60,905 bases of DNA. Origin: Bacteroidia bacterium. Lineage in GTDB: Bacteria > Bacteroidota > Bacteroidia > Cytophagales > JAAEPT01. The notes below the pieces were generated by a model. That model was not told the origin of the DNA and ran no database searches. It saw only the letters and a program-made list of their open reading frames with translations. The position numbers were made by a program, and so were the translations under genes. Shown here piece by piece: positions 1 to 60,905 of this stretch (position 1 is its first letter; each line of letters begins with the position of its first letter). The stretch covers positions 1 to 60,905 of the forward strand of contig JAUIJC010000029.1 in the NCBI GenBank assembly GCA_030431525.1, written 5' to 3'.

Positions 1-167
1 GAAGAAATTATAAGAATCTTGATTGCAAAATGCTCAAAAAACAAAGTCCCGCCCAATAGAGGAAAAAGCAACCCGAGAAATAACAATAAGGCTCGCCGAA
101 AACAGGGAAAATACCAGACATTCACAAACTACAGGAGGGCTTGTTAGAACCTTAATGCAACAGCATT
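1..167. other. Intergenic sequence with no recognised feature
   Basis: No convincing gene, RNA or terminator is seen here. Short open frames overlap each other and lack family resemblance. The upstream neighbour is outside the window. Confidence 0.4.
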
Positions 168-223
168 GGGGCGGACCCATGTGTCCGCCTATGCCATTTC
201 GGGCAGACACATAGGTCTGCCCC
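168..223. repeat. REP-like twin hairpin
   Basis: Two successive GC-rich hairpins: GGCGGAC pairs with GTCCGCC (170-176 with 183-189), and GGGCAGAC pairs with GTCTGCCC (201-208 with 215-222). Their loops are related in reverse orientation. Twin hairpins of this GGGCAGAC/GTCTGCCC style recur between genes in many bacterial genomes, and a half copy is present at 25086-25105. It carries no T-run, so it is probably not a terminator. Confidence 0.7.
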
Positions 224-298
224 TACAGCCAACAGGAAAAACTGAATTGATTTACTTATCTTACATACACACTTTTGAACACACTGAACCCAAGCGAT

Positions 299-667
299 AT
301 GATGAACACCGCCAAACTTCAGAAGAACATCTCCCTATTCTTCAAGACAACGCACCAAGCAAACCCCTTGAATAACGCCGAGGGAAAGTTGTTAAGCTTT
401 TTTGAGGAAGGAGGAAAATCACGCTATGTCATCTGCAAGGACAGCGTGTTGTACCTGTTTGAGGATGAAAAGTTGTTGGGCATGGAAAACGTTTCCGGCC
501 AAAAGGACAGCGACTTGGCCTATAAGTTTGACGGCCGACTGATTTCCGAAACCGTTATTCCGTTCTTCATGTCGAGCGGAGGAAAAGGCAAAACCAAAAG
601 GAGTTCAAGCGGTGGAACCAGCTCGAACAATAACAACAACAATAATAATAACAACAATAACGGCTGA
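299..667 (+). CDS. Small hypothetical protein with C-terminal Asn run
   Basis: About 122 residues from the ATG at 299 (a second ATG follows directly at 302). An in-frame TTG at 275 is possible but less likely. No signal peptide or membrane segment is seen. The N-terminal ~90 residues look like a compact alpha/beta domain (LLSFFEEGG, SRYVICKDSVLYLFED). The tail is Lys/Ser/Gly-rich and ends in a run of twelve Asn before a final Gly, encoded by mixed AAC/AAT codons, so the tract is probably an unstable trinucleotide repeat. I do not recognise a family. A strong hairpin and terminator follow. The gene call rests on codon pattern and the isolated position. Confidence 0.6.
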   Translation: MMNTAKLQKNISLFFKTTHQANPLNNAEGKLLSFFEEGGKSRYVICKDSVLYLFEDEKLLGMENVSGQKDSDLAYKFDGRLISETVIPFFMSSGGKGKTKRSSSGGTSSNNNNNNNNNNNNG

Positions 668-673
668 TTGGGA

Positions 674-785
674 GCCACCTGCCAACAGCCGTAGGCTTTG
701 GCAGTGTGGTTTACCCACAACGATGTTGTATTTACCACACTGCCAAAGCTTCCAGCTGTTGGCAGGTGGCATATACAACATCGTT
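674..785. repeat. Nested long palindrome
   Basis: GCCACCTGCCAACAGC (674-689) is perfectly inverted at 755-770, and GCTTTGGCAGTGTGGT (695-710) is perfectly inverted at 734-749. The loop holds its own ACAAC-GAT-GTTGT hairpin (717-729). That inner segment is inverted once more outside the main palindrome (719-730 with 774-785), so two competing folds are possible. It lies between the Asn-run gene and a terminator and may be transcribed. Confidence 0.85.
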
Positions 786-810
786 CACAATTCCAGCCTG
801 TATTTGCAAG

Positions 811-844
811 AGGGCTTGGGACATTCGTCTCAGGCCCTTTTTTT
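811..844 (+). terminator. Rho-independent terminator
   Basis: AGGGCTTGGGAC pairs with GTCTCAGGCCCT (two G:U pairs) across the loop ATTC, followed by a run of T. It is correctly placed to end transcripts of the Asn-run gene and the palindrome. Confidence 0.75.
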
Positions 845-956
845 GGGCGCAAGGGGTAAAACCTGCGTATATTCACCAAGCTTTTTACACTAATTATTGG
901 ACGCTACAGGTCGTGCTACCTGATACTTGCTACTTGCGTCCAAAACGAAACATACA

Positions 957-2468
957 ATGTCCGTCGCTCTCGTCGCCTCCTTACTGCTCGGCTATTTCGC
1001 CGTCCTGTTTTTAATCTCTCGCCTGACAGCCAAGGATTCCTCCAACGACACCTTCTTCCGAGGAAACAGGGAGTCGCCATGGTACTTGGTGGCCTTCGGG
1101 ATGATTGGGGCTTCGCTATCGGGCGTAACCTTTATCTCCATCCCCGGCTGGGTGGAAAGCCAACACTTTTCCTACCTGCAAATGGTGCTGGGCTACACGG
1201 CGGGCTATCTGGTCATCGCCTTGATTCTCCTACCACTTTATTACAGCATGCACCTTACCTCCATCTACAGCTATTTGGGCGACCGTTTTGGGGAATGGGG
1301 ACACAAAACGGGGGCGGGTTTCTTCCTGCTCTCACGGGTAATTGGCGCTTCTTTCCGCATGTATTTGGTAGTGCAAGTACTTCAACTGTTCATTTTTGAC
1401 GACCTGAACATTCCCTTTGGCGTCACCACAGCGCTTTCCATCCTCTTGATTTGGGTGTACACCTTCCGTGGAGGCATCAAGACCGTAGTGTGGACGGACA
1501 CCCTACAAACCCTCTTCATGTTGCTTTCCTTGGGCATCACCATCTACATCATCGCCCAAAACATGGGACTGAATGTAATGTTTCCATCAACGGACAGCAC
1601 AGGGAATTCCCAATCCAGCCTTTTCCACGTCATTGCCGACAGCGACATTTCAAAAGTCTTTGTGTTCGGAAACTGGCGTGCAGATAACTACTTCTGGAAA
1701 CACTTCTTCTCAGGCATGTTCATCACCATCGCCATGACGGGCTTGGACCAAGACATGATGCAGAAAAACCTCACATGCCGAAACCTTGGTGAGGCCAAGA
1801 AAAACATGTTGTGGTTTAGTTTGGTGTTGGTGATTGTAAACCTCTTCTTTCTTGTCCTTGGCGCCTCCCTTTTCCTCTATGCAGACGCCGTCGGCATGAG
1901 CATTCCTGAAAAAACGGACTTGCTCTTCCCTACTATCGCCAAAAGCCATATCGGCATTTTTGCGGGCTCCATATTCCTGTTAGGACTGATTGCCGCCGCT
2001 TATTCCAGTGCAGACTCGGCACTCACCTCTCTGACGACCTCCTTCTGTGTGGACTTCTTAGATATCGAGAACAAACACCCTGATACTGCAAAAAGGACAA
2101 GGCTATTTGTCCACATCGCTTTCTCCGCCCTTTTGGTCACCGTAATTTTGGTGTTCAATGAAATCAACAACAAGAGCGTTATTTCAGACCTTTTCAAGGC
2201 CGCAGGATACACCTACGGACCACTCTTGGGCTTATTCAGCTTCGGGATGTTTACCAAACGGAAAATCCCTCATGAGGAACTTATCTTGGTAGTATGCCTA
2301 ATTTCACCAGCCATCTGTTACTTCCTTAATGCCAACGCTGAGGAGTGGATGAATGGCTATAAGTTCGGCTTTGAGCTGTTGATTTTGAATGGGTTGTTGA
2401 CCTTCTTAGGATTGTTGGCCATCTCAGAAATATCAAAATATGATGAGAGTGATATCTTGGATTCCTAA
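957..2468 (+). CDS. Sodium:solute symporter (SSS family)
   Basis: 503 residues from ATG 957, with about 13 hydrophobic segments spread over the whole length. The fold and motifs fit the SSS family: an early GNRESPWYLVAFGMIGASLSG segment, GYTAGYLVIALILLPLYY, the RGGIKTVVWTDTLQ region, and GLIAAAYSSADSALTSL, which is the conserved sodium-site stretch in the eighth or ninth helix. It should import a small organic solute (sugar, sialic acid, amino acid or similar) with Na+ at the inner membrane; the substrate cannot be read from sequence. The small membrane gene at 2440 overlaps its 3' end, suggesting co-transcription. A degenerate TACTTGC heptad repeat (924-938) lies just before the start. Confidence 0.9.
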   Translation: MSVALVASLLLGYFAVLFLISRLTAKDSSNDTFFRGNRESPWYLVAFGMIGASLSGVTFISIPGWVESQHFSYLQMVLGYTAGYLVIALILLPLYYSMHLTSIYSYLGDRFGEWGHKTGAGFFLLSRVIGASFRMYLVVQVLQLFIFDDLNIPFGVTTALSILLIWVYTFRGGIKTVVWTDTLQTLFMLLSLGITIYIIAQNMGLNVMFPSTDSTGNSQSSLFHVIADSDISKVFVFGNWRADNYFWKHFFSGMFITIAMTGLDQDMMQKNLTCRNLGEAKKNMLWFSLVLVIVNLFFLVLGASLFLYADAVGMSIPEKTDLLFPTIAKSHIGIFAGSIFLLGLIAAAYSSADSALTSLTTSFCVDFLDIENKHPDTAKRTRLFVHIAFSALLVTVILVFNEINNKSVISDLFKAAGYTYGPLLGLFSFGMFTKRKIPHEELILVVCLISPAICYFLNANAEEWMNGYKFGFELLILNGLLTFLGLLAISEISKYDESDILDS

Positions 2469-2709
2469 AAAGGGAGGCACGTATTTGAGGCTTGCTTGGG
2501 GAATTCCAGTGCTAATGCTAATTGTCTGGAAAAAGTTAATCCCAATAGATGTTTACCCCATAATGGCCATTCTTAGTCTACTTGGAATTTACTTCGGATA
2601 TCGCTTTGAGAACAAGCCATTTACTCTAATCCTCAACCTACTCACTTTTGTCGTCTCGGCAACTATCCTTTATTTGGACCATATTGATTTTTTAGGAGCA
2701 ATCAGATAA
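2440..2709 (+). CDS. Small hypothetical membrane protein
   Basis: 89 residues starting at one of two adjacent ATG codons (2440, 2443), overlapping the end of the symporter gene by 29 bases. Two to three hydrophobic stretches (about residues 19-30, 38-53 and 62-82) predict a small integral membrane protein. No family recognised. The overlap and the shared bidirectional terminator downstream argue for translational coupling with the symporter. The first ~10 residues come from the overlap, so a start a little further in is possible. Confidence 0.6.
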   Translation: MMRVISWIPKKGGTYLRLAWGIPVLMLIVWKKLIPIDVYPIMAILSLLGIYFGYRFENKPFTLILNLLTFVVSATILYLDHIDFLGAIR

Positions 2710-2713
2710 TGAC

Positions 2714-2751
2714 AAAAGCCCCGATAGGATTAAACACCTATCGGGGCTTTT
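2714..2751. terminator. Bidirectional terminator
   Basis: AAAAGCCCCGATAGG (2714-2728) is perfectly inverted at 2737-2751 with A/T tails on both sides. It serves the symporter pair on + and the outer-membrane gene pair on -. Confidence 0.9.
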
Positions 2752-2820
2752 GCTTTGTTACAGAAACAAAACTAAAACAAGTACCCAAGACTGATGTCTG
2801 CCAAAACACCTTCACCGACC

Positions 2821-3441
2821 TCAAAATATAAACCCTACACTCAAATCAGGAAGTAACCCTAACTCTATTTTTTCGGAATATTCTGTAGTAGCACCACTGT
2901 CTATTCTGAGCCATTTTTTTAAGACTGTACCACCCAAAGCAAGATCAATGGAAAGTCTTTTCCAACATAAAAATCTATATCCAGCACCTACACCTAAACC
3001 TGCTCTCCAAGACTCAGCCATCTCCACCTTAGCGTCGTATTGATGTATCCGCTTTCCATGCCTACCCAATAAAATCCCTTCAAAAAACACCCCTCGAAAT
3101 GGTTTCAAATAACGTCGTACAGAAGTGTAAAAATTGATACTTGTATAATCCAACTTGCCATTCTCTACATAAAAGCTTTGAAGCAATTGACCATTATTGC
3201 CTGTCATTGGTACAGGCGACACATATGTATCCTCAATACGATGCAAAGATCTACTATACCCTCCCCCAACCTGCACCGACCATTTCTCTGAGAGTGCACG
3301 CTCATAACTCAAATTAAAAGCCCCATACAAATCAAAGATCGGATTAGTCTTAATCACATTCTTCCGTTCCTGCCCCATGCCCAGCTGGACAAGTACAAAA
3401 AAGGAGCAACAGAGGATAATCACTTTCTTCAGACTGTTCAT
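2821..3441 (-). CDS. Outer-membrane beta-barrel protein, DUF3575-like
   Basis: 206 residues from MNSLKK (an ATG two codons upstream is also possible). A signal peptide ends near QLGMGQ. The mature protein opens with ERKNVIKTNPIFDLYGAFNLSYERALSEKWS, which matches the start of DUF3575-type outer-membrane proteins of Bacteroidota (RKNVIKTN..D..G..N..YER.L). Alternating hydrophobic strands and a final aromatic residue (VGFIF) fit a barrel of about 8-10 strands. It is a paralogue of the next gene; the two form a tandem pair on the - strand. Function of the family is unknown. Confidence 0.8.
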   Translation of the reverse strand: MNSLKKVIILCCSFFVLVQLGMGQERKNVIKTNPIFDLYGAFNLSYERALSEKWSVQVGGGYSRSLHRIEDTYVSPVPMTGNNGQLLQSFYVENGKLDYTSINFYTSVRRYLKPFRGVFFEGILLGRHGKRIHQYDAKVEMAESWRAGLGVGAGYRFLCWKRLSIDLALGGTVLKKWLRIDSGATTEYSEKIELGLLPDLSVGFIF

Positions 3442-3486
3442 ATACATTCAAAAATTCGGATAAAACCTATCAGGTCTGAATCAAGA

Positions 3487-4149
3487 CTAAAACACATACC
3501 CTGCACTTATACTTGGGAATGCATAAAAACCCCAGTCTTTATACCCCAATGGCTGATATGTACTGTTTTTTGAAAGCCAAATTTTAGCCACAACACCCCT
3601 GAGAGCTACATCAAAAGATACTCTGTCCCAAAACAAAAACTGATAACCTATCTCCAAACCAGTCTGCAGACTTCTGACAGCGTATTCCTCCTCTATGTCA
3701 TCATACTGGCCCCATTCCCTAAAGGTATAGCCTTCAATTTTAGTCCCCACATAGCCACCCTTTAGCGCCTTCTTAAAGTAGTATTTCAAACTTGACCCAA
3801 GGCCAAAAACCGAATATACCCCCCGATGACTTTCAATGTATCTACTCTTCAAACCATTATGGCTGTATGAATTATTAGCGAAATCACTCGGAAGAACTGT
3901 GTAAAAACCACCCCATTCGTCAACCTCCCATTTCCAACGAAAAGCTACATCCAATGTCAACCTTTCGGATAGTCTGCGTTCATAGCTTAAATTATAAAGG
4001 GTAGCAAAATATGGCATCAGAGTCTTTCCACCATCTAAACCAACAACATCTTGCAGAAGATCTGTTTTTATCACATTCTTCCGCTCTTGGGCATATCCAA
4101 GCCCCGCAAACAGCAGATAACACAATAGGAACAAGGAGATTCTTTTCAT
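3487..4149 (-). CDS. Outer-membrane beta-barrel protein, DUF3575-like (paralogue)
   Basis: 220 residues from MKRISLFLL; upstream in-frame codons up to 4215 would put extra residues before an obvious signal peptide, so 4149 is preferred. After the signal (AGLGYAQ) the mature N-terminus ERKNVIKTDLLQDVVG repeats the pattern of the downstream neighbour, followed by LYNLSYERRLSERLTLDVAF. The C-terminus ends in YVF. It looks like a tandem duplicate of 2821-3441, diverged in the strand regions. About 45 bases separate the pair, so they are probably one transcript. Confidence 0.8.
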   Translation of the reverse strand: MKRISLFLLCYLLFAGLGYAQERKNVIKTDLLQDVVGLDGGKTLMPYFATLYNLSYERRLSERLTLDVAFRWKWEVDEWGGFYTVLPSDFANNSYSHNGLKSRYIESHRGVYSVFGLGSSLKYYFKKALKGGYVGTKIEGYTFREWGQYDDIEEEYAVRSLQTGLEIGYQFLFWDRVSFDVALRGVVAKIWLSKNSTYQPLGYKDWGFYAFPSISAGYVF

Positions 4150-4269
4150 CTTGATAAAAAGGTTGAAAAACAGGTATGAAACGAGGACAACCCACTTTTT
4201 AGTATAGGCCAGCAACCTTTTTATGACACACTAACTCCAATAAAGTTTAAGCAAGACACGTTTTCCTTC

Positions 4270-4596
4270 TCACATCAATTCCTCCATCGGATCCCAAAAC
4301 ACTGATTTAAAGCCTTGTATCTGATCATCCACCACTTGAATTCCCTCAGCCTCCAACGCCTCTTGCATGGCCGTAGGGCTTGAAAAATGCATTTTCCCCG
4401 AAAGCAATCCATTGCGGTTCACTACTCTGTGGGCGGGCACATCAGGCAAGGTGTGAGAAGCATTCATCGCCCAGCCCACCATTCGGGCGCTCTGCCCCGA
4501 GCCCAAATACTTGGCAATGGCGCCATAGCTGGTGACACGCCCTTCGGGAATCAGCTTCACCACTTCATAGACTTGTTCGAAAAAGGAAAGGGACAT
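4270..4596 (-). CDS. Alkyltransferase-like (ATL/MGMT-family) protein, catalytic Cys replaced
   Basis: 108 residues, the size of the isolated DNA-binding domain of O6-alkylguanine-DNA alkyltransferase. Seen: the helix-turn-helix segment IPEGRVTSYGAIAKYLG with SARMVGWAMN (Arg-finger region), then DVPAHRVVNRNG at residues 52-63. In active alkyltransferases this motif is PCHRV; here Ala55 occupies the Cys position, and ATL proteins have Trp or Ala there. By family knowledge such proteins bind alkylated guanine and hand the lesion to nucleotide excision repair instead of reversing it. Divergent from the GlmU-like gene across a heptad palindrome. Confidence 0.9.
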   Translation of the reverse strand: MSLSFFEQVYEVVKLIPEGRVTSYGAIAKYLGSGQSARMVGWAMNASHTLPDVPAHRVVNRNGLLSGKMHFSSPTAMQEALEAEGIQVVDDQIQGFKSVFWDPMEELM

Positions 4597-4602
4597 GGAG
4601 AT

Positions 4603-4675
4603 TTTAGACTTTAGACGTTGGACATTAGCTCATCTGCACTGGAGCTAAAATCTAAGGTCTAAACTCTAACGTCTT
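4603..4675. repeat. Class A heptad palindrome (TTAGACN units)
   Basis: Left arm units TTAGACT, TTAGACG, TTGGACA, TTAGCTC (4605-4630ish) face right arm units GAGCTAA, AATCTAA, GGTCTAA, ACTCTAA from 4642. The arms are near-perfect inverted copies with 7-base periodicity. The right edge is 17 bases before the start of the GlmU-like gene. Related elements lie at 22257, 25106, 37733 and 49831. Confidence 0.85.
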
Positions 4676-4692
4676 TCCACTAACTTGCCCCC

Positions 4693-5856
4693 ATGAATTT
4701 TATCCTTTTTGACGACTCGCTGACAAGGACGCAACTGCTCCCGCTGACCTTTACGCGTCCAATCGCCCAAATCCGAATCGGCATTTTGACCATCGCCGAG
4801 AAATGGGAAAAATACTTGGGCACCAACCCTTCTTACCTGACCGAAGATTATTTGCAAGAAAAATTCCCGCTCACAAAAACAGCCGACAACCTGTTTGTGC
4901 GTTCCAATTTGCTCCCCAATCAAGATTTGGCGGATGCCCTTCAGCTACTTGAAACGGGAAAAGCCCTGTTTTCAGGGGAAGAATGGCTGGGCTTTCGAGG
5001 ACAAGAAATCGCCTTTGGCGAGGAACAAAAGGTGGAATTCAAGGGAGAAATCAGTCTGGTGAATCACCCATGGGACATTTTTGAAAAGAATAGCGAGGAA
5101 CTAAAAAAGGATTTTGCCCTTATCACCAAGGGAAGGAAATCGCAACCCATCACCGATCCCTACACGCGGGTTTATTGCCCTGAAAACATCTTCTTGGAAG
5201 AAGGCGCACAGACCTTTGCCTGTACCCTGAACGCCACCAACGGTCCCATTTACATTGGTAAAAATGCCGTGGTTCACGAGAATTCTGCCATCCAAGGTCC
5301 ATTCGCCTTATTGGACAATGCAGGTGTGAATATGGGAGCAAAAATCCGTGGAGCTACCACCGTTGGCCCTTGGTCGCATGTGGGTGGAGAAATCAAAAAC
5401 TCAGTGATTTTTGGCTACAGCAATAAGGGGCACGAGGGCTACCTTGGCGACAGCGTGATGGGCGAATGGTGCAACCTTGGGGCGGATACCAACACCTCAA
5501 ACCTGAAAAACACCTTTACAAACGTACGTGTCCACAGCTATGTTACCAAGGAATTAGAGAACTGCGGGCGCATGAAAGTTGGCCTTATCATGGGCGACCA
5601 TTCCAAGGCGGGCATCAACACGATGTTTAATACGGGAACCGTGGTGGGTGTTTGCGCCAATATTTTTGTGGCGGGCTTTCCTCCAAAGCATATTCCGTCC
5701 TTTAGCTGGGGAGAAAAGGATGTTTTCCAGCTTGAAAAGGCATTTGAAATGGCTGAACAGATGATGGGCTTTGTGGGGCAGTCGCTGAACGAACGGGACA
5801 AAGACATCTTGAAAGCCCTTTTTGAAAAATCTCAAAAGCCCTCGAAGGTTTACTAA
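4693..5856 (+). CDS. GlmU-family sugar nucleotidyltransferase/acyltransferase (Bacteroidota type)
   Basis: 387 residues. The N-terminus MNFILFDDSLTRTQLLPLTFTRPIAQIRIGI matches the alternative GlmU-like family of Bacteroidota, in which the N-terminal nucleotidyltransferase-like domain (about 1-190) is joined to a left-handed beta-helix of hexapeptide repeats (about 190-350: GPIYIGKNAVVHENSAIQG, GAKIRGATTVGPWSHVGGEIKNSVIFG). GHEGYLGDSVMGEWCNLGADTNTSNLK is the typical conserved segment. Predicted role is making an activated amino sugar such as UDP-GlcNAc for envelope synthesis in the cytoplasm; that is inferred from the family. Monocistronic as far as can be seen. Confidence 0.85.
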   Translation: MNFILFDDSLTRTQLLPLTFTRPIAQIRIGILTIAEKWEKYLGTNPSYLTEDYLQEKFPLTKTADNLFVRSNLLPNQDLADALQLLETGKALFSGEEWLGFRGQEIAFGEEQKVEFKGEISLVNHPWDIFEKNSEELKKDFALITKGRKSQPITDPYTRVYCPENIFLEEGAQTFACTLNATNGPIYIGKNAVVHENSAIQGPFALLDNAGVNMGAKIRGATTVGPWSHVGGEIKNSVIFGYSNKGHEGYLGDSVMGEWCNLGADTNTSNLKNTFTNVRVHSYVTKELENCGRMKVGLIMGDHSKAGINTMFNTGTVVGVCANIFVAGFPPKHIPSFSWGEKDVFQLEKAFEMAEQMMGFVGQSLNERDKDILKALFEKSQKPSKVY

Positions 5857-5880
5857 ACAATGGCTTTCATTAGCCACTGA

Positions 5881-5943
5881 CGCAAGCGTCCCGCTGGTGC
5901 CTATTTGACTAATGATAGTCACAGGCGGACGCCTGCGCCAGTT
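5881..5943. repeat. Imperfect GC-rich palindrome
   Basis: CACTGACGCAAGCGTCC on the left is an approximate inverted copy of GGACGCCTGCGCCAGT on the right. The element fills most of the gap between the GlmU-like gene and the next gene. No T-run. Confidence 0.5.
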
Positions 5944-5963
5944 GAAAAACAAGCAGTTATTAT

Positions 5964-6305
5964 ATGCTTTTAGAAGAAAAGGAATTACCAAAAGGATTTA
6001 GATATCCCTCGGAATTTTTAACAGTTATCAAGCAAGGGTTATTGGATTTTGACCCGTGGATAATTATCACGGGTGACAGATTAAAAACAAGATATTCAGG
6101 CATAAAGCAAAGATATCCCAAAAGAGAATTAATCCCTTTTGCTAAAAGAGAAGACAACGATGATCTAGCTTGCTTTGAGAAAGGAAAAGGAGTTGTAATT
6201 ATTCATGATTTTGCGAGCCCAGGTTACGAAGGAAGACATGAACCCATATTATTCTGGGATTAGTTTAGATTAATTATTGAAGACATGATTGAGTATAATT
6301 TATAA
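5964..6305 (+). pseudogene. Small hypothetical protein truncated by an in-frame TAG
   Basis: From ATG 5964 the frame gives 99 residues ending ...EPILFWD at TAG 6261-6263. The same frame continues FRLIIEDMIEYNL to TAA at 6303, which looks like a natural amphipathic C-terminal helix. TAG differs by one base from TGG, so the ancestral reading was probably FWD-W-FRLII. The core has the motif DDLACFEKGKGVVIIHDFASPGYEGR, which I associate loosely with small Bacteroidota proteins of the SMI1/KNR4-immunity type, but the family is not certain. The truncated product may still be partly functional. Codon use is more AT-rich than in neighbours. Confidence 0.6.
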
Positions 6306-6403
6306 TTCCTCAAATAGTCCACGTCTTCCACCGGCGGGACGAAGTCAAGCTACTTCATACACGCCTTGAACCATGGATATTTTCTAAATCGCATCACAAC
6401 TAA

Positions 6404-6437
6404 AAAACCCCACCAGCTTTACGACTGGTGGGGTTTT
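6404..6437. terminator. Bidirectional terminator
   Basis: AAAACCCCACCAG (6404-6416) is perfectly inverted at 6425-6437. It ends the truncated gene on + and the KPKIP-repeat gene on -. Confidence 0.9.
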
Positions 6438-6443
6438 CTAAGT

Positions 6444-7442
6444 TTATTCATCCTTCTTAGGCGGAATTTTTGGCTTAAGGGGATTAGATTTTGCTCCCGG
6501 TATTTTTGGTTTCAAAGGTGATGCCTTTGGCTTGGATTCACTCTCTGAACTCGGCTTGCTCGCTCCAGGAATCTTGGGCTTCAAGGCAGAGGCTGGCTTA
6601 GGCTTGGAATCGCCCTCTGAACTTAGCTTGCTCGCTCCAGGAATCTTAGGTTTCAATGCAGAGGCTGGCTTTGGCTTGGATTCGCCTTCTGAACTTGGCT
6701 TGCTTGCGCCAGGAATCTTGGGCTTCAACGCAGAAGCTGGCTTTGGCTTGGATTCACCCTCAGAACTTGGCTTGCTTGCGCCAGGAATCTTAGGCTTCAA
6801 GGCAGACGCTGGCTTTGGCTTGGATTCACCCTCAGAACTTGGCTTGCTTGCTCCTGGAATCTTAGGCTTCAAGGCAGACGCTGGCTTTGGCTTGGATTCA
6901 CCCTCAGAACTTGGCTTACTTGCGCCAGGAATCTTTGGTTTTAGGGCCGAAGCGCTTTTACCTGGAATTTTAGGTTTCAATGGAGCAGATTTCGCAGTGG
7001 ACTGCTCTCCTTCAGCCTTAGGTTTAACCCCCGGAATCTTGGGCTTGGCAACAGAAGGCTTTTTCGCCTCTGTGGATACACCTGGAATTTTGGGTTTTGC
7101 CACCGATGCACCTGTTCCTGGAATCTTTGGTTTAGCAGCCGCAGGTTTTTCTGTGGCATCCGACTTTTTAGGGATGACCGCAGCGGGTTTAGCTCCCGGA
7201 ATTTTCGGTTTTGCTGCACCCACTTTTGGCTTGGCTGCCACAGGTTTTGGCTCTTCCTTCAAATGGAAACGCCTGCGAATCTCATTGATCAAAAACAGCT
7301 TCTGGGAAGTGAAGCTGTCAGGATGGACCTGCATAAACATTTCCTCCCAGGAAGCATATTGCTCCGGCTCAGCCTTTTTAAAGGCATCTGGATCAATCCG
7401 CTTCTTGCGGCAATATTCTTCAAAGGTTGGAAAGTCTGCCAT
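6444..7442 (-). CDS. KPKIPG-repeat hypothetical protein
   Basis: 332 residues. A folded N-terminal region of about 65 residues (MADFPTFEEYCRKKRIDPDAFK... HPDSFTSQKLFLINEIRRRF) is followed by a long, highly basic, Pro/Lys/Ser-rich tail in which KPKIPG recurs more than ten times. The last part is a tandem array of a 24-residue unit (SKPSSEGESKPKPASALKPK...). There is no signal peptide or membrane segment, so the protein should be cytoplasmic; the tail is probably disordered and could bind nucleic acid or an acidic partner, which is inference. Similar N-terminal domains with PKIP tails occur in other Cytophagales by recollection. The long open frame on the other strand is a by-product of the repeats. 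Confidence 0.75.
   Translation of the reverse strand: MADFPTFEEYCRKKRIDPDAFKKAEPEQYASWEEMFMQVHPDSFTSQKLFLINEIRRRFHLKEEPKPVAAKPKVGAAKPKIPGAKPAAVIPKKSDATEKPAAAKPKIPGTGASVAKPKIPGVSTEAKKPSVAKPKIPGVKPKAEGEQSTAKSAPLKPKIPGKSASALKPKIPGASKPSSEGESKPKPASALKPKIPGASKPSSEGESKPKPASALKPKIPGASKPSSEGESKPKPASALKPKIPGASKPSSEGESKPKPASALKPKIPGASKLSSEGDSKPKPASALKPKIPGASKPSSESESKPKASPLKPKIPGAKSNPLKPKIPPKKDE
6532..6963. repeat. 72-bp tandem repeat array inside the KPKIP-repeat gene
   Basis: About six units of 72 bases encode the 24-residue repeat. Adjacent units are nearly identical at the DNA level, differing by scattered synonymous changes, so the copy number is likely to vary by slippage or recombination. Confidence 0.85.
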
Positions 7443-7596
7443 CGCTATTCAATCAAATCTCCCCGCAAAGATACAAGCTTCACTCATTGAAAAGGTCTGC
7501 TCACCCATGAAACAGAAGCTACTCGCTCATTTACTGTTCACCAAACCACATCTTTGAAGTAATTTGAAGGCATTCAACCATATGTCAACAATCCTT

Positions 7597-8286
7597 ATGA
7601 AAAAGCTAAGCATACTTATCATCGCCCTTTTCACTTCCTTTTTTGCCATTGCCCAGAAGGCAGAAAAGCCTTCCATTAAGGTGACTGGAAGCGCCGAAAT
7701 TGAAATCATCCCCGATGAAATTTTCATCTCAATTACGCTTTCCGAACGCTATGACGGCAAGAAGAAAATCGACATTGAACCTCAAGAGCAGGAACTCAAA
7801 AAGGCGATCTCATCCATCGGCATTGCTCTCAATGATTTAAAAGTTGCCAATCTGGAAGCAGACTACACCAAAGTACGTTGGAGCAAAAAAGATGTCCTCG
7901 CTTCCAAAAACTATGAGTTGATGGTTTCGGATGCTGAAACCTTGGGTAAGGTGTTCAAGAAACTAGATGAACTGAACGTCGCCGATGCTTATGTTTCCCG
8001 TGTCAGCCATTCCAAAATTGAGGAATACCGAAAGGAGGTAAAAATCAAGGCCATCCAAGCTGCCAAAGAGAAGGCCACATATCTTTTGGAGGCAATCGAT
8101 GAAAAAGTGGGTAAACCGCTATGGATTACAGAAGGAAGAAATATTAGCCTTGGAACCATTAACACAAGAATAAACATGGCTTCCAACCGCTCTATCTCAA
8201 GTTATGCCGATAAAAGTGATTCAGGTATCACTTTCCGAAAAATCACTCTCCGCTACGAAATCACGGCGAGCTTTGAAATCCTCTAA
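7597..8286 (+). CDS. SIMPL (DUF541) domain periplasmic protein
   Basis: 229 residues from MKKLSILIIALF; earlier in-frame codons back to 7564 would bury the signal peptide, which ends near FAIAQ. The mature part begins KPSIKVTGSAEIEIIPDEIFISITLSER, the hallmark of SIMPL domains (V.G.GE....PD...), and continues with the KVGKPLWITEG segment seen late in the domain. Family members are periplasmic or cell-surface proteins of poorly defined function, some linked to oxidative stress. Monocistronic, with its own terminator. Confidence 0.88.
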   Translation: MKKLSILIIALFTSFFAIAQKAEKPSIKVTGSAEIEIIPDEIFISITLSERYDGKKKIDIEPQEQELKKAISSIGIALNDLKVANLEADYTKVRWSKKDVLASKNYELMVSDAETLGKVFKKLDELNVADAYVSRVSHSKIEEYRKEVKIKAIQAAKEKATYLLEAIDEKVGKPLWITEGRNISLGTINTRINMASNRSISSYADKSDSGITFRKITLRYEITASFEIL

Positions 8287-8294
8287 AAATCACT

Positions 8295-8327
8295 GACCAG
8301 ACGGCCTCAACCGTCTGGTCTTTTTTT
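8295..8327 (+). terminator. Rho-independent terminator
   Basis: GACCAGACGG pairs with CCGTCTGGTC, followed by seven T. The T-run overlaps the stop codon of the convergent MATE gene. Confidence 0.92.
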
Positions 8328-9660
8328 ATCCCAAAACCTGCCTTAATCGGAAACGATAACGCAAGGCCAACAAACTAGCCGAACAGCTCAGTCCAATCAC
8401 CAAACCCCACCAAATGCCAGGAACGCCAAGCCCTACATACTTGGCCAATACCCAACCGATTGGCAGACCTACAATCCAATAGGAAAACAAGGCAATCATG
8501 GTGGGCACCTTGGTTTCCTTCAGCCCTCTGAGGATGCCCATAAAAGTGACCTGCAATCCGTCTGGGAATTGGAAAATAGCCGCCAAAATTAACAGGTTGG
8601 AAGCGATGTTGATTACATCAGTCGCATCGTGCTCTACCATCAACGAAGGCAACCAATGTCGCCCCAAAATCAGCCCAGACAAGGTGAGTAGCATAAAGCC
8701 CATGGTAAACCAGATTCCTGCACGTGCTGCCTTTTGTAGGTTTGGGATGTCATTACTTCCATAATAATAACCCACCCGAACCGTGGATGCCGCCCCTACA
8801 CCAGTCATTAGGATATAGCAGACCGAAGCAATCCGCAAGGCAACCTCATGACCAGCCAAGTTCTCCTTGCCAAACCAACCAATCATAATGGCCGTGAAGC
8901 CAAAAGCTCCTGCCTCCAACAGTAACTGTAAGCCGATTGGATAACTGAGGGAATGAATCTTTTTGAAAACCTTTCCTTCAAAAAGGCCACTAATCATCGG
9001 CTTTAAGAAGGTGACAAAACGCTTGTCCCAGAAAAAATACAGCACGAACAATAGGGCCATTACTACCCGTGAAATGGTCGTAGCGTAAGCCGCACCTTTA
9101 ATTCCCAACTCCGGAAAGCCCCAGTTGCCATAAATCAACAGGTAATTCAAAAAGATGTTCAAGGCATTGGCCACAACATTAATAACCAATGCCGGTGTGG
9201 TCGTGGCTTTCCCCTCAGCGAATTGCTTAAAGACTTGGGAAACCATCACTGGAAAAATCGACCAAACCAAGATTTCAAAATAATCCTGCGATGGTCGCAC
9301 AACGGCCTTGTCCTGCCCCATAAAGCCTAACAGTGGCGTGGCAAGGAACAACAACAAGCTCATTCCGAATCCTACGACTGTAAACAACCGAAAACTGTGG
9401 CGTATCAGGCGCTCCTGCTCTCCCCTATCCTTCGCCCCTTCGGCCATGGAGACCAACGGGGTTAAGCCCATGGTATAGCCAATACCCAACAACAGCAAAG
9501 GCATGTACACATTGAAGGCAAATGACGCTGCTGGTAAGGAAACTTCCGCATCATACCAACCCAGCATCACCGTGTCGGAAATATTCGCCACGATGTGCAT
9601 CAACTGACCCAAACTCACAGGCCACGCCAACAACAGCAGTTTCTTCAAATGATCTCGCAT
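8326..9660 (-). CDS. MATE family multidrug/Na+ antiporter (NorM-like)
   Basis: 444 residues with 12 predicted membrane helices. MRDHLKKLLLLAWPVSLGQLMHIVANISDTVMLG is the typical MATE opening (PVSLGQL...D..MLG), and the second half repeats the pattern (YPIGLQLLLEAGAFGFTAIMIGWFG). GRHWLPSLMVEHDATDVINIASNLL and FQFPDGLQVTFMGILRGLKETKVP fit helices 9-11 of the family. Likely role is export of cationic drugs or metabolites in exchange for Na+ or H+ at the inner membrane. It stands alone on the - strand. Confidence 0.92.
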   Translation of the reverse strand: MRDHLKKLLLLAWPVSLGQLMHIVANISDTVMLGWYDAEVSLPAASFAFNVYMPLLLLGIGYTMGLTPLVSMAEGAKDRGEQERLIRHSFRLFTVVGFGMSLLLFLATPLLGFMGQDKAVVRPSQDYFEILVWSIFPVMVSQVFKQFAEGKATTTPALVINVVANALNIFLNYLLIYGNWGFPELGIKGAAYATTISRVVMALLFVLYFFWDKRFVTFLKPMISGLFEGKVFKKIHSLSYPIGLQLLLEAGAFGFTAIMIGWFGKENLAGHEVALRIASVCYILMTGVGAASTVRVGYYYGSNDIPNLQKAARAGIWFTMGFMLLTLSGLILGRHWLPSLMVEHDATDVINIASNLLILAAIFQFPDGLQVTFMGILRGLKETKVPTMIALFSYWIVGLPIGWVLAKYVGLGVPGIWWGLVIGLSCSASLLALRYRFRLRQVLG

Positions 9661-9757
9661 ATTCAGCCTGCAAAGAACGGCATATCAGGTCAGGCTTTTC
9701 CTTTGAGGCTCCCAAAAAATTTAAGCCTGAGTGCTATTCCTAATTGGAGTTTAATGA

Positions 9758-9867
9758 ACCACAGAGGTCACAGAGGGATGGAGAATAGGAGGCGCCTTAC
9801 TTTCTAAATACAACTTAAAAAGAGAAAGCGGCCTCTTAAACCTCCTCTACTCTGTGACCTCTGTGGT
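9758..9867. repeat. Class D nonamer palindrome (ACCACAGAG units)
   Basis: ACCACAGAGGTCACAGAG (9758-9775) is perfectly inverted at 9850-9867. The arms consist of 9-base CACAGAG-containing units. Related elements are at 39138 and 51385. It lies between the starts/ends of the MATE and MoxR genes with no gene inside. Confidence 0.85.
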
Positions 9868-9897
9868 ACCCGACCAACACCTCCAATCAAAAACTCC

Positions 9898-10857
9898 TTA
9901 CTGAAAAGGTACACTGGAAAGAATTTTTTCAATCACAGCGCATTCATCCACACCCTCAGCCTCGGCCTCATAAGTAAGCATTAGACGATGTGCCAATACA
10001 TCGGAAGCCATTTCTTTGATGTCCTCGGGCAGGACAAAATCACGCCCCTCCATATAAGCCCAAGCTTTGGCCGCTAAATTAAGGTTGATGCTCCCCCGCG
10101 GGGACACCCCGAACTGAATCCACTCTTGAAGCTCTTTTAGTCCAGCACTTTTTGGATCCCTTGTAGCAAAAACCAATTCGATGATATAGCGTTCCAAGCT
10201 TTCCTCGATACGAACGGCGTTAATGGCTTTTCGAATCTCAAAAACCTCCTCTTGGCTCAATTTGGGTGCAATGGATGGAAAGTCGAGCATATTTGCCTTC
10301 CGACGCATCACTTCAAGTTCCTGTTCTTTGGAGGGGTAATGTACATGGACTTTCATCATGAAGCGGTCCAATTGCGCCTCGGGCAAAGGGTAAGTTCCCT
10401 CTTGGTCAATCGGGTTCTGGGTGGCCAACACCAAAAAAGGTTTTTCCAACACAAATGTGGTTTCGCCAATGGTGACCTGCCCCTCAGCCATGGCCTCCAA
10501 CAATGCAGATTGCACCTTGGCGGGCGAACGGTTGACTTCATCCGCCAAAAGGACATTGGTAAACACAGGACCTTTCTTCACCTCAAAATCCGCTCGGAGT
10601 TGGTTGTAAATCATGGTCCCCACCAAATCAGCAGGCAACAGGTCTGGGGTAAACTGAATCCGAGAAAAGTCTAAACTCAACACCTTGGAAAGCGCATTGA
10701 CCGTCAAAGTCTTCGCCAAGCCAGGCACACCTTCCAACAGCACATGACCATTGGTAAAAAGCCCAATAAACAGCCGTTTTATCAGCTTCTCTTGACCTAC
10801 AACGACCTTTGAGATTTCATTGATGGCGTCATTAATCTTTTGACGGTAGTCCTCCAT
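9898..10857 (-). CDS. MoxR-family AAA+ ATPase
   Basis: 319 residues. Walker A GVPGLAKT at about 43-50, Walker B VLLADEVNR near 104-112 followed by SPAKVQSALLEAMAE, sensor-1 ATQNPIDQEGTYPLPEAQLDRF, and the C-terminal lid domain with SPRGSINL. This is a full-length MoxR ATPase. These proteins act as chaperones that insert cofactors or activate von Willebrand-domain partners. The usual partners (DUF58, VWA or BatA-type genes) are not adjacent here, so the client is unknown. Transcribed away from the tRNA cluster region, with no visible co-transcribed gene. Confidence 0.93.
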   Translation of the reverse strand: MEDYRQKINDAINEISKVVVGQEKLIKRLFIGLFTNGHVLLEGVPGLAKTLTVNALSKVLSLDFSRIQFTPDLLPADLVGTMIYNQLRADFEVKKGPVFTNVLLADEVNRSPAKVQSALLEAMAEGQVTIGETTFVLEKPFLVLATQNPIDQEGTYPLPEAQLDRFMMKVHVHYPSKEQELEVMRRKANMLDFPSIAPKLSQEEVFEIRKAINAVRIEESLERYIIELVFATRDPKSAGLKELQEWIQFGVSPRGSINLNLAAKAWAYMEGRDFVLPEDIKEMASDVLAHRLMLTYEAEAEGVDECAVIEKILSSVPFQ

Positions 10858-10960
10858 AGCCTAAAAATCAGTGGGCAATCTGATGCCTTTCCAAAAACCA
10901 CACGCTTACTCTAACGATTTTTCTCCGTGGGGTGATTCAAGAAAAACAGGAGGCTATAAA

Positions 10961-10995
10961 AAAGAAAAAGGCTCCGAAACGAATTCCGGAGCCTT
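10961..10995 (-). terminator. Terminator of the tRNA operon
   Basis: On the - strand AAGGCTCCG pairs with CGGAGCCTT and is followed by TTTCTTTTTT. It lies about 70 bases beyond the tRNA-Leu 3' end. Confidence 0.8.
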
Positions 10996-11063
10996 ATACC
11001 CTAAAAAGGCGGATAGGATAAAAACGACTATGGCTTGCGCCATTTTTATGCCATTAATTTTTG

Positions 11064-11148
11064 TACCAGGAGCGGGGCTTGAACCCGCACGACCTTAAAG
11101 GTCACAAGATTTTAAGTCTTGCGTGTCTACCAATTCCACCATCCCGGC
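11064..11148 (-). tRNA. tRNA-Leu (TAA)
   Basis: 85-nt cloverleaf with a long variable arm as expected for Leu. Acceptor GCCGGGA pairs with TCCTGGT (G:U allowed); anticodon stem CAAGA/TCTTG holds loop CTTAAAA, anticodon TAA; the T-arm has GGTTCAAGCC. CCA is not encoded. Last gene of a three-tRNA operon. Confidence 0.95.
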
Positions 11149-11193
11149 AACCAAGAAGACTTTTTACACCCAGAAATTAGGGCATAAAAAAAG

Positions 11194-11266
<73 letters not shown>

Positions 11267-11303
11267 TTGTGACGCCGAAGCGTCAACACATTTTCAGTAA
11301 ATG

Positions 11304-11378
11304 TGGGCCCTGCTGGATTCGAACCAGCGACCCCCTGCTTGTAAGGCAGGTGCTCTAAACCAACTGAGCTAAGAGCCC
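11304..11378 (-). tRNA. tRNA-Val (TAC)
   Basis: 75-nt cloverleaf: acceptor GGGCTCT/AGGGCCC, anticodon stem CCTGC/GCAGG with loop CTTACAA (anticodon TAC), T-loop GGTTCGAATCC. It is identical to the copy at 20967 except for base pair 3:70 (G:C here, A:T there). First gene of the operon. Confidence 0.96.
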
Positions 11379-11403
11379 TTAACCCTTATCGTTTAAGGTG
11401 ATG

Positions 11404-11435
11404 CAAAGGTAAGGGCATTTTTTTCTGATGCAAAA
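11404..11435 (-). promoter_or_regulatory. Promoter of the Val-Gly-Leu tRNA operon
   Basis: On the - strand TTTTG, a 19-base spacer, then TACCTTTG: a close match to the Bacteroidota housekeeping promoter. The -7 box ends 25 bases before the mature tRNA-Val. Confidence 0.85.
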
Positions 11436-11561
11436 CAATCAAGCAAAAATTTTCTACCCCACAGCCCTCAAAAACCTTTACCTCCCTCATTGACAAAAAG
11501 TTACCCGTTAATATTTTTTTCAACAACAAACAGCCCTTACACCCTTCGAGCAACACTTTTG

Positions 11562-11569
11562 TATCTTTG
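11562..11569 (+). promoter_or_regulatory. Putative -7 box for SCO/cytochrome c/dapF genes
   Basis: TATCTTTG matches TAnnTTTG, 36 bases before the SCO start. No convincing TTG -33 element is seen at the right distance, so confidence is limited. Confidence 0.5.
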
Positions 11570-11605
11570 TAGTGAAAAGAGCAGTCCCACTTACCCATAC
11601 ACACC

Positions 11606-12256
11606 ATGACAAAATATCTTTTTACCGCTATTTACCTGCTATTTGCTTTGGCTTCCTGCCAAAATGCTCAGAACAATACGGGCCAGCCCCTTCCTATTTA
11701 TGGGAACAGCTATGTGAGTGAAGCTGGAGATACAGTTTACCACACCATTCCAGACTTCAGCTTCACCAACCAAGATGGCAAGACGGTTACAAATAAATCG
11801 TTGCGTGGAAAAATCTATGTAGCGGACTTCTTCTTTGCTTCATGTCCTGGCATTTGCCCGATAGTAACCTCTAACATCAAGCGCATCCAAGACGAATTTA
11901 AAGGGGAAGAAATGCTCATGATTGCTGCCTTTACCCTTGATCCTGAAAACGAGGACTTGGAAATCCTGAAGGAATACGCCACATCCCACGACATTGACAC
12001 TAAAAACTGTCATTTCCTCCGTGGTGACCAAGCGGAGACCATGGAGTTGGCTCGCAAGCATTTGGACTCTGCGGAGTTGGATAAGGACGCTCCTGGCGGC
12101 ATCAACCACGGCGGACGTTTGGCCTTGGTAGATTCCCAAGGACGTATCCGTAGCTATTGTCAAGGCACCAATGCCGAAGACGTGGACCGCATGATGGAAG
12201 ATATCCGTACTTTGTTAGCAGAAGAAAAAGCGAACCTGCAAACCGCCTCCCATTAA
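11606..12256 (+). CDS. SCO1/SenC-family copper chaperone lipoprotein
   Basis: 216 residues. A lipobox (LASC18) predicts a lipoprotein. The thioredoxin-like SCO fold is shown by IPDFSFTNQDGKTVTNKSL, FFFASCPGICP with the copper ligands Cys80 and Cys84, and the third ligand candidate His168 in GGINHGGRLALVDSQG. By family knowledge SCO proteins deliver copper to the CuA site of cytochrome c oxidase or keep its cysteines reduced in the periplasm. The cytochrome c gene starts 3 bases after its stop, which supports a respiratory role. No oxidase subunit gene is in the window. Confidence 0.92.
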   Translation: MTKYLFTAIYLLFALASCQNAQNNTGQPLPIYGNSYVSEAGDTVYHTIPDFSFTNQDGKTVTNKSLRGKIYVADFFFASCPGICPIVTSNIKRIQDEFKGEEMLMIAAFTLDPENEDLEILKEYATSHDIDTKNCHFLRGDQAETMELARKHLDSAELDKDAPGGINHGGRLALVDSQGRIRSYCQGTNAEDVDRMMEDIRTLLAEEKANLQTASH

Positions 12257-12259
12257 GCC

Positions 12260-12706
12260 ATGCGTCTTTACCATATACTGATTCTACCGTTTTTGATCTT
12301 GTTAGCAAGTTGCTCTTCCTCTTCAGGGGAAGACAAAGGCAGCTTTACTTTGCCCACACAAGTGGACATGAAAAGCTATAACGAGGGACAAAAGCTATAT
12401 ACCAACTATTGTAAACAATGCCACCAAGACAAAGGACAGGGCGCACCTCCGACCTTCCCTCCTTTGGCGAAGTCGGATTATTTAATGGCTGACCGAGCTC
12501 GCGCTGCTTGCATTATCAAAAATGGTAGCGAGGGACCAATTACGGTCAACGGACAAGAATACCGCCTCAAGATGGTGGGGCATAACGACCTGACCGCCCA
12601 ACAAATCGCTGACATACTCACCTTTGTGACCAACTCTTGGGGCAATGAAGGAGGAACCATGAAACGGGAGGATGTTGTTAAGGCTTTGGAAGGTTGTGGA
12701 AAATAA
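12260..12706 (+). CDS. c-type cytochrome lipoprotein
   Basis: 148 residues. Lipobox LASC18 follows a short signal, so the protein should be tethered to a periplasmic membrane face. A single class I haem site is seen: CKQCH at 51-55 and likely axial Met105 in LKMVGHNDLT, with the usual LTAQQIADILTFV helix after it. It should carry electrons in the periplasm. The start lies 3 bases after the SCO stop, so the two are co-transcribed and probably serve the same terminal oxidase. Confidence 0.92.
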   Translation: MRLYHILILPFLILLASCSSSSGEDKGSFTLPTQVDMKSYNEGQKLYTNYCKQCHQDKGQGAPPTFPPLAKSDYLMADRARAACIIKNGSEGPITVNGQEYRLKMVGHNDLTAQQIADILTFVTNSWGNEGGTMKREDVVKALEGCGK

Positions 12707-13133
12707 AAAACCTATCACCCTACTTCTTCCCGATTTAGAAAAGAAGGTTAACCCTACTTATTTAACTGAGGAAGAGTCCTTCTGCAAATTGCTCAGTTCA
12801 AATAAACCCTGCCTTGTCTACTTTATGGTAGATTGGTCTGTGTACGAAACCATAAGTCGATTTGTGGTTTTCACATCTATACTTGAATTAGAGAACCGCC
12901 CTGACATTCACATTATTGATTGCTCTGATCAATCCCAAGATTATTTAGAAAACTGGCTAAAAGCGCAAGACCCCAAATTAAAATGGCTTTATGCACAAGG
13001 ACATGGTGAATTACTCTTGATCAAGAATGGAGCACTTAGTGAATTGATTAAATTCCCTTTTCGATTAAAACGGGATGAAATGACAGCCGTTCTAAAAAAA
13101 TGGCTTGACACACAACACAATGAAATTCTATAA
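12672..13133 (+). CDS. Hypothetical protein, possibly thioredoxin-like
   Basis: 153 residues if started at ATG 12672, which overlaps the cytochrome gene by 35 bases; GTG near 12696 is an alternative. There is no signal peptide. FCKLLSSNKPCLVYFMVDWSVYET and later LLLIKNGALSELIKFPF resemble the beta-alpha-beta layout of a thioredoxin fold, but no CxxC is present (DWSVYE occupies that place), so a redox role is doubtful. It overlaps dapF by 14 bases and is therefore likely translated in the same operon. No family recognised with confidence. Confidence 0.6.
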   Translation: MLLRLWKVVENKKPITLLLPDLEKKVNPTYLTEEESFCKLLSSNKPCLVYFMVDWSVYETISRFVVFTSILELENRPDIHIIDCSDQSQDYLENWLKAQDPKLKWLYAQGHGELLLIKNGALSELIKFPFRLKRDEMTAVLKKWLDTQHNEIL

Positions 13134-13884
13134 ATACCAAGCGACCGGCAATGACTTCGTGATGATTGACGACCGGTCCAATACTTTCGACGTCAACAAT
13201 CAGCCATACATCGAGCGCTTGTGCGACCGCAGGTTTGGCATTGGGGCAGATGGGTTGATTTTGCTACGCAACCATCCAGACTATGATTTTGAGATGGTCT
13301 ACTTTAACGCTGACGGCAACATTGGCTCTATGTGTGGCAATGGCGGCCGCAGCTGCGTACGCTTCGCCCACGATTTGGGTGTGATTGGAGAAAAGACCAC
13401 TTTCTTGGCCGTAGATGGTGAACATGAGGCCATTGTAGAAAAAGACCGCATTCACCTCAAAATGATTGACCTTGAAGGCTACGAGGATAACAAAGACCAT
13501 TTTTATATGGACACTGGATCTCCTCACTACGTCACTTTTGTGGAAGACATCAAGGACTTTGATGTGTACAGCGGAGGACGAGCGATTCGCTACAACGAGC
13601 GCTTCAAACTGGAAGGAACCAATGTCAACTTTGTCGAAAAGTTGGACGACAGCACCATTTACGTGCGCACCTATGAGCGTGGCGTAGAAGATGAAACCTT
13701 CTCCTGTGGAACAGGCGTTACAGCTTGCGCCCTTTCTGCTTCCACTGTTGGATATTCCAGTCCGGTTGACATTAAAACCCTTGGTGGAGATTTGAGTATT
13801 TCGTTTGAAAAAACGGGAAATGGCTTTAGAAACATCTACCTGATTGGCCCTGCTACGATGGTATTTACAGGAGAGATTGATTAA
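13120..13884 (+). CDS. dapF: Diaminopimelate epimerase
   Basis: 254 residues from ATG 13120 (MKFYKYQATGNDFVMID). Both catalytic cysteines are visible: GSMCGNGGRS in the first domain and ETFSCGTGVTA in the second. It converts LL- to meso-diaminopimelate for lysine and peptidoglycan in the cytoplasm. The start overlaps the preceding gene by 14 bases, and a terminator follows. The partner aminotransferase often found next to dapF in Bacteroidota is not here. Confidence 0.97.
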   Translation: MKFYKYQATGNDFVMIDDRSNTFDVNNQPYIERLCDRRFGIGADGLILLRNHPDYDFEMVYFNADGNIGSMCGNGGRSCVRFAHDLGVIGEKTTFLAVDGEHEAIVEKDRIHLKMIDLEGYEDNKDHFYMDTGSPHYVTFVEDIKDFDVYSGGRAIRYNERFKLEGTNVNFVEKLDDSTIYVRTYERGVEDETFSCGTGVTACALSASTVGYSSPVDIKTLGGDLSISFEKTGNGFRNIYLIGPATMVFTGEID

Positions 13885-13910
13885 TCAATCCCCTACCGCA
13901 TAAACCGAAA

Positions 13911-13946
13911 AGAGGCTGTCTCATTCATTGAGGCAGCCTCTTTTTC
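13911..13946 (+). terminator. Rho-independent terminator
   Basis: AGAGGCTGTCTC pairs with GAGGCAGCCTCT across a 7-base loop, followed by a T-rich tail. It ends the SCO-dapF transcript. Confidence 0.88.
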
Positions 13947-14136
13947 TTTAAAAAGAAGGGGTTGACTTACAAGTAAACCTACGTAAGTAGACACATCTTT
14001 TTTATCCAGTTTTACCAAACTAAATGCACTTAAGCTTTACTTTTTTGTACTTATTCAAGTTTTAAGACAACTTTAACTACTGAAAATCAGAGCATACCCA
14101 AAAAACTAACATTTCCTTCACCTTTCCGAAACCGGC

Positions 14137-15231
14137 ATGAACCTTCGACTACTTTTCCTCTTCACAGTATTATCCACCTCGGGATTTTCCCAAAATGTGT
14201 GGGAAACAGTCGACATCGGTGGAGGAGATATTCGCTGGTATCGAACAAGTGCTGATCCTGATATAGAAGAGAATCCTCCAAGCATTCTGGATGCTGGAGA
14301 TTCTGCCATAGTCCATCATTCGATGGCAACTTGTGGCACACCTATTTTGAATAACTTGGCAACCCTTCAGGGAAATTGTGTGGAGTACTCCCCTACTTAT
14401 TTGGATGGAACCTTAATTGTAAAATCAGGGGGAAGCCTTTACTCTCCATCAGCTGTGATTGTCAGAAGCACTGGATCATTCATTGTAGAAAGTGGCGCCG
14501 TCTATCAATTCTCATCTTCGCTAAGTAACAATAGCGGATATGTTCGTCATGATGGCATGATTCGATATGACGGATCACTCATCAACCAACTGGGCGGAAC
14601 CTTTGAAGGGTCTGGATTTTATGAATGTAGAGGATCCCTTAGAAACGTAAGCCCACACTACGGAACCGCCTTTGATGATAACTCCTGCTTTCATGGTGTT
14701 TGCAATGACTCGATTTTTAATTGCAATTCGGACATCATCCTTCCCTTAAGATTAGTTTCCTTCCAACTCATCGACAACCAAAACTCACTTTTTTGGGAAA
14801 CAGAAGCGGATGATAGTCACGCGACCTTCTTTCTTGAAAATTCAATGGATGGAGTACATTGGGAAGCAATTGGCACCGTAGAGGGAAAGAATGCACGTCA
14901 AAACAACTATTACTTCGACATCCCAGAAGAAAACAAAGGCACTTATTTCCGCTTCAAATATGAAGAACTCGATGGCGCATTTGAGTACTCCCCAATAATT
15001 TCCCGAGTAGTGGACCAACACATTGACCTAAAAATCTCGGAAGAATACCTTGAAATAAACCTGGACAAAGAGTACCAACTAAAATTGTTTTCGAGCCAAG
15101 GAACAATTATTCATCAAACCACTCACAACTCAGGAAAAACCCTTATACCACTGAATAACAAAGGGTTAATCATATTAACCATCCAGACTCAGGAAACCAT
15201 TTACCAAAAAAGACTCTTCATCAACCCTTAA
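14137..15231 (+). CDS. Secreted T9SS-type protein (tandem paralogue 1)
   Basis: 364 residues. The signal peptide ends near STSGFSQ. The middle (about 20-205) is a repetitive Gly/Ser/Asn-rich domain with short beta-helix-like turns (GTLIVKSGGSLYSPSAV, GMIRYDGSLINQLGGTFEGSG). It is followed by the LPLRLVSFQLIDNQNSLFWETEADDSHATFFLENS segment, which in Bacteroidota regularly precedes a T9SS C-terminal domain; the last ~75 residues (IKLFSSQG..., KRLFINP) fit a type A sorting domain. Predicted to be exported to the cell surface or medium. The next gene is a paralogue; both contain VDVGGG/VDIGGG at the mature N-terminus. Confidence 0.78.
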   Translation: MNLRLLFLFTVLSTSGFSQNVWETVDIGGGDIRWYRTSADPDIEENPPSILDAGDSAIVHHSMATCGTPILNNLATLQGNCVEYSPTYLDGTLIVKSGGSLYSPSAVIVRSTGSFIVESGAVYQFSSSLSNNSGYVRHDGMIRYDGSLINQLGGTFEGSGFYECRGSLRNVSPHYGTAFDDNSCFHGVCNDSIFNCNSDIILPLRLVSFQLIDNQNSLFWETEADDSHATFFLENSMDGVHWEAIGTVEGKNARQNNYYFDIPEENKGTYFRFKYEELDGAFEYSPIISRVVDQHIDLKISEEYLEINLDKEYQLKLFSSQGTIIHQTTHNSGKTLIPLNNKGLIILTIQTQETIYQKRLFINP

Positions 15232-15338
15232 CATTTAGCAAAAGAAATATAAATGGTACGGTAATAGATATTTTTTGCATAGCCCAGAGCGTGAACGCTT
15301 TGGTTCAAATTGGGGTTTGAACTTAAAACTTGGGGACT

Positions 15339-16430
15339 ATGCGAATACTCTTTACCATCATCATATCTTTCTTTCTTTCCTCTGTCATTGGTCTTTGCGA
15401 TGTTTACGAAACCGTAGATGTAGGAGGTGGAAATATTCAGTGGTATAATACCACTACAAACACGGCTCAAACACCTCCGAGCATTATTGATGCTGGTGAC
15501 ACGGTTATTGTGCATCACCAGCTGGCCACATGTGACGAAACTACGGATCTCAACTTCCTTCCTTTTCAACAAGCCAACTGCGTATATTTCTTCCTCCAGA
15601 TTCTAAGAGGGACGCTTATCACTAAGCCAGGTAGCGAGTTTTTCACACAAGGATTCACTGTGCAAACTACAGGTGCACTTTATGTAAACAGCAACTCCAC
15701 CATCCTGATTAACGGAACCCTTTCAAATGATGGCGGATTTGTAGAAAACAACGGACTTATAAGATTTAACGGCTCTTTAAACAATTCCCTTGGAGGAACC
15801 ATTACAGGCTCCGGAGGTGTGTACGATTGTAACGGTTCGCTAAAAAACAACGACGACGTTTCTGATGTCACATGTTTCCACGGAGATTGCACCAACTTCG
15901 AAATCCCTTGCACAGGAGTACTTCCATTAGAGCTCACTCATTTTGAATTGATCGAACAAAATGAAGGACTTCGCTTGGCCTGGGAAACCGAAGGTTTGGA
16001 CAACCGTGCATACTTCATTGTCGAGGGTTCTGATGATGGCCGGACTTGGGACGAAATCACCATGATTCAGGGCAAAACTTCCAACGGTTCTACCAACCAT
16101 TATCATTACGACCTCAGTGCAACAGAATCCTTCGCTTTCTATCGACTAAAGTACATAGAGGCTGATTTAGAACCGGTGTATTCCCACGTTGTTTCTCACA
16201 CCAAAAACTTTGGTAAAGATGTAACAATAACAAAAGATGGTAACATCTTGAGGGTTCGCCCAAACGACACAGACGCCTATTCGATTTCAGTGTATTCCAG
16301 TGCAGGAACCCTTATCCACGAGGAAATGGAACTTGATGAAGAAATTCAAATCGAAATCCCAGAGCATGGAATCTTCATCCTGCAGATTTCAACACCTGTA
16401 GGCATTAGCCGAGAAAAAGTCTTGTTCTAA
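15339..16430 (+). CDS. Secreted T9SS-type protein (tandem paralogue 2)
   Basis: 363 residues from ATG 15339 (MRILFTIIISFFLSS). Same architecture as the preceding gene: mature start DVYETVDVGGGNIQWYN, PPSIIDAGDTVIVHHQLATC, a Gly/Asn-rich repetitive middle, LPLELTHFELIEQNEGLRLAWETEG, then a sorting domain ending SREKVLF. The PPSI-DAGD--IVHH-ATC block is shared almost word for word, showing tandem duplication. The 107-base gap has small hairpins (GTTCAAA/TTTGAAC near 15303-15321) but no terminator, so it may be read through from its neighbour. Confidence 0.78.
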   Translation: MRILFTIIISFFLSSVIGLCDVYETVDVGGGNIQWYNTTTNTAQTPPSIIDAGDTVIVHHQLATCDETTDLNFLPFQQANCVYFFLQILRGTLITKPGSEFFTQGFTVQTTGALYVNSNSTILINGTLSNDGGFVENNGLIRFNGSLNNSLGGTITGSGGVYDCNGSLKNNDDVSDVTCFHGDCTNFEIPCTGVLPLELTHFELIEQNEGLRLAWETEGLDNRAYFIVEGSDDGRTWDEITMIQGKTSNGSTNHYHYDLSATESFAFYRLKYIEADLEPVYSHVVSHTKNFGKDVTITKDGNILRVRPNDTDAYSISVYSSAGTLIHEEMELDEEIQIEIPEHGIFILQISTPVGISREKVLF

Positions 16431-16443
16431 AAGTCAATCCCAC

Positions 16444-16485
16444 AAAAAAGGCTGTCCTCCCACTAAGAGAAGACAGCCTTTTTTT
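16444..16485 (+). terminator. Rho-independent terminator
   Basis: AAAAAAGGCTGTC pairs with GACAGCCTTTTTTT. It can also act for the convergent GOGAT-like gene on -. Confidence 0.88.
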
Positions 16486-16504
16486 ATTGGCCCAAATCCT
16501 AAAA

Positions 16505-18067
16505 TCAACTCACCAAAGAAGGTTCTTTCAAATAACTCCCCGCTGGAATCAACGGATAAATCTCATCCAATCGCATGGAACGGTTGTTCTCACCAGACCA
16601 TTGATAAAGGAAGGTTCTATCAATTTTTGAAGGATGATCAAGCCCAGTAGCTCCCAGCATTTCAAGTGCGGAAAGAACTGTTTCTCGATGGAAATGCGCT
16701 ACCCGATCTCGCTTTGTCTTCACATTCAGTCCACGTTCCAAACTTTTGTTCTGAGTAGCCACCCCAACAGGGCAAGTATTCGCATGGCAGCGCAATGATT
16801 GAATACAACCCAAGGCAAACATCATCGCACGAGCACTGTTGCACAAATCGGCTCCAACAGCCAAGGCACGGACAACATCAAAACCAGAAATCACCTTCCC
16901 GCTGTAAATAATCCGAATATCCTTTTTCAAACCATAGCCCCGCAACATGTCTGAAACGTAAGCCAAGGCCTCTTCACCTGGCATTCCAATATGATCGGAA
17001 AACTCCAATGGCGCAGCACCTGTTCCTCCCTCTGAGCCATCCACGGTCACAAAATCAGGACGCATGCCAGTTTTCACCATGGCCTGACAAATCTCCCTCA
17101 CCTCACGGCGATTACCCACGCACAACTTAAAGCCAACCGGCTTTCCACCAGAAAGCTCGCGAAGCTGGTGAACAAATTCCAACAGCCCTTCGTATGAATC
17201 AAAAGCAGAATGCGCAGGCGGCGAGAATACCGTGGTATGAGGCTCTAATCCTCTAATCTCGGCAATTTCAGGTGTGTTTTTGATTGCAGGCAAAATCCCC
17301 CCATGTCCGGGCTTGGCTCCTTGGGAAAGCTTTATCTCAATCATTTTCACATTGTCCATCACCGCCTTCTCACGGAATTTTTCTGGATCAAACTTTCCAT
17401 CTTTTGTCCGACAACCAAAATATCCCGTACCAATCTGCCACACTAAGTCACCACCGTTCTCCAAGTGAAAAGGAGAAATACTTCCCTCACCCGTGTTATG
17501 GTAAAACCCTCCATCCTTTGCCCCGCCGTTCAACGACAAAATAGCTCTGGAACTCAGGGAACCATAACTCATGGCAGAAATATTCATCAGGGAAGCCGAA
17601 TACGGCTGGGTGCAAAACTCACCACCAACCGTGACTCGGGCTGCGGACATATCAAGATGCTTGGGAAACATCGAATGAGGCAACCATTCCATGCCGTCCT
17701 TATAGACATCATGCTCGGTTCCAAAAGGGTGAGTCTGAATGATTTGGTCAGCACGACTGTTGACCAAGGCGATTTGGTTCTTATTAAAAGGGCGACCGTC
17801 AGTATTGCCCTCGACAAAATATTGATTGAGCTCAGGGGAAATCTCCCGAAGCAAATAACGCATGTGCCCAACGATGGGGTAATTCTTCAGAATCGAATTT
17901 TTGGTCTGCAACATATCATGAGCGGCAATTAAGGCCAATACGCCCATCACACCTCCAAACCAGTACAGAAAGAAATACTCATCATCACCAAAGATGCTCC
18001 ACAGAAAATGAATGACTGCTCCAAGTACAAAGATCGCCGTCAAAAACAGGACAATATTTTTCCTCAT
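16505..18067 (-). CDS. FMN-binding glutamate synthase family protein
   Basis: 520 residues. Two N-terminal membrane helices (about 5-27 and 33-49) anchor a GOGAT-type (beta/alpha)8 FMN domain. Seen: MNISAMSYGSLSSRAILSLNGGAK, GGDLVWQIGTGYFGCR, KLSQGAKPGHGGILP, VDGSEGGTGAAPLEFSDHIGMP and the 3Fe-4S motif C-IQSLR-C-HANT-CPVGVATQ. There is no glutaminase domain, so it is the stand-alone family, whose substrate is not established; ferredoxin-type glutamate synthesis or an archaeal-type GltB role has been proposed for relatives. Full length and apparently monocistronic, divergent from the lipoprotein gene at 18229. Confidence 0.92.
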   Translation of the reverse strand: MRKNIVLFLTAIFVLGAVIHFLWSIFGDDEYFFLYWFGGVMGVLALIAAHDMLQTKNSILKNYPIVGHMRYLLREISPELNQYFVEGNTDGRPFNKNQIALVNSRADQIIQTHPFGTEHDVYKDGMEWLPHSMFPKHLDMSAARVTVGGEFCTQPYSASLMNISAMSYGSLSSRAILSLNGGAKDGGFYHNTGEGSISPFHLENGGDLVWQIGTGYFGCRTKDGKFDPEKFREKAVMDNVKMIEIKLSQGAKPGHGGILPAIKNTPEIAEIRGLEPHTTVFSPPAHSAFDSYEGLLEFVHQLRELSGGKPVGFKLCVGNRREVREICQAMVKTGMRPDFVTVDGSEGGTGAAPLEFSDHIGMPGEEALAYVSDMLRGYGLKKDIRIIYSGKVISGFDVVRALAVGADLCNSARAMMFALGCIQSLRCHANTCPVGVATQNKSLERGLNVKTKRDRVAHFHRETVLSALEMLGATGLDHPSKIDRTFLYQWSGENNRSMRLDEIYPLIPAGSYLKEPSLVS

Positions 18068-18228
18068 ATACGTCTAAATAAACCGCTGGAAACAGCACAC
18101 AAAAGGGCTCCAGCGCCTGCGTTTGCCCTAAACTCCAAAAAGAAACAGGCATAAGCAACATTTTGAGCCCCTTGTTTTCGTTTGCCGCGAAGGCTACATA
18201 ACTTGTTCGTTCACTTTTCCCCAAAACC

Positions 18229-18690
18229 ATGAAAAAAAACCTCCTTCTCCCGCTCCTATCCCTATTGCTACTTTGGGGATGTGCCACACAAAAACACAAC
18301 AAAGCTGAGAAAATGGTGGTTGGCCGTTGGAACATCCAAGCCATGGAAATCAACCCCAATCCCATTGAAAAACTTTTCTTTCTTCTGCCAGAAGAAAACC
18401 GTGAGCAGGCTCGAAAGGACTATGATGAGAAACTGAAAAACAGGCTTCAGAACTCCTATTGCGAGTACAACAAGGACGGCACCTACCACCTTTCCATCCA
18501 AGACACCAACGACGAAACGGGTACTTGGCGACTGGACAATGACCACAAAACGATCATCCTCATGCCAGAAGGCGCTACGGAAGAGCGAAATGAAACCATC
18601 ATGACCCTTCAAAAAGACAGCTTGGTCACTCAGCAGGTTGCTGTCGGGGGACAGGGAGAAATGGTCATTACACTGAAATTCAGCAGATAA
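18229..18690 (+). CDS. Lipocalin-like lipoprotein
   Basis: 153 residues. Signal peptide with lipobox LLWGC near residue 18. VVGRWNIQAMEINPNP opens a small beta-barrel typical of lipocalin-like Bacteroidota proteins (GxW near the N-terminus), followed by YNKDGTYHLS, GTWRLDNDHKTIIL and a C-terminal ITLKF strand. Likely an outer-membrane or periplasmic lipoprotein with unknown ligand. Its own terminator follows. Confidence 0.75.
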   Translation: MKKNLLLPLLSLLLLWGCATQKHNKAEKMVVGRWNIQAMEINPNPIEKLFFLLPEENREQARKDYDEKLKNRLQNSYCEYNKDGTYHLSIQDTNDETGTWRLDNDHKTIILMPEGATEERNETIMTLQKDSLVTQQVAVGGQGEMVITLKFSR

Positions 18691-18711
18691 TTAAGAAAAC
18701 TGCAAGACTCA

Positions 18712-18748
18712 AAAAAGGGAGGCGATAAACCATATCACCTCCCTTTTT
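18712..18748. terminator. Bidirectional terminator
   Basis: AAAAAGGGAGG is inverted as CCTCCCTTTTT at 18738-18748. It separates the lipoprotein (+) from the HNH gene (-). Confidence 0.88.
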
Positions 18749-18752
18749 CATT

Positions 18753-19343
18753 TTAAAGCTTATCGGATTTCCTTCGATTGCAGCCCTGACAAAGCAACTG
18801 AAGGTTGGAGACTTTATGCGCGCCCCCTTTTGAGTATGGGAAAATATGGTCGTACTCCAAACTCTCCTTACTTCCACAACGAACACAACGCCCCTTATCT
18901 CGCTTCCAAACCTTATCCTTTACCGTTTTTGGAATATGGCGTTTTCGGCCACGTTTTGCGATTCGACTTTTTTTGAATGCCTTTCCTCGCAAAGGATCTA
19001 AAAGCTTCCTCTTAAAATTATCTAACAGCACCAATAAAAAGACCAACACTATCCACCCTGCCGCCAATCGGAAACTCCAATAATAGGCGCGCTTCTCCGA
19101 GAATTCATTAAAACACCACCAACAGCCTCCAATCACCAGCAACAAGCCTATAATCTGAATAAACTTTTTACGGCGAAGCACTACGCCCAAACCCTCACTC
19201 ACCATCTTGAGCCCTAAATACAGCCCATATCGGAAAAAGAGGTAAACACCCCAAACCAACAGCCCCAAAACCATCACCAAGCTCCCCCAGCCCACTTGAC
19301 CAGCGAGATCGGCTACCTCGTCCCAAATCTTTTCTACACGCAT
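18753..19343 (-). CDS. Membrane-anchored HNH endonuclease
   Basis: 196 residues. Three hydrophobic helices (about 20-44, 61-77, 92-108) are followed by a very basic linker (110-150) and a C-terminal HNH domain: zinc-type CVRC (153-156), SLEYDHIFPYSKGG with Asp165-His166, VSNLQLL with Asn180, and CQGC (185-188). All expected HNH residues are present, so nuclease activity is plausible. Joining an HNH nuclease to a membrane module is unusual and is seen in some defence or DNA-uptake proteins; the role here is not known. Tail-to-tail with the lipoprotein, 22 bases from the DCC gene on the same strand. Confidence 0.85.
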   Translation of the reverse strand: MRVEKIWDEVADLAGQVGWGSLVMVLGLLVWGVYLFFRYGLYLGLKMVSEGLGVVLRRKKFIQIIGLLLVIGGCWWCFNEFSEKRAYYWSFRLAAGWIVLVFLLVLLDNFKRKLLDPLRGKAFKKSRIAKRGRKRHIPKTVKDKVWKRDKGRCVRCGSKESLEYDHIFPYSKGGAHKVSNLQLLCQGCNRRKSDKL

Positions 19344-19365
19344 CTCAACAAGAAGAAATCAACAC

Positions 19366-19797
19366 TCAAAGCAAAAACCGCTTGCGCTCCTCAGGCGTAG
19401 GCATTCTGCATGCCTCCTTTTTCCCAAACCAGCGATATCGGTTTTTAGCCACCAACCCATAAACAGCATCCCGCAAAAAGCGAGGCACCAACTTAAATAC
19501 ATAAGCTAAGCGCCATGGATAACCCAAACCATGTGCTACACGCAAGGCCGCCGTGGACTTTTCATAAAGCCTTCCATGCTCCAGCAGCAAGAAACTATCA
19601 AACTCATCTTGCGGCAACCCATGTTTCGCCAACACCTCCTGCCCTTTTTTGGACTGTAAGGCAGCAAACACAAAGTACCCAGCTTTATCGTGGCTCAGGA
19701 TAAAGTCCACAGCACCATTGCAAAGGCCGCAAACGCCATCAAATAGCACCACAGATTGATCCTCAGAAAAGGACATTGGTTTTGAGTTCATGGCCAC
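19366..19797 (-). CDS. Thiol-disulfide oxidoreductase, DCC family (DUF393)
   Basis: 143 residues. VVLFDGVCGLCNGAVDFIL holds the family motif D-x2-C-x2-C (Asp20, Cys23, Cys26). AALQSKKGQEVL, GRLYEKSTAALRVAHGLG and RDAVYGLVAKNRYRWFGK are standard family blocks. Predicted cytoplasmic thioredoxin-like protein; the substrate is unknown for the family. Its stop is followed closely by the HNH gene, so the two may be co-transcribed. Start at MAMNSK is most likely; MNSK two codons later is possible. Confidence 0.9.
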   Translation of the reverse strand: MAMNSKPMSFSEDQSVVLFDGVCGLCNGAVDFILSHDKAGYFVFAALQSKKGQEVLAKHGLPQDEFDSFLLLEHGRLYEKSTAALRVAHGLGYPWRLAYVFKLVPRFLRDAVYGLVAKNRYRWFGKKEACRMPTPEERKRFLL

Positions 19798-19872
19798 AAA
19801 AATACGTCAGACAACATTTCCGCCATAGGCAACCAACCCAAAAGCTGCTTTATCCGTTCAAACACCAAGTAA

Positions 19873-19895
19873 AAAACATCACTTTTTCATGTCCA
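19873..19895. repeat. Direct repeat copy 1 flanking the GT2 gene
   Basis: AAAACATCACTTTTTCATGT plus CCA. Copy 2 at 20887-20909 matches at 21 of 23 positions. This copy covers the first codon of the glycosyltransferase. Confidence 0.7.
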
Positions 19896-20818
19896 GCCAT
19901 CCCCTTGTCTCCATCATTTCCGTCAACTGGAACAACCCAAAGGTCACAGCCGAAATGGTTGAAAGCCTTTCACATATCACCTACCCCAATTTTGAATTGA
20001 TTGTGGTGGATAACGGCTCCACCAAAGGGAATATCAACTCCGTCAAAGATCAATACCCTTGGATCAAACTCATTAAAACAGGAAAAAACCTTGGCTTTGC
20101 TGGAGGCACCAATGCAGGCATAGTGGCTTCAAAAGGCGAATACCTTCTTTTTTTGAACAATGACACGGAGGTGGAACTCGACTTTTTAGAACCGTTGGTA
20201 GAGCAATTCCTCACAGTTCCCGACACAGGGATTAGCACCCCCAAAATCCTTTATCACGAACCCAAAGGCGTTATTCAATTCGCAGGAGCCGAACCTACAT
20301 TCCCAAGTGTCAACCGCGTCAAAATGGTGGGGCAGAACGAGGTAGACAAAGGCAAATACAACGACACCCGCCGAAGCCTATTTGCCCACGGCGCTTGCAT
20401 GTTGGTAAGCCGAAAAATCATCGAAGAGGTGGGAATGTTACCCGAACTTTACTTTCTCTATTTCGAAGAATTCGACTTTTGCCACAAAGTGCGTGATGCA
20501 GGCTACACCATCTACTACGTGGGTAAATCCTGCATTCACCACAAGGAGTCCGTTTCAACGGGAAAAGCGAGTCCGCTCAAACTTTATTACCTCACGCGAA
20601 ACCGCCTCCTTTTCCTACGTCGCAACGAAAAAGGCTTGGCTTACCTATTAGGGCTCGCCTACTTCTTGGGCGTTGCCATCCCAAAGGATTATTTGCTCCA
20701 TCTTTTGCAAGGAAAACGCAAGCACGCCAAGAATGTCCGAAAGGCTGTTTTTTGGCATTTGAAGAAACAGTCCATCCACCACACACCTCAGCTAAACAAA
20801 AGAGAAACGATAAGCTGA
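19889..20818 (+). CDS. Glycosyltransferase family 2
   Basis: 309 residues. GT-A fold: LVSIISVNWNNPKVTAEMVESL, VVDNGST, GFAGGTNAGI, LFLNNDTEV (the DxD-equivalent is NNDTEV) and later EEVGMLPELYFLYFEEFDFCHKVRDAGY, the acceptor-side ED-type motif. A hydrophobic stretch near 250-265 suggests membrane association. It resembles rhamnosyltransferase-like enzymes of O-antigen or exopolysaccharide synthesis; donor and acceptor are unknown. It stands alone, not in a polysaccharide cluster, and is bracketed by a 23-base direct repeat. Confidence 0.9.
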   Translation: MSSHPLVSIISVNWNNPKVTAEMVESLSHITYPNFELIVVDNGSTKGNINSVKDQYPWIKLIKTGKNLGFAGGTNAGIVASKGEYLLFLNNDTEVELDFLEPLVEQFLTVPDTGISTPKILYHEPKGVIQFAGAEPTFPSVNRVKMVGQNEVDKGKYNDTRRSLFAHGACMLVSRKIIEEVGMLPELYFLYFEEFDFCHKVRDAGYTIYYVGKSCIHHKESVSTGKASPLKLYYLTRNRLLFLRRNEKGLAYLLGLAYFLGVAIPKDYLLHLLQGKRKHAKNVRKAVFWHLKKQSIHHTPQLNKRETIS

Positions 20819-20886
20819 ACCAGTCAGCTTGTTCTTTTGCTAAAAAAATACCACAAACAACACCCTGAGCATCAATTAACTAAAAG

Positions 20887-20909
20887 AAAACATCACTTTT
20901 TCACGTTCA
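20887..20909. repeat. Direct repeat copy 2 flanking the GT2 gene
   Basis: AAAACATCACTTTTTCACGT plus TCA; 21 of 23 bases match copy 1 at 19873-19895. It lies 69 bases after the GT2 stop and just before the tRNA-Val promoter. Confidence 0.7.
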
Positions 20910-20915
20910 ACATGC

Positions 20916-20946
20916 TTGGATTTAAATAATTCATCCTACATATTTG
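20916..20946 (+). promoter_or_regulatory. Promoter of the tRNA-Val pair
   Basis: TTGG, 19-base spacer, CATATTTG (one mismatch to TAnnTTTG). The box ends 20 bases before the first tRNA. Confidence 0.75.
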
Positions 20947-20966
20947 CAATCCCATACGGGAACAAA

Positions 20967-21041
20967 GGACTCTTAGCTCAGTTGGTTTAGAGCACCTGCC
21001 TTACAAGCAGGGGGTCGCTGGTTCGAATCCAGCAGGGTCCA
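20967..21041 (+). tRNA. tRNA-Val (TAC), second copy
   Basis: 75-nt cloverleaf: acceptor GGACTCT/AGGGTCC, anticodon loop CTTACAA. It differs from the copy at 11304 only at base pair 3:70, and both bases of that pair have changed together. Confidence 0.96.
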
Positions 21042-21061
21042 CACATACTTTACTTTGATTC

Positions 21062-21136
21062 GGACGATTAGCTCAGTTGGTTTAGAGCGCTGCCTTGACA
21101 GGGCAGAGGTCACTGGTTCGAATCCAGTATCGTCCA
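21062..21136 (+). tRNA. tRNA-Val (GAC)
   Basis: 75-nt cloverleaf: acceptor GGACGAT/ATCGTCC, anticodon stem CTGCC/GGCAG with loop TTGACAG (anticodon GAC), T-loop GGTTCGAATCC. Separated by 20 bases from the TAC tRNA; together they read all four Val codons. Confidence 0.96.
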
Positions 21137-21141
21137 CACTG

Positions 21142-21170
21142 CTCGCAAGTTCCTGACTTGCGAGTTTTTT
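21142..21170 (+). terminator. Terminator of the tRNA-Val pair
   Basis: CTCGCAAGT pairs with ACTTGCGAG across TCCTG, followed by a T-run. Confidence 0.9.
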
Positions 21171-21341
21171 TATTTTGTAAGGGGAAAAAACCATATCATT
21201 GATCAGGCAACAACGAAGAAGCGCTTATCAATTATTTAAAGCCTTCATGTTTTAAGTTGCCCATCTGGAAAGATATTGTGACTTTACAATTTTAAAGACT
21301 CCAAACTCCACAACATTTTAGGACTAAACTCTTCCGGTTTT

Positions 21342-22250
21342 ATGGAGGACTATAATAAAATAATCGAGGCTTTGAACATCAAACTGACGGGGACCAAAAG
21401 GTTGGGACTCATGGATCCCGTCAAAGTCAAAAGCTTCTACGACGTATCGAACAGCATTGTCCTTGTCGAAAAGGGGGAACTTTTCTTTGGCGAGCACAAC
21501 CAAGTAGTAAAAACAGGCGATCTGCTATTTGTACCCAGCGGTTGCACCACAACTGTTTCGTACGGCTTGGACCCAAAAAACCAAGACTCCGAGGAGTTGC
21601 CTATTAAGGACGCAGAGGAACACTTCACCAGAGAAGTGGAAGAAGGACAGGAAACCTTTAGTTTCATCCGATTCACCATTAATGCCTTTAATGCGGTCAA
21701 CTTCTTCCAGTCCTTGGATATCCCAGCCTTTCCGATTGAAAATGCCCCAAGGGTGGTTCAACTCGTAAAGGATATCCACAGCGAAGCCAAACGCGACACG
21801 CTCGGCCTCGAAAGAAGTCTAGGACTACTCACCGAACTTTTGGGCATTGAAGTATTCCGCTACTTGGTGGAAAACCACCTTTTTGTGGACAAGTTGGCTA
21901 CCAATCTGACCTACTTCAAGGACCCACGCTTGCTGAACATCTTTACCTATATCAAGGAAAACCTCAACGGCGACCTTTCCAACAAAGCCCTTTCGGAAGT
22001 AGCCAACGTTTCCGAGGATTATGTAGGCCAGTTCTTCAAGACGCAAACCAACATCACCCCGCAGGATTACATCGAGTACCAGCGCATGGAAAAGGCAGTA
22101 CTCCTGCTGAGAACCACTCGCCAGAGCATTCGAGAGGTAGGCATGGAAGTCGGATACAAAGACACCGCCTATTTCTGTAGACGATTCAAGATGATGTTTG
22201 GCATCTCGGCTGGAAAAATGAGACGCCGAGAATCGACTATGAATTTCTAA
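21342..22250 (+). CDS. AraC-family transcriptional regulator
   Basis: 302 residues. N-terminal cupin-like sensor region (about 20-170: VEKGELFFGEHNQVVKTGDLLFVPSGCTTTVSYG) and a C-terminal double helix-turn-helix (about 205-297: ALSEVANVSEDYVGQFFKTQTNITPQDYIEYQRM, then IREVGMEVGYKDTAYFCRRFKMMFGISAGKMRR). The second helix-turn-helix carries the AraC signature G-x5-YFCRRFK. The ligand is unknown. TrkA follows on the same strand after a class A palindrome, which may mean shared transcription. Confidence 0.92.
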   Translation: MEDYNKIIEALNIKLTGTKRLGLMDPVKVKSFYDVSNSIVLVEKGELFFGEHNQVVKTGDLLFVPSGCTTTVSYGLDPKNQDSEELPIKDAEEHFTREVEEGQETFSFIRFTINAFNAVNFFQSLDIPAFPIENAPRVVQLVKDIHSEAKRDTLGLERSLGLLTELLGIEVFRYLVENHLFVDKLATNLTYFKDPRLLNIFTYIKENLNGDLSNKALSEVANVSEDYVGQFFKTQTNITPQDYIEYQRMEKAVLLLRTTRQSIREVGMEVGYKDTAYFCRRFKMMFGISAGKMRRRESTMNF

Positions 22251-22256
22251 ATTCAG

Positions 22257-22327
22257 ATATTAGAGCTTAGACCGCTTCGCTTTTTGATTTTAGCCAAGAG
22301 CTAAACCTGAGCAAAGCGGTCTAAATT
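22257..22327. repeat. Class A-type palindrome
   Basis: TTAGACCGCTT (22267-22277) is inverted at 22314-22324 as AAGCGGTCTAA, with an inner TTAGC/GCTAA hairpin. It shares the TTAGACCGCTTCGCTTTT string with the element at 25106. The right edge is 14 bases before the TrkA start. Confidence 0.8.
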
Positions 22328-22341
22328 CTTTTACACCGCAT

Positions 22342-23034
22342 ATGCTTTCAAAATTTACCGTCATCGGATTGGGCTTTGTCGGCACAGGTATCGCAAGAGC
22401 CTTGGCCGAGAAAGGTGCAGAAGTGTTGGCCATCGACACCTCGGAGGAAAAAGTAGAGGACATTAAGGACGAAGTGGCTCACTCCGTCGCCTTGGACTCT
22501 ACGGACATCAAAGCCTTGATGGCCCAAAACGTTCAAGACACCGACGGCGTGGTGATCGCCATCGGACACAATTTTGAAGCACTGCTCCTCACCGCCGTGC
22601 ACCTTATGGAGTTAGGCGTAGAGCGCATCATCGCCCGTGTGGCCAACCCACACCAGCGCATGATTCTCGAAAAGGTAGGCATCAAGGAAATCTTCGCTCC
22701 CGATGAGGAAATCGGAAAGACGGTAGCGGAAATGCTCCTGCACCCTGATGTTAAATCCTTCCTTCCCCTCCCCGACGATTTCCAAATCATCGAAATCAAA
22801 ACTCCTAAGCGAGTCGCTGAAAAGACGGTTCAGGAAGCCAGCCTACGCGAGCGCTACCAACTTAACCTGATTACCATCAAACGCCAGTTCCGCGAAGTCC
22901 GCAACGGCGAACAGGTAATTGTGGAACATATCATTGGTGTACCAAAAAGCGACACCATCCTCAAAGAGTCGGATATCCTTATCCTTCTTGGAAAATCACA
23001 GGATGTGGATAAGTTTATTCAGGTGAATAAGTAA
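22342..23034 (+). CDS. TrkA/KtrA-family potassium uptake regulatory protein
   Basis: 230 residues. RCK-N Rossmann domain with VIGLGFVGTGIARALAEKGAEVLAIDTSEEKV, then DGVVIAIGHNFEALLLTAV and RIIARVANPHQRMILEKVG, followed by an RCK-C domain (about 145-225). Such proteins bind NAD(H) or ATP and gate a KtrB/TrkH potassium channel on the inner face of the membrane. No KtrB gene is nearby, so the channel partner must lie elsewhere. Confidence 0.93.
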   Translation: MLSKFTVIGLGFVGTGIARALAEKGAEVLAIDTSEEKVEDIKDEVAHSVALDSTDIKALMAQNVQDTDGVVIAIGHNFEALLLTAVHLMELGVERIIARVANPHQRMILEKVGIKEIFAPDEEIGKTVAEMLLHPDVKSFLPLPDDFQIIEIKTPKRVAEKTVQEASLRERYQLNLITIKRQFREVRNGEQVIVEHIIGVPKSDTILKESDILILLGKSQDVDKFIQVNK

Positions 23035-23046
23035 TTAAGCCATTCC

Positions 23047-23105
23047 TTAACGCAAAAAAAGACCTGACAGGTTTCCGAAACCTGTCAGGTCTTTTTTTGC
23101 GTTAA
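23047..23105. terminator. Bidirectional terminator with 28-bp perfect stem
   Basis: The arm 23047-23074 (with GACCTGACAGGTTT at its inner end and an A7 run) is perfectly inverted at 23078-23105, loop CCG. The A7/T7 tracts lie inside the stem, so each strand ends its inner GC stem with a T-run. It separates TrkA (+) from the lipoprotein (-). Confidence 0.9.
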
Positions 23106-23131
23106 GAGGAATTCAAACCCCTACAGTTGAT

Positions 23132-23626
23132 TTATTTACGTCGTGCTACAATATCATTCAGGCGTAGAGAGTCTCTCATGATTTCGTATAAAAACGCTTC
23201 TCGATAAACAGAATCCCCTTCACAGCCTTTTGGTCGAATCTCTTCATAGTTCTCATCCATGTAGTAGCCTTCCAAAATCAAGGAATCCCCTTTTATTCGA
23301 TAATCTCCTTTAATAAAATACTTTGCAATCGAAGGATTACAAGGATCTTCATCATGTTCTATGACATCACTGTACTGATGCGAGTACTTACTTTTAAAAG
23401 TTTGCTCACCATCAAAATCCCAAACCTTGGAACTTCCATTATTCCAGCCTTGGTCATAACTCGACCACTCCCACTCACCTGATATCAAATACGCTTCAGG
23501 ATACAATACAGTACAAAACCATCCACCCTGCCTTTGTCCAGCCTCTATGGAAGAATCATCTTTCTCACATGCTCCCAAAAAAACCAAAGCCATCAGAGCC
23601 ACGACAAACCTTTTAACACTTTTCAT
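23132..23626 (-). CDS. Hypothetical lipoprotein
   Basis: 164 residues. Signal MKSVKRFVVALMALVFLGAC with lipobox Cys20 followed by EKDDSS, the acid-rich pattern common after surface lipoprotein cysteines in Bacteroidota. The rest is Trp/Tyr-rich (WEWSSYDQGWNN) with strand-like segments ending DSLRLNDIVARRK, similar in style to small lipocalin-like proteins. No family recognised. Alone on the - strand, upstream of nothing obvious. Confidence 0.7.
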   Translation of the reverse strand: MKSVKRFVVALMALVFLGACEKDDSSIEAGQRQGGWFCTVLYPEAYLISGEWEWSSYDQGWNNGSSKVWDFDGEQTFKSKYSHQYSDVIEHDEDPCNPSIAKYFIKGDYRIKGDSLILEGYYMDENYEEIRPKGCEGDSVYREAFLYEIMRDSLRLNDIVARRK

Positions 23627-23710
23627 ATCCTCAAAAATTTTAGATAAAAGAAATCAGGACGAAGATAACCCTTTAACACCACCCAACCGAAACCACATCA
23701 TCCATTTTCA

Positions 23711-24529
23711 TCAATCCCCATACTTCTTATTCAACCAACCCAACTTCAATCGCTCCACCAACGAAAGGCTTTCCTTTCCCTCAATACTTGCCTTCGTCTG
23801 CAAACGCCGCCATTCGGCCCAAGAGCCTTGCCCCCCTTTTCCGCCAACATTCACCACATCAGGATGATTAACCAACAGGTAAAGGAAAATCGCGGTAGGC
23901 ACAACCATCACAGCCACCAACCACCACTTCATTTCGAAGAGAAACATATCTGGCGCAATGAAATAAAGCCCTAATACAGAGAATACTCCTGCCATCGCCC
24001 CACCCAAGTGCGCTTCGTGACCAATATTATCAGACTGCGACTTGATGCCATAGATGGAATACGCGGTATAAAAAACTGCATAAATCCACGATGGAATAAA
24101 GAACGCACCATAAAGACCTATCTCTCCTTCCGGAAAAAGCAAAATACTGGCGAACACCATCCCACTTACCGCTCCAGAGGCACCCAAGGCACGATACTCA
24201 GCGTGATTCCGATGCACATAAAGGGAAAGCAGGTTACCAAGAAGCAAACTCACAAAGTAAATCCCTAAGGCATGAACAGGCCCTAAAATCACAATAATCA
24301 CCTTCGCAAAGGAATGGAAGGTAAACATGTTAAACCCAAGGTGCATCCAATCCGCATGCAGAAACCCACTGGACACCATCCTTAAATAATCCTTGCGCCC
24401 AATAATGCTTCCTACGTGAAAGAGGTATTTCTCTCGGAAATAATAATCCTGAAAACCTTTGTAGGAGATGAGGACATTAAGCCCTATCACTCCCCAAATG
24501 ACAGCATCAACAACATTTATCTGTTCCAT
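23711..24529 (-). CDS. Rhomboid family intramembrane serine protease
   Basis: 272 residues from MEQINVV (an in-frame start two codons earlier is possible). Six membrane helices with the rhomboid landmarks HADWMHLGFNMFTF (HxxxN, 63-67), nucleophile GASG with Ser118, and the catalytic His in NIGHEAHLGGAMAG (His174). All active-site residues are present. A seventh helix (about 200-225) and a hydrophilic C-terminal tail of ~50 residues follow. It should cleave single-pass membrane proteins in the inner membrane; the substrate is unknown. Confidence 0.93.
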   Translation of the reverse strand: MEQINVVDAVIWGVIGLNVLISYKGFQDYYFREKYLFHVGSIIGRKDYLRMVSSGFLHADWMHLGFNMFTFHSFAKVIIVILGPVHALGIYFVSLLLGNLLSLYVHRNHAEYRALGASGAVSGMVFASILLFPEGEIGLYGAFFIPSWIYAVFYTAYSIYGIKSQSDNIGHEAHLGGAMAGVFSVLGLYFIAPDMFLFEMKWWLVAVMVVPTAIFLYLLVNHPDVVNVGGKGGQGSWAEWRRLQTKASIEGKESLSLVERLKLGWLNKKYGD

Positions 24530-24730
24530 AATCAATTCTATAGCAGCTTAAGCCCAACGACCAAAGGCAATTTTTCAAATCTCAAACTAAATCGTTGATG
24601 CTAACCAAGCAGACTTACCCCTAACAGGTAATGTATTCTCTTTTGAAATGTGTATAATTGCAGGCTGAAATAGCCCGATGCACCCAAGTTACAAAGTATT
24701 GCCACTTGGTTCCTGCGTCACTGCACTCAT

Positions 24731-25084
24731 TTGAAACAATCTGGCCACAAATATCGGTTCCTTGCCCTCTGCCTTGTACTCCTATCATTGATTGGAGGCT
24801 GGGGTGTTTCGTGGTATGCCGACGCCCAGATTGTGCCAACCGAAAAGGTTGACGACAACCAAACTGACGACGGACAGGAGCACCCACAGGACATCCTGAA
24901 GGCTTATTCTGCCGAAGCTGTAGTGCCAATGGCCTTGGACTTAAGTCCAGCCATTTGCCAGTTCATCCCCGTCATTACTTTTGAGGAGCTTGCCCAAGCC
25001 CCTACCCCATTGCCGAAAGCGACCATCGTCCTTTCGTACTTCTCCAAACTCTTTTCGAGCTCCATACGGATTAATGCGCCGTAG
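24731..25084 (+). CDS. Small exported hypothetical protein ending in NAP
   Basis: 117 residues from a TTG start (no ATG or GTG fits). Residues 8-28 form a signal or anchor helix (FLALCLVLLSLIGGWGVSWY); an acidic linker with EHPQD follows, then AYSAEAVVPMALDLSPAICQF and the C-terminus ATIVLSYFSKLFSSSIRINAP. Small secreted proteins with a C-terminal F..LF....I..NAP pattern are, from memory, recurrent in Bacteroidota, which supports a real gene. It precedes secDF by 143 bases on the same strand. Function unknown; the start is uncertain. Confidence 0.55.
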   Translation: MKQSGHKYRFLALCLVLLSLIGGWGVSWYADAQIVPTEKVDDNQTDDGQEHPQDILKAYSAEAVVPMALDLSPAICQFIPVITFEELAQAPTPLPKATIVLSYFSKLFSSSIRINAP

Positions 25085-25085
25085 T

Positions 25086-25105
25086 GGCAGACTTGCATGT
25101 CTGCC
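25086..25105. repeat. Single hairpin related to the REP element at 201-222
   Basis: GGCAGAC (25086-25092) pairs with GTCTGCC (25099-25105), the same stem core as the second hairpin of the window's first repeat. Confidence 0.6.
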
Positions 25106-25181
25106 TTGGACTTTAGACCGCTTCGCTTTTAGACGTTGGACCTTAGCCAGTGCTAACGTCTAAAATCTAATGTCTAATATC
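25106..25181. repeat. Class A heptad palindrome
   Basis: Left units such as TTTAGAC, TTTTAGACGTTGGAC and CTTAGC face GCTAACGTCTAAAATCTAA and TGTCTAA on the right (from 25152). The loop is CAGT. It ends 46 bases before the secDF start. Confidence 0.8.
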
Positions 25182-25227
25182 CCCCAATTCTAATTCCTAT
25201 TCTTAACCAATAATTCTTTAGACTCTC

Positions 25228-28200
25228 ATGAGAGGAAAGTGGACAACCATCTTCCTGGCATCAATCATTGGCCTATTGTGCCTTTATCAATTGTCCTTCA
25301 CTTGGAAGGAAGCCAAAATCAAGGAAGAAATTCAGGCCTTTGCTGATAGCAAGGCTGCTGCAGCCCCAGAAGCTGAACAAGATTCTGTTCGTCGTTCTGC
25401 CGTTCGCGCTTACCGCGACTCCATCAACGACAAAGAGGTTTTCTTGGGCCAGACTTACCAAAATGTACGTGACTTTGCCCTTGACCTCGGTCTTGACCTC
25501 CAAGGCGGTATGCACGTAACCTTGGCGATTGACCAAGCTGAGATTCTTCGCGGATTCTCTGACTACAGCACCGACCAAGACTTCGAGGAGGCTTTGGTTC
25601 AGGCTGAAAAAGAATCCAAAACCAGCCAAGATCCATTTGCTGACTTGTTCTATGCCGCTTACAAAAGCAAAGCTGGCGACAACAAGCTCGCCTTGATTTT
25701 CTCTGAAACTTTGGACTTGGATCCAGACGCTTCTGACGAAGAAATCGAGAAGGTATTGAACGACAAATTGGATGGTGCTATCGACCGTGCTGAGATGATT
25801 CTCCGCGAACGTTTGGACCGTTCTGGTACAACAAACCCAATCATCCAGACTATCAAGTCTACTGGCCGTATCGCCATCCAGCTTCCTGGTGTGGACGACG
25901 AGGAGCGTGTATTGAAGCAGCTTCAAGCCGTAGCTAAGTTGGAGTTCTTGGAGGTTTGGGAAGGAAACGACGTTTTCCCTCACTACCAACGACTCAACGA
26001 GTACTTGGTTGCAAAAGGTGAATCTGAAGCAAAAGCTGAGGACAAGCCTGAGGCTGCCCCAAGCACTGTTGACGACGACCTATTCAGCGACGACACTGAG
26101 CCATCTGACAGCTCTTTGGTTGAAGAATCTGACGACACTGAGGCTGATACCGCTGCTGTAGCTGCAGCTGATACTGCTGAGCAAGATGTTCTTGCTGAAG
26201 AGCCTGTTGATTCTACACTTGCCGAGGACAACACCTTCCCTATTCAGAAGTACATCGTTTTCGGACAAGACGGCCGCGGCGGTGTTTACTTCATGGCAAA
26301 GCGTTCAGAGTATGAGAAAATCAATGCTTTGTTCAATGACCCTGAAGTGAAGAAATTCTGGCCTGCCAACTTCACTATGCTTTGGGGAACACTTTCTTCC
26401 CAAGAGAAGAAAGAAGGCAAGACAGAGTGGTACCCAGTTTACTTCGCAAAACGTGGTGGATCTGACGAAGCCTTGTTGACTGGTGAAGTAATTGAGCGCG
26501 CCAGCCAGAGCTACGACCAAATGGGTCGCGTGACTGTTTCCATGCAGATGAACGTGACTGGTGGTATGCAGTGGAAGAAAATCACTACCGAGAACCGTGG
26601 CAAGCGCATCGCCATCGTTTTGGATAACGTGGTTTACTCTGCACCAACTATCAACGAGCCAATTCCTAACGGTAGCTCACAAATCTCTGGTGGCTTCAGC
26701 ATCCAAGAGGCTCAGGATTTGGCCAACATCTTGGAAGCTGGTGAATCTCCAGCCCCAACTGTTGTTGAGCAATTGGCCACTGTTGGTCCTTCTTTGGGTA
26801 AGGAATCCATCAACAAAGGTTTGATCAGCTTGATCGCTGGTTTGGCTTGTGTCATCATCTTCATGATTGCCTACTACGGCAAAGGCGGTTTCGTTGCCGA
26901 CATCGCTTTGTTGTTCAACATCTTCTTCATCCTCGGTATTCTTGCCACGCCATACTTCAATGCGACACTTACCCTTCCAGGTATCGCTGGTATCGTATTG
27001 ACCATTGGTATGTCGATTGACGCCAACGTATTGATCTTTGAGCGTATCCGTGAGGAGCAAGCTTTGGGTCGTCCAACCCTTGACGCTATCAACGAAGGTT
27101 TCAAGAAAGCCTTGTTGACCATTGTTGACGCCAACGTTACAACCTTGATCGCTGCTGTTGTCTTGAACATCTTCGGTTCTGGTTTGATCAAAGGCTTCGC
27201 AACTACCTTGATGATCGGTATTTTCTGCTCATTCTTCTCGGCAGTATTCATCACTCGCTTGATCATCCACGCGATGACAAGCAAGAATGACGGCGAGGGT
27301 GCGAACTTTGAAACTGGCCTTTCTAAGACATTGTTGAAAGACGCTGCATTCGACTTCATTGGTAAGCGTAAGATGGCTTACATGATTTCTGGCGCTATCA
27401 TCGTTGTTGGTTTGGGCATCAGCATGACCAAAGGAATGAACTTGGGTGTGGCCTTTAAAGGTGGATACCAGTATGTGATTTCCTTCAACCAAGACGTAAA
27501 AGTGAACGACATCCGTACAGCATTGAAGCAGTCTTACGGTGAGGGCACTGATGTTGAGGTGAAGACCTTCGACAAAAACAACCAAGTGCAAGTTGTTACC
27601 AACTTCATGGTTGACTCTGAGGAGCCAAACGCACACGACATTGTTCGTGAGAAAACCCTCTCCAGCTTGGACGCAGGCTTGGGCGCTGAGATTCTTTCCT
27701 CGAACGAGGTGAACCCAACCATCGCTGATGACATCAAGCGCAACGCTGTTGAGTCCATCGCTATCGCCTTGATCTTGATCTTCGGATACATCATCATCCG
27801 ATTCGGAAAATGGCAGTTTGGTATGGGTGCCTTGGCAGCCTTGTTCCACGACGTATTGTTCTTGATCGCAACTTTCGCCATCGTGAACTTGTTGGGAGCT
27901 TCCTTCAGCATCGACGAAATCTTCGTTGCTGCCTTGTTGACCATCGTAGGTTACTCCATCAACGATACCGTGGTTGTATTTGACCGCGTTCGTGAATACC
28001 TCATCGGCAACCCGAAAGAGGACGAGGCCAAGGTATTGAACGATTCTATCAACGGTACGCTCAGCCGTACTTTGATGACTTCCGTTACTACCTTGTTAGT
28101 GGTAGTGGTATTGCTCGTATTTGGTGGCGACATCCTCCGTGGATTCTCCTTCGCTATGTTAATTGGTGTGTTGGTAGGTACTTACTCTTCCATCTTCATC

Positions 28201-28296
28201 GCTACTCCATTGGTGCTTGACGCTTCCAAAGGAAAGCTTGGTCAGCAGTTGGAGAAATCCAACGAGCGCAAGAAGGAATTCTTGGAGCAAGCTTAA
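25228..28296 (+). CDS. secDF: Protein translocase subunit SecDF (fused)
   Basis: 1022 residues: SecD and SecF in one chain, as is normal for Bacteroidota. SecD part: first helix (7-25), LGLDLQGGMHVTLAID near 90-105, MILRERLDRSGTTNPIIQ, and P4-type VNVTGGMQWKKITTENRGKRIAIVLDNVVYSAPTINEPI before the six-helix block with MSIDANVLIFERIREEQALGR. SecF part starts near 715 and has GYSINDTVVVFDRVREYL. An acidic Ala/Asp/Glu-rich insert (about 268-345) sits between the SecD periplasmic subdomains and is probably flexible. It pulls preproteins into the periplasm using the proton gradient. Codon use is strongly biased to GCT, GGT, AAC and CGT, indicating high expression. Confidence 0.97.
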   Translation: MRGKWTTIFLASIIGLLCLYQLSFTWKEAKIKEEIQAFADSKAAAAPEAEQDSVRRSAVRAYRDSINDKEVFLGQTYQNVRDFALDLGLDLQGGMHVTLAIDQAEILRGFSDYSTDQDFEEALVQAEKESKTSQDPFADLFYAAYKSKAGDNKLALIFSETLDLDPDASDEEIEKVLNDKLDGAIDRAEMILRERLDRSGTTNPIIQTIKSTGRIAIQLPGVDDEERVLKQLQAVAKLEFLEVWEGNDVFPHYQRLNEYLVAKGESEAKAEDKPEAAPSTVDDDLFSDDTEPSDSSLVEESDDTEADTAAVAAADTAEQDVLAEEPVDSTLAEDNTFPIQKYIVFGQDGRGGVYFMAKRSEYEKINALFNDPEVKKFWPANFTMLWGTLSSQEKKEGKTEWYPVYFAKRGGSDEALLTGEVIERASQSYDQMGRVTVSMQMNVTGGMQWKKITTENRGKRIAIVLDNVVYSAPTINEPIPNGSSQISGGFSIQEAQDLANILEAGESPAPTVVEQLATVGPSLGKESINKGLISLIAGLACVIIFMIAYYGKGGFVADIALLFNIFFILGILATPYFNATLTLPGIAGIVLTIGMSIDANVLIFERIREEQALGRPTLDAINEGFKKALLTIVDANVTTLIAAVVLNIFGSGLIKGFATTLMIGIFCSFFSAVFITRLIIHAMTSKNDGEGANFETGLSKTLLKDAAFDFIGKRKMAYMISGAIIVVGLGISMTKGMNLGVAFKGGYQYVISFNQDVKVNDIRTALKQSYGEGTDVEVKTFDKNNQVQVVTNFMVDSEEPNAHDIVREKTLSSLDAGLGAEILSSNEVNPTIADDIKRNAVESIAIALILIFGYIIIRFGKWQFGMGALAALFHDVLFLIATFAIVNLLGASFSIDEIFVAALLTIVGYSINDTVVVFDRVREYLIGNPKEDEAKVLNDSINGTLSRTLMTSVTTLLVVVVLLVFGGDILRGFSFAMLIGVLVGTYSSIFIATPLVLDASKGKLGQQLEKSNERKKEFLEQA

Positions 28297-28298
28297 TG

Positions 28299-28332
28299 CA
28301 GTTATCAGTGAGCAGTTAACAGTTATCAACTG
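28299..28332. repeat. Class B heptad repeat (CAGTTAT units)
   Basis: Units CAGTTAT, CAGTGAG, CAGTTAA, CAGTTAT, then CAACTG, directly after the secDF stop. This is a one-armed or shortened copy of the elements at 48389 and 49141. Confidence 0.75.
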
Positions 28333-28344
28333 CTTGTGATTTAT

Positions 28345-28378
28345 AAAAAGGCGATCCATTTTTGGGTCGCCTTTTTTT
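28345..28378 (+). terminator. secDF terminator
   Basis: AAAAAGGCGATCC pairs with GGGTCGCCTTTTTTT around ATTTTT. Confidence 0.9.
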
Positions 28379-28389
28379 GTACAAGGATT

Positions 28390-28550
28390 TGGGTGATTTG
28401 CTATCGCGGACCGTGATTTTAAAAGGATTTGCTTGATAGGCAGGATGCGACCGTGATTTTAAAAAGGATGTGCCTGATGGGCAGGATGCAGCCGAACAGT
28501 GGACTGAATCATGAAAATCTCTTTATCCTTCAAATCAAGGTGCTGACAAG
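28390..28550. repeat. Solo degenerate copy of the GxxExxY-associated repeat
   Basis: Contains GGCAGGATGCGACC, GGCAGGATGCAGCC, GAATCATGA, TTTATCCTTCAAATCAAGGT: the same words as in the repeats around the GxxExxY gene at 45255-46019. No open frame is inside. Confidence 0.65.
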
Positions 28551-28562
28551 AAAAATATCAAA

Positions 28563-29720
28563 GTGAAAATCCTCTACCTCCACCAATATTTCAAAACTCC
28601 CGAAGAGGGAGGAGCCATCCGCTCCTACCATATCGCCTCAGCTTTAGCCAAGGCTGGTCATCAGGTGGAGGTTATCTCAGCACATAACGAAGCGAATTCC
28701 ATCACAAAAAAGATGGAGGGATTTACCGTCCATTACCTTCCTGTACCCTACGATAACTCCCTATCCCCTCTTCGCCGAAAATTGGCTTTCATCAATTTTC
28801 TCTGGAAGGCATACAAAAAAGCGTCAAGTATTCCAGCTGACCTTTGTTACGCCACTTCTACCCCATTAACCATTGGCCTTTTGGCCTTGCTCCTAAAAAA
28901 GCGAAGAGGCCTACCATTCATCTTTGAAGTACGCGATCTCTGGCCAGAAGCCCCTATCCAATTGGGATACATCAAGGGAGAACGAATGAAAAAATGGCTC
29001 AGGAAACTGGAGCTAAAAACCTATGAGGCGGCAGAGCATATCATCGCCCTTTCGGTAGGGATGGCTGGACCCATCAAAAAAATGGTTGGGGAAAAGAAGG
29101 TCAGCATGGTACCTAACATGTCGGACTGCGATTATTTTTCCCCTAACCCTGAAAGAAAGCCACAACCTTTTACCGTGGCTTATACTGGAACATTGGGCAA
29201 AGCAAACCGCTTGGAATATCTGCTCAATGTGGCCAACCTTTGCCAAGCACAAGGCTTGGATATTCAGTTCAAGATTTGTGGCTCTGGTGCTGAAGAAACT
29301 GACTTGAAAAAGCAGGCTAAAACTTTCGGCCTAACCAACACGGATTTTTTGGGAAGCCTGAACAAAGAGGAAATCAAAAAGGTGATGGATGAGTCAGATG
29401 CGGTCTACATTTCCTTTGACCAATTCCCTATCCTACAAACCAATAGCCCCAACAAGTTTTTTGACGGATTGGCCGCTGGAAAATTAATGATTCTGAATGT
29501 GCAGGGATGGTTGAGAATGCTGGTGGAACAAAACCGTTGCGGCTTCTACCATCACCCAAGACGGCCTGAATCTTTTATCCAGAAAATCACACAATTCTTG
29601 AACGACGCTGAGCACTTGAAGACCTATCAACAAAACGCTCGAAGACTTGGGGAAGAATCCTTCTCTAAAACCAAGTTGACTGCTCAAATAGTCAATTTAG
29701 TAGAGGGGCTAACCAAATAG
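28563..29720 (+). CDS. Glycosyltransferase family 4 (WbuB-like)
   Basis: 385 residues from a GTG start (MKILYLHQYFKTPEEGGAIRSYHIASALAKAGHQVEVIS), which is the classic N-terminus of WbuB-type GT4 enzymes. IFEVRDLWPEAPIQLGY, VPNMSDCDYFSP, VAYTGTLGKANRLEYLL and the late KFFDGLAAGKLMILN (where the E-x7-E acceptor motif is poorly preserved) are seen. GT-B fold, cytoplasmic or peripheral membrane, likely in surface polysaccharide or glycoprotein glycan synthesis. No other sugar genes adjoin it. Confidence 0.9.
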   Translation: MKILYLHQYFKTPEEGGAIRSYHIASALAKAGHQVEVISAHNEANSITKKMEGFTVHYLPVPYDNSLSPLRRKLAFINFLWKAYKKASSIPADLCYATSTPLTIGLLALLLKKRRGLPFIFEVRDLWPEAPIQLGYIKGERMKKWLRKLELKTYEAAEHIIALSVGMAGPIKKMVGEKKVSMVPNMSDCDYFSPNPERKPQPFTVAYTGTLGKANRLEYLLNVANLCQAQGLDIQFKICGSGAEETDLKKQAKTFGLTNTDFLGSLNKEEIKKVMDESDAVYISFDQFPILQTNSPNKFFDGLAAGKLMILNVQGWLRMLVEQNRCGFYHHPRRPESFIQKITQFLNDAEHLKTYQQNARRLGEESFSKTKLTAQIVNLVEGLTK

Positions 29721-29794
29721 GAAAATACGGCTTTGGGGATTTTCGTTATCAAGGGTGAAGCACAGCCTTTATTTTACTCTTAACGCGACCAACT

Positions 29795-30022
29795 ATGCGA
29801 ACCCTCAATAGCGTGCTGACGGAAATCACACAGCTGACCAGCAACATCGAAACCAACTTTCCTGAGTTGTATCAATACCTTGACGAAAATCCCATCACCC
29901 TTATAGGCGATAATTCCGAGATTGGCTTCAAGGAATTTGAGAACTATTTGGAGACCCTCAAAGAGCAACTTAAAGACTATATAGAGAGTCACCCGCACCA
30001 CAAAACCAAACGAGCCGCATAG
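29795..30022 (+). CDS. Small conserved hypothetical protein
   Basis: 75 residues, mostly helical and acidic (LTEITQLTSNIETNFPELYQYLDENPITLI), with a basic His/Lys tail. FPELYQYLDENP followed by a coiled-coil-like helix (FENYLETLKEQLKDYIESH) resembles small conserved Cytophagales proteins of unknown function. It has its own terminator, supporting a real gene. Confidence 0.75.
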   Translation: MRTLNSVLTEITQLTSNIETNFPELYQYLDENPITLIGDNSEIGFKEFENYLETLKEQLKDYIESHPHHKTKRAA

Positions 30023-30043
30023 CTCATGTTTTGGTTGAAACAA

Positions 30044-30082
30044 AAAAGACACAGGCCTCAAAGCATGAAACCTGTGTCTTTT
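30044..30082. terminator. Bidirectional terminator
   Basis: AAAAGACACAGG is inverted as CCTGTGTCTTTT at 30071-30082. It lies between the small + gene and the convergent DUF2461 gene. Confidence 0.9.
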
Positions 30083-30103
30083 CTTATGGAGCTATTTTTT
30101 CAC

Positions 30104-30772
30104 TCAGTCCTCCCGAATCGCTGTATTCAGATAATCATTCAAAGGCTTAAGCTGCTGGCTCAACGCAATGACTTTTTTCCTGAAATCTTTATCCAAGACC
30201 TCTTCGTCCGCAAATTCATGCATGGCGATGAAGCTCTTGTTTCTCAACAGTTCAATCTGCTCATGGTCTTTCGGATAACCCTTTGGCGCTGTTTTAAGGC
30301 GATCGCCGTCCCAAAGACCACCAAATTCCTTTTGAAAACCTTTATCCCCTAAAAGCTCAAGAAGCGGCTGAGGGCTATAGTCAATTTCCTGTCTCACTTT
30401 GGCCAACACTTCGGAGGCAGGACAGTAAATACCACCACCAATCATGGATTTCCCATTCGGCTCAATGTGAAGATAGTAGCCTCCGAATGGAGATTTTCGC
30501 CCATCAGGGGCTATAAATGCCCCAAAATTGGTTTTGTAAGGCACCTTATTTTTGGAGAAACGCACATCTCGGAAAATTCGGAACACACATCTTTTCGCCT
30601 CCTGATCCGCAACCGCAGGTTCAAAGGCAGCAATTTCTCCGATAAGCTCCTGTACAAATCCCTCAAAGTCCTTCCGCACCTTCTGGTAGGTCGGCCGATG
30701 CTCATCAAACCATTCCTTGTTGTTGTTTTCCTGCAAGCCACGCAGGAAATCAAAGGTTTCTTTGAAATCCAT
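30104..30772 (-). CDS. DUF2461 family protein
   Basis: 222 residues from MDFKETFDFLRGLQENNNKEWFDEHRPTYQKVRKDFEGF, the signature opening of DUF2461 (L..N N..WF...R..Y). Also FRIFRDVRFSKNKVPYKTNFGAFI and GGYYLHIEPNGKSMIGGGIY, and KGYPKDHEQIELLRNKSF. Upstream in-frame codons to 30802 are unlikely. Cytoplasmic; the biochemical role of the family is unknown. Three palindromes in a row separate it from the next gene. Confidence 0.95.
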   Translation of the reverse strand: MDFKETFDFLRGLQENNNKEWFDEHRPTYQKVRKDFEGFVQELIGEIAAFEPAVADQEAKRCVFRIFRDVRFSKNKVPYKTNFGAFIAPDGRKSPFGGYYLHIEPNGKSMIGGGIYCPASEVLAKVRQEIDYSPQPLLELLGDKGFQKEFGGLWDGDRLKTAPKGYPKDHEQIELLRNKSFIAMHEFADEEVLDKDFRKKVIALSQQLKPLNDYLNTAIRED

Positions 30773-30800
30773 AAAAATTGATGGTTGTAACAACACAAAC

Positions 30801-30900
30801 ACAGGACTAAAGTCCTGTGCTGAGAAGAACTGCCCTTACAGGGCTGTACTTTGATAGCCCTGTAAGGGCGGTTCTCCTTAGCGATGGATGAAATCCATCG
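30801..30900. repeat. Triple-hairpin intergenic repeat
   Basis: ACAGGACT/AGTCCTGT (30801-30818), then a longer arm around TGCCCTTACAGGGCT inverted at 30856-30875, then CGATGGAT/ATCCATCG (30882-30900). Similar ACTAAAGTCC / GATGGATGAAATCCATC intergenic elements occur in several bacterial phyla, from memory. It fills the whole gap between two - strand genes. Confidence 0.8.
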
Positions 30901-30909
30901 AATAGCGGT

Positions 30910-32121
30910 TTATTCCTCCCCCTTGGCGAAGGCGGTCAAATAGGAGAATTTCTCCGTAAGTTCTCCCTTTCGTGTAATCGTAGCGCCCCCAACAATTGGT
31001 TGCTGGCCACCATTCATTAACTCAGGAATCACACTGGCCATCAACTGCTCTCCAAAACTCTGGGAGGCGTCCCTTGGCAATTCACAAGGCAAGTTATCCA
31101 CAGCCATCACAGTAATATTTTTATCACTGGTCAACGCTTTTTCTTCCTCACCAGTTGACGGATTATAGTCATACAACGGATCGGCAATGGTGGTTTCACG
31201 CAAGGTTGACGGCACAGAGCCTTGGATATCGCAGGTGATATCGGCAATGACCTTAATACGGAAATCAGCCTCCTTCATTTCCTCTTTGGTGAACAAGGCT
31301 GGGGCTTTAGGGTCCCAAAAAGCGGCCGCGACAAACAGGTCAGTTTCCTTGACAAAAGGTCCAAAAGCGGACTCATATCCCTTTGGATCTGCGAAGAACT
31401 CAGCCTTGTCAAACCCACCATCCGAAGAGCGCTTATTGTAGTCATCCACATCCAGCTGGGTGTAAACGGCTCTGTCAAAATCTCCTGACAGATAATCCTC
31501 AGGGGACACATAGGAAATTCCAGCGCGCTCCAAGGTTTCAATGGCACCCTTGGCTACTCGGCCTCCACCAGTGAGGGCAATTTTGGTGTTTTCCGGCAAG
31601 GACACTTTATCAAGTTCCTGCCACAACTCCTCCATATCCAAGCAATCATGTGCTGGTTTTAATTGGAAGGAGCCGTAGCGTTTTCCCCAAGCCAAAAGGC
31701 CATTGTAGGCACCGACAATTCCCGCATATCGCCCAAAGGCCACCACTCGCTGACCTTTCGCATCCGTCAGACACTCATAGTCCACCAAGTCAATATTTTT
31801 GGCCAATACCTCCTGCAACAGTCCACGATTATAAGGCTGTTTCTTGATGGTATGAGAGAAGAAAAAATAGGTTTTATCAGCCACTAACTGATGAATAGGA
31901 ACCTCCTTAACCCCCATCAACACATCACAATCGGACAAGTCTTGCTGGAGGGCAATGCCTTGAGCCTTGTAATCTTCATCCGAAAAACAGCGGATATCAC
32001 TGGGCTGGACTACGATTTCAGCTTGTGGGCATTCATCCAAAATGGCTTTACACTGCTCAGGGGTCAACGGCACACGGTGGTCCACTGGCACTTTCCCTTC
32101 TTTTATGATTCCTATTTTCAT
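30910..32121 (-). CDS. Alanine dehydrogenase/saccharopine dehydrogenase-like oxidoreductase
   Basis: 403 residues from MKIGIIKEGKVPVDHRVPLTPEQC, which is the AlaDH/PNT N-terminal motif as found in lysine-forming saccharopine dehydrogenases (KEGK.P.D.RVPLTP). FFFSHTIKKQPYN, VDYECLTD, FGRYAGIVGAYNGL and the Rossmann stretch KIALTGGGRVAKGAIETLERAGI are present. VIADITCDIQGSVPSTLRETTIADPLYDYNP is the active-site region of the same group. Predicted NAD(P)-dependent amino-acid metabolism in the cytoplasm; saccharopine versus alanine cannot be decided here. Upstream in-frame codons are ignored because the motif begins at 32121. Confidence 0.85.
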   Translation of the reverse strand: MKIGIIKEGKVPVDHRVPLTPEQCKAILDECPQAEIVVQPSDIRCFSDEDYKAQGIALQQDLSDCDVLMGVKEVPIHQLVADKTYFFFSHTIKKQPYNRGLLQEVLAKNIDLVDYECLTDAKGQRVVAFGRYAGIVGAYNGLLAWGKRYGSFQLKPAHDCLDMEELWQELDKVSLPENTKIALTGGGRVAKGAIETLERAGISYVSPEDYLSGDFDRAVYTQLDVDDYNKRSSDGGFDKAEFFADPKGYESAFGPFVKETDLFVAAAFWDPKAPALFTKEEMKEADFRIKVIADITCDIQGSVPSTLRETTIADPLYDYNPSTGEEEKALTSDKNITVMAVDNLPCELPRDASQSFGEQLMASVIPELMNGGQQPIVGGATITRKGELTEKFSYLTAFAKGEE

Positions 32122-32292
32122 GGCTTTCTTTTCGAAATGATTCCAAAAACTACGGAGGAAAAAAGAAAGCCCAAAGCCAAACATAATGGACCTTTGAAAC
32201 AATTGGACTAAAGCACTGGCTATCATGCTGACGGAGTAAGCATCTACTTCTTCTAACTAGACCCTTCGTCACACTCAAGACCACTACTCCAA

Positions 32293-32787
32293 TCATTCTA
32301 GAAACATCAACAATTTCTTTTGAAACGCTTCACGTTGCGATGGCTCTATTCTATTCAGAAAAATTGGGATTTTTTCATGGCCTCTGGTCAGGATTTCTAC
32401 ACGACCCATTTCCTGCTTGAAGGAAAGGACATCTGATTTTTCAACAAAGCAGTCCGAACTTTCCCGAATCAGCAACACTTCAGGGGTGATTTTCACGAAG
32501 TAGAGGCCTTTTTGGGTGCAAGACCAATTCCTCAAAAATAGATTAAAGGCCCAAGCAATACCTGCAAATGAATAAACCCATTCCTCTATCATTGCAGCAG
32601 ACAAACCACCTAAGCCAAGTATAAGGATATAATCCCTGTGGTTAGGACTCACATAATACTTCTTGAAGGAAAATCGATTTTCTTCCTCAACAGGAGACCA
32701 ATCTTTAAACTGGAGCCACAATTGGATGCCCTTCCACAGAATCACCAACGTTCCTATTCCAACCAAATAAGGTAAATACTCAACCAT
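32293..32787 (-). CDS. Hypothetical membrane protein
   Basis: 164 residues. Hydrophobic segments at about 5-22 and 52-85 (ILILGLGGLSAAMIEEWVYSFAGIAWAFNLFL) are followed by a soluble PH-like C-terminal half (GLYFVKITPEVLLIRESSDCFVEKSDVLSFKQ, VEILTRGHEKIPIFLNRI). The layout of two helices and a small beta domain resembles bacterial PH-domain membrane proteins, but the match is only by pattern. No known neighbours to suggest a role. Confidence 0.65.
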   Translation of the reverse strand: MVEYLPYLVGIGTLVILWKGIQLWLQFKDWSPVEEENRFSFKKYYVSPNHRDYILILGLGGLSAAMIEEWVYSFAGIAWAFNLFLRNWSCTQKGLYFVKITPEVLLIRESSDCFVEKSDVLSFKQEMGRVEILTRGHEKIPIFLNRIEPSQREAFQKKLLMFLE

Positions 32788-33178
32788 TCCGCAAAGAACG
32801 GCATTTTCTGAGTTTCACAATAACCCCTATCCTTTCACTCACAGCGCCTTAACCCACCACCTTTCCAAAGCCAAGACCGTATAACCAATAGCTAAACACT
32901 AGATGCGCTATTTTGAGAGTGCAAAGGAGAAGTAAGCTCATGACAGAAATTTTGCATTTATGCTTCACTTTCATACCTGGAACTTTTACTTTTTAGCGTT
33001 TTCTTTGTTTTTTCGTTGATTCTTTTATTCTGACGATTTGTTTTAGAAACTATCTACGACGAAACAGAGATTCAGCCACGATTTTCCCCTTTTGAAAAAT
33101 GGCTTGCAGGGTAATTTAACCTCTACTCTGGTCGTATATACATCAATAACGGACGTTTACTGACACCGACGCTACTCT
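32788..33178. other. 391-bp intergenic region upstream of mreB
   Basis: AT-rich leader region of the mre cluster. I see no clear TAnnTTTG box and no gene. The region must contain the mreB promoter and probably the divergent promoter for the hypothetical membrane protein. Confidence 0.4.
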
Positions 33179-34204
33179 ATGGGTTTGTTTGATTTCTTCA
33201 CCAGCGACATCGCCATCGACCTTGGGACGGCCAACACGCTGATCATACACAAGGATAAAATCGTGGTGGACGAGCCATCCATCATCGCCCAAGACAAAAT
33301 CACCGGCAAGGTGTTGGCCGTGGGCCGCAAGGCGATGCAGATGCACGAGAAAACCCACGAGAATATCAAAACCATCCGTCCATTGAAAGATGGTGTGATT
33401 GCGGACTTCCAGGCCGCCGAGTTGATGATTAAGGGCATGATCAAAATGATCGACCCAAAACCACGACTCTTCTCTCCTTCTCACCGCATGGTAATTTGCA
33501 TCCCTTCAGGTATCACTGAGGTGGAAAAACGTGCGGTACGTGACTCCGCTGAGCACGCTGGCGCCAAGGAGGTGTACATGGTGCACGAGCCTGTAGCTGC
33601 AGCCATCGGTTTGGGCATCGACATCGAGCGTCCTTACGGTTCCATGATTGTGGACATCGGGGGTGGTACAACGGAGATTGCTGTTATCGCTTTGTCCGGT
33701 ATTGTTTGTGAGCAGTCCATCCGTATCGCAGGTGACGTCTTTAACAAAGACATCCTTGACTATATGCGCCGTCAGCACAACCTGCTGATTGGTGAGCGTT
33801 CCGCTGAGCGCATCAAAATTGAGGTAGGATCTTCACTCACAGAGTTGGATGATGCTCCTGAGGATTTCGAAGTACGTGGTCGTGACTTGATGACTGGTAT
33901 TCCGAAAACCATCAAGGTTTCTTACACCGAGATTGCCTTCGCCTTGGACAAGTCCATTTCCAAAATTGAGGAGGCCGTATTGAAAACCTTGGAGATTGCT
34001 CCACCGGAACTTTCGGCTGATATCTACGACAACGGCATCCACCTCACAGGTGGCGGTGCCTTGCTTCGAGGCTTGGACAAGCGTTTGGCCGTGAAAACCA
34101 AGTTGCCAATCAACGTTGCCGACGACCCATTGAAAGCTGTTGTACGAGGAACTGGCGCGACCATCAAAAACCTTGAACACTTCAAGCCTGTCTTGATGAC
34201 CTAA
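33179..34204 (+). CDS. mreB: Rod shape-determining protein MreB
   Basis: 341 residues, the usual length. Actin-fold motifs: IDLGTANTLI (phosphate 1), GGVIADF-like KDGVIADFQAAELM, CIPSGITEVEKRAVRDSAEHAGAKEVYMVHEPVAAAIG, DIGGGTTEIAVI (phosphate 2) and LTGGGALLRGLDKRL (adenosine). It forms ATP-dependent filaments under the inner membrane that guide the elongation machinery. First gene of the mreB-mreC-mreD-mrdA-rodA set. Codon use is optimised, consistent with abundance. Confidence 0.98.
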   Translation: MGLFDFFTSDIAIDLGTANTLIIHKDKIVVDEPSIIAQDKITGKVLAVGRKAMQMHEKTHENIKTIRPLKDGVIADFQAAELMIKGMIKMIDPKPRLFSPSHRMVICIPSGITEVEKRAVRDSAEHAGAKEVYMVHEPVAAAIGLGIDIERPYGSMIVDIGGGTTEIAVIALSGIVCEQSIRIAGDVFNKDILDYMRRQHNLLIGERSAERIKIEVGSSLTELDDAPEDFEVRGRDLMTGIPKTIKVSYTEIAFALDKSISKIEEAVLKTLEIAPPELSADIYDNGIHLTGGGALLRGLDKRLAVKTKLPINVADDPLKAVVRGTGATIKNLEHFKPVLMT

Positions 34205-34225
34205 CGCAGGCTGATAAAATATAAA

Positions 34226-34261
34226 CCCCGCCAAGAACTTCGCAACAAGTTATTGGCGGGG
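34226..34261 (+). terminator. Hairpin between mreB and mreC (attenuator or partial terminator)
   Basis: CCCCGCCAA (34226-34234) pairs with TTGGCGGGG (34253-34261), with an inner AACTT/AAGTT pair. What follows is AAATTTTAAAAT, not a pure T-run, so termination is probably partial and would set mreB above mreCD. Confidence 0.6.
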
Positions 34262-34405
34262 CTAAATTTTAAAATACCCTTTGGTTTGAACCTCCTCTTG
34301 AGAAGCTACGAGAGATTGAACGAACTAACCCAAAAGCCGCTCCACAGTACAGTTGGAAAGGCAAAGAATCACTACCATTGAGCTCGAATGCCGAGGGATT
34401 GATGT

Positions 34406-35308
34406 ATGCGCAAGCTCCTTGAGTTACTATACCGTTTTCGCACCTTCTTCTTCTTCCTGTTTCTGGAGGGCATTGCCATTTTTATGGTAATCCGCTTTAA
34501 CAGCTACCAGAACAGTGCATTCCTAAACTCATCCAACGCTTTGGTTGGAGCCATTCTGGAAACGGGCGACAACGTTTCTGACTATTTCGTACTCAAGGAG
34601 AGAAACCAAGGGCTTTCTGGGGATTTCGCCCAATTGGAAGAGGAGTACAAACGCCTTCAAAGTCAGCATGAGGAACTCTCGCGTTCCTACTCAAGGCTAT
34701 TGTCCATGACTGATAGTTTGGGCGGCATGGACTCCACGCTCATTGCCCCAACTGTCCCTACTGACACCTTTGTTTCTTTGACCTATATTCCTGCTAAGGT
34801 CATCAGCAACTCGGTGTACCATAACCAGAATTTCATCACCTTGAACAAAGGAGCTAACGACAGTCTTGCTCCAAACATGGGCATTATTTGCCCGCAGGGT
34901 GTAGTCGGAAAGATTGTAGCAGTATCTGACAATTACGCCACGGTGCGTTCGGTACTCCATCCAAAAACCATTATTTCAGCGCAAATCAGCTCAAGCAAGG
35001 TGATTGGCTCCGTAAAATGGAAGGAACGTGAGGATGACAAAGTTTTGGGACAACTGCTCTACATTCCGCGCCACGTTTCAGTACAGGTTGGTGATACAGT
35101 GATCACTTCCGGCTATAACGCCGTTTACCCAGAAGGAACCCCAATTGGAATCATTGAAGAAGTTCACTTGAAGGACGACCAGACCTTCCACGACATTACG
35201 ATCAACTTCTCCACTGATTTCAACTCCCTATATTACGTTTACGCCGTAGACCACAAGCGTAAACAGGAAAAGGAAGAACTCGAAAAAGCGACTCAAGATG
35301 GGCTCTAA
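34406..35308 (+). CDS. mreC: Rod shape-determining protein MreC
   Basis: 300 residues. One N-terminal membrane helix (about 11-29), a coiled coil (about 68-100: QLEEEYKRLQSQHEELSRSYSRLL) and two periplasmic beta-barrel domains (IPAKVISNSVYHNQNFITLNKG, then GVVGKIVAVSDNYATVRSVLHP and GDTVITSGYNAVYPEGTPIG). It links MreB to the periplasmic PBP2-RodA complex. It overlaps mreD by 11 bases. Confidence 0.96.
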   Translation: MRKLLELLYRFRTFFFFLFLEGIAIFMVIRFNSYQNSAFLNSSNALVGAILETGDNVSDYFVLKERNQGLSGDFAQLEEEYKRLQSQHEELSRSYSRLLSMTDSLGGMDSTLIAPTVPTDTFVSLTYIPAKVISNSVYHNQNFITLNKGANDSLAPNMGIICPQGVVGKIVAVSDNYATVRSVLHPKTIISAQISSSKVIGSVKWKEREDDKVLGQLLYIPRHVSVQVGDTVITSGYNAVYPEGTPIGIIEEVHLKDDQTFHDITINFSTDFNSLYYVYAVDHKRKQEKEELEKATQDGL

Positions 35309-35831
35309 GGGCATTACCGCACAACTGATTAACTTCCTGCTCTACACCGCCTTGCAGGTATTGGTGATGCGAAACATCGTGCTCTTTGATGTTTCCTTCT
35401 GCTACGTCTATGTGGCTGCCCTTCTGCTATTGCCACTCAACACGCCGCAAATGACCAGCATGAGCATCGCTTTTGCCTTGGGACTATTTGTGGATATGTT
35501 CTACAGCACTCCGGGCATTAATGCCGCCGCCTGCGTCTTGATGATGTTCTTGCGTCCATTTGCCCTTAAAATGGTGTCTTCTTCCAGCCAAAGTGGCTTA
35601 TTGGAAGGCGTCAACGTACTTTCGGTAACAACAGTAGGCTTCCGTCCCTTCCTTATCTATGCCTCGGTATTGATCTTCGCCCATCATACCACGCTCTTCT
35701 TTGTGGAGGCGGCGCGTGCCAACCTGTTTTTCCAAACCCTTCAAAAAGTAGTGGCCAGCGGATTATTCACCCTTGGCATTGTGGTCATAAGCCAATACCT
35801 CTTTGACACCACCCCGCAGCGAAAGCGTTGA
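35298..35831 (+). CDS. mreD: Rod shape-determining protein MreD
   Basis: 177 residues with five to six membrane helices, the standard MreD topology. NIVLFDVSFCYVYVAALLLLPLNTPQMTSMSIAFALGLFVDMFYSTPGINAAACVLMMFLRP is characteristic of the Bacteroidota family. Overlaps the mreC end, 50 bases before mrdA. Inner-membrane partner of MreC. Confidence 0.93.
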   Translation: MGSKGITAQLINFLLYTALQVLVMRNIVLFDVSFCYVYVAALLLLPLNTPQMTSMSIAFALGLFVDMFYSTPGINAAACVLMMFLRPFALKMVSSSSQSGLLEGVNVLSVTTVGFRPFLIYASVLIFAHHTTLFFVEAARANLFFQTLQKVVASGLFTLGIVVISQYLFDTTPQRKR

Positions 35832-35881
35832 CTCCTTGAGCGGAACCTTTTTGCTGATTTTGGTGGTTCCTCATTCAGCCG

Positions 35882-37726
35882 ATGTATAACATTCAAAGTA
35901 AAATAGTCACCGTCTTTTTCTCCCTGATTGCCTTCGTCTACATTGGAAAGCTTTTTCAGTTGCAAGTAGTCGAGGACAAGTACAAAACCATTGGGGAGGA
36001 CCGTGTAAAACGGGATGAGGTCATTTACCCCTATCGGGGCATTTTCTATGACCGCAACGGAAAACTATTGGTGTACAACACCCCCGTTTATGATTTGATG
36101 GTCATCGACAAGGAGGCCGAAATCTCGGACACCACTGAGTTCTGCGACCTCTTGGGCATCGACACCACTTATTTCATCACTTGGAGGGAGGATTTCATTA
36201 AAAAGACAAAGACTGAAAGGAACTACCAGCACTCCCGCAAAAAGCCCTATCCTTTCATCAAGCAGATTTCCCATCAGGATTTTGCGGCCATTCAAGACCG
36301 CTTCGATTACAAAGGCTTCTTATTTGTTCCTCGTACCGTACGAGCCTACCCTGAGCCTATTCTGGCCAATACCTTGGGCTACATTGCAGAGATTAGCCCA
36401 AGGGAGAAGAAAAAGGACACCATGGATTACTATGCCGATGGTGACTACATCGGTAAGATTGGTCTTGAAAAAAACTACGAAAGAAAGCTTAGGGGCCAGA
36501 AAGGCATGATCTCCGTGGAGGTTGACCGTTGGGGCATTGAGCAGGGTCGTTGGATGGATGGTGAAATGGACATTTCTGCCATCAGCGGCATGAACCTTAC
36601 TTCCACCATTGACGCAGAACTCCAGCAATACGGAGAACTCTTGATGAAAGGCAAGGTGGGGAGCATTGTGGCGATTGAACCAAGCACCGGAGAAATCCTC
36701 TCCTTAGTAACCGCTCCAACTTATAATCCGAACGAGTTAGCGGGCAAAAACTTCTCGCTCAACTACGGCCGCCTCAGCCAAGACAGTACAAAACCACTGT
36801 TTGACAGGGCTACTCAAGCGACCTACCCTCCCGGCTCCATTTTCAAATTGGTGCAGGCACTTATTGGGCAGCAAATGGGGGTTATCACGCCATACACTCG
36901 CATTCCTTGTAATCGGAACATTGTTGCTTGTCACGGACCGCATACTATTTTGGACCTTCATGGCTCCATCAAAAACTCCTGTAACCCTTATTACTACGGC
37001 GTTTTGCGGAAAATCCTGAACCAAGGAAAATCCAGCAACACCTTTGAGGATACAGAAATTGGTTATGATGCGTGGCGAAAACATGTCCTCAGCTTTGGTT
37101 TGGGCCAGCGTTTAGGCACTGACCTTTCTCATGAGAAAGGTGGTCAAATCCCTAAAAACTCATTTTACGACCGCTATTACGGTGACAAACGTTGGAAGGT
37201 CTCTACCATTCAGTCCATCGGCATTGGTCAAGGTGAGTTGTTGGTTGTCCCTATCCAAATGGCCAACGTGGCGGCGATTATTGCCAACAAAGGCTGGTAT
37301 TACACGCCACATGCTGTCAAAGCGATTGATGGAAACGCAGGTGATTCCTTGTTGATTCCTTATCGCCAAAAGCACCATACAACCGTAGACGCCAAACATT
37401 TCCCTGTGGTAATCGACGCTATGGAAGATGTGCTAAAACCTGGCGGTACAGCATACTGGTACGCCTATCATCCAGACATTGCCATTTGCGGGAAAACCGG
37501 AACGGCCCAGAACCCACACGGAAAAGACCACTCCGTCTTTATCGCCTTTGCGCCTAAAGAAAATCCAAAAATCGCTATTGCCGTTTATGTGGAAAACTCA
37601 GGCTTCGGTGGTACTTGGGCGGCACCTATCGCCAGCCTAATGATTGAGAAATACTTGACCGATTCCATCGCGCCGTTCCGCGAACGCATCGAAACACATG
37701 TGCTGAGCAATAGTTATCAGAAATAA
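35882..37726 (+). CDS. mrdA: Penicillin-binding protein 2
   Basis: 614 residues. One N-terminal helix (about 9-25), the PBP dimerisation domain (RGIFYDRNGKLLVYNTPVYDL), and a transpeptidase domain with SxxK in PPGSIFKLVQ (Ser about 319), SxN in GSIKNSCNPYY, and KTG (538-540) in ICGKTGTAQ. All catalytic motifs are intact. It cross-links lateral wall peptidoglycan together with RodA. A class A palindrome separates it from rodA. Confidence 0.97.
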   Translation: MYNIQSKIVTVFFSLIAFVYIGKLFQLQVVEDKYKTIGEDRVKRDEVIYPYRGIFYDRNGKLLVYNTPVYDLMVIDKEAEISDTTEFCDLLGIDTTYFITWREDFIKKTKTERNYQHSRKKPYPFIKQISHQDFAAIQDRFDYKGFLFVPRTVRAYPEPILANTLGYIAEISPREKKKDTMDYYADGDYIGKIGLEKNYERKLRGQKGMISVEVDRWGIEQGRWMDGEMDISAISGMNLTSTIDAELQQYGELLMKGKVGSIVAIEPSTGEILSLVTAPTYNPNELAGKNFSLNYGRLSQDSTKPLFDRATQATYPPGSIFKLVQALIGQQMGVITPYTRIPCNRNIVACHGPHTILDLHGSIKNSCNPYYYGVLRKILNQGKSSNTFEDTEIGYDAWRKHVLSFGLGQRLGTDLSHEKGGQIPKNSFYDRYYGDKRWKVSTIQSIGIGQGELLVVPIQMANVAAIIANKGWYYTPHAVKAIDGNAGDSLLIPYRQKHHTTVDAKHFPVVIDAMEDVLKPGGTAYWYAYHPDIAICGKTGTAQNPHGKDHSVFIAFAPKENPKIAIAVYVENSGFGGTWAAPIASLMIEKYLTDSIAPFRERIETHVLSNSYQK

Positions 37727-37732
37727 AGAGAC

Positions 37733-37812
37733 ATTGGACATTAGACGTTAGACGAGAGCTTCCATAAGAAGCATAAGAATGCTAACCTCTAAAGTCTAAG
37801 GTCTAACGTCTT
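37733..37812. repeat. Class A heptad palindrome between mrdA and rodA
   Basis: Units ACATTGG, ACATTAG, ACGTTAG, ACGAGAG face GCTAACC, TCTAAAG, TCTAAGG, TCTAACG. The right edge is 5 bases before the rodA ATG. Confidence 0.85.
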
Positions 37813-37817
37813 CAGAA

Positions 37818-39110
37818 ATGAGAAGAAACGACCCCATTTGGAGAGATTTTGACTGGCTGACAGTAATCCTGTTCTTGACCTTGGCCCTTATGGGCTGGGC
37901 GAACATCTACTCGTCAGACTTTGATCCAACAGCGCCTACCAGCATGTTCGATTTTGGAACGATGGCGGGTAAGCAGTTCTTCTGGATTTGTGTAAGCTCC
38001 GTAATTGGCATCGCTCTTCTTATAATTGACTTTAAGTTCTACCAACAAGCCGCCTACGTCTTTTTTGGCTTTTCAATACTCCTCCTTTTACTGGTTAAAG
38101 TTCCTGGGATTGGTGTGTCCGTAATGGGACAGCAAAACTGGATTCGTCTTGGTCCATTCACACTTCAGCCTTCTGAATTGGCGAAGCTTGGGGTTGCCCT
38201 TGCTGCCGCTAAATACTTGGATACCGCTCAACCGAGGTATGGATTAAATAAGCCCACCTATGCATTGATGGGCATCATTCTCCTTCCAATTGCCTTGATT
38301 ATTACGGAGGATACAGGCTCCGGCTTGGTATTCTTCTCGCTCATCATCATGGTGTATTTGGATGGACTAAGCTTCCTATTGCCATTAACAGGTATTATTG
38401 CCGGAACGCTTGCTGTACTTGCCCTTAGATTTGATGCCCTTTACCTCAGCATTATTGTAGTAGTCATCGCTGCAATTGTCATTGTGCTTCAACGGAAAAA
38501 ATCATTGAAAGCCATGACCCCAGCCTTGTTGATTAGCTTGGCTTCTTTGGGTGTAATTCACGGCACAAGCTTCTTTGTAAAAACCATTCTAAAACCCCAC
38601 CACCGCGAACGCATCGAGGCCATTTTTGACCCATGGGATAAAAAATACCGCCACGGTGTGGGCTACAATACCGTACAGTCGCAAACGGCCATTGGCTCGG
38701 GAGGATTTGACGGAAAAGGCTATCTGAATGGAAACTTCACCAAAGGTGGTCACGTGCCAGAACAGCACACCGACTTTATCTTCAGCACCATTGGTGAGGA
38801 ACACGGCTTCATAGGTTCGTCGATGGTGATTCTCACCTACATTGCTCTGCTACTAAGGTTGCTGTTCCTATCTGGACGACAACGCTCTCGATTTGCCCGC
38901 ATCTTTGCGTGGTCCATTGTCAGCATCATCTTCTTCCACTTTTTCATTAATGTGGGCATGGCCATTGGGCTGTTGCCTGTAATCGGAATTCCATTGCCTT
39001 TCTTTAGTTATGGAGGTTCCTCAATGCTTGCCTTCTCGATGATGATTTTCATCTTCTTGAAATTGGACATGCACCGCACACAGGTATTTGCTCGCGCTGG
39101 AGGGCTTTAA
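37818..39110 (+). CDS. rodA: Rod shape-determining protein RodA (SEDS glycosyltransferase)
   Basis: 430 residues, about ten membrane helices. SEDS motifs: GQQNWIRLGPFTLQPSELAKLG, LIITEDTGSGLVFF (conserved Asp-Thr-Gly), TAIGSGGFDGKGYLNG with HVPEQHTDFIFSTIGEEHGFIG, and GIPLPFFSYGGSSM near the end. It polymerises lipid II into glycan strands in the inner membrane with PBP2. The long loop with HRERIEAIFDPWDKKYRHG is typical. Confidence 0.97.
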   Translation: MRRNDPIWRDFDWLTVILFLTLALMGWANIYSSDFDPTAPTSMFDFGTMAGKQFFWICVSSVIGIALLIIDFKFYQQAAYVFFGFSILLLLLVKVPGIGVSVMGQQNWIRLGPFTLQPSELAKLGVALAAAKYLDTAQPRYGLNKPTYALMGIILLPIALIITEDTGSGLVFFSLIIMVYLDGLSFLLPLTGIIAGTLAVLALRFDALYLSIIVVVIAAIVIVLQRKKSLKAMTPALLISLASLGVIHGTSFFVKTILKPHHRERIEAIFDPWDKKYRHGVGYNTVQSQTAIGSGGFDGKGYLNGNFTKGGHVPEQHTDFIFSTIGEEHGFIGSSMVILTYIALLLRLLFLSGRQRSRFARIFAWSIVSIIFFHFFINVGMAIGLLPVIGIPLPFFSYGGSSMLAFSMMIFIFLKLDMHRTQVFARAGGL

Positions 39111-39137
39111 AACTTAGTGAGTTGTAAAAGGAAAAGG

Positions 39138-39303
39138 ACCACAGAGAGCACAGAGATATGGAGAACACAGAGGCTTTTGAGGCTCCTAAAATTCTCTAGA
39201 AGAGTTTAGGGAGACCATTATGCCTCCTTTTCTCCCTTCCTCTGTGTCCCCCGTGGTTATTTTGAATAATACGCGCCTCCTTTCCTCCCTCTCTCCGTGG
39301 TTT
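39138..39303. repeat. Class D nonamer palindrome
   Basis: ACCACAGAGAGCACAGAG (39138-39155) and a further CACAGAG unit at 39166-39172 face CTCTGTGTCCCCCGTGGT (39240-39257); an extra half copy CTCTCTCCGTGGTTT ends at 39303. Lies between the ends of convergent rodA and the hydrolase gene. Confidence 0.8.
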
Positions 39304-39326
39304 AAAAAACCTCTCTTACCTACTCA

Positions 39327-40151
39327 TCAGAGTTTAAGCTCACAATCGAGCAACGCTTTTTCAATGGCCTCATGGTATTGAGGATATTCATTCAGACCAT
39401 TGTGCATTCCCCCTTCTATAGTCACGAGCTTTGCCCGCTGATTCAACTTTTGGAGTTCTAAACTGTGCGCATAAGGCACGACTTCATCCTCGGTTCCATG
39501 AATCATCAGAATTGGCGTCTTCACCTTATGGATATAGGTGTAAGAAGGAATCGGGTATTTGAGGATAAAACGATGGGGCAGATAAGGAACCGTCAGCGTA
39601 GCCATCTCCATCATGCTCAAATAGGGAGTTTCCAAAATCAATAGCGGCGGACTAACTTTTCGAGCTAAATTGATCGCCACTCCAGTACCAAAGGAACGCC
39701 CAAACTGAATGATTCTATTTTTAGCGTAGTGCTTCCGCAAAAAAGCAAAACAAGCCAAAGCATCACGGTGCAAGCTCCGCTCCCGCAACAACCTGCCTTT
39801 ACTCTTGCCCACCCCGCGATAATCATAGATAAAAAAGTCGTAGCCGTGGTGGATAAAGTCCCGATAGGTTTCGGCCCATTCGGATAAATTCCCCGTTTTC
39901 CCACGGTGGTACATGATACAGCCTTTTGAAACTTGGTTCTTCTTGGCATGTCGAAACCAAAGAGCGTGGATTTTCACTCCGGGACGAACCCTCACATACA
40001 CTTCCTCAAAAGGAATTTCAAAATCAAAGGCGTGGTCTTCCGAAAGGGGCTCAGGACTTAAAATCAATACTTCCTGCTTGTAATAGGCCACAGCTACCCC
40101 CGCCAGATATAGCGCCAATAAAGAGCCGGACAAAGTCAAAAACGTTAACAT
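39327..40151 (-). CDS. Alpha/beta hydrolase (membrane-anchored)
   Basis: 274 residues. An N-terminal helix (about 2-22) anchors the protein. The hydrolase core has MYHRGKTGNLSEW (oxyanion strand), IYDYRGVGKSKG, nucleophile elbow GRSFG, Asp in HGTEDEVVP and His in EGGMHNGL, so the triad is complete. It resembles BEM46/YfhR-type serine hydrolases; the substrate is unknown. Stand-alone. Confidence 0.9.
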   Translation of the reverse strand: MLTFLTLSGSLLALYLAGVAVAYYKQEVLILSPEPLSEDHAFDFEIPFEEVYVRVRPGVKIHALWFRHAKKNQVSKGCIMYHRGKTGNLSEWAETYRDFIHHGYDFFIYDYRGVGKSKGRLLRERSLHRDALACFAFLRKHYAKNRIIQFGRSFGTGVAINLARKVSPPLLILETPYLSMMEMATLTVPYLPHRFILKYPIPSYTYIHKVKTPILMIHGTEDEVVPYAHSLELQKLNQRAKLVTIEGGMHNGLNEYPQYHEAIEKALLDCELKL

Positions 40152-40381
40152 AGGCCTCGTGGTTTATGCCAACAGCCGTTGGCGAGTTACCCCCTTGTTC
40201 AATTGAACGCCTCGGGAAAAAAATATGTTTTTGATATGTTACTCTTACCTGCAAAAATGCTTCCGAATTATTACATGGAGCCAAACGCCTTTTTCACCTT
40301 CACTCTCACCCATTCGGACTAAAAACATACCTGCTTTCTCAATAAAACCCACGTAAGAAACGATAGGGAAATCTTTCAAAA

Positions 40382-41677
40382 ATGGGTTTACTCAGCTTCC
40401 TATTTCCATCACTCAAACCTGCCGTACCTCCCGTGGAGCCCCACGAGGCCGATTGGCTGGACGATTGTTTCCGGTGGACTGTGGAAACCCTTGGGCTGAA
40501 CAGCCTAAAATCCGATGCCTTCAATTTTGAGGAAGCACCCCAAGGACCTATCACCAGAGAATGGCTTGAGAAACTGCTCTCCAAACTTCAACGCCATGTT
40601 GGTTTACACCAATCGGATTTTCTCCTTGAATTGGATGAACAGGGTAGCCCCAACCAAGTGGGTGTGATAAAAATGCGGAGTCCAGACCGCTACTATTACC
40701 GTCTGAAAATCCGCAATCCTCAAAAGACTTTCCTCAACGACCTTGTCCTAAACATGGCGCTTGCGCTTTGTCGTATCCTTTTGGCCGAAAAAGCTGAAAT
40801 CTTAGAGGATGATTACGAAGGAAGCCTGCTCACCTATATCGCCCTTTGCTACTTAGGCTTGGGCCATCTTAGTTTCACACAACAATCGGAAGGCATCCTC
40901 CACCTCAACGGTCATGAAATCACCACGGAAACCCAAGCCTACATTTTAGGTTATGCACATTGGTTGGCCAACGGCTCTCTCCCCTCTTCTACTGAGGCCA
41001 AGATGCCGCAGAAATTGAAAAAAGGCTTCCAGCAAAGTCTGCGCTTCTTTAGGAAAAAAAGGCCCCATAAACGCTTTTTGAGTCAACACAAGGAATTGGA
41101 CGATTGTCGCCAAATGATCAACAACGGCTGGACCTTCTATCGGAACGGTCAAATTCCTCAGGCCATCAAGCAAATCAGGCAAGTCATCGAACGCTCGGAA
41201 CAAACCGCCTTTCTTCGGAACACTTTGGGGTATTTCAAATTGCGGGCAAAGCATTTCCTGAACAGCGTCCATGATTTTGAGACTGCTCAAAAACTTGATC
41301 CCAATTGGGCTGATCCCTTGAACAACTTGGGCTTCGCCGAAATGATGCTCCACAACCTCAAAAGTGGACACAAACTCATTCAGGATTCCCTCGACATGGA
41401 CCCTGAAAACTCTTATGGCTACCGCAACCTTGGGGTTTATCATGCCATTCGACATAATTTCAGGGAGGCAGCTGACAATTTTGAAAAGGCCTTATTCATG
41501 GACGGAAAGACAGAGCTTACCCATTATTTCTATGGCTTGGCCTACTTAGCCAAACAGGATTGGAAAGAAGCACTTTTCCATCTCCGAAAATCTGCCAACA
41601 TGGGTGAAATGGAGGCCGCCATCAAACTTCGGAAACTCGGTTTTTCGGATGACACCCCACATAGAAAAGCTGGCTAA
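40382..41677 (+). CDS. Tetratricopeptide repeat protein
   Basis: 431 residues. The N-terminal half (about 1-225) is a domain of unknown type with DDCFRWTVETLGL and PDRYYYRLKIRNPQKTFLNDLVLNMALALCRILL, which looks like a zinc-independent globular domain. The C-terminal half (about 255-420) contains four to five TPR units (WTFYRNGQIPQAIKQIRQVIE, DPNWADPLNNLGFAEMML, DPENSYGYRNLGVYHAIR, LTHYFYGLAYLAKQDWKEAL). No signal peptide. Likely a cytoplasmic scaffold; the partner is unknown. It is 71 bases before the next gene on the same strand. Confidence 0.8.
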   Translation: MGLLSFLFPSLKPAVPPVEPHEADWLDDCFRWTVETLGLNSLKSDAFNFEEAPQGPITREWLEKLLSKLQRHVGLHQSDFLLELDEQGSPNQVGVIKMRSPDRYYYRLKIRNPQKTFLNDLVLNMALALCRILLAEKAEILEDDYEGSLLTYIALCYLGLGHLSFTQQSEGILHLNGHEITTETQAYILGYAHWLANGSLPSSTEAKMPQKLKKGFQQSLRFFRKKRPHKRFLSQHKELDDCRQMINNGWTFYRNGQIPQAIKQIRQVIERSEQTAFLRNTLGYFKLRAKHFLNSVHDFETAQKLDPNWADPLNNLGFAEMMLHNLKSGHKLIQDSLDMDPENSYGYRNLGVYHAIRHNFREAADNFEKALFMDGKTELTHYFYGLAYLAKQDWKEALFHLRKSANMGEMEAAIKLRKLGFSDDTPHRKAG

Positions 41678-41748
41678 ATGCCCACAGGTGCGCCAAAAGC
41701 CTTATCTTGATACCACCCGTAAGATTTCTGGCAACCCCTCGCTTGGCT

Positions 41749-42816
41749 ATGGACATTTCGAAGAAGAAGAAACAATTTCCCATCATTCCGCAACTCCGGA
41801 AATACCTCACCAAATACTCCCGTGAGATTAAGGTCCCCATTAGCTACCACGACCTACTTCATTTCGAATACTCCTCGCCCATCTACGACAAGGATGGCAA
41901 AGACACCCTGTGGGAATCGGTGCTCTACAGCCCAAACGACATGGATGAAATCTATGACGGACTGAAAAACGCCTACGCTACATTGAACACTGAGGGTGAC
42001 ATTTCATTCGTGCAACACCTAATGGTTGAGCGGGTGGAATACTGCACATTTGGTAACTCCCGCCCGTTCCGCGTGCGACTTATAAACACGCTGAACGACA
42101 ACTACGGCTACATGTACATCAAGCAGGCTGATGCCTCTCGGGTGTATGGGTTGGAATTGGAGCACATTCTTTCGCCGAACCACGTCAGCTACATCACGGA
42201 CGACAACACACTCATTGAGGAGCACATCGCTGGAATTCCCGGCGACCAATTCATAACCAATTACTTTACGGATAACAACATTAACATCATCCGTATCGCC
42301 AAGGAATTCATCAAGTTCAATGAGCGTTGTTTTGTTCGCCTGTTGGGCGATATGCGCTCCTACAACTACGTGATGGACATTACCCCTGATTTTGAGGAAG
42401 CCCAATACCGCATCCGCGCCATCGACTTCGACCAACAATCCTACGAGGGAAAGAAAAACATGTATCTCCCTCAATTTTTCAAGGAGAATTATCCAGCAGT
42501 CCGTCTCTGCATTCAGCATATTAAAAAGGAAGTAGTACAACAGTACCAAAAGGAGGAACGCACCTTGATAGCACGCCGTCTCCGAAACCAGCGATATCGC
42601 TTGAAAGACTTGTTGGACATTATGACCAACGACAACATTTCCACGCCGGAAAAAACCGACCAACTCAAGCACGAACTGTCCGAGCACTTTGATGACCCAA
42701 GCTTCTTGAAATGCCGGAACATGGGCGAAATACTAAAAAAACACCTCAAGGTTACCCTGCTTAAACCCATGCGTAACTTGGAGCGTGAGGGCTCCCTTCC
42801 CATCTCAAATTATTGA
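41749..42816 (+). CDS. Hypothetical protein, possible kinase-like fold
   Basis: 355 residues from MDISKKKKQF (an upstream in-frame ATG at 41707 is less likely). Not recognised as a named family. Features: a central LLGDMRSYNYVMDITPDFEEAQYRIRAIDFDQQSYEG, where D-x5-N-Y and IDFDQ have the spacing of a kinase catalytic loop plus DFG-like metal site; an upstream YMYIKQAD (possible Lys) and YITDDNTLIEEHI. That would make it an atypical kinase or aminoglycoside-phosphotransferase-like protein, which is inference. The C-terminus is helical and basic. It lies between the TPR gene and argG. Confidence 0.65.
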   Translation: MDISKKKKQFPIIPQLRKYLTKYSREIKVPISYHDLLHFEYSSPIYDKDGKDTLWESVLYSPNDMDEIYDGLKNAYATLNTEGDISFVQHLMVERVEYCTFGNSRPFRVRLINTLNDNYGYMYIKQADASRVYGLELEHILSPNHVSYITDDNTLIEEHIAGIPGDQFITNYFTDNNINIIRIAKEFIKFNERCFVRLLGDMRSYNYVMDITPDFEEAQYRIRAIDFDQQSYEGKKNMYLPQFFKENYPAVRLCIQHIKKEVVQQYQKEERTLIARRLRNQRYRLKDLLDIMTNDNISTPEKTDQLKHELSEHFDDPSFLKCRNMGEILKKHLKVTLLKPMRNLEREGSLPISNY

Positions 42817-42853
42817 GGAAACCCATATCCTTAAAGGAATTGCAGGAAAAACG

Positions 42854-42861
42854 TATTTTTG
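42854..42861 (+). promoter_or_regulatory. Putative -7 box for argG
   Basis: TATTTTTG fits TAnnTTTG, 66 bases before argG. No good -33 TTG. A GGGG-TTCGT-CCCC hairpin and a degenerate TACTTCG heptad stretch (42886-42918) lie between box and start. Confidence 0.45.
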
Positions 42862-42927
42862 CGCTGGGGTTCGTCCCCAACAGGGTAGTTGATACTCTGA
42901 ACTCCGTACTTCGCACTCAAATAAGCT

Positions 42928-44121
42928 ATGAGCAATAAGAAAGTCGTATTGGCATTCAGCGGTGGTTTGGACACCACTTACTGTGTAAAATATTTGGCCG
43001 AGCTTGGCTATGAAATCTATTCTGCCATCGTGAACACTGGCGGTTTCTCTGACGAGGAGCTTGTGGACATCGAGCAGAAAGCCAAAGAATTGGGCGTGAA
43101 GGAGCACGTCACCCTTGACGAGACGGAAAACTTCTACCAGAAGTGTGTGCGTTACCTGATTGCCGGTAACGTGCTTAAGAATAACACCTACCCATTGTCC
43201 GTTAGTGCTGAGCGCGTTTTCCAAGCCATCGCCATTGGCAACTATGCTCGTAAAATTGGTGCTGAAGCCATTGCTCACGGCAGTACAGGAGCTGGAAACG
43301 ACCAAGTGCGTTTCGACATGACTTTCCACATCCTCTGCCCAGAGGTGGAAATCATCACCCCTATCCGCGACAACCAACTCTCCCGCGAGGACGAAATCGA
43401 ATACCTCAAGGCACGTGGTGTTGTACGTGAGTGGTCCAAAGCAAAATATTCCATCAACAAAGGTTTGTGGGGAACGTCCGTAGGTGGCGCCGAAACCCTT
43501 ACCTCTGACCAATACCTCCCAGAAGAGGCTTGGCCAACCCAAGTGACCAAAACGGGTCAGGAGGAATTGGAAATCACTTTCGAAAAAGGTGAGCCTGTTG
43601 CCTTGAACGGAAAGAAACTTTCCAGTTCAGTAGCGGTTATCCAAGAAATTGAAAAAATCGCTGCCCCTTACGGTGTTGGTCGTGACATCCACGTTGGTGA
43701 CACTATCATCGGCATCAAAGGCCGTGTAGGTTTCGAGGCTGCTGCTCCAGTAATTTTGGTGAAAGCTCACCACGCTCTTGAAAAGCATACCCTTACCAAA
43801 GTTCAGTTGAACACCAAGGACCCATTGGCCAACCAATATGGTTCCATGGTCCACGAAGGTCAGTTCCTCGAACCAGCCATGCGTGACTTGGAGGCCTTCT
43901 TGGCAAGTACCCAAGACAAGGTTTCTGGTACTGTAAAAATCTTCTTGGCGCCTCACCGCTTCCACGTGGTTGGCATCACTTCCGAGGCTGATTTGATGAG
44001 CTCTAAATTCGGTTCCTATGGTGAGATGAACCTCTCATGGTCTGGCGAGGACGTGAAAGGCTTCTCCAAAATCTTTGGTAACCAGACTTCCATTTACTTC
44101 AAGGTGAACGGGGAGAACTAA
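42928..44121 (+). CDS. argG: Argininosuccinate synthase
   Basis: 397 residues. P-loop pyrophosphatase motif AFSGGLDTTYCVKYL (residues 8-22), HGSTGAGNDQVRFDM, and KYSINKGLWGTSVGGAETLTS. It joins citrulline and aspartate with ATP to give argininosuccinate in the cytoplasm. In many Bacteroidota it lies in an arginine cluster beside a GNAT acetyltransferase and argC/argD; here it is alone, with the matching GNAT gene 2.2 kb downstream. Codon use is optimised (GGT, GCT, AAC). Confidence 0.97.
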   Translation: MSNKKVVLAFSGGLDTTYCVKYLAELGYEIYSAIVNTGGFSDEELVDIEQKAKELGVKEHVTLDETENFYQKCVRYLIAGNVLKNNTYPLSVSAERVFQAIAIGNYARKIGAEAIAHGSTGAGNDQVRFDMTFHILCPEVEIITPIRDNQLSREDEIEYLKARGVVREWSKAKYSINKGLWGTSVGGAETLTSDQYLPEEAWPTQVTKTGQEELEITFEKGEPVALNGKKLSSSVAVIQEIEKIAAPYGVGRDIHVGDTIIGIKGRVGFEAAAPVILVKAHHALEKHTLTKVQLNTKDPLANQYGSMVHEGQFLEPAMRDLEAFLASTQDKVSGTVKIFLAPHRFHVVGITSEADLMSSKFGSYGEMNLSWSGEDVKGFSKIFGNQTSIYFKVNGEN

Positions 44122-44149
44122 GCGATCAGCTACCTATACTATTGCATTG

Positions 44150-44183
44150 GGCCGCTAAGGAAATTTCCTTGGCGGCCTTTTTT
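44150..44183 (+). terminator. argG terminator
   Basis: GGCCGCTAAGGAAA pairs with TTTCCTTGGCGGCC (one mismatch) with almost no loop, followed by six T. Confidence 0.88.
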
Positions 44184-44234
44184 CATGTTGGCATTCATCC
44201 ATACGGCTCCCCTGCTCCAGTTCGTTGATAGAGT

Positions 44235-45224
44235 ATGGAAAAAATTCTGATTACAGGAGCAACAGGATTTATTGGCAGCGAACTCGTCCCACTTCTTGTT
44301 CAACAGGGCTACAAAGTGCGAATCCTCACAAGAAGACCCTCCAGAGCCGCACTTTTTGAGGAACTGCCGTTAGAAAGCGTGATCACTGGAGACCTCTTAG
44401 ATGCTGCCAGCTTAGAAAAGGCCGTAAAAGACATAGATGTGATTTTCCATTTGGGAGGTCGCGCAACCTTCGAACCACTACGACTCATTCGTCCCTCATT
44501 GGTACACGGCAGTGAATTGTTGATGCAAAAAGCCATTGAGGCAGGCGTAAAACAATTCATCTACACCAGCAGTCTCTTGGTTTATGGCACATCTAAGAAA
44601 GAAATCAACGTATCAACCTCTCCTCAGCCTCAACTGGACTATGGTCGTGCAAAACTGGAAGCCGAACAAGTCCTTGAAAGCCTTGCAAAAGATTCGGACA
44701 TCCAACTTTCATGCTTGCGCCTTCCACACATCTACGGCGCCAAAGACATCCTATTTTCTCGATTAGCAGAAGGCATCAATCTTTTACCCGGACGGGGATT
44801 CAACACCTACTCCCACCTTCATGTAGAAGACACTGCCAATATTTTGATTGAGTTCATGAAGAAAAAAATGGCTGGCACCCATGTCTTTGCTGATGACGAC
44901 CCCATGACTTGGCGCCGATTTTACAGCATCATTCAAAAGCATTTTCCGCAGCTGAAACCTGTATATCTACCCGAGTCACTTGCCCTGTTAGGCACCTACC
45001 TCATGCGCCTTCGGTATTTGGTAGACCGCTCTCCTTTCATGCAATCCAGCGGAGCTGTCATTGGATTTAACCTAAATCAAATCGTAAGCTCCAACCAAAC
45101 GCTTTACGACCAATTAGGGTACAAACTAAAATACCCTTCTGCTGAACAAGGAATTCCCGCCAGCCTGAATGCCAAGGTCGTATTTCGTTGGATTCATCCT
45201 GTAAAAGACAGAATGGCAGCTTAG
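44235..45224 (+). CDS. NAD-dependent epimerase/dehydratase (extended SDR)
   Basis: 329 residues. TGATGFIGS at the N-terminus (Rossmann), GDLLDAASLEKAV, VIFHLGG, YTSSLLVYG and the catalytic YGRAK (Tyr-x3-Lys). RLPHIYGAKD and HVEDTAN follow the extended-SDR pattern. Substrate unknown; the family ranges from nucleotide-sugar epimerases to dihydroflavonol reductase-like enzymes. Separated from argG by a terminator, so probably its own transcript. Confidence 0.9.
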   Translation: MEKILITGATGFIGSELVPLLVQQGYKVRILTRRPSRAALFEELPLESVITGDLLDAASLEKAVKDIDVIFHLGGRATFEPLRLIRPSLVHGSELLMQKAIEAGVKQFIYTSSLLVYGTSKKEINVSTSPQPQLDYGRAKLEAEQVLESLAKDSDIQLSCLRLPHIYGAKDILFSRLAEGINLLPGRGFNTYSHLHVEDTANILIEFMKKKMAGTHVFADDDPMTWRRFYSIIQKHFPQLKPVYLPESLALLGTYLMRLRYLVDRSPFMQSSGAVIGFNLNQIVSSNQTLYDQLGYKLKYPSAEQGIPASLNAKVVFRWIHPVKDRMAA

Positions 45225-45254
45225 GACCTTTTCCTTGTCTGTACCATGACCTTC

Positions 45255-45420
45255 TTGATTTAGGGATTAATAGGATGCAGCCAGAATTCAGGATGCAGCC
45301 TGCCCATCAAATAATCCTTTTTTGTTTGAATCATGATAGACCTGATTTTTAAGATTAACAGGATGCAGCCAGAATTCAGGTTGTATCCTGCCCATCAATC
45401 AATCCTTCACAATCAAGGTT
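45255..45420. repeat. Left flank of the GxxExxY element: two tandem repeat units
   Basis: Two units of about 85 bases share the order: CATGA, GATT, GGATTAA(T/C)AGGATGCAGCC (in two words), AGAATTCAGG, CTGCCCATCAA, AATCC. The second ends with CACAATCAAGGTT. Each unit has an internal inverted pair around AGAATTCA. Confidence 0.75.
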
Positions 45421-45488
45421 CTACCCCCAGCATAACTTTTCACTTCCCAGTACCGTCTCAATATAAATTCACCAACATCATTTTTTCT

Positions 45489-45860
45489 ATGGAGTACAAA
45501 GCACTCACCCACAAAATCATTGGCTGTGCCATGGAAGTCCACAACCAACTCGGTAATGGCTTTCAAGAAAAAATCTACCAGCGTGCTTTTGCCCACGAGC
45601 TTCAATTCCAAGGCCTCGGATACCAACGAGAATTCGAAATGCCCATCTTTTACAAAGAGCTGGAAATCGGCACCCGCCGTGTGGACTTCTTTGTCGAGAA
45701 CAAAATTATGGTGGAACTAAAAGCCGTTATCCAATTGGAAAACGTTCATCTGGCCCAAGCCATCAACTACTTGGAAGCCTACCACATGGACATTGGCTTG
45801 CTCATCAATTTTGGGAATACATCTTTGCAGTTCAAAAGAGTACACCGCAACGGACCTTGA
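45489..45860 (+). CDS. GxxExxY protein (PD-(D/E)xK nuclease-like)
   Basis: 123 residues from ATG 45489, the family length. The name-giving motif is GFQEKIY (G-x2-E-x2-Y) after MEVHNQLGN; a PD-(D/E)xK-like core follows in RRVDFFVENKIMVELKA (Asp, then E-x-K), and the C-terminus LINFGNTSLQFKRVHR is standard. By recollection such genes occur as dispersed copies in Bacteroidota, Verrucomicrobia and relatives, embedded in repeated sequence; the function is unknown. An in-frame extension upstream to 45333 is repeat sequence and is not counted. Confidence 0.93.
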   Translation: MEYKALTHKIIGCAMEVHNQLGNGFQEKIYQRAFAHELQFQGLGYQREFEMPIFYKELEIGTRRVDFFVENKIMVELKAVIQLENVHLAQAINYLEAYHMDIGLLINFGNTSLQFKRVHRNGP

Positions 45861-45861
45861 T

Positions 45862-46019
45862 TGGGGAGGATTATTAGGATGGACAGGATGCAGCCCAATA
45901 CTTGAACCCTCACACTGTCTGGACCCTGATACACTTGATATTAAAGATTAACAGGATGCAGCCCAGAAACTCAGGCTGCATCCTGTCCATCAATTAATCC
46001 TCTCCTAATCAAGGTTCAG
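45862..46019. repeat. Right flank of the GxxExxY element
   Basis: One partial unit (GGATGGACAGGATGCAGCC, 45879-45897) and one full unit, in which CAGGATGCAGCC (45952-45963) is perfectly inverted at 45974-45985. It ends AATCAAGGTTCAGA, matching the AATCAAGGTT of the left flank and of the solo copy at 28390. Confidence 0.8.
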
Positions 46020-46104
46020 ACTTTTTACTGCATCTTGTCCCGAACCCAACAAACTTTTTTTTTGTTATCGAGAACAGTCAAAACATACTATGGTATAAAA
46101 CCTT

Positions 46105-46112
46105 TATCTTTG
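46105..46112 (+). promoter_or_regulatory. -7 box before the arginine leader ORF
   Basis: TATCTTTG fits TAnnTTTG. The leader ORF starts 13 bases after it, so transcription would begin almost at its ATG. No clear TTG -33 element. Confidence 0.6.
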
Positions 46113-46125
46113 CAGATTACTTACC

Positions 46126-46230
46126 ATGCGGAAACCTCTGCAAGACATATCGCCCCAAACGGCGCCTCGCGCCTGTCTCCGACGAAGGCGACGCTCACTG
46201 ACGTCCGACCTGAATCCTTCCAACAATTAA
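46126..46230 (+). CDS. Putative arginine leader peptide (five consecutive Arg codons)
   Basis: 34 codons from ATG 46126 to TAA 46228-46230. The peptide begins MRKPLQ, ends LNPSNN, and contains ACLRRRRRSL with Arg at 19-23 (codons CGA CGA AGG CGA CGC, 46180-46194); further Arg at 2 and 15. Seven Arg in 34, two-thirds of them in one run, is the pattern of ribosome-mediated attenuation leaders. It lies right after a TATCTTTG box and 64 bases before an acetyltransferase gene of the type found in Bacteroidota arginine clusters, so a role in sensing charged tRNA-Arg is inferred. I know of no name for it. It could instead be chance, since the region is GC-rich. Confidence 0.6.
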   Translation: MRKPLQDISPQTAPRACLRRRRRSLTSDLNPSNN

Positions 46231-46275
46231 GCTATAGTAAACGTGGCATGGCTTGCTTGTTGGCACCATTACCAC
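46220..46275 (+). promoter_or_regulatory. Alternative hairpins after the leader ORF (candidate attenuator)
   Basis: Fold 1: CCAACAA-TT-AAGC (46220-46232) pairs with GCTT-GC-TTGTTGG (46251-46263), eleven pairs; its left arm contains the leader stop codon. Fold 2: GTGG-C-ATGG (46243-46251) pairs with CCAT-TA-CCAC (46266-46275). The two cross each other and cannot coexist. A ribosome stopped at the Arg codons leaves fold 1 free, whereas one at the stop codon blocks it. No T-run follows, so control would be at translation or by Rho. Confidence 0.45.
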
Positions 46276-46294
46276 CTTACTAAATCAATGCGAT

Positions 46295-46939
46295 ATGCCT
46301 GAATTCTCCATTCAGGTTGCTTCTTCGAAGCACCACCAATACGCTCAAGCAATTTGCGACGAGATGGCCGAAAGCGCCAAGGCTCGTGGCACTGGCATTG
46401 CCAAACGCTCTCCTGAATACCTTCGCATGAAAATGGAAGAAGGGAAGGCGATTATTGCCTTGGAGAAAAACACCCAGCAGGTAGTGGGGTTCTGTTACAT
46501 CGAATCTTGGGGACACCAAAAATATGTGGCCAATTCTGGCCTCATCGTCTTTCCTGAGTTCCGGAAATACGGCTTGGCCCGCGAGATTAAGGAAAAGGCC
46601 TTCGAACTTTCTCGTAAGAAATTCCCTGACGCCAAACTGTTCGGCTTGACCACCAGCCTCGCTGTAATGAAGCTGAACTCAGAGCTGGGCTACCACCCTG
46701 TCACCTTCTCTGAGCTGACCGACGACAAGGAATTCTGGAAAGGTTGCCAAAGCTGCGTCAACTACCACATTCTCCAAAGCAAGGAACACAAGAACTGCCT
46801 ATGTACGGGCATGCTCTACGACCCTGCAGAGAAAAAGCGTAAGCGTTGGAGCTTCCTACAAAAGCTCCCTATCCTGAAACGCCTCAAGAAATTGAAGGAA
46901 GCAACATTTCTGACAAAGTTCTCCAAGGTGTTTTCCTAA
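46295..46939 (+). CDS. GNAT N-acetyltransferase of the arginine-cluster type
   Basis: 214 residues from MPEFSIQVASS. GNAT fold: VVGFCYIESWG, NSGLIVFPEFRKYGLAREIKEKAFELSRKKFPDAKLFGLTTS (acetyl-CoA site region), LGYHPVTFSELTDDKEFWKGCQSCVNY and CLCTGMLYDP with Cys151, 154, 168 and 170. The F-SELTDD-EFWKGC-SCVNYDIL and CLCT-MLYDP blocks match, from memory, the acetyltransferase that sits next to argG in Bacteroidota and is thought to perform the first step of arginine synthesis (acylation of glutamate). A basic C-terminal tail follows. The poly-Arg leader upstream supports this assignment. Confidence 0.85.
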   Translation: MPEFSIQVASSKHHQYAQAICDEMAESAKARGTGIAKRSPEYLRMKMEEGKAIIALEKNTQQVVGFCYIESWGHQKYVANSGLIVFPEFRKYGLAREIKEKAFELSRKKFPDAKLFGLTTSLAVMKLNSELGYHPVTFSELTDDKEFWKGCQSCVNYHILQSKEHKNCLCTGMLYDPAEKKRKRWSFLQKLPILKRLKKLKEATFLTKFSKVFS

Positions 46940-46979
46940 AAACATCGAATATTCCCGTCTGGGGACACTCCAGATGACA

Positions 46980-47019
46980 ACACCCTTCTTCAAATACCGT
47001 TTGGGAAGGGTGTATTTGC
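46980..47019 (+). terminator. Terminator after the GNAT gene
   Basis: ACACCCTTC pairs with GAAGGGTGT with an inner CAAA/TTTG; the tail ATTTGCTTT is only moderately T-rich. Confidence 0.6.
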
Positions 47020-47128
47020 TTTAAGGATTACACGATATAAGAGCAGAGATTTAAACATCTCAGAATCAAACGAAAAGAGATAATCAACTTATCTCATATT
47101 TTCTTACCTCTTATCTCTCCAAAAAGCT

Positions 47129-47136
47129 TATCTTTG
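47129..47136 (+). promoter_or_regulatory. -7 box for the rpsP operon
   Basis: TATCTTTG followed by GCGCC, 54 bases before rpsP. A clear -33 element was not found. Confidence 0.6.
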
Positions 47137-47190
47137 CGCCTTGTAATTTCACAAAAATCGGTGGACGGGTTCCACCACTAACCATTTATT

Positions 47191-47778
47191 ATGGCTACCA
47201 AAATTCGTTTGGCACGTCGCGGCCGCAAAAGGAAACCAGTTTACGACATCGTTGTTACTGATTCTCGCTCACCACGTGACGGTAAGTTCATCGAAAAATT
47301 GGGCATCTTCAACCCTAACGTTGAGCCTAACGTTCTTCTTTTGAACGAGGAAAGCGCTTTCAACTGGGTGATGACTGGTGCTCAACCAACTGAAACCGCT
47401 CGCGGTCTTCTTTCTGCCAAGGGTGTAATGCTTCGCAAGCACCTCCAAATGGGTGTTAACAAAGGCGCCATCACTCAAGAAGTTGCTGACCAGCGCTACA
47501 ACGAGTGGAAGTCTGCTAAAGACCAGTCTTTCGCTGACGCACTCGCTAAGAAAGAAGCTGACGCACAAGCTGCTGCTGCTGCTGAAGAAGCTGAGCGTGA
47601 GAAAATCCGTAAGGACGCTGAAGAGGCTGAGAAAAAAGCTAAAGAAGAAGCTGCTGCTAAAGCTGCCGAGGAAGCTCGCGCTGCTGAAGAAGCTGCTAAA
47701 GCTGAAGCCGAAGGTGCAGAGGAAGCTCCTGCTGAGGAAGCTGCCGAAGAGCCTAAAGCTGAGGGCGACGCTGAATAA
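47191..47778 (+). CDS. rpsP: 30S ribosomal protein S16 with Ala/Glu/Lys-rich tail
   Basis: 195 residues. The first ~80 are S16 (MATKIRLARRGRKRKPVYDIVVTDSRSPRDGKFIEKLGIFNPN). After ~115 the protein carries a long charged helical tail of Ala, Glu and Lys (DAQAAAAAEEAEREKIRKDAEEAEKKAKEE), roughly doubling its length; such tails are typical of Bacteroidota S16. It assembles into the 30S subunit. First gene of rpsP-rimM-trmD-rplS. The class C palindrome begins at its stop codon. Confidence 0.97.
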   Translation: MATKIRLARRGRKRKPVYDIVVTDSRSPRDGKFIEKLGIFNPNVEPNVLLLNEESAFNWVMTGAQPTETARGLLSAKGVMLRKHLQMGVNKGAITQEVADQRYNEWKSAKDQSFADALAKKEADAQAAAAAEEAEREKIRKDAEEAEKKAKEEAAAKAAEEARAAEEAAKAEAEGAEEAPAEEAAEEPKAEGDAE

Positions 47779-47867
47779 GTATCATATAGTACCAAGTATT
47801 AAGTACAAGGAACCAAGTCCACTTGGGAAACTCTGTACTTCGTACTTGGTACTCTCTACTTGATACC
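47779..47867. repeat. Class C heptad palindrome between rpsP and rimM
   Basis: Left units AGTACCA, AGTATTA, AGTACAA, GGAACCA face TACTTCG, TACTTGG, TACTCTC, TACTTGA on the right; the ends are GTATCA and TGATAC. It begins at the rpsP stop and ends 3 bases before the rimM ATG, filling the gap. Confidence 0.85.
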
Positions 47868-47870
47868 CCT

Positions 47871-48395
47871 ATGAACAAGGAGAGCTGTTTCGAGCTTGGG
47901 AAAATCATCAAGCCACACGGTCTCCAAGGCGAGTTGCAAATCTACCTCGATGTAGACGAGCCGACAGCCTACAAAAACTTGGAATCAGTTTTTGTCGAGA
48001 TTAATGACAACCTGGTTCCATTTTTTGTGGAAAGTCTCTCACTGAACGGCAACAAAGGCATCATCGCATTTGAAGATGTCGAAAGCTTTGAAGACGCCGA
48101 AAAGCTCCGAGACCACAAGCTGCACCTCCCACTGGCCTTGCTTCCGGAACTTCCGGATGGCAAATTCTACTACCACGAAGTCATTGGCTACACGGTAGTG
48201 GACCAACAAGAAGGCGCACTTGGTACCGTGGCCAGCATCCTTTCAGGAAAAGCCCAAGACCTTTTGGAAATGGACTACCAAGGGAAAGAAATCCTCATCC
48301 CACTCATCGACGAGATTGTGTTGGGAGCTAATCACGAGGACAAAACCCTGAACGTAAACCTGCCCAAAGGACTGCTTGACCTGTACCTCAGTTAA
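47871..48395 (+). CDS. rimM: Ribosome maturation factor RimM
   Basis: 174 residues from ATG 47871 (MNKESCFELGKIIKPHGLQGELQIYLD); earlier in-frame codons lie in the palindrome. The RimM N-terminal barrel (G.I.KPHGL.GEL) and the PRC-barrel (FYYHEVIGYTVVDQQEGALGTV..ILIPLIDEIV) are complete. It helps assemble the 30S head with S19. The last Ser codon and TAA stop belong to the class B repeat that begins at 48389. Confidence 0.95.
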   Translation: MNKESCFELGKIIKPHGLQGELQIYLDVDEPTAYKNLESVFVEINDNLVPFFVESLSLNGNKGIIAFEDVESFEDAEKLRDHKLHLPLALLPELPDGKFYYHEVIGYTVVDQQEGALGTVASILSGKAQDLLEMDYQGKEILIPLIDEIVLGANHEDKTLNVNLPKGLLDLYLS

Positions 48396-48466
48396 CAGTG
48401 AACAGTTATCAGTTAACAGCGAAAGCTTGTTGATAACTGATAACTGATAACCGATAACTGTTACCA
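48389..48466. repeat. Class B heptad palindrome between rimM and trmD
   Basis: CAGTTAA, CAGTGAA, CAGTTAT, CAGTTAA, CAGCGAA on the left; ATAACTG, ATAACTG, ATAACCG, ATAACTG on the right. The first unit carries the rimM stop codon, and the right edge is 3 bases before trmD. Confidence 0.88.
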
Positions 48467-48469
48467 CCC

Positions 48470-49144
48470 ATGCGTATAGACATCATCACCTGCGTACCTG
48501 ATTTGCTTGATAGCCCGTTCAACGTGTCTATCCTAAAGCGAGCACAGGACAAAGGCGTGGTGGAAATCAACGTGCATAACCTTCGGGACTTCACGTTGGA
48601 CAAACACCGCCGCGTAGATGATTATGCCTATGGACCTGGAGCAGGCATGGTGCTGACCGTAGAACCTTTGGACCGAGCCATCTCGGCACTAAAGTCCGAA
48701 CGGGACTACGACGCGGTAATATTCATGACACCAGATGGTGAGCGTTTTGAACAGAAGACGGCCAACCGTTTTTCTCTGTTTAAAAACATCATCATCCTCT
48801 GCGGACACTACAAGGGCATTGACCAACGCATCCGTGACCACTTCGTTACTCATGAAATCAGCATCGGCGATTTTGTGTTGACAGGTGGTGAACTGGCGGC
48901 TTCGCTGGTCGTAGATGCCATTGTTAGGTTACTCCCAGGAGCCATGTCGGACGAAACGTCGGCGTTAACCGATTCCTTTCAAGACGACCTGTTGGCACCA
49001 CCGGTGTATACACGTCCCGCAGAATACAAAGGCTGGAAAGTTCCAGACGTCCTGTTGTCCGGAAATGACAAACTCATCGAAGAGTGGCGTCATGAACAGG
49101 CATATCAGCGTACCAAGGAACGGAGACCAGACCTTTTACAGTGA
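48470..49144 (+). CDS. trmD: tRNA (guanine37-N1)-methyltransferase
   Basis: 224 residues. [59 protein letters not shown], the trefoil-knot SAM site [12 protein letters not shown] and [28 protein letters not shown] are all present. It adds m1G37 to tRNAs and prevents frameshifting. Third gene of the operon. Its TGA stop lies in the first unit of a class B repeat. Confidence 0.97.
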
Positions 49145-49211
49145 ACAGGTATCAGTTAACAGTTAGCAACAGCCATGCGTTGATGACTGATAACTGCCGA
49201 CTGATAACTGT
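49141..49211. repeat. Class B heptad palindrome, first copy after trmD
   Basis: GTGAACAGGTATCAGTTAAC and AGTTAGC on the left, GATGACTGATAACTG and CGACTGATAACTGT on the right. It contains the trmD stop codon. Confidence 0.82.
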
Positions 49212-49257
49212 AGCGATCCCCTGCTTCCTCAACTGGGCAGAGGCTCTCGTAAATAAA

Positions 49258-49332
49258 CAGTGAACAGGTATCAATTAACAGTTAACAACAGCCCTTACTG
49301 CTTGTTAACTAATAACTGATAACCGATAACTG
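49258..49332. repeat. Class B heptad palindrome, second copy after trmD
   Basis: CAGTGAACAGGTATCAATTA and CAGTTAA on the left, GTTAACTAATAACTGATAAC and CGATAACTG on the right. It closely resembles the first copy 45 bases upstream and ends just before the rplS promoter. Confidence 0.85.
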
Positions 49333-49354
49333 AAAAATTGTTTCACATTCTGAG

Positions 49355-49386
49355 TTGGCTCATGTAGTTGTTAATCACTATATTTG
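49355..49386 (+). promoter_or_regulatory. rplS promoter
   Basis: TTGG, 20 bases, TATATTTG: a good Bacteroidota promoter inside the operon. It gives rplS its own start, with a leader of about 20 bases. Confidence 0.75.
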
Positions 49387-49410
49387 CCACCTCTTTTCAA
49401 GACTACGACT

Positions 49411-49764
49411 ATGAGCGAGTTGATTAAACTGATCGAGGAAGAATATAAGGCCAACAGGGAAGCACTTCCTGAATTCGGCCCTGGTGACACTATCAACGTG
49501 CACTACAAAATTAAAGAGGGTAACAAGGAGCGTATCCAGCAGTTCCAAGGCACTGTTCTTCAGCGTCGTAACCCTTCTTCAAACGGTGAGACTTTCACTG
49601 TACGTAAAATCTCCAGCGGTATCGCTGTAGAGCGTATTTTCCCTGCAATCTCCCCTAACATCGACAAGATTGAGGTGATTCGTAAAGGTAAAGTACGTCG
49701 TGCACGTCTCTTCTACCTTCGTGACCGTATGGGTAAAAGCGCTCGTATCAAGGAGAAGCGATAA
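49411..49764 (+). CDS. rplS: 50S ribosomal protein L19
   Basis: 117 residues from [13 protein letters not shown]19 motifs: [49 protein letters not shown] and the basic [24 protein letters not shown]. It sits at the subunit interface. Codon use is the most optimised type in the window. Confidence 0.97.
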
Positions 49765-49785
49765 GCTATCCCCTTCGAGATATTC

Positions 49786-49822
49786 AAAACCGTCTTTCGT
49801 TCACTCGGAGGACGGTTTTTTT
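49786..49822 (+). terminator. rpsP-rplS operon terminator
   Basis: AAAACCGTC pairs with GACGGTTTTTTT around a 16-base loop. Confidence 0.88.
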
Positions 49823-49830
49823 ATGACATC

Positions 49831-49908
49831 AGACCTAAGCCATTAGAGTTCAGACTTTAGCTAAGCCATATGGGAAGCTAACCTCTAATGCCTAAACGCT
49901 AATATCTC
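49831..49908. repeat. Class A-type heptad palindrome
   Basis: AGACCTAAGC, CATTAGAGTT, CAGACTTTAGCT face AGCTAACCTCTAATGCC and TAAACGCTAATATCT. The edge is 3 bases before the DUF389 start. Confidence 0.75.
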
Positions 49909-49911
49909 CTC

Positions 49912-51360
49912 ATGCCAGAACAAACACCCGAAAACAAGCCAGCCGTCAAAGACAGTTTTCTGCAACTGACCTCTGAGTTAGGCGGATTTTTCAGCGACTT
50001 GGTTTCTCTCGAACACGATTCCAATATTCCAGGAACTATTGAGAGCATCAAAAAAGACAGTGAGTTCCGCGGACACACTGTTTGGGTGCTCATTTTCTCA
50101 ATATTTATTGCCTGTATCGGCCTCAACCAAAACTCAACAGCCGTCATTATTGGCGCCATGTTGATTTCCCCGCTCATGGGTCCTATTCAGGGCATGGGCT
50201 TGGGCTTGAGCACGCACGATCTTCCAACGCTTTTCAAGTCATTGAAAAACTTTGGCGTGATGATCAGCATCGCGATCCTGACCTCCTTTATCTATTTCAA
50301 AATCACTCCGATTACGGATGCCCAGTCCGAACTCCTGAACAGGATTCAGCCTAACCTTTTGGACGCTGTAATTGCTTTGTTCGGAGGATTGGCAGGCATT
50401 GTGGCTGGTTCCCGCACTGAAAAAAGTAACGTTATCCCTGGGGTATCCATCGCCACAGCTTTGATGCCACCCTTGTGTACAGCAGGTTATGGCCTTGCCG
50501 TGGAGCAATACGAATATTTCGTGGGCGCTGGCTACCTCTTTCTCCTCAATACGGTTTTCATCTGCTTGGCTACCTTCTTGGGCACCAAGTACATGAAATT
50601 CCCGCATGCAAGCTATGTGGACAAGCAAAAGCAATCACAGGTAAACCGAATGATTTTCGTGTTTTCCATCTTACTGCTCGCCCCAAGCGCTTACATGTTC
50701 TACAATGTGGCCACCCAGTCCATCACAAAGCAGAATATCAATCGCTTCTTGGAAAATGAGTTCAAATTCCAAAACACAAGCTACCTCAAAGCGGACATCA
50801 ACTTTAGGGAGGATTCCGCAACGGTAAACGTCTATTGTTTGGGCGATTACCTCAACCGCGAGGAGCAGGACATTTTGCACAGCAGGCTCAATAATTACGA
50901 CCTCTCCAAAGTGGATCTCATTATTCACCAAGGAGGTCAGGAAAAAGATACTTTGCTGACCAAGCAAATCTTGGAAACCAAAAACCTGACTCAAGAGACA
51001 CGGGCTACATTGGCTCTACAAATTGAAAAACTGGAACATAAACAGGGGCTAATTGACAGCCTTCGTTCCTCATTGGCTCAAAAAGACTCCGACACCATCA
51101 CCTTTAACCAATGGGCGACAAGCCTAAAAACGCTCTTCCCTGAGATTCAAAAAATTGGCTTTGCGGAAGTGTTCGAAACCGATTTCACGCAAAAAGGTGG
51201 AAAAATCCCTACCGTCATCATTGAGTGGGAAAAGCCAAAACAATCTAAAAGTCGAAGGAGAAGAACGGAAACCCCGAACTTTTCCGATGAAGAAGAGCGC
51301 ATCCAAAACTGGCTAAAGCTGAAAACAAAAGCCGATACGATTCGAATTTTGAGCTATTAA
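49912..51360 (+). CDS. DUF389 membrane protein
   Basis: 482 residues. Six membrane helices (about 62-260) with the DUF389 signatures SIFIACIGLNQNSTAVIIGAMLISPLMGPIQGMGLGL, ALFGGLAGIVAGSRTEKSNVIPGVSIATALMPPLCTAGYGLA and FLLNTVFICLATFLGTKYM. The C-terminal half (about 270-482) is soluble with a coiled-coil region (TRATLALQIEKLEHKQGLIDSLRSSL). The function of DUF389 is unknown. Stand-alone gene. Confidence 0.95.
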   Translation: MPEQTPENKPAVKDSFLQLTSELGGFFSDLVSLEHDSNIPGTIESIKKDSEFRGHTVWVLIFSIFIACIGLNQNSTAVIIGAMLISPLMGPIQGMGLGLSTHDLPTLFKSLKNFGVMISIAILTSFIYFKITPITDAQSELLNRIQPNLLDAVIALFGGLAGIVAGSRTEKSNVIPGVSIATALMPPLCTAGYGLAVEQYEYFVGAGYLFLLNTVFICLATFLGTKYMKFPHASYVDKQKQSQVNRMIFVFSILLLAPSAYMFYNVATQSITKQNINRFLENEFKFQNTSYLKADINFREDSATVNVYCLGDYLNREEQDILHSRLNNYDLSKVDLIIHQGGQEKDTLLTKQILETKNLTQETRATLALQIEKLEHKQGLIDSLRSSLAQKDSDTITFNQWATSLKTLFPEIQKIGFAEVFETDFTQKGGKIPTVIIEWEKPKQSKSRRRRTETPNFSDEEERIQNWLKLKTKADTIRILSY

Positions 51361-51384
51361 AGGGTAAACAATTGGTTTTAGAAT

Positions 51385-51526
51385 TTTACCACGGAGAAGT
51401 GGAGAAAGGGAGCAAATGATAGTTTAGAGGAGAAGAGGCAAAGCCTCTGTAGAGAAAGGGAGGCGTATGTGTCTCTCTTTTTGACAAAATACATCTCCTT
51501 TCCTCCCTTTCTCCGTGGTAAAAAAT
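51385..51526. repeat. Class D palindrome (variant)
   Basis: TTTTACCACGGAGAA, GTGGAGAAAGGGAG on the left face CTCCCTTTCTCCGTGGTAAAA on the right (51504-51524). It shares ACCACGGAG/CTCCGTGGT with 39138-39303. Confidence 0.8.
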
Positions 51527-51569
51527 TCAACTCTCCCCTTTCCCCATAAACTCAAAGCGTTAACAAACG

Positions 51570-51606
51570 AAAAGGCCTGCTCCTCACCGAGGAACAGGCC
51601 TTTTTT
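51570..51606. terminator. Bidirectional terminator
   Basis: AAAAGGCCTG pairs with CAGGCC plus six T. It lies between DUF389 (+) and the outer-membrane gene (-). Confidence 0.88.
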
Positions 51607-51624
51607 ATTAGGGGAAAACCCCAC

Positions 51625-52203
51625 TTAAATCTTCATCGACAAACCTAATTTCAGCACCGAGGTGGTATAACCAAACTCACCAAAAATCGCGGTCTTGTTG
51701 TTTACGAAATAACGGGCTCCGAAGAAAGCGCCAACCATCAGATGACTACTTGGCATTGGATCCAACATTGGCCCCAAATTCTCACCTCCGGCCAATTGCT
51801 CCCTATTCACAGAAACGATGTTATTTCCTACCATCAGCCCCACATACGGATCAATATAATCCTGCGTTCCAATCCACTCGCCCAAATGGTATGCACCTTT
51901 CAGACCCAAAACCAAATGAGAGGAATTCCAACGATAATGGTAGTTCGTGCCTGCAATATTGTTGTGATAGTCATACTTGGCAGAGGAGTACCCAATATAT
52001 CCCGCAAGGCTAATCTTGGAGCTTAACCCATATTCAAACTCGGCGACCAATGGCGGAATCTTGGAACGGAAGCCCGAAGGACGAACTACATTCTCTACAC
52101 CAAATGAGAAATTGAGCAGACGAACACCCTGCCCATAATATCCTTGACCAAAAACAGCTGCAGATGAGAAAACAAGGAATAGCGTAACGAATAAACGTTT
52201 CAT
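51625..52203 (-). CDS. Outer-membrane beta-barrel protein
   Basis: 192 residues from MKRLFVTLFLVFSSAAVFGQG (signal peptide). The mature protein alternates hydrophobic strands with Gly/Tyr-rich turns (LNFSFGVENVV, EYGLSSKISLAGYIGYSSAKYDY, HLVLGLKGAYHLG, DPYVGLMVGNNI, GAFFGARYFVNNKTAIFGEFGY) and ends LGLSMKI. This is the OmpW/OmpA-like small barrel pattern of about eight strands. The gene ends next to a terminator and begins 15 bases after the lipoprotein gene, so the two are likely one transcript. Confidence 0.8.
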   Translation of the reverse strand: MKRLFVTLFLVFSSAAVFGQGYYGQGVRLLNFSFGVENVVRPSGFRSKIPPLVAEFEYGLSSKISLAGYIGYSSAKYDYHNNIAGTNYHYRWNSSHLVLGLKGAYHLGEWIGTQDYIDPYVGLMVGNNIVSVNREQLAGGENLGPMLDPMPSSHLMVGAFFGARYFVNNKTAIFGEFGYTTSVLKLGLSMKI

Positions 52204-52218
52204 CAGAATCAATACTTT

Positions 52219-52974
52219 TTAATAAGCTGGCATTTCATACACAGGGGCGCAAGCATCCTCATATTTGTATAAGAGGCTATCACCCAAAGCTGTATACTTT
52301 TCAAAAAGGACGGCATCTTTCTGCTTCACCTCCGCAGACACATCATTCAAATCCATCTGAGAAGCCCCTTGGTCATTGTTATTAGTCAATACTACTGGCC
52401 CACATACACTTGAACCTCCTGCCCTATTCAAATATTTCAACCCAGTAGAACGGAGGACATTATATGCATAGTAGCCCGTATCCTCAATCCCAACCACATT
52501 ACCAATAATTATAAGCTTACTGGCCTCTACAGCAGAATTACGCATATAGGCAGTACAACCACCGCTCACCTGATATTGGTCGCTCACATAAACTTGAGCA
52601 TTGTTCATATAAACATCACCAATCTGGGAAAAGGTCTTTGTAATTACGACTCCTTCAACTATCAAATTAGACCCGCCGGACATTTGGAACTGATCATTAA
52701 TAATCAAGGTATCTCCTGCAGGAACTCTAACCGTACCATTTCCAGTAAGCGCATCCATGGTCACCGTCCCATCAATTACTACAGTTGTAGTTGCGGTATT
52801 AGTCTGAGCACCTTTTCCTGACAAATCCACATTACTAACAATGCCGGTCCCACCATCAGGAATCGTATGAATCTCCCCATTCTGATAAGGAAAGTACACG
52901 GTTGGCTCGTCACGTTTACAGGATGCCAAAGAAAGTGCTGCCACCCCTAACACCATGAACAATATTCTGTGCAT
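52219..52974 (-). CDS. Hypothetical lipoprotein with beta-helix-like middle
   Basis: 251 residues from MHRILFMVLGVAALSLASC (lipobox Cys19, then KRDEPT). The middle has short repeated strands (GTVTMDALTGNGTVRVPAGDTLIINDQFQMSGGSNLIVEGVV, QVYVSDQYQVSGG) that suggest a right-handed beta-helix; QFQMSGG and QYQVSGG are repeat marks. The charged C-terminus ends YEDACAPVYEMPAY. No family recognised. Upstream in-frame codons to 53010 are rejected because they precede the signal. Confidence 0.7.
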   Translation of the reverse strand: MHRILFMVLGVAALSLASCKRDEPTVYFPYQNGEIHTIPDGGTGIVSNVDLSGKGAQTNTATTTVVIDGTVTMDALTGNGTVRVPAGDTLIINDQFQMSGGSNLIVEGVVITKTFSQIGDVYMNNAQVYVSDQYQVSGGCTAYMRNSAVEASKLIIIGNVVGIEDTGYYAYNVLRSTGLKYLNRAGGSSVCGPVVLTNNNDQGASQMDLNDVSAEVKQKDAVLFEKYTALGDSLLYKYEDACAPVYEMPAY

Positions 52975-53038
52975 AATTAACTTGATATAATCCAATCCTG
53001 AAGTTAGCATTTTTAAGCCTCAAAACCCTGAAAAACAA

Positions 53039-53070
53039 AGCCCTCCAAACTAACGGAAGCTTGGAGGGCT
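53039..53070 (-). terminator. gcvP terminator
   Basis: On the - strand AGCCCTCCAA pairs with TTGGAGGGCT, followed by TTGTTTTTC. Confidence 0.82.
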
Positions 53071-53106
53071 GAATGGATTGAACCAATGATTTAACGGTAA
53101 GTCGCT

Positions 53107-55956
53107 TTAGGCAAAGGCTTCAATTGGCGCACAGGTACAAATCAAATTCCTGTCACCATAGGCATTATCAATGCGGGCCACAGCAGGCCAGAATTTACGT
53201 TCACGGACCCAATCCAATGGATAGGCCGCCTTGGCACGGGAATAAGGCTTTGTCCATTCATCATCAGTCAGGGTATTCATCGGGTGAGGCGCATGCTTCA
53301 GCACACTGTTTTCCACAGAAACCTCTCCACTAACCACTTCCTGAATTTCTCCGGCAATGGAATTTAGGGCTTCAATAAAGCGGTCTAACTCCTCCATGGT
53401 CTCACTCTCCGTAGGCTCCACCATCAAGGTGCCAGCCACAGGGAAGGAAACGGTTGGCGCATGGAATCCATAATCCATCAAACGCTTGGCGATATCTTCA
53501 ACCTCGATGCCGTGTTCTTTGAAGGAACGGAAATCAAGGATAAACTCGTGAGCGCAATGACCATTGGCTCCGGCATAAAGGATTCCGAAATTCTTCTCAA
53601 GATTCGCCTTCAGGTAATTCGCATTAAGAATGGCAAACTTGGTAGCATCGGTCAATCCCTTGCCTCCCATCATCGCCACATAGGCATAGGAAATCAACAG
53701 AATGTTTGCGCTTCCATAAGGCGCCGCCGAAATGGATGCAATAGCCTCCTCGCCACCTACAGGAATCACAGGGTTGCTTGGAAGGAATAGCGCCAAGTGA
53801 GCAGCCACACCAATCGGACCAACTCCCGGCCCTCCACCACCGTGAGGAATACAGAAGGTTTTGTGCAAGTTGAGGTGACAAACATCAGCACCAATATTGG
53901 CTGGACTTGTCAAGCCAACCTGGGCGTTCATATTCGCACCGTCCATATACACCTGCCCACCAAACTGGTGAATGGTATCACAAATCTCAATGATGCTTTC
54001 CTCAAACACGCCGTGCGTAGATGGGTAAGTTACCATCAAGCAAGACAAATCATCTTTGTGTTGCTCAGCCTTGGCTTTCAAGTCAGCCACATCAATATTG
54101 CCCTTGGCATCACAGGCCACCACAACCACTTTCATACCTGCCATTACGGCGCTGGCTGGGTTGGTTCCGTGAGCCGAGGAAGGAATCAAGGCAATATTTC
54201 GGTGCCCACCACTGTTTTTCTCGTGGTAAGCACGTATCGTCAACAATCCAGCAAGCTCACCTTGAGCACCTGAGTTCGGCTGGAAGGAAATGGCAGAAAA
54301 ACCTGTTACCTCACACAACCACTCCTCCAAACGGCCAATCAACTCACGATAACCCTCGGTCTGATCCACAGGAACAAAAGGGTGAATTTTGGCGAATGGC
54401 TCCCAAGTCACAGGAATCATTTCCGTAGTCGCATTGAGCTTCATCGTACATGAGCCCAACGGAATCATGGAATGCGCCAAAGAAAGGTCCTTGTTCTCCA
54501 AACGCTTCAAATAGCGGAGCATCTCGTGCTCGGCCTGATAGCTGTTGAAGACTTTTTCCTGAAGGAAAGTAGACTGACGCTTCAGCCCTTCGGAAATCCC
54601 TGATTCAACAAGGGCCAACTCAGGAACATCCTTCCCAGCATATTCCGCAAAAATGGAAAGCACATCCTGAAGGTCCTTGCCCTCGGCGCGCTCATCCATG
54701 GCGATACCCACAAAGCCATCACCGCTGTAACGGAAGTTGATGCCCTTGGCCTCGGCGATCCCTTTCAATTTCGCTTCATCAGCAATAGCCACCTTCAAGG
54801 TGTCATAATAAGCGCTGTTCACCTGCTCAAAGCCCAATTGCTTCAAGCCGTGCTCGATGGCACGAGCCTTCAAGTGAATGCCCTCACCAATATTTTTCAA
54901 GCCTTCCGAACCGTGATAAACGGCATACATGCCAGCCATCACTGCCAAAAGCACCTGTGCAGTACAAATATTTGACGTCGCCTTTTCACGACGGATATGT
55001 TGCTCGCGGGTCTGCAAGGCCATGCGGTAGGCCTTGTTGCCATTCGCATCCACAGAAGCTCCGATGATACGTCCAGGAATCTGACGCTTGAACGCCTCCT
55101 TGGTTGCAAAGTAAGCTGCGTGTGGACCACCGAATCCCATCGGCACACCAAAACGCTGAGAAGTTCCCACCGCCACATCGGCACCCATTTCTCCTGGAGT
55201 TTTCAACTGGGTCAAGGCCATCAAGTCGGCCGCCACAGTAACCATCACATTCTCCGCATGAGCGGCAGAGATAAAATCGGTGTAGTCATAAACCTGACCA
55301 TCGCCCGCTGGATATTGCACCAATGCGCCAAAGAATCCTCCTTCGGCAAAATCCACTTTAGTATGGTCGCCAACAACCAACTCAATTTCCAATGGAATAG
55401 CGCGACCACGAATCACATCAATGGTCTGTGGGAAACAATCCTCGGCAACGAAAAACTTGAAGTTCTCTTTTTTGGCCTTGCCCTTACGCTGGGCAAACAT
55501 CAAGGCCATGGCCTCAGCGGATGCTGTACCCTCATCGAGCAGGGAAGCGTTGGCAAGCTCCATCCCCGTGAGGTCGGTGATCATCGTCTGATAATTGATC
55601 AGAGCCTCCAGACGACCTTGGGCGATTTCCGCCTGATAAGGCGTGTAAGCCGTGTACCAGCCTGGGTTTTCCAACACGTTACGCTGAATCACCGTTGGCG
55701 TGTGCGTGCCATAATACCCCAATCCGATATAGGAACGGAACACCTTGTTCTTGGCGCCAATTTCCAACAAATGGCTCAGGCACTCAGCCTCAGACAATGG
55801 CTCGGACAATTTCAACTCCTCCTTCAGACGAATGGAAGCAGGAACTGTTTGCTCAATCAATTGCTCCAACGACTCAACGCCGATGGCTTGAAGCATCGCT
55901 GGCAAATCAGCTGACGATGGACCGATGTGACGGTCCGCGAAAGTGCTGGTGAACAT
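53107..55956 (-). CDS. gcvP: Glycine dehydrogenase (aminomethyl-transferring), P-protein
   Basis: 949 residues, the fused (homodimeric) form. [35 protein letters not shown] is the conserved N-terminus; [47 protein letters not shown] and the PLP-binding [22 protein letters not shown] (Lys in LHKTF) are intact. It decarboxylates glycine and loads the aminomethyl group on lipoyl GcvH. gcvT and gcvH are not nearby. No glycine-riboswitch motif is seen in the ~115-base leader. Confidence 0.97.
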
Positions 55957-56080
55957 TTGTGTGGAATGTGGATTAAGACAGCAGAGATAAGTTCCTGCTC
56001 CCCAAGAGTGTACGTGGCCTGAATCGACCTGTTTCTATTATCCCCAACAAGGGTTGTTTCGGAGAACCCGAATGGAGGCG

Positions 56081-56088
56081 CAAAGATA
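56081..56088 (-). promoter_or_regulatory. -7 box for gcvP
   Basis: On the - strand TATCTTTG, 125 bases before gcvP. The -33 position has only a weak match. Confidence 0.55.
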
Positions 56089-56340
56089 CTGAATTGTTAA
56101 GGAAGGGAGAACCCCCGCTATCCATTTATCAAGGGATGGGACAGTCTAAGTGTAAAGCCACCTATAGCATACTCCTAACTCCCTAACCACCAATCAACTT
56201 TAAAATAAAACCAATACGATATTGGACTTTCCAAAGCCACCAACAAGCCCTACGTAGGAGGTTAAGAAACGACTACAAACCGTTTAATAAATTTCACTGA
56301 CCGTTGATACAGCAATCCCCTCCCAACAGAAATATCGCCC

Positions 56341-56370
56341 TTGTGTTGATATCATTAGACACTACTTTTG
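56341..56370 (+). promoter_or_regulatory. Promoter of chitin-binding protein gene 1
   Basis: TTG (in TTGTG), 19-base spacer, TACTTTTG. The same layout and flanks (CCCTTGTG..., GGA-A-ACC) recur before the second copy at 58143. The leader is about 80 bases. Confidence 0.8.
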
Positions 56371-56380
56371 GAGAACCAAA

Positions 56381-56415
56381 TCAGGAAACATTTTGGTGCG
56401 CGCCTTTTCTCCTGA
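56381..56415 (+). promoter_or_regulatory. Conserved leader hairpin, copy 1
   Basis: TCAGGA (56381-56386) pairs with TCCTGA (56410-56415) around TTTTGGTGCGCGCC. The copy at 58183-58215 keeps TCAGG/CCTGA and the GGTGC apex (GGTGCACC). A role in mRNA stability or translation is inferred from retention in both copies. Confidence 0.6.
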
Positions 56416-56457
56416 CAGGTAATTTTAATTCACTCTTTAAACGTTTTTGAATTGGGT

Positions 56458-57894
56458 ATGAACCTTTACAAAAAAGCAGGTTTGGGAATCGCTATGGGCT
56501 TGATGTCTTTGGCTTCCTTTGCACAATCACCTACCGTTAACTGCAATGGCGTGGCCGACTGGTCAGCTTCTGGCACTTACTGGGCTGGAGACAAAGTTGT
56601 TGAAGACGGCATCCTTTACGAGGCCAACTGGTGGACTCAAGATGACCCAACCACTCACAACGGTGGCGCTGGTTCTGGTCAGCCTTGGACAGAGATTGGC
56701 GAGTGTGGTTCTAATGAGCCTGAGCTTGAAATCACTTCTCCTGCCAACAACGCAACATTCTACTTTGCTGGCTCCCAAAACCCTACGATTGACGTAACCG
56801 TTGACGTAAATGACGAGGAAGTAGCCATCGACTCTGTTAAATACATCGTTGTTGAGCGCACTTGTAACGTAGGCGGTTGTACTGAAGTAAGCCGTTTCAC
56901 TGAAACTTCTGCTCCTTACACCTTGACCTTCAACCCAATCGTTGGAGCTACTTACACAGAAATCAATGCCATTGCTTTCTCTAACGGCATCCCATCTGAG
57001 GAGAAAACTATTGATTTGGACGTAAACGCTCTTCCTGAAGGTGAGTTCACGAACATCGCTGACGACCAAGTAATCTTCGTTAACGAAGGTGAAAACTTTG
57101 AGGTAGAGTTGGACGTGAACAACGAGTTGACTTCTATCGACTCTGTTGAGTACTTCGTTACTGAGTGGAGCAACACCCAGTCTCCGTACCCTACTTACCG
57201 TGAGTTCACAGTTTACGGTCCTTCTTACAACTTGTCTTTCCTCCCAACTTATGACTGCTACCAGTCACGCATCGTAGCTGTTGTTTACGGTGATGGCGGA
57301 AAAACTGCTGGACCAAGCCAGACTGACGTATTCGTTCAGTTCTTGCGTAACGCTTCTGTTACTTTCACCAACCCTACTCAAGGTGAAACAATCTACGTTG
57401 ACTTCCCGAACAACGACCCAATCAACATCACTGTTGACTTGGAGGACAAAGATGACGTGGTATTCGACGTTCACTACTTCGTAACTGACGCTTACGGTTC
57501 TTTCAACAGCCACCGTTTGGCTCCTAACTTCCCAATGGAGTACAACTGTCGCGCTGAAGGCCCAGTAACTGTTGTTGCTACTTTCCACGCTCAAGAAGGC
57601 TACACTGTAGTTGCTCAGGATACTTTGACCTTCAATGTTGTCCACACTTCTGGCGCTCGTATCGCTTCTGAGGAAGAGGTTGCTGTGTTCCCAAACCCAA
57701 TGTCTGACGTGTTGAACATCGAGAACGCTGGTGAATTCACTTCTTTCGAAATCACTGACATCACTGGTCGCACTATCGCTACTGGTTCTTTGAACGAGGG
57801 TACTGCTACCATCTCTACTGCTGACTTGAACTCAGGCATCTACACTGTAGTGTTGAAAGGCGCTGAGACGAAAGTTGTAAAAGTGATGAAGTAA
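56458..57894 (+). CDS. Secreted chitin-binding T9SS protein 1
   Basis: 478 residues from MNLYKKAGLGIAMG (an in-frame TTG two codons earlier is ignored). After the signal (LASFAQ) comes a type 3 chitin-binding (CBM5/12) domain at about 22-82: WSASGTYWAGDKVVEDGILYEANWWTQDDP and GQPWTEIGECG. Then three Ig-like modules of about 95-100 residues (each with I/VDVNxE...IDSVxY), then a type A T9SS sorting domain (VFPNPMSDVLNIENAG ... KVVKVMK). No catalytic domain, so a chitin- or glycan-binding surface adhesin or scaffold is inferred. Codon use is as optimised as in ribosomal protein genes. Confidence 0.88.
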   Translation: MNLYKKAGLGIAMGLMSLASFAQSPTVNCNGVADWSASGTYWAGDKVVEDGILYEANWWTQDDPTTHNGGAGSGQPWTEIGECGSNEPELEITSPANNATFYFAGSQNPTIDVTVDVNDEEVAIDSVKYIVVERTCNVGGCTEVSRFTETSAPYTLTFNPIVGATYTEINAIAFSNGIPSEEKTIDLDVNALPEGEFTNIADDQVIFVNEGENFEVELDVNNELTSIDSVEYFVTEWSNTQSPYPTYREFTVYGPSYNLSFLPTYDCYQSRIVAVVYGDGGKTAGPSQTDVFVQFLRNASVTFTNPTQGETIYVDFPNNDPINITVDLEDKDDVVFDVHYFVTDAYGSFNSHRLAPNFPMEYNCRAEGPVTVVATFHAQEGYTVVAQDTLTFNVVHTSGARIASEEEVAVFPNPMSDVLNIENAGEFTSFEITDITGRTIATGSLNEGTATISTADLNSGIYTVVLKGAETKVVKVMK

Positions 57895-57919
57895 GCACTC
57901 GCTACTTCTTATAACGAAA

Positions 57920-57950
57920 GGCTTCCTCCAGTTTGGGGGAGGCCTTTTTT
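57920..57950 (+). terminator. Terminator of chitin-binding protein gene 1
   Basis: GGCTTCCTCC pairs with GGGGGAGGCC around AGTTT, then six T. The 190 bases that follow to the next promoter show nothing further. Confidence 0.9.
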
Positions 57951-58142
57951 GCTTGTAGGAAAAGACCACTCCTTTAGTAAGTTCAACAGCGATTTTTCAA
58001 AATATCACTCAAGAAATACTTGTTTGGATTATCCAAAACTGACAAAAGTCATGTGAGTTTACTTTGATAAATCAAGAATTACCGATGAGTAACTAATCTC
58101 AGCCGTTCACATAAAATTCACCTCCCTATAGAATTCTTGCCC

Positions 58143-58172
58143 TTGTGCTCTGAGTTTCAGCACCTACCTTTG
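58143..58172 (+). promoter_or_regulatory. Promoter of chitin-binding protein gene 2
   Basis: TTG (in CCTTGTG), 19-base spacer, TACCTTTG; duplicate of the promoter at 56341 with the same spacing. Confidence 0.82.
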
Positions 58173-58182
58173 GAACACCTTA

Positions 58183-58215
58183 TCAGGAAAATTTTGGTGC
58201 ACCTTTCTAACCTGA
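58183..58215 (+). promoter_or_regulatory. Conserved leader hairpin, copy 2
   Basis: TCAGG (58183-58187) pairs with CCTGA (58211-58215) around ATTTTGGTGCACC. Downstream TTTTAATTCACTCTTTAA is identical in both leaders. Confidence 0.6.
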
Positions 58216-58257
58216 ACGGGTATTTTAATTCACTCTTTAACATGTTTTTGATTTAGT

Positions 58258-60027
58258 ATGAATCTTTACAAAAAAGCAGGTTTAGGAATCGCTATGGGCT
58301 TAATGTCTATGGCTTCCTTTGCACAAACAGTCGATTGCAGTGGGGTTGCAGACTGGTCAGCTTCTGGCACTTACAATGATGGGGATCAAGTGGTAGCTGA
58401 TGGCATCCTTTATGAAGCCAACTGGTGGACACAGGATGATCCTGCAACAAACAACGGTGGAGAGGGCTCTGGCCAGCCTTGGACTGTTGTTGGTACTTGT
58501 GGCACTGCAGAGCCTGAAGTACAAATCACTTCTCCTTCAAACAACCAAGTAATTTGGTTGGACGATTCGGGTACGGAGACAATCAACGTTGCTGTTGACG
58601 TAAACGACGAAGAAGTTTCTATTGACTCTGTTCAATACATCGTTGTTGAGCGCACTTGCTACGTTGGTGGCTGTACTGAGACACGTCGTTTCACTGAAAC
58701 TACGGCTCCTTACACTTTGACCTTCAACCCACTTGTTGGCGCGAACTACACTGAAGTGATCGCTATCGCTTTCTCTAACGGTATCGGTTCTGATGAGTCT
58801 TCTATTGACTTGGACGTGAATGCTATCCCTGAGCTTAGTATCACTGCTCCTGCCGATGAGGCTCAGATTTACTTGAAGGAGTCTGAAAACCCAACTGTAG
58901 AAGTTACTGTTGACGTAAACGACGAAGTTGCTGACATCGACTCTGTTCGTTACACAGTTGTTGACGTAACTTGTAGTGGCGCTGGCTGTGCTGATGTACG
59001 TCGCTTCACGACTACTTCTGCTCCGTTCTCATTGGATCTTGAGCCTAACTTCGAGAGCCTTTACGGTACTGAAATCTACGCCGTTGCGTTCAGCGAAGGC
59101 CGTCCTTCTAACGAAGAGAAAATCGACCTTTACATCAATGCTCTTCCTGAAGGTGAGTTCACTAACATCACTGATGGTCAGGACTACTACGTAACTGAAG
59201 GCGAGGACTTCAACGTGTTGATCGACGTAAACGACGAGCACACTACTATGGACTCTGTTGAGTATTTCATCACACAATGGTTGGGTGGTCCAAATGTGAC
59301 CTATAGCGAGGTTACTGTAACTGACGCTCCTTACACCTTGTCTTTCCTTCCTGAGTACGAAGCTTTCCAAACTCGTATCGTTGCAGTTGTTTACGGTGAC
59401 GGTGGAAAAACTGCTGGACCAAGCAACACTGACGTATTCATCCACATCCACGCCCTTCCACAGGGCGAGTTCACTAACATCACTGAAGGTGGAACCTATG
59501 ACGTGAACGAAGGTGAAAACTTCGAGGTACAATTGGACGTGAACGACGAGCACACTACCATTGACTCTGTTGAGTACTTCGTTACTGAATGGTACAACAC
59601 TCAGTCTCCATATCCGAACTACCGTGAGTTCACTGTTTATAACTCACCATACAACCTTTCATTCGCTCCTGAGGCTGACTGCTACCAGACACGCATCGTT
59701 GCGGTTGTTTACGGTGATGGCGGAAAAACTGCTGGACCAAGCAACACGGACGTATTCGTAACCTTCAATGTTGAAGCTGGCGCTGGCGCTCGTATCGCTT
59801 CTGAGAATGAAGTAAACGTGTTCCCGAACCCGATGTCTGACGTGTTGAACATCGAGAACGCTGGTGAATTCACTTCTTTCGAAATCACTGACATCGCTGG
59901 TCAAACCATCGCTACTGGTTCTTTGAACGAGGGTACAGCTACCATCTCTACTGCTGACTTGAACGCTGGCCTTTACACTGTAGTGTTGAAAGGTGCTGAG
60001 ACGAAAGTGGTAAAAGTGATGAAGTAA
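58258..60027 (+). CDS. Secreted chitin-binding T9SS protein 2 (paralogue)
   Basis: 589 residues. Same plan as the preceding gene: signal peptide, chitin-binding domain (WSASGTYNDGDQVVADGILYEANWWTQDDP, GQPWTVVGTCG), then four Ig-like modules, then the sorting domain. Module boundaries are marked by ITSPSN, ITAPAD, GEFTNITDG and GEFTNITEG; modules 3 and 4 share VVYGDGGKTAGPSNTDVF. The sorting domain differs from the paralogue at only a few residues and is nearly identical in DNA, suggesting recent duplication or gene conversion. Highly biased codons. It is transcribed from its own promoter. Confidence 0.88.
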   Translation: MNLYKKAGLGIAMGLMSMASFAQTVDCSGVADWSASGTYNDGDQVVADGILYEANWWTQDDPATNNGGEGSGQPWTVVGTCGTAEPEVQITSPSNNQVIWLDDSGTETINVAVDVNDEEVSIDSVQYIVVERTCYVGGCTETRRFTETTAPYTLTFNPLVGANYTEVIAIAFSNGIGSDESSIDLDVNAIPELSITAPADEAQIYLKESENPTVEVTVDVNDEVADIDSVRYTVVDVTCSGAGCADVRRFTTTSAPFSLDLEPNFESLYGTEIYAVAFSEGRPSNEEKIDLYINALPEGEFTNITDGQDYYVTEGEDFNVLIDVNDEHTTMDSVEYFITQWLGGPNVTYSEVTVTDAPYTLSFLPEYEAFQTRIVAVVYGDGGKTAGPSNTDVFIHIHALPQGEFTNITEGGTYDVNEGENFEVQLDVNDEHTTIDSVEYFVTEWYNTQSPYPNYREFTVYNSPYNLSFAPEADCYQTRIVAVVYGDGGKTAGPSNTDVFVTFNVEAGAGARIASENEVNVFPNPMSDVLNIENAGEFTSFEITDIAGQTIATGSLNEGTATISTADLNAGLYTVVLKGAETKVVKVMK

Positions 60028-60069
60028 TCACTTAATAAATAAGATTAAACAATCCTTATTTAATCATGC

Positions 60070-60105
60070 AATAGGCCATCTCAAATCGAGGTGGCCTATT
60101 TTTTT
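60070..60105 (+). terminator. Terminator of chitin-binding protein gene 2
   Basis: AATAGGCCATCTC pairs with GAGGTGGCCTATT, followed by a T-run to 60105. Confidence 0.92.
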
Positions 60106-60285
60106 GTGTACCCAACTGGAATAATCAAGCACCTGTTTGGGTGCTAACAACAAAAAATAGCACTATCCCAACACAACAAAAAGACTCCCTTAATTGATGA
60201 TTTTCGACTACTAAACCAAGCTCTCCACCTATCACCAAATTCGTCCCTTTCACTCATTCATTTTCAACCTTAGTGTTCAAACATA

Positions 60286-60293
60286 TATATTTG
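60286..60293 (+). promoter_or_regulatory. -7 box of a candidate small RNA
   Basis: TATATTTG fits TAnnTTTG. The -33 region has TTTTC in place of TTTG. No open frame follows. Confidence 0.55.
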
Positions 60294-60299
60294 CACTCC

Positions 60300-60477
60300 A
60301 AATTCGTCAACAGCCCCATTAGGTTTTCATCGCTTTGTTTTAACAGCTTTTAAAAAATGTCAATTGGCCAAAAGCTATCAATGACTCTTCATATTATATG
60401 GAAGGAATGCGTTCCTTCTTTCACGCTCATTTTTGGGGAAAATGAGCATGGCCATTCCTCACGGGATGGCCTTTTTT
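60300..60477 (+). ncRNA. Candidate small RNA (about 178 nt)
   Basis: Starts about 7 bases after a TATATTTG box and ends at a terminator. Four hairpins in sequence: AGCTTTT/AAAAGCT (60345-60351 with 60370-60376), GAAGGAA/TTCCTTC (60401-60407 with 60412-60418), GCTCATTTT/AAAATGAGC (60425-60433 with 60439-60447) and the terminator GGCCAT/ATGGCC (60450-60471) plus six T. No start codon gives a plausible protein. It could be a regulatory RNA or a 6S-like RNA; no specific family is recognised. Confidence 0.5.
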
Positions 60478-60905
60478 ATTGCTTCATTTTTTCGCGCTCC
60501 GCTTTGGTAGCAAAAGCAATAATCATAGAGCTCTGAATAGACCATTTTTGACGTGTAGGTTCCAGCTTTGACACAAAGTAATAGCTCGCCACCTGAAACC
60601 TCACGCCCACTGGCCCAGATACTACTTTCTTACCAAAACCTCCACCCACAGGAACTCGCCATCGCCCTCCTTCTGGCCCTTTCCAGTTCACCGAAATAAT
60701 TGGAATGGAAGTTAGATACCACTCCTTTGGCAATTGATAGTAGAAAAAGGACTGGATTACAGCCACATTAATATCATTCCTATCAGAACTTCCATTCCCC
60801 ACCGACCACAAGTTTTCAGCGAACGTCCCAATCAGCCATTTCTCTTTATAAACCGCCAAAGAGATAGAAGGGCCCATGCAAAAACGCTTAAAACCCAAAA
60901 ACTCA
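60476..60905 (-). CDS. Outer-membrane transporter-like protein, 3' part (cut by the window end)
   Basis: At least 142 residues; the frame stays open to base 60905, so the N-terminus is missing. MGPSISLAVYKEKWLIGTFAENLWSVGN, QSFFYYQLPKEWYLTSIPIISVNWKGPEGGRWRVPVGGGFGKK, GPVGVRFQVASYYFV and the closing strand KWSIQSSMIIAF match the C-terminal third of the transporter-like outer-membrane barrels often annotated as neuromedin U-type or phenol-degradation MetA-type. Its stop codon overlaps the T-run of the small RNA terminator. Confidence 0.8.
   Translation of the reverse strand, partial: EFLGFKRFCMGPSISLAVYKEKWLIGTFAENLWSVGNGSSDRNDINVAVIQSFFYYQLPKEWYLTSIPIISVNWKGPEGGRWRVPVGGGFGKKVVSGPVGVRFQVASYYFVSKLEPTRQKWSIQSSMIIAFATKAEREKMKQ

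Follow-up and report, generated by a model that had tools for sequence, protein, structure and literature searches.

A short, arginine-rich leader ORF stands immediately before the gene for a GNAT acetyltransferase in a Bacteroidia bacterium, in a 60,905-nucleotide stretch of DNA that was analysed as a whole (the window), and comparable ORFs precede the same gene in many other Bacteroidota. We propose that this leader, in the window and in the family at large, is a ribosome-mediated arginine attenuator, and we place the probability of this reading at roughly 0.8; the translation of the leader, its response to arginine and the direction of that response we infer from the sequence. According to the proposed mechanism, a ribosome would translate the short ORF during transcription of the gene. 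When charged tRNA-Arg is scarce, the ribosome would linger over the Arg codons in the final part of the ORF and the gene would be on; when arginine is plentiful, it would reach the stop codon and leave, the hairpins at or after the stop could form, and the gene would be off. In leaders whose Arg codons abut the stop, the presence or absence of the ribosome would be the main difference between these states. In the window the Arg run lies farther from the stop, so that a stalled ribosome would leave the stop hairpin (hairpin I) free, an arrangement closer to the classical two-position switch. An earlier note on this DNA had also arrived at arginine attenuation: the Arg ORF in relatives, the arginine gene order and the rare codons came out in favour of its reading, while its second hairpin and its four-codon ORF did not. 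The elements of the window are the following.

46105 to 46112, forward strand: TATCTTTG box, read in the sequence, 190 nt before the GNAT start (position -190)

46126 to 46230, forward strand: leader ORF of 34 codons and a TAA stop, with Arg-rich ORFs at the corresponding place in many relatives

46180 to 46194, forward strand: five consecutive Arg codons (CGA CGA AGG CGA CGC), putative control codons, from the sequence and shuffles

46220 to 46263, forward strand: hairpin I, enclosing the leader stop codon, -17.1 kcal/mol, z -3.84, none of 200 shuffles as strong

46243 to 46275, forward strand: hairpin II, a weak crossing alternative to hairpin I, -11.5 kcal/mol, z -1.10, 28 of 200 shuffles as good

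46295 to 46939, forward strand: GNAT acetyltransferase gene, presumed target, from a Pfam PF00583 match above cut-off, homologue alignment and gene order

The arrangement that the earlier note had described, a 34-codon leader with five straight Arg codons that begins (ATG at 46126) 13 nt past TATCTTTG and is followed by the GNAT gene, can be read directly in the sequence. We take TATCTTTG to be a match to the Bacteroidota -7 box, consensus TAnnTTTG. Translated, the ORF gives MRKPLQDISPQTAPRACLRRRRRSLTSDLNPSNN, and its TAA stop (46228-46230) is separated by 64 nt from the GNAT ATG at 46295. The Arg run is beyond chance: when 46100-46294 was shuffled 20,000 times with dinucleotides preserved, 3 shuffles gave a started frame with at least five consecutive Arg codons, and the run at 46180-46194 is unique among all forward-strand frames of the window, with one other on the reverse strand at 35538. 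The window copy is atypical in that its run ends 11 codons before the stop; with one Arg in its last 12 codons it falls outside the set of leaders with three Arg by which we followed the family. A TGA in another frame (46199-46201) closely follows the window run, and the leader of a same-family relative, L005, stops in frame three codons past its own run.

The earlier note had placed the leader stop within the first of two crossing hairpins, and hairpin I does contain the TAA. The pair as such stood only in part: hairpin I was matched by none of the shuffles, while hairpin II can form but folds at chance level, and no counterpart of it was seen by eye in L005. Over longer stretches the folding was not unusual relative to shuffles (46180-46300, z -0.72; 46120-46218, z -1.35), and alternative pairing of the window leader with the downstream hairpin was at chance level. 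The lack of a T-run after the hairpins, also noted earlier, was confirmed by a terminator scan of 45860-46400, in which the sole forward-strand terminator-like match (46297-46317) lies within the GNAT coding sequence; an intrinsic terminator after the leader, the mark of a transcriptional-type attenuator, was not found in the window. A four-codon ORF at 46288-46302, pointed out earlier as adding another Arg codon, is present in the sequence; no counterpart was seen by eye in L005, the sole same-family locus found, and we rejected it as a part of the switch.

The GNAT gene has homologs in 38 of the 59 genomes from the order and in 101 of 295 genomes of the class (own genome included in both counts), and in 69 of 72 genomes of one genus. 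The loci named here are the best 80 of 589 relatives and not a random sample. For the class, 99 of 102 places were used, with two weak partial matches (G172 and G357) and one place identical to L029 (G019) excluded. Seven of the 99 lie in genomes with a clear ArgR, leaving 92 loci without one; among the 92 we counted G235, whose match to ArgR is marginal (25 bits, just reaching the cut-off), has an internal stop and lies far from GNAT. Larger sets of 160, 99 and 195 leaders were chosen by Arg content and, where ORFs tied, by the number of Arg among the final four codons; this choice inflates their Arg totals. They include five extra loci and a few probably false ORFs (e.g. L108, L109 and L243). 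The amino-acid and three-Arg tests on the 92 loci serve as controls free of Arg-based leader choice.

The check proposed in the earlier note, a search for Arg-rich ORFs before GNAT in close relatives, was run and left its reading unrefuted, as such ORFs are present in L005 and in many other Bacteroidota. The leader of L005, the one same-family relative found, ends in IAIRRRICS before its stop and is preceded by the same TATCTTTG octamer. Elsewhere the residues before the stop are SPLRRRRRFIFRV in L044, SPSRRRPYMPRV in Mucilaginibacter (L071), YLSRRPRI in Chitinophaga (L069), RRRP in Pricia (L085) and Maribacter (L105), and RRRRYFFRV in Algoriphagus (L049). Even the codons of the run recur, as CTC CGA CGA AGG CGA CGA in L044 and L062 compared with CTC CGA CGA AGG CGA CGC in the window. 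No Arg leader was found in several named loci, e.g. L058, L063 and L097. In only 30 of the 160 selected leaders does TAnnTTTG lie within 45 nt of an in-frame ATG.

That the GNAT gene belongs with arginine synthesis, as had been claimed, is supported by gene order: 60 of the 78 named loci with enough sequence have an argG motif downstream, at most about 1.9 kb from where GNAT starts, and in two genomes (G049 and G399) GNAT, argC and argH share one contig within about 9 kb. This role rests on gene order; the closest solved relative of the window GNAT by profile is PA4794, so that its substrate and reaction are putative. In the window genome the arginine genes are dispersed, with the end of argG 2.2 kb upstream of GNAT and argC and argH on other contigs. 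No Arg leader was found on argC, argH or carA of this genome, and none on its argG in the 160 bases read by eye. A 369-residue ORF at 41707-42816, before argG, had no Pfam match at E 0.1.

These features of the window bear on the possibility that its ORF is a relic, the attenuator having been lost or altered in this lineage. The atypical distance from run to stop, the dispersed arginine genes, the lack of alternative pairing above chance and the lack of the second, loop-bearing hairpin described below would all fit such a history, but a run of five Arg codons that shuffling so rarely reproduces, a strong stop hairpin, Arg codons like those of L044 and L062, and a box and placement like those of L005 argue against it. 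We consider a relic very unlikely and retain an arginine attenuator as the preferred reading of the window copy.

Across the family, the signal is strongest for arginine. When the 12 final codons of ORFs preceding GNAT were compared at the 92 class loci without clear ArgR, Arg was the top outlier among the 20 amino acids, with a mean largest count of 2.86 compared with 1.59 in shuffles (z 13.9); Pro came next (z 6.3), and the remaining amino acids ranged from z -3.8 to 1.3. At least three Arg in the last 12 codons occurred at 56 of the 92 loci (11.6 in shuffles, 21 on the antisense strand), and a penultimate Arg together with at least three Arg in the last 12 codons at 41 (2.75 in shuffles, 4 antisense). 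The other 36 loci, the window copy included, have no ORF carrying three Arg in its last 12 codons. In the 160 leaders selected by Arg content, Arg occupies position -2 in 129 and position -8 in 96. Among 99 nonredundant leaders, Arg stands at -2 in 72, encoded by AGG (24), CGG (12), CGC (12), CGT (9), AGA (8) and CGA (7); because all six codons are used, it is the amino acid and not one RNA word that is conserved. Beyond this position, Pro occurs at -3 in 25 of the 99, with mixed residues elsewhere.

The choice of codons also leans toward rare ones. AGG and CGA make up 186 of 370 Arg codons in the leaders (101 and 85, respectively) and 113 of 575 (67 and 46) in the GNAT genes of the 80 named loci; the chi-square p value of 1.6e-20 is optimistic, as the rows are related and non-independent and the genome sets differ. 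At positions -8 and -9 these two codons account for 49 of 93 Arg codons. The lean to rare Arg codons is as expected for a leader that senses charged tRNA, and the sequences support this reading.

The chief rival explanation is an arrest peptide, in which the nascent Arg-rich C-terminus together with free arginine would stall the ribosome at the stop. TnaC, the leader peptide of the E. coli tna operon, ends Arg-Pro-stop; this end resembles the Arg-Pro-stop ends of some arginine leaders, and there too the switch is a ribosome at the stop codon, whereas the tna operon is catabolic and its ligand is free tryptophan. The penultimate Arg of the 129 selected leaders and a last residue that is mostly V, R, I, P or A in the 160 would suit a peptide of this kind, as would family f16, in which PR[PL]-stop is the end of the leader at 13 of 16 further loci; these have just 2-3 Arg among their 12 final codons, a small number beside a classical run. 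However, the last and the upstream residues vary, the rare-codon bias favours decoding over the peptide as the cue, and arrest at high arginine would need an inverted output logic for a biosynthetic gene. We therefore regard the arrest peptide as unlikely and favour decoding of Arg codons by an attenuator. Within f16, a nearly invariant AGGCCNTAGGCCG was seen by eye at the leader stop of L283-L296, usually over Pro-Arg-Pro-stop and followed by a hairpin; L297 deviates from it and L298 is without it.

Substitution patterns provide suggestive evidence that the leaders are translated. In groups picked by the Arg motif, pN/pS was 0.32-0.70, compared with 0.85-2.27 in other frames. For most of these groups the ratio was also taken with the last 12 codons left out. 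It was then 0.71-0.78 for Mucilaginibacter (0.99-0.93 and 0.61 in control frames), close to 1 for the Algoriphagus sets and 0.35 for four Chitinophaga sequences, so the N-terminal part of the leader is weakly conserved.

We then compared RNA structure around the leader stop across the family. In 99 leaders, the region from -18 to +24 around the stop was more stable than shuffles (z -8.0), and in a coarser profile most positions between the stop and +40 had a folding excess of 1.4-1.8 kcal/mol, those elsewhere mostly 0.4-1.0 kcal/mol. A hairpin over the stop was computed in the window and seen by eye in several lineages. However, the stop was paired or enclosed in the minimum free energy structure of 82 of the 99 leaders compared with 88.2 in shuffles, i.e. 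no more commonly than by chance; since enclosure fell below shuffles and a smaller folding excess extends along much of the region, a stop hairpin is not supported as a rule of the family. As a general antiterminator, alternative pairing between leader and downstream hairpin was weak at best: over 98 nonredundant leaders z ranged from -1.1 to -2.6, with -0.9 in a control region, and one such pairing over 99 leaders was worse than in shuffles (z +2.4).

A second hairpin occurs in part of the family. It has a five-nucleotide UAYGH loop on a stem of at least 5 pairs and was found after the stop of 40 out of 195 leaders, where 0.82 were expected. Its stem covaries, with double changes in 8 of 8 pairs and 62 cells compared with 21 when shuffled and at most 22 when slid; this test used 25 of 38 distinct hairpins, near-duplicates having been dropped by hand, and picking by stem length inflates the paired share. 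Of 11 exact matches to the pattern in 194 genomes of the order, 6 lie in GNAT leaders; the other 5 have no GNAT nearby and are apparently in coding sequence, and the hairpin was rejected as a general signal of many operons. In three flavobacteria (L075, L085 and L105), a second hairpin after the leader stop has, by eye, a shared loop AGGTGAGTCC in place of TAYGH. The conserved loop and covarying stem would suit an RNA element to which a protein or small molecule binds, with the ORF incidental. Yet the hairpin occurs in only those 40 of the 195 leaders, it is absent from the window copy and was not seen by eye in L035, L038, L044, L046 or L062, all of which keep the Arg ORF, and Arg is kept through all six of its codons. 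An RNA element of this type is thus highly improbable as the basis of the family, and attenuation through the Arg codons remains our preferred reading.

Terminator-like sites between leader and gene were found in 44 of 160 leaders, compared with 6.3 in mononucleotide shuffles, few of them with a long T-run. Two loci of family f59, L165 and L190, have a terminator with a T-run after the leader stop, the 5' arm of which can also form a duplex with the end of the leader (computed energies of -27.1 and -37.7 kcal/mol, respectively, without shuffle control). These two conform to the textbook terminator/antiterminator design; L147, the third of the three full GNAT loci of this family, has no T-run terminator. 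At all other loci, the output may come from Rho-dependent termination, from translation or from the stability of the transcript, and the Arg codons at the stop and the hairpin with the conserved loop would offer handles on it at sites without a U-tract.

The usual account of arginine control centres on the ArgR repressor. Of 295 genomes of the class, 12 had a match to ArgR (PF02863), one of them the marginal G235, and 283 had no match. Seven of the 11 genomes with a clear ArgR also have GNAT, each with argR immediately before that gene in the same orientation. At these seven loci Arg was not enriched upstream of GNAT (z -2.2), and a penultimate Arg in an Arg-rich end was found at one, in a 13-codon ORF. 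An arginine-decoding leader, if real, would fill a regulator gap in the many ArgR-less genomes of the class. More tentatively, Bacteroidota outside the ArgR lineages might share a widespread attenuator of new build, in which Arg codons abut the stop and the signal is a ribosome still on the leader end, the UAYGH hairpin gives output without a U-tract through a further factor, and leader and ArgR interchange on the same gene. We lean against this broader reading, our confidence having been lowered by the count of enclosed stops.

Classical trp, his, leu, thr and ilv attenuators have in common with the arginine leaders a short ORF that contains end-product codons and a biased codon choice (treated, in the part available to us, in PMC1183508). 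Candidate alternative hairpins are a further likeness, and L165 and L190 share the classical terminator/antiterminator as well. Unlike the classical ones, the leaders described here would respond to arginine, their Arg codons crowd the stop in most relatives, and there is mostly no long T-run. If the reading is true, arginine is an added specificity for attenuation. Bacteroid-trp RNA has a role as a trp leader, and so differs from the arginine leader in its operon. It is listed as Rfam family RF01692, and the accessible portion of PMC2864571 presents it as a likely cis-regulatory RNA of Bacteroidetes. At gathering score, Rfam matched only five tRNAs in the whole window, with no match to Bacteroid-trp or any other family, and a search of 18 loci to E 5 gave three matches to miRNA models, all below gathering.

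Signs of leader peptides have been noted in this phylum. In Flavobacterium psychrophilum, strong clues were reported for leader-peptide attenuation at structured 5' regions before amino acid operons, a likeness to the present case, with no arginine leader named in the main text of PMC9723704 as available, supplement aside. Short leader-peptide-like ORFs occur in long 5' regions of B. thetaiotaomicron (PMC7366714, in part), and leader genes near structural genes have been discussed with Bacteroidetes included (PMC4833913, in part). By 2010 leader peptides were known in Proteobacteria and Actinobacteria, to which Firmicutes were added (PMC2965389, in part); other uORF motifs are treated in the available parts of PMC8632094 and PMC6429828. 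The carA leader peptide of Pseudomonas aeruginosa, mentioned in the accessible part of PMC4997734, likewise precedes an arginine/pyrimidine gene and differs in phylum, in gene and in its pyrimidine-tied attenuation. While attenuators are known for other amino acids, none for arginine in Bacteroidota turned up in the literature as covered by titles and the openings of abstracts (most subscription papers and supplements being beyond reach).

Apart from the leader, the window holds eight copies of CAGGATGCAGCC with at most one mismatch, where 0.17 were expected, at 45271-45985, 28482-28493 and 50340-50351. Six of them flank a GxxExxY/PDDEXK_3 gene (45333-45860), and two lie within a long inverted repeat at 45950-45987; CAGGATGCAGCC may mark a family of repeats associated with that gene.
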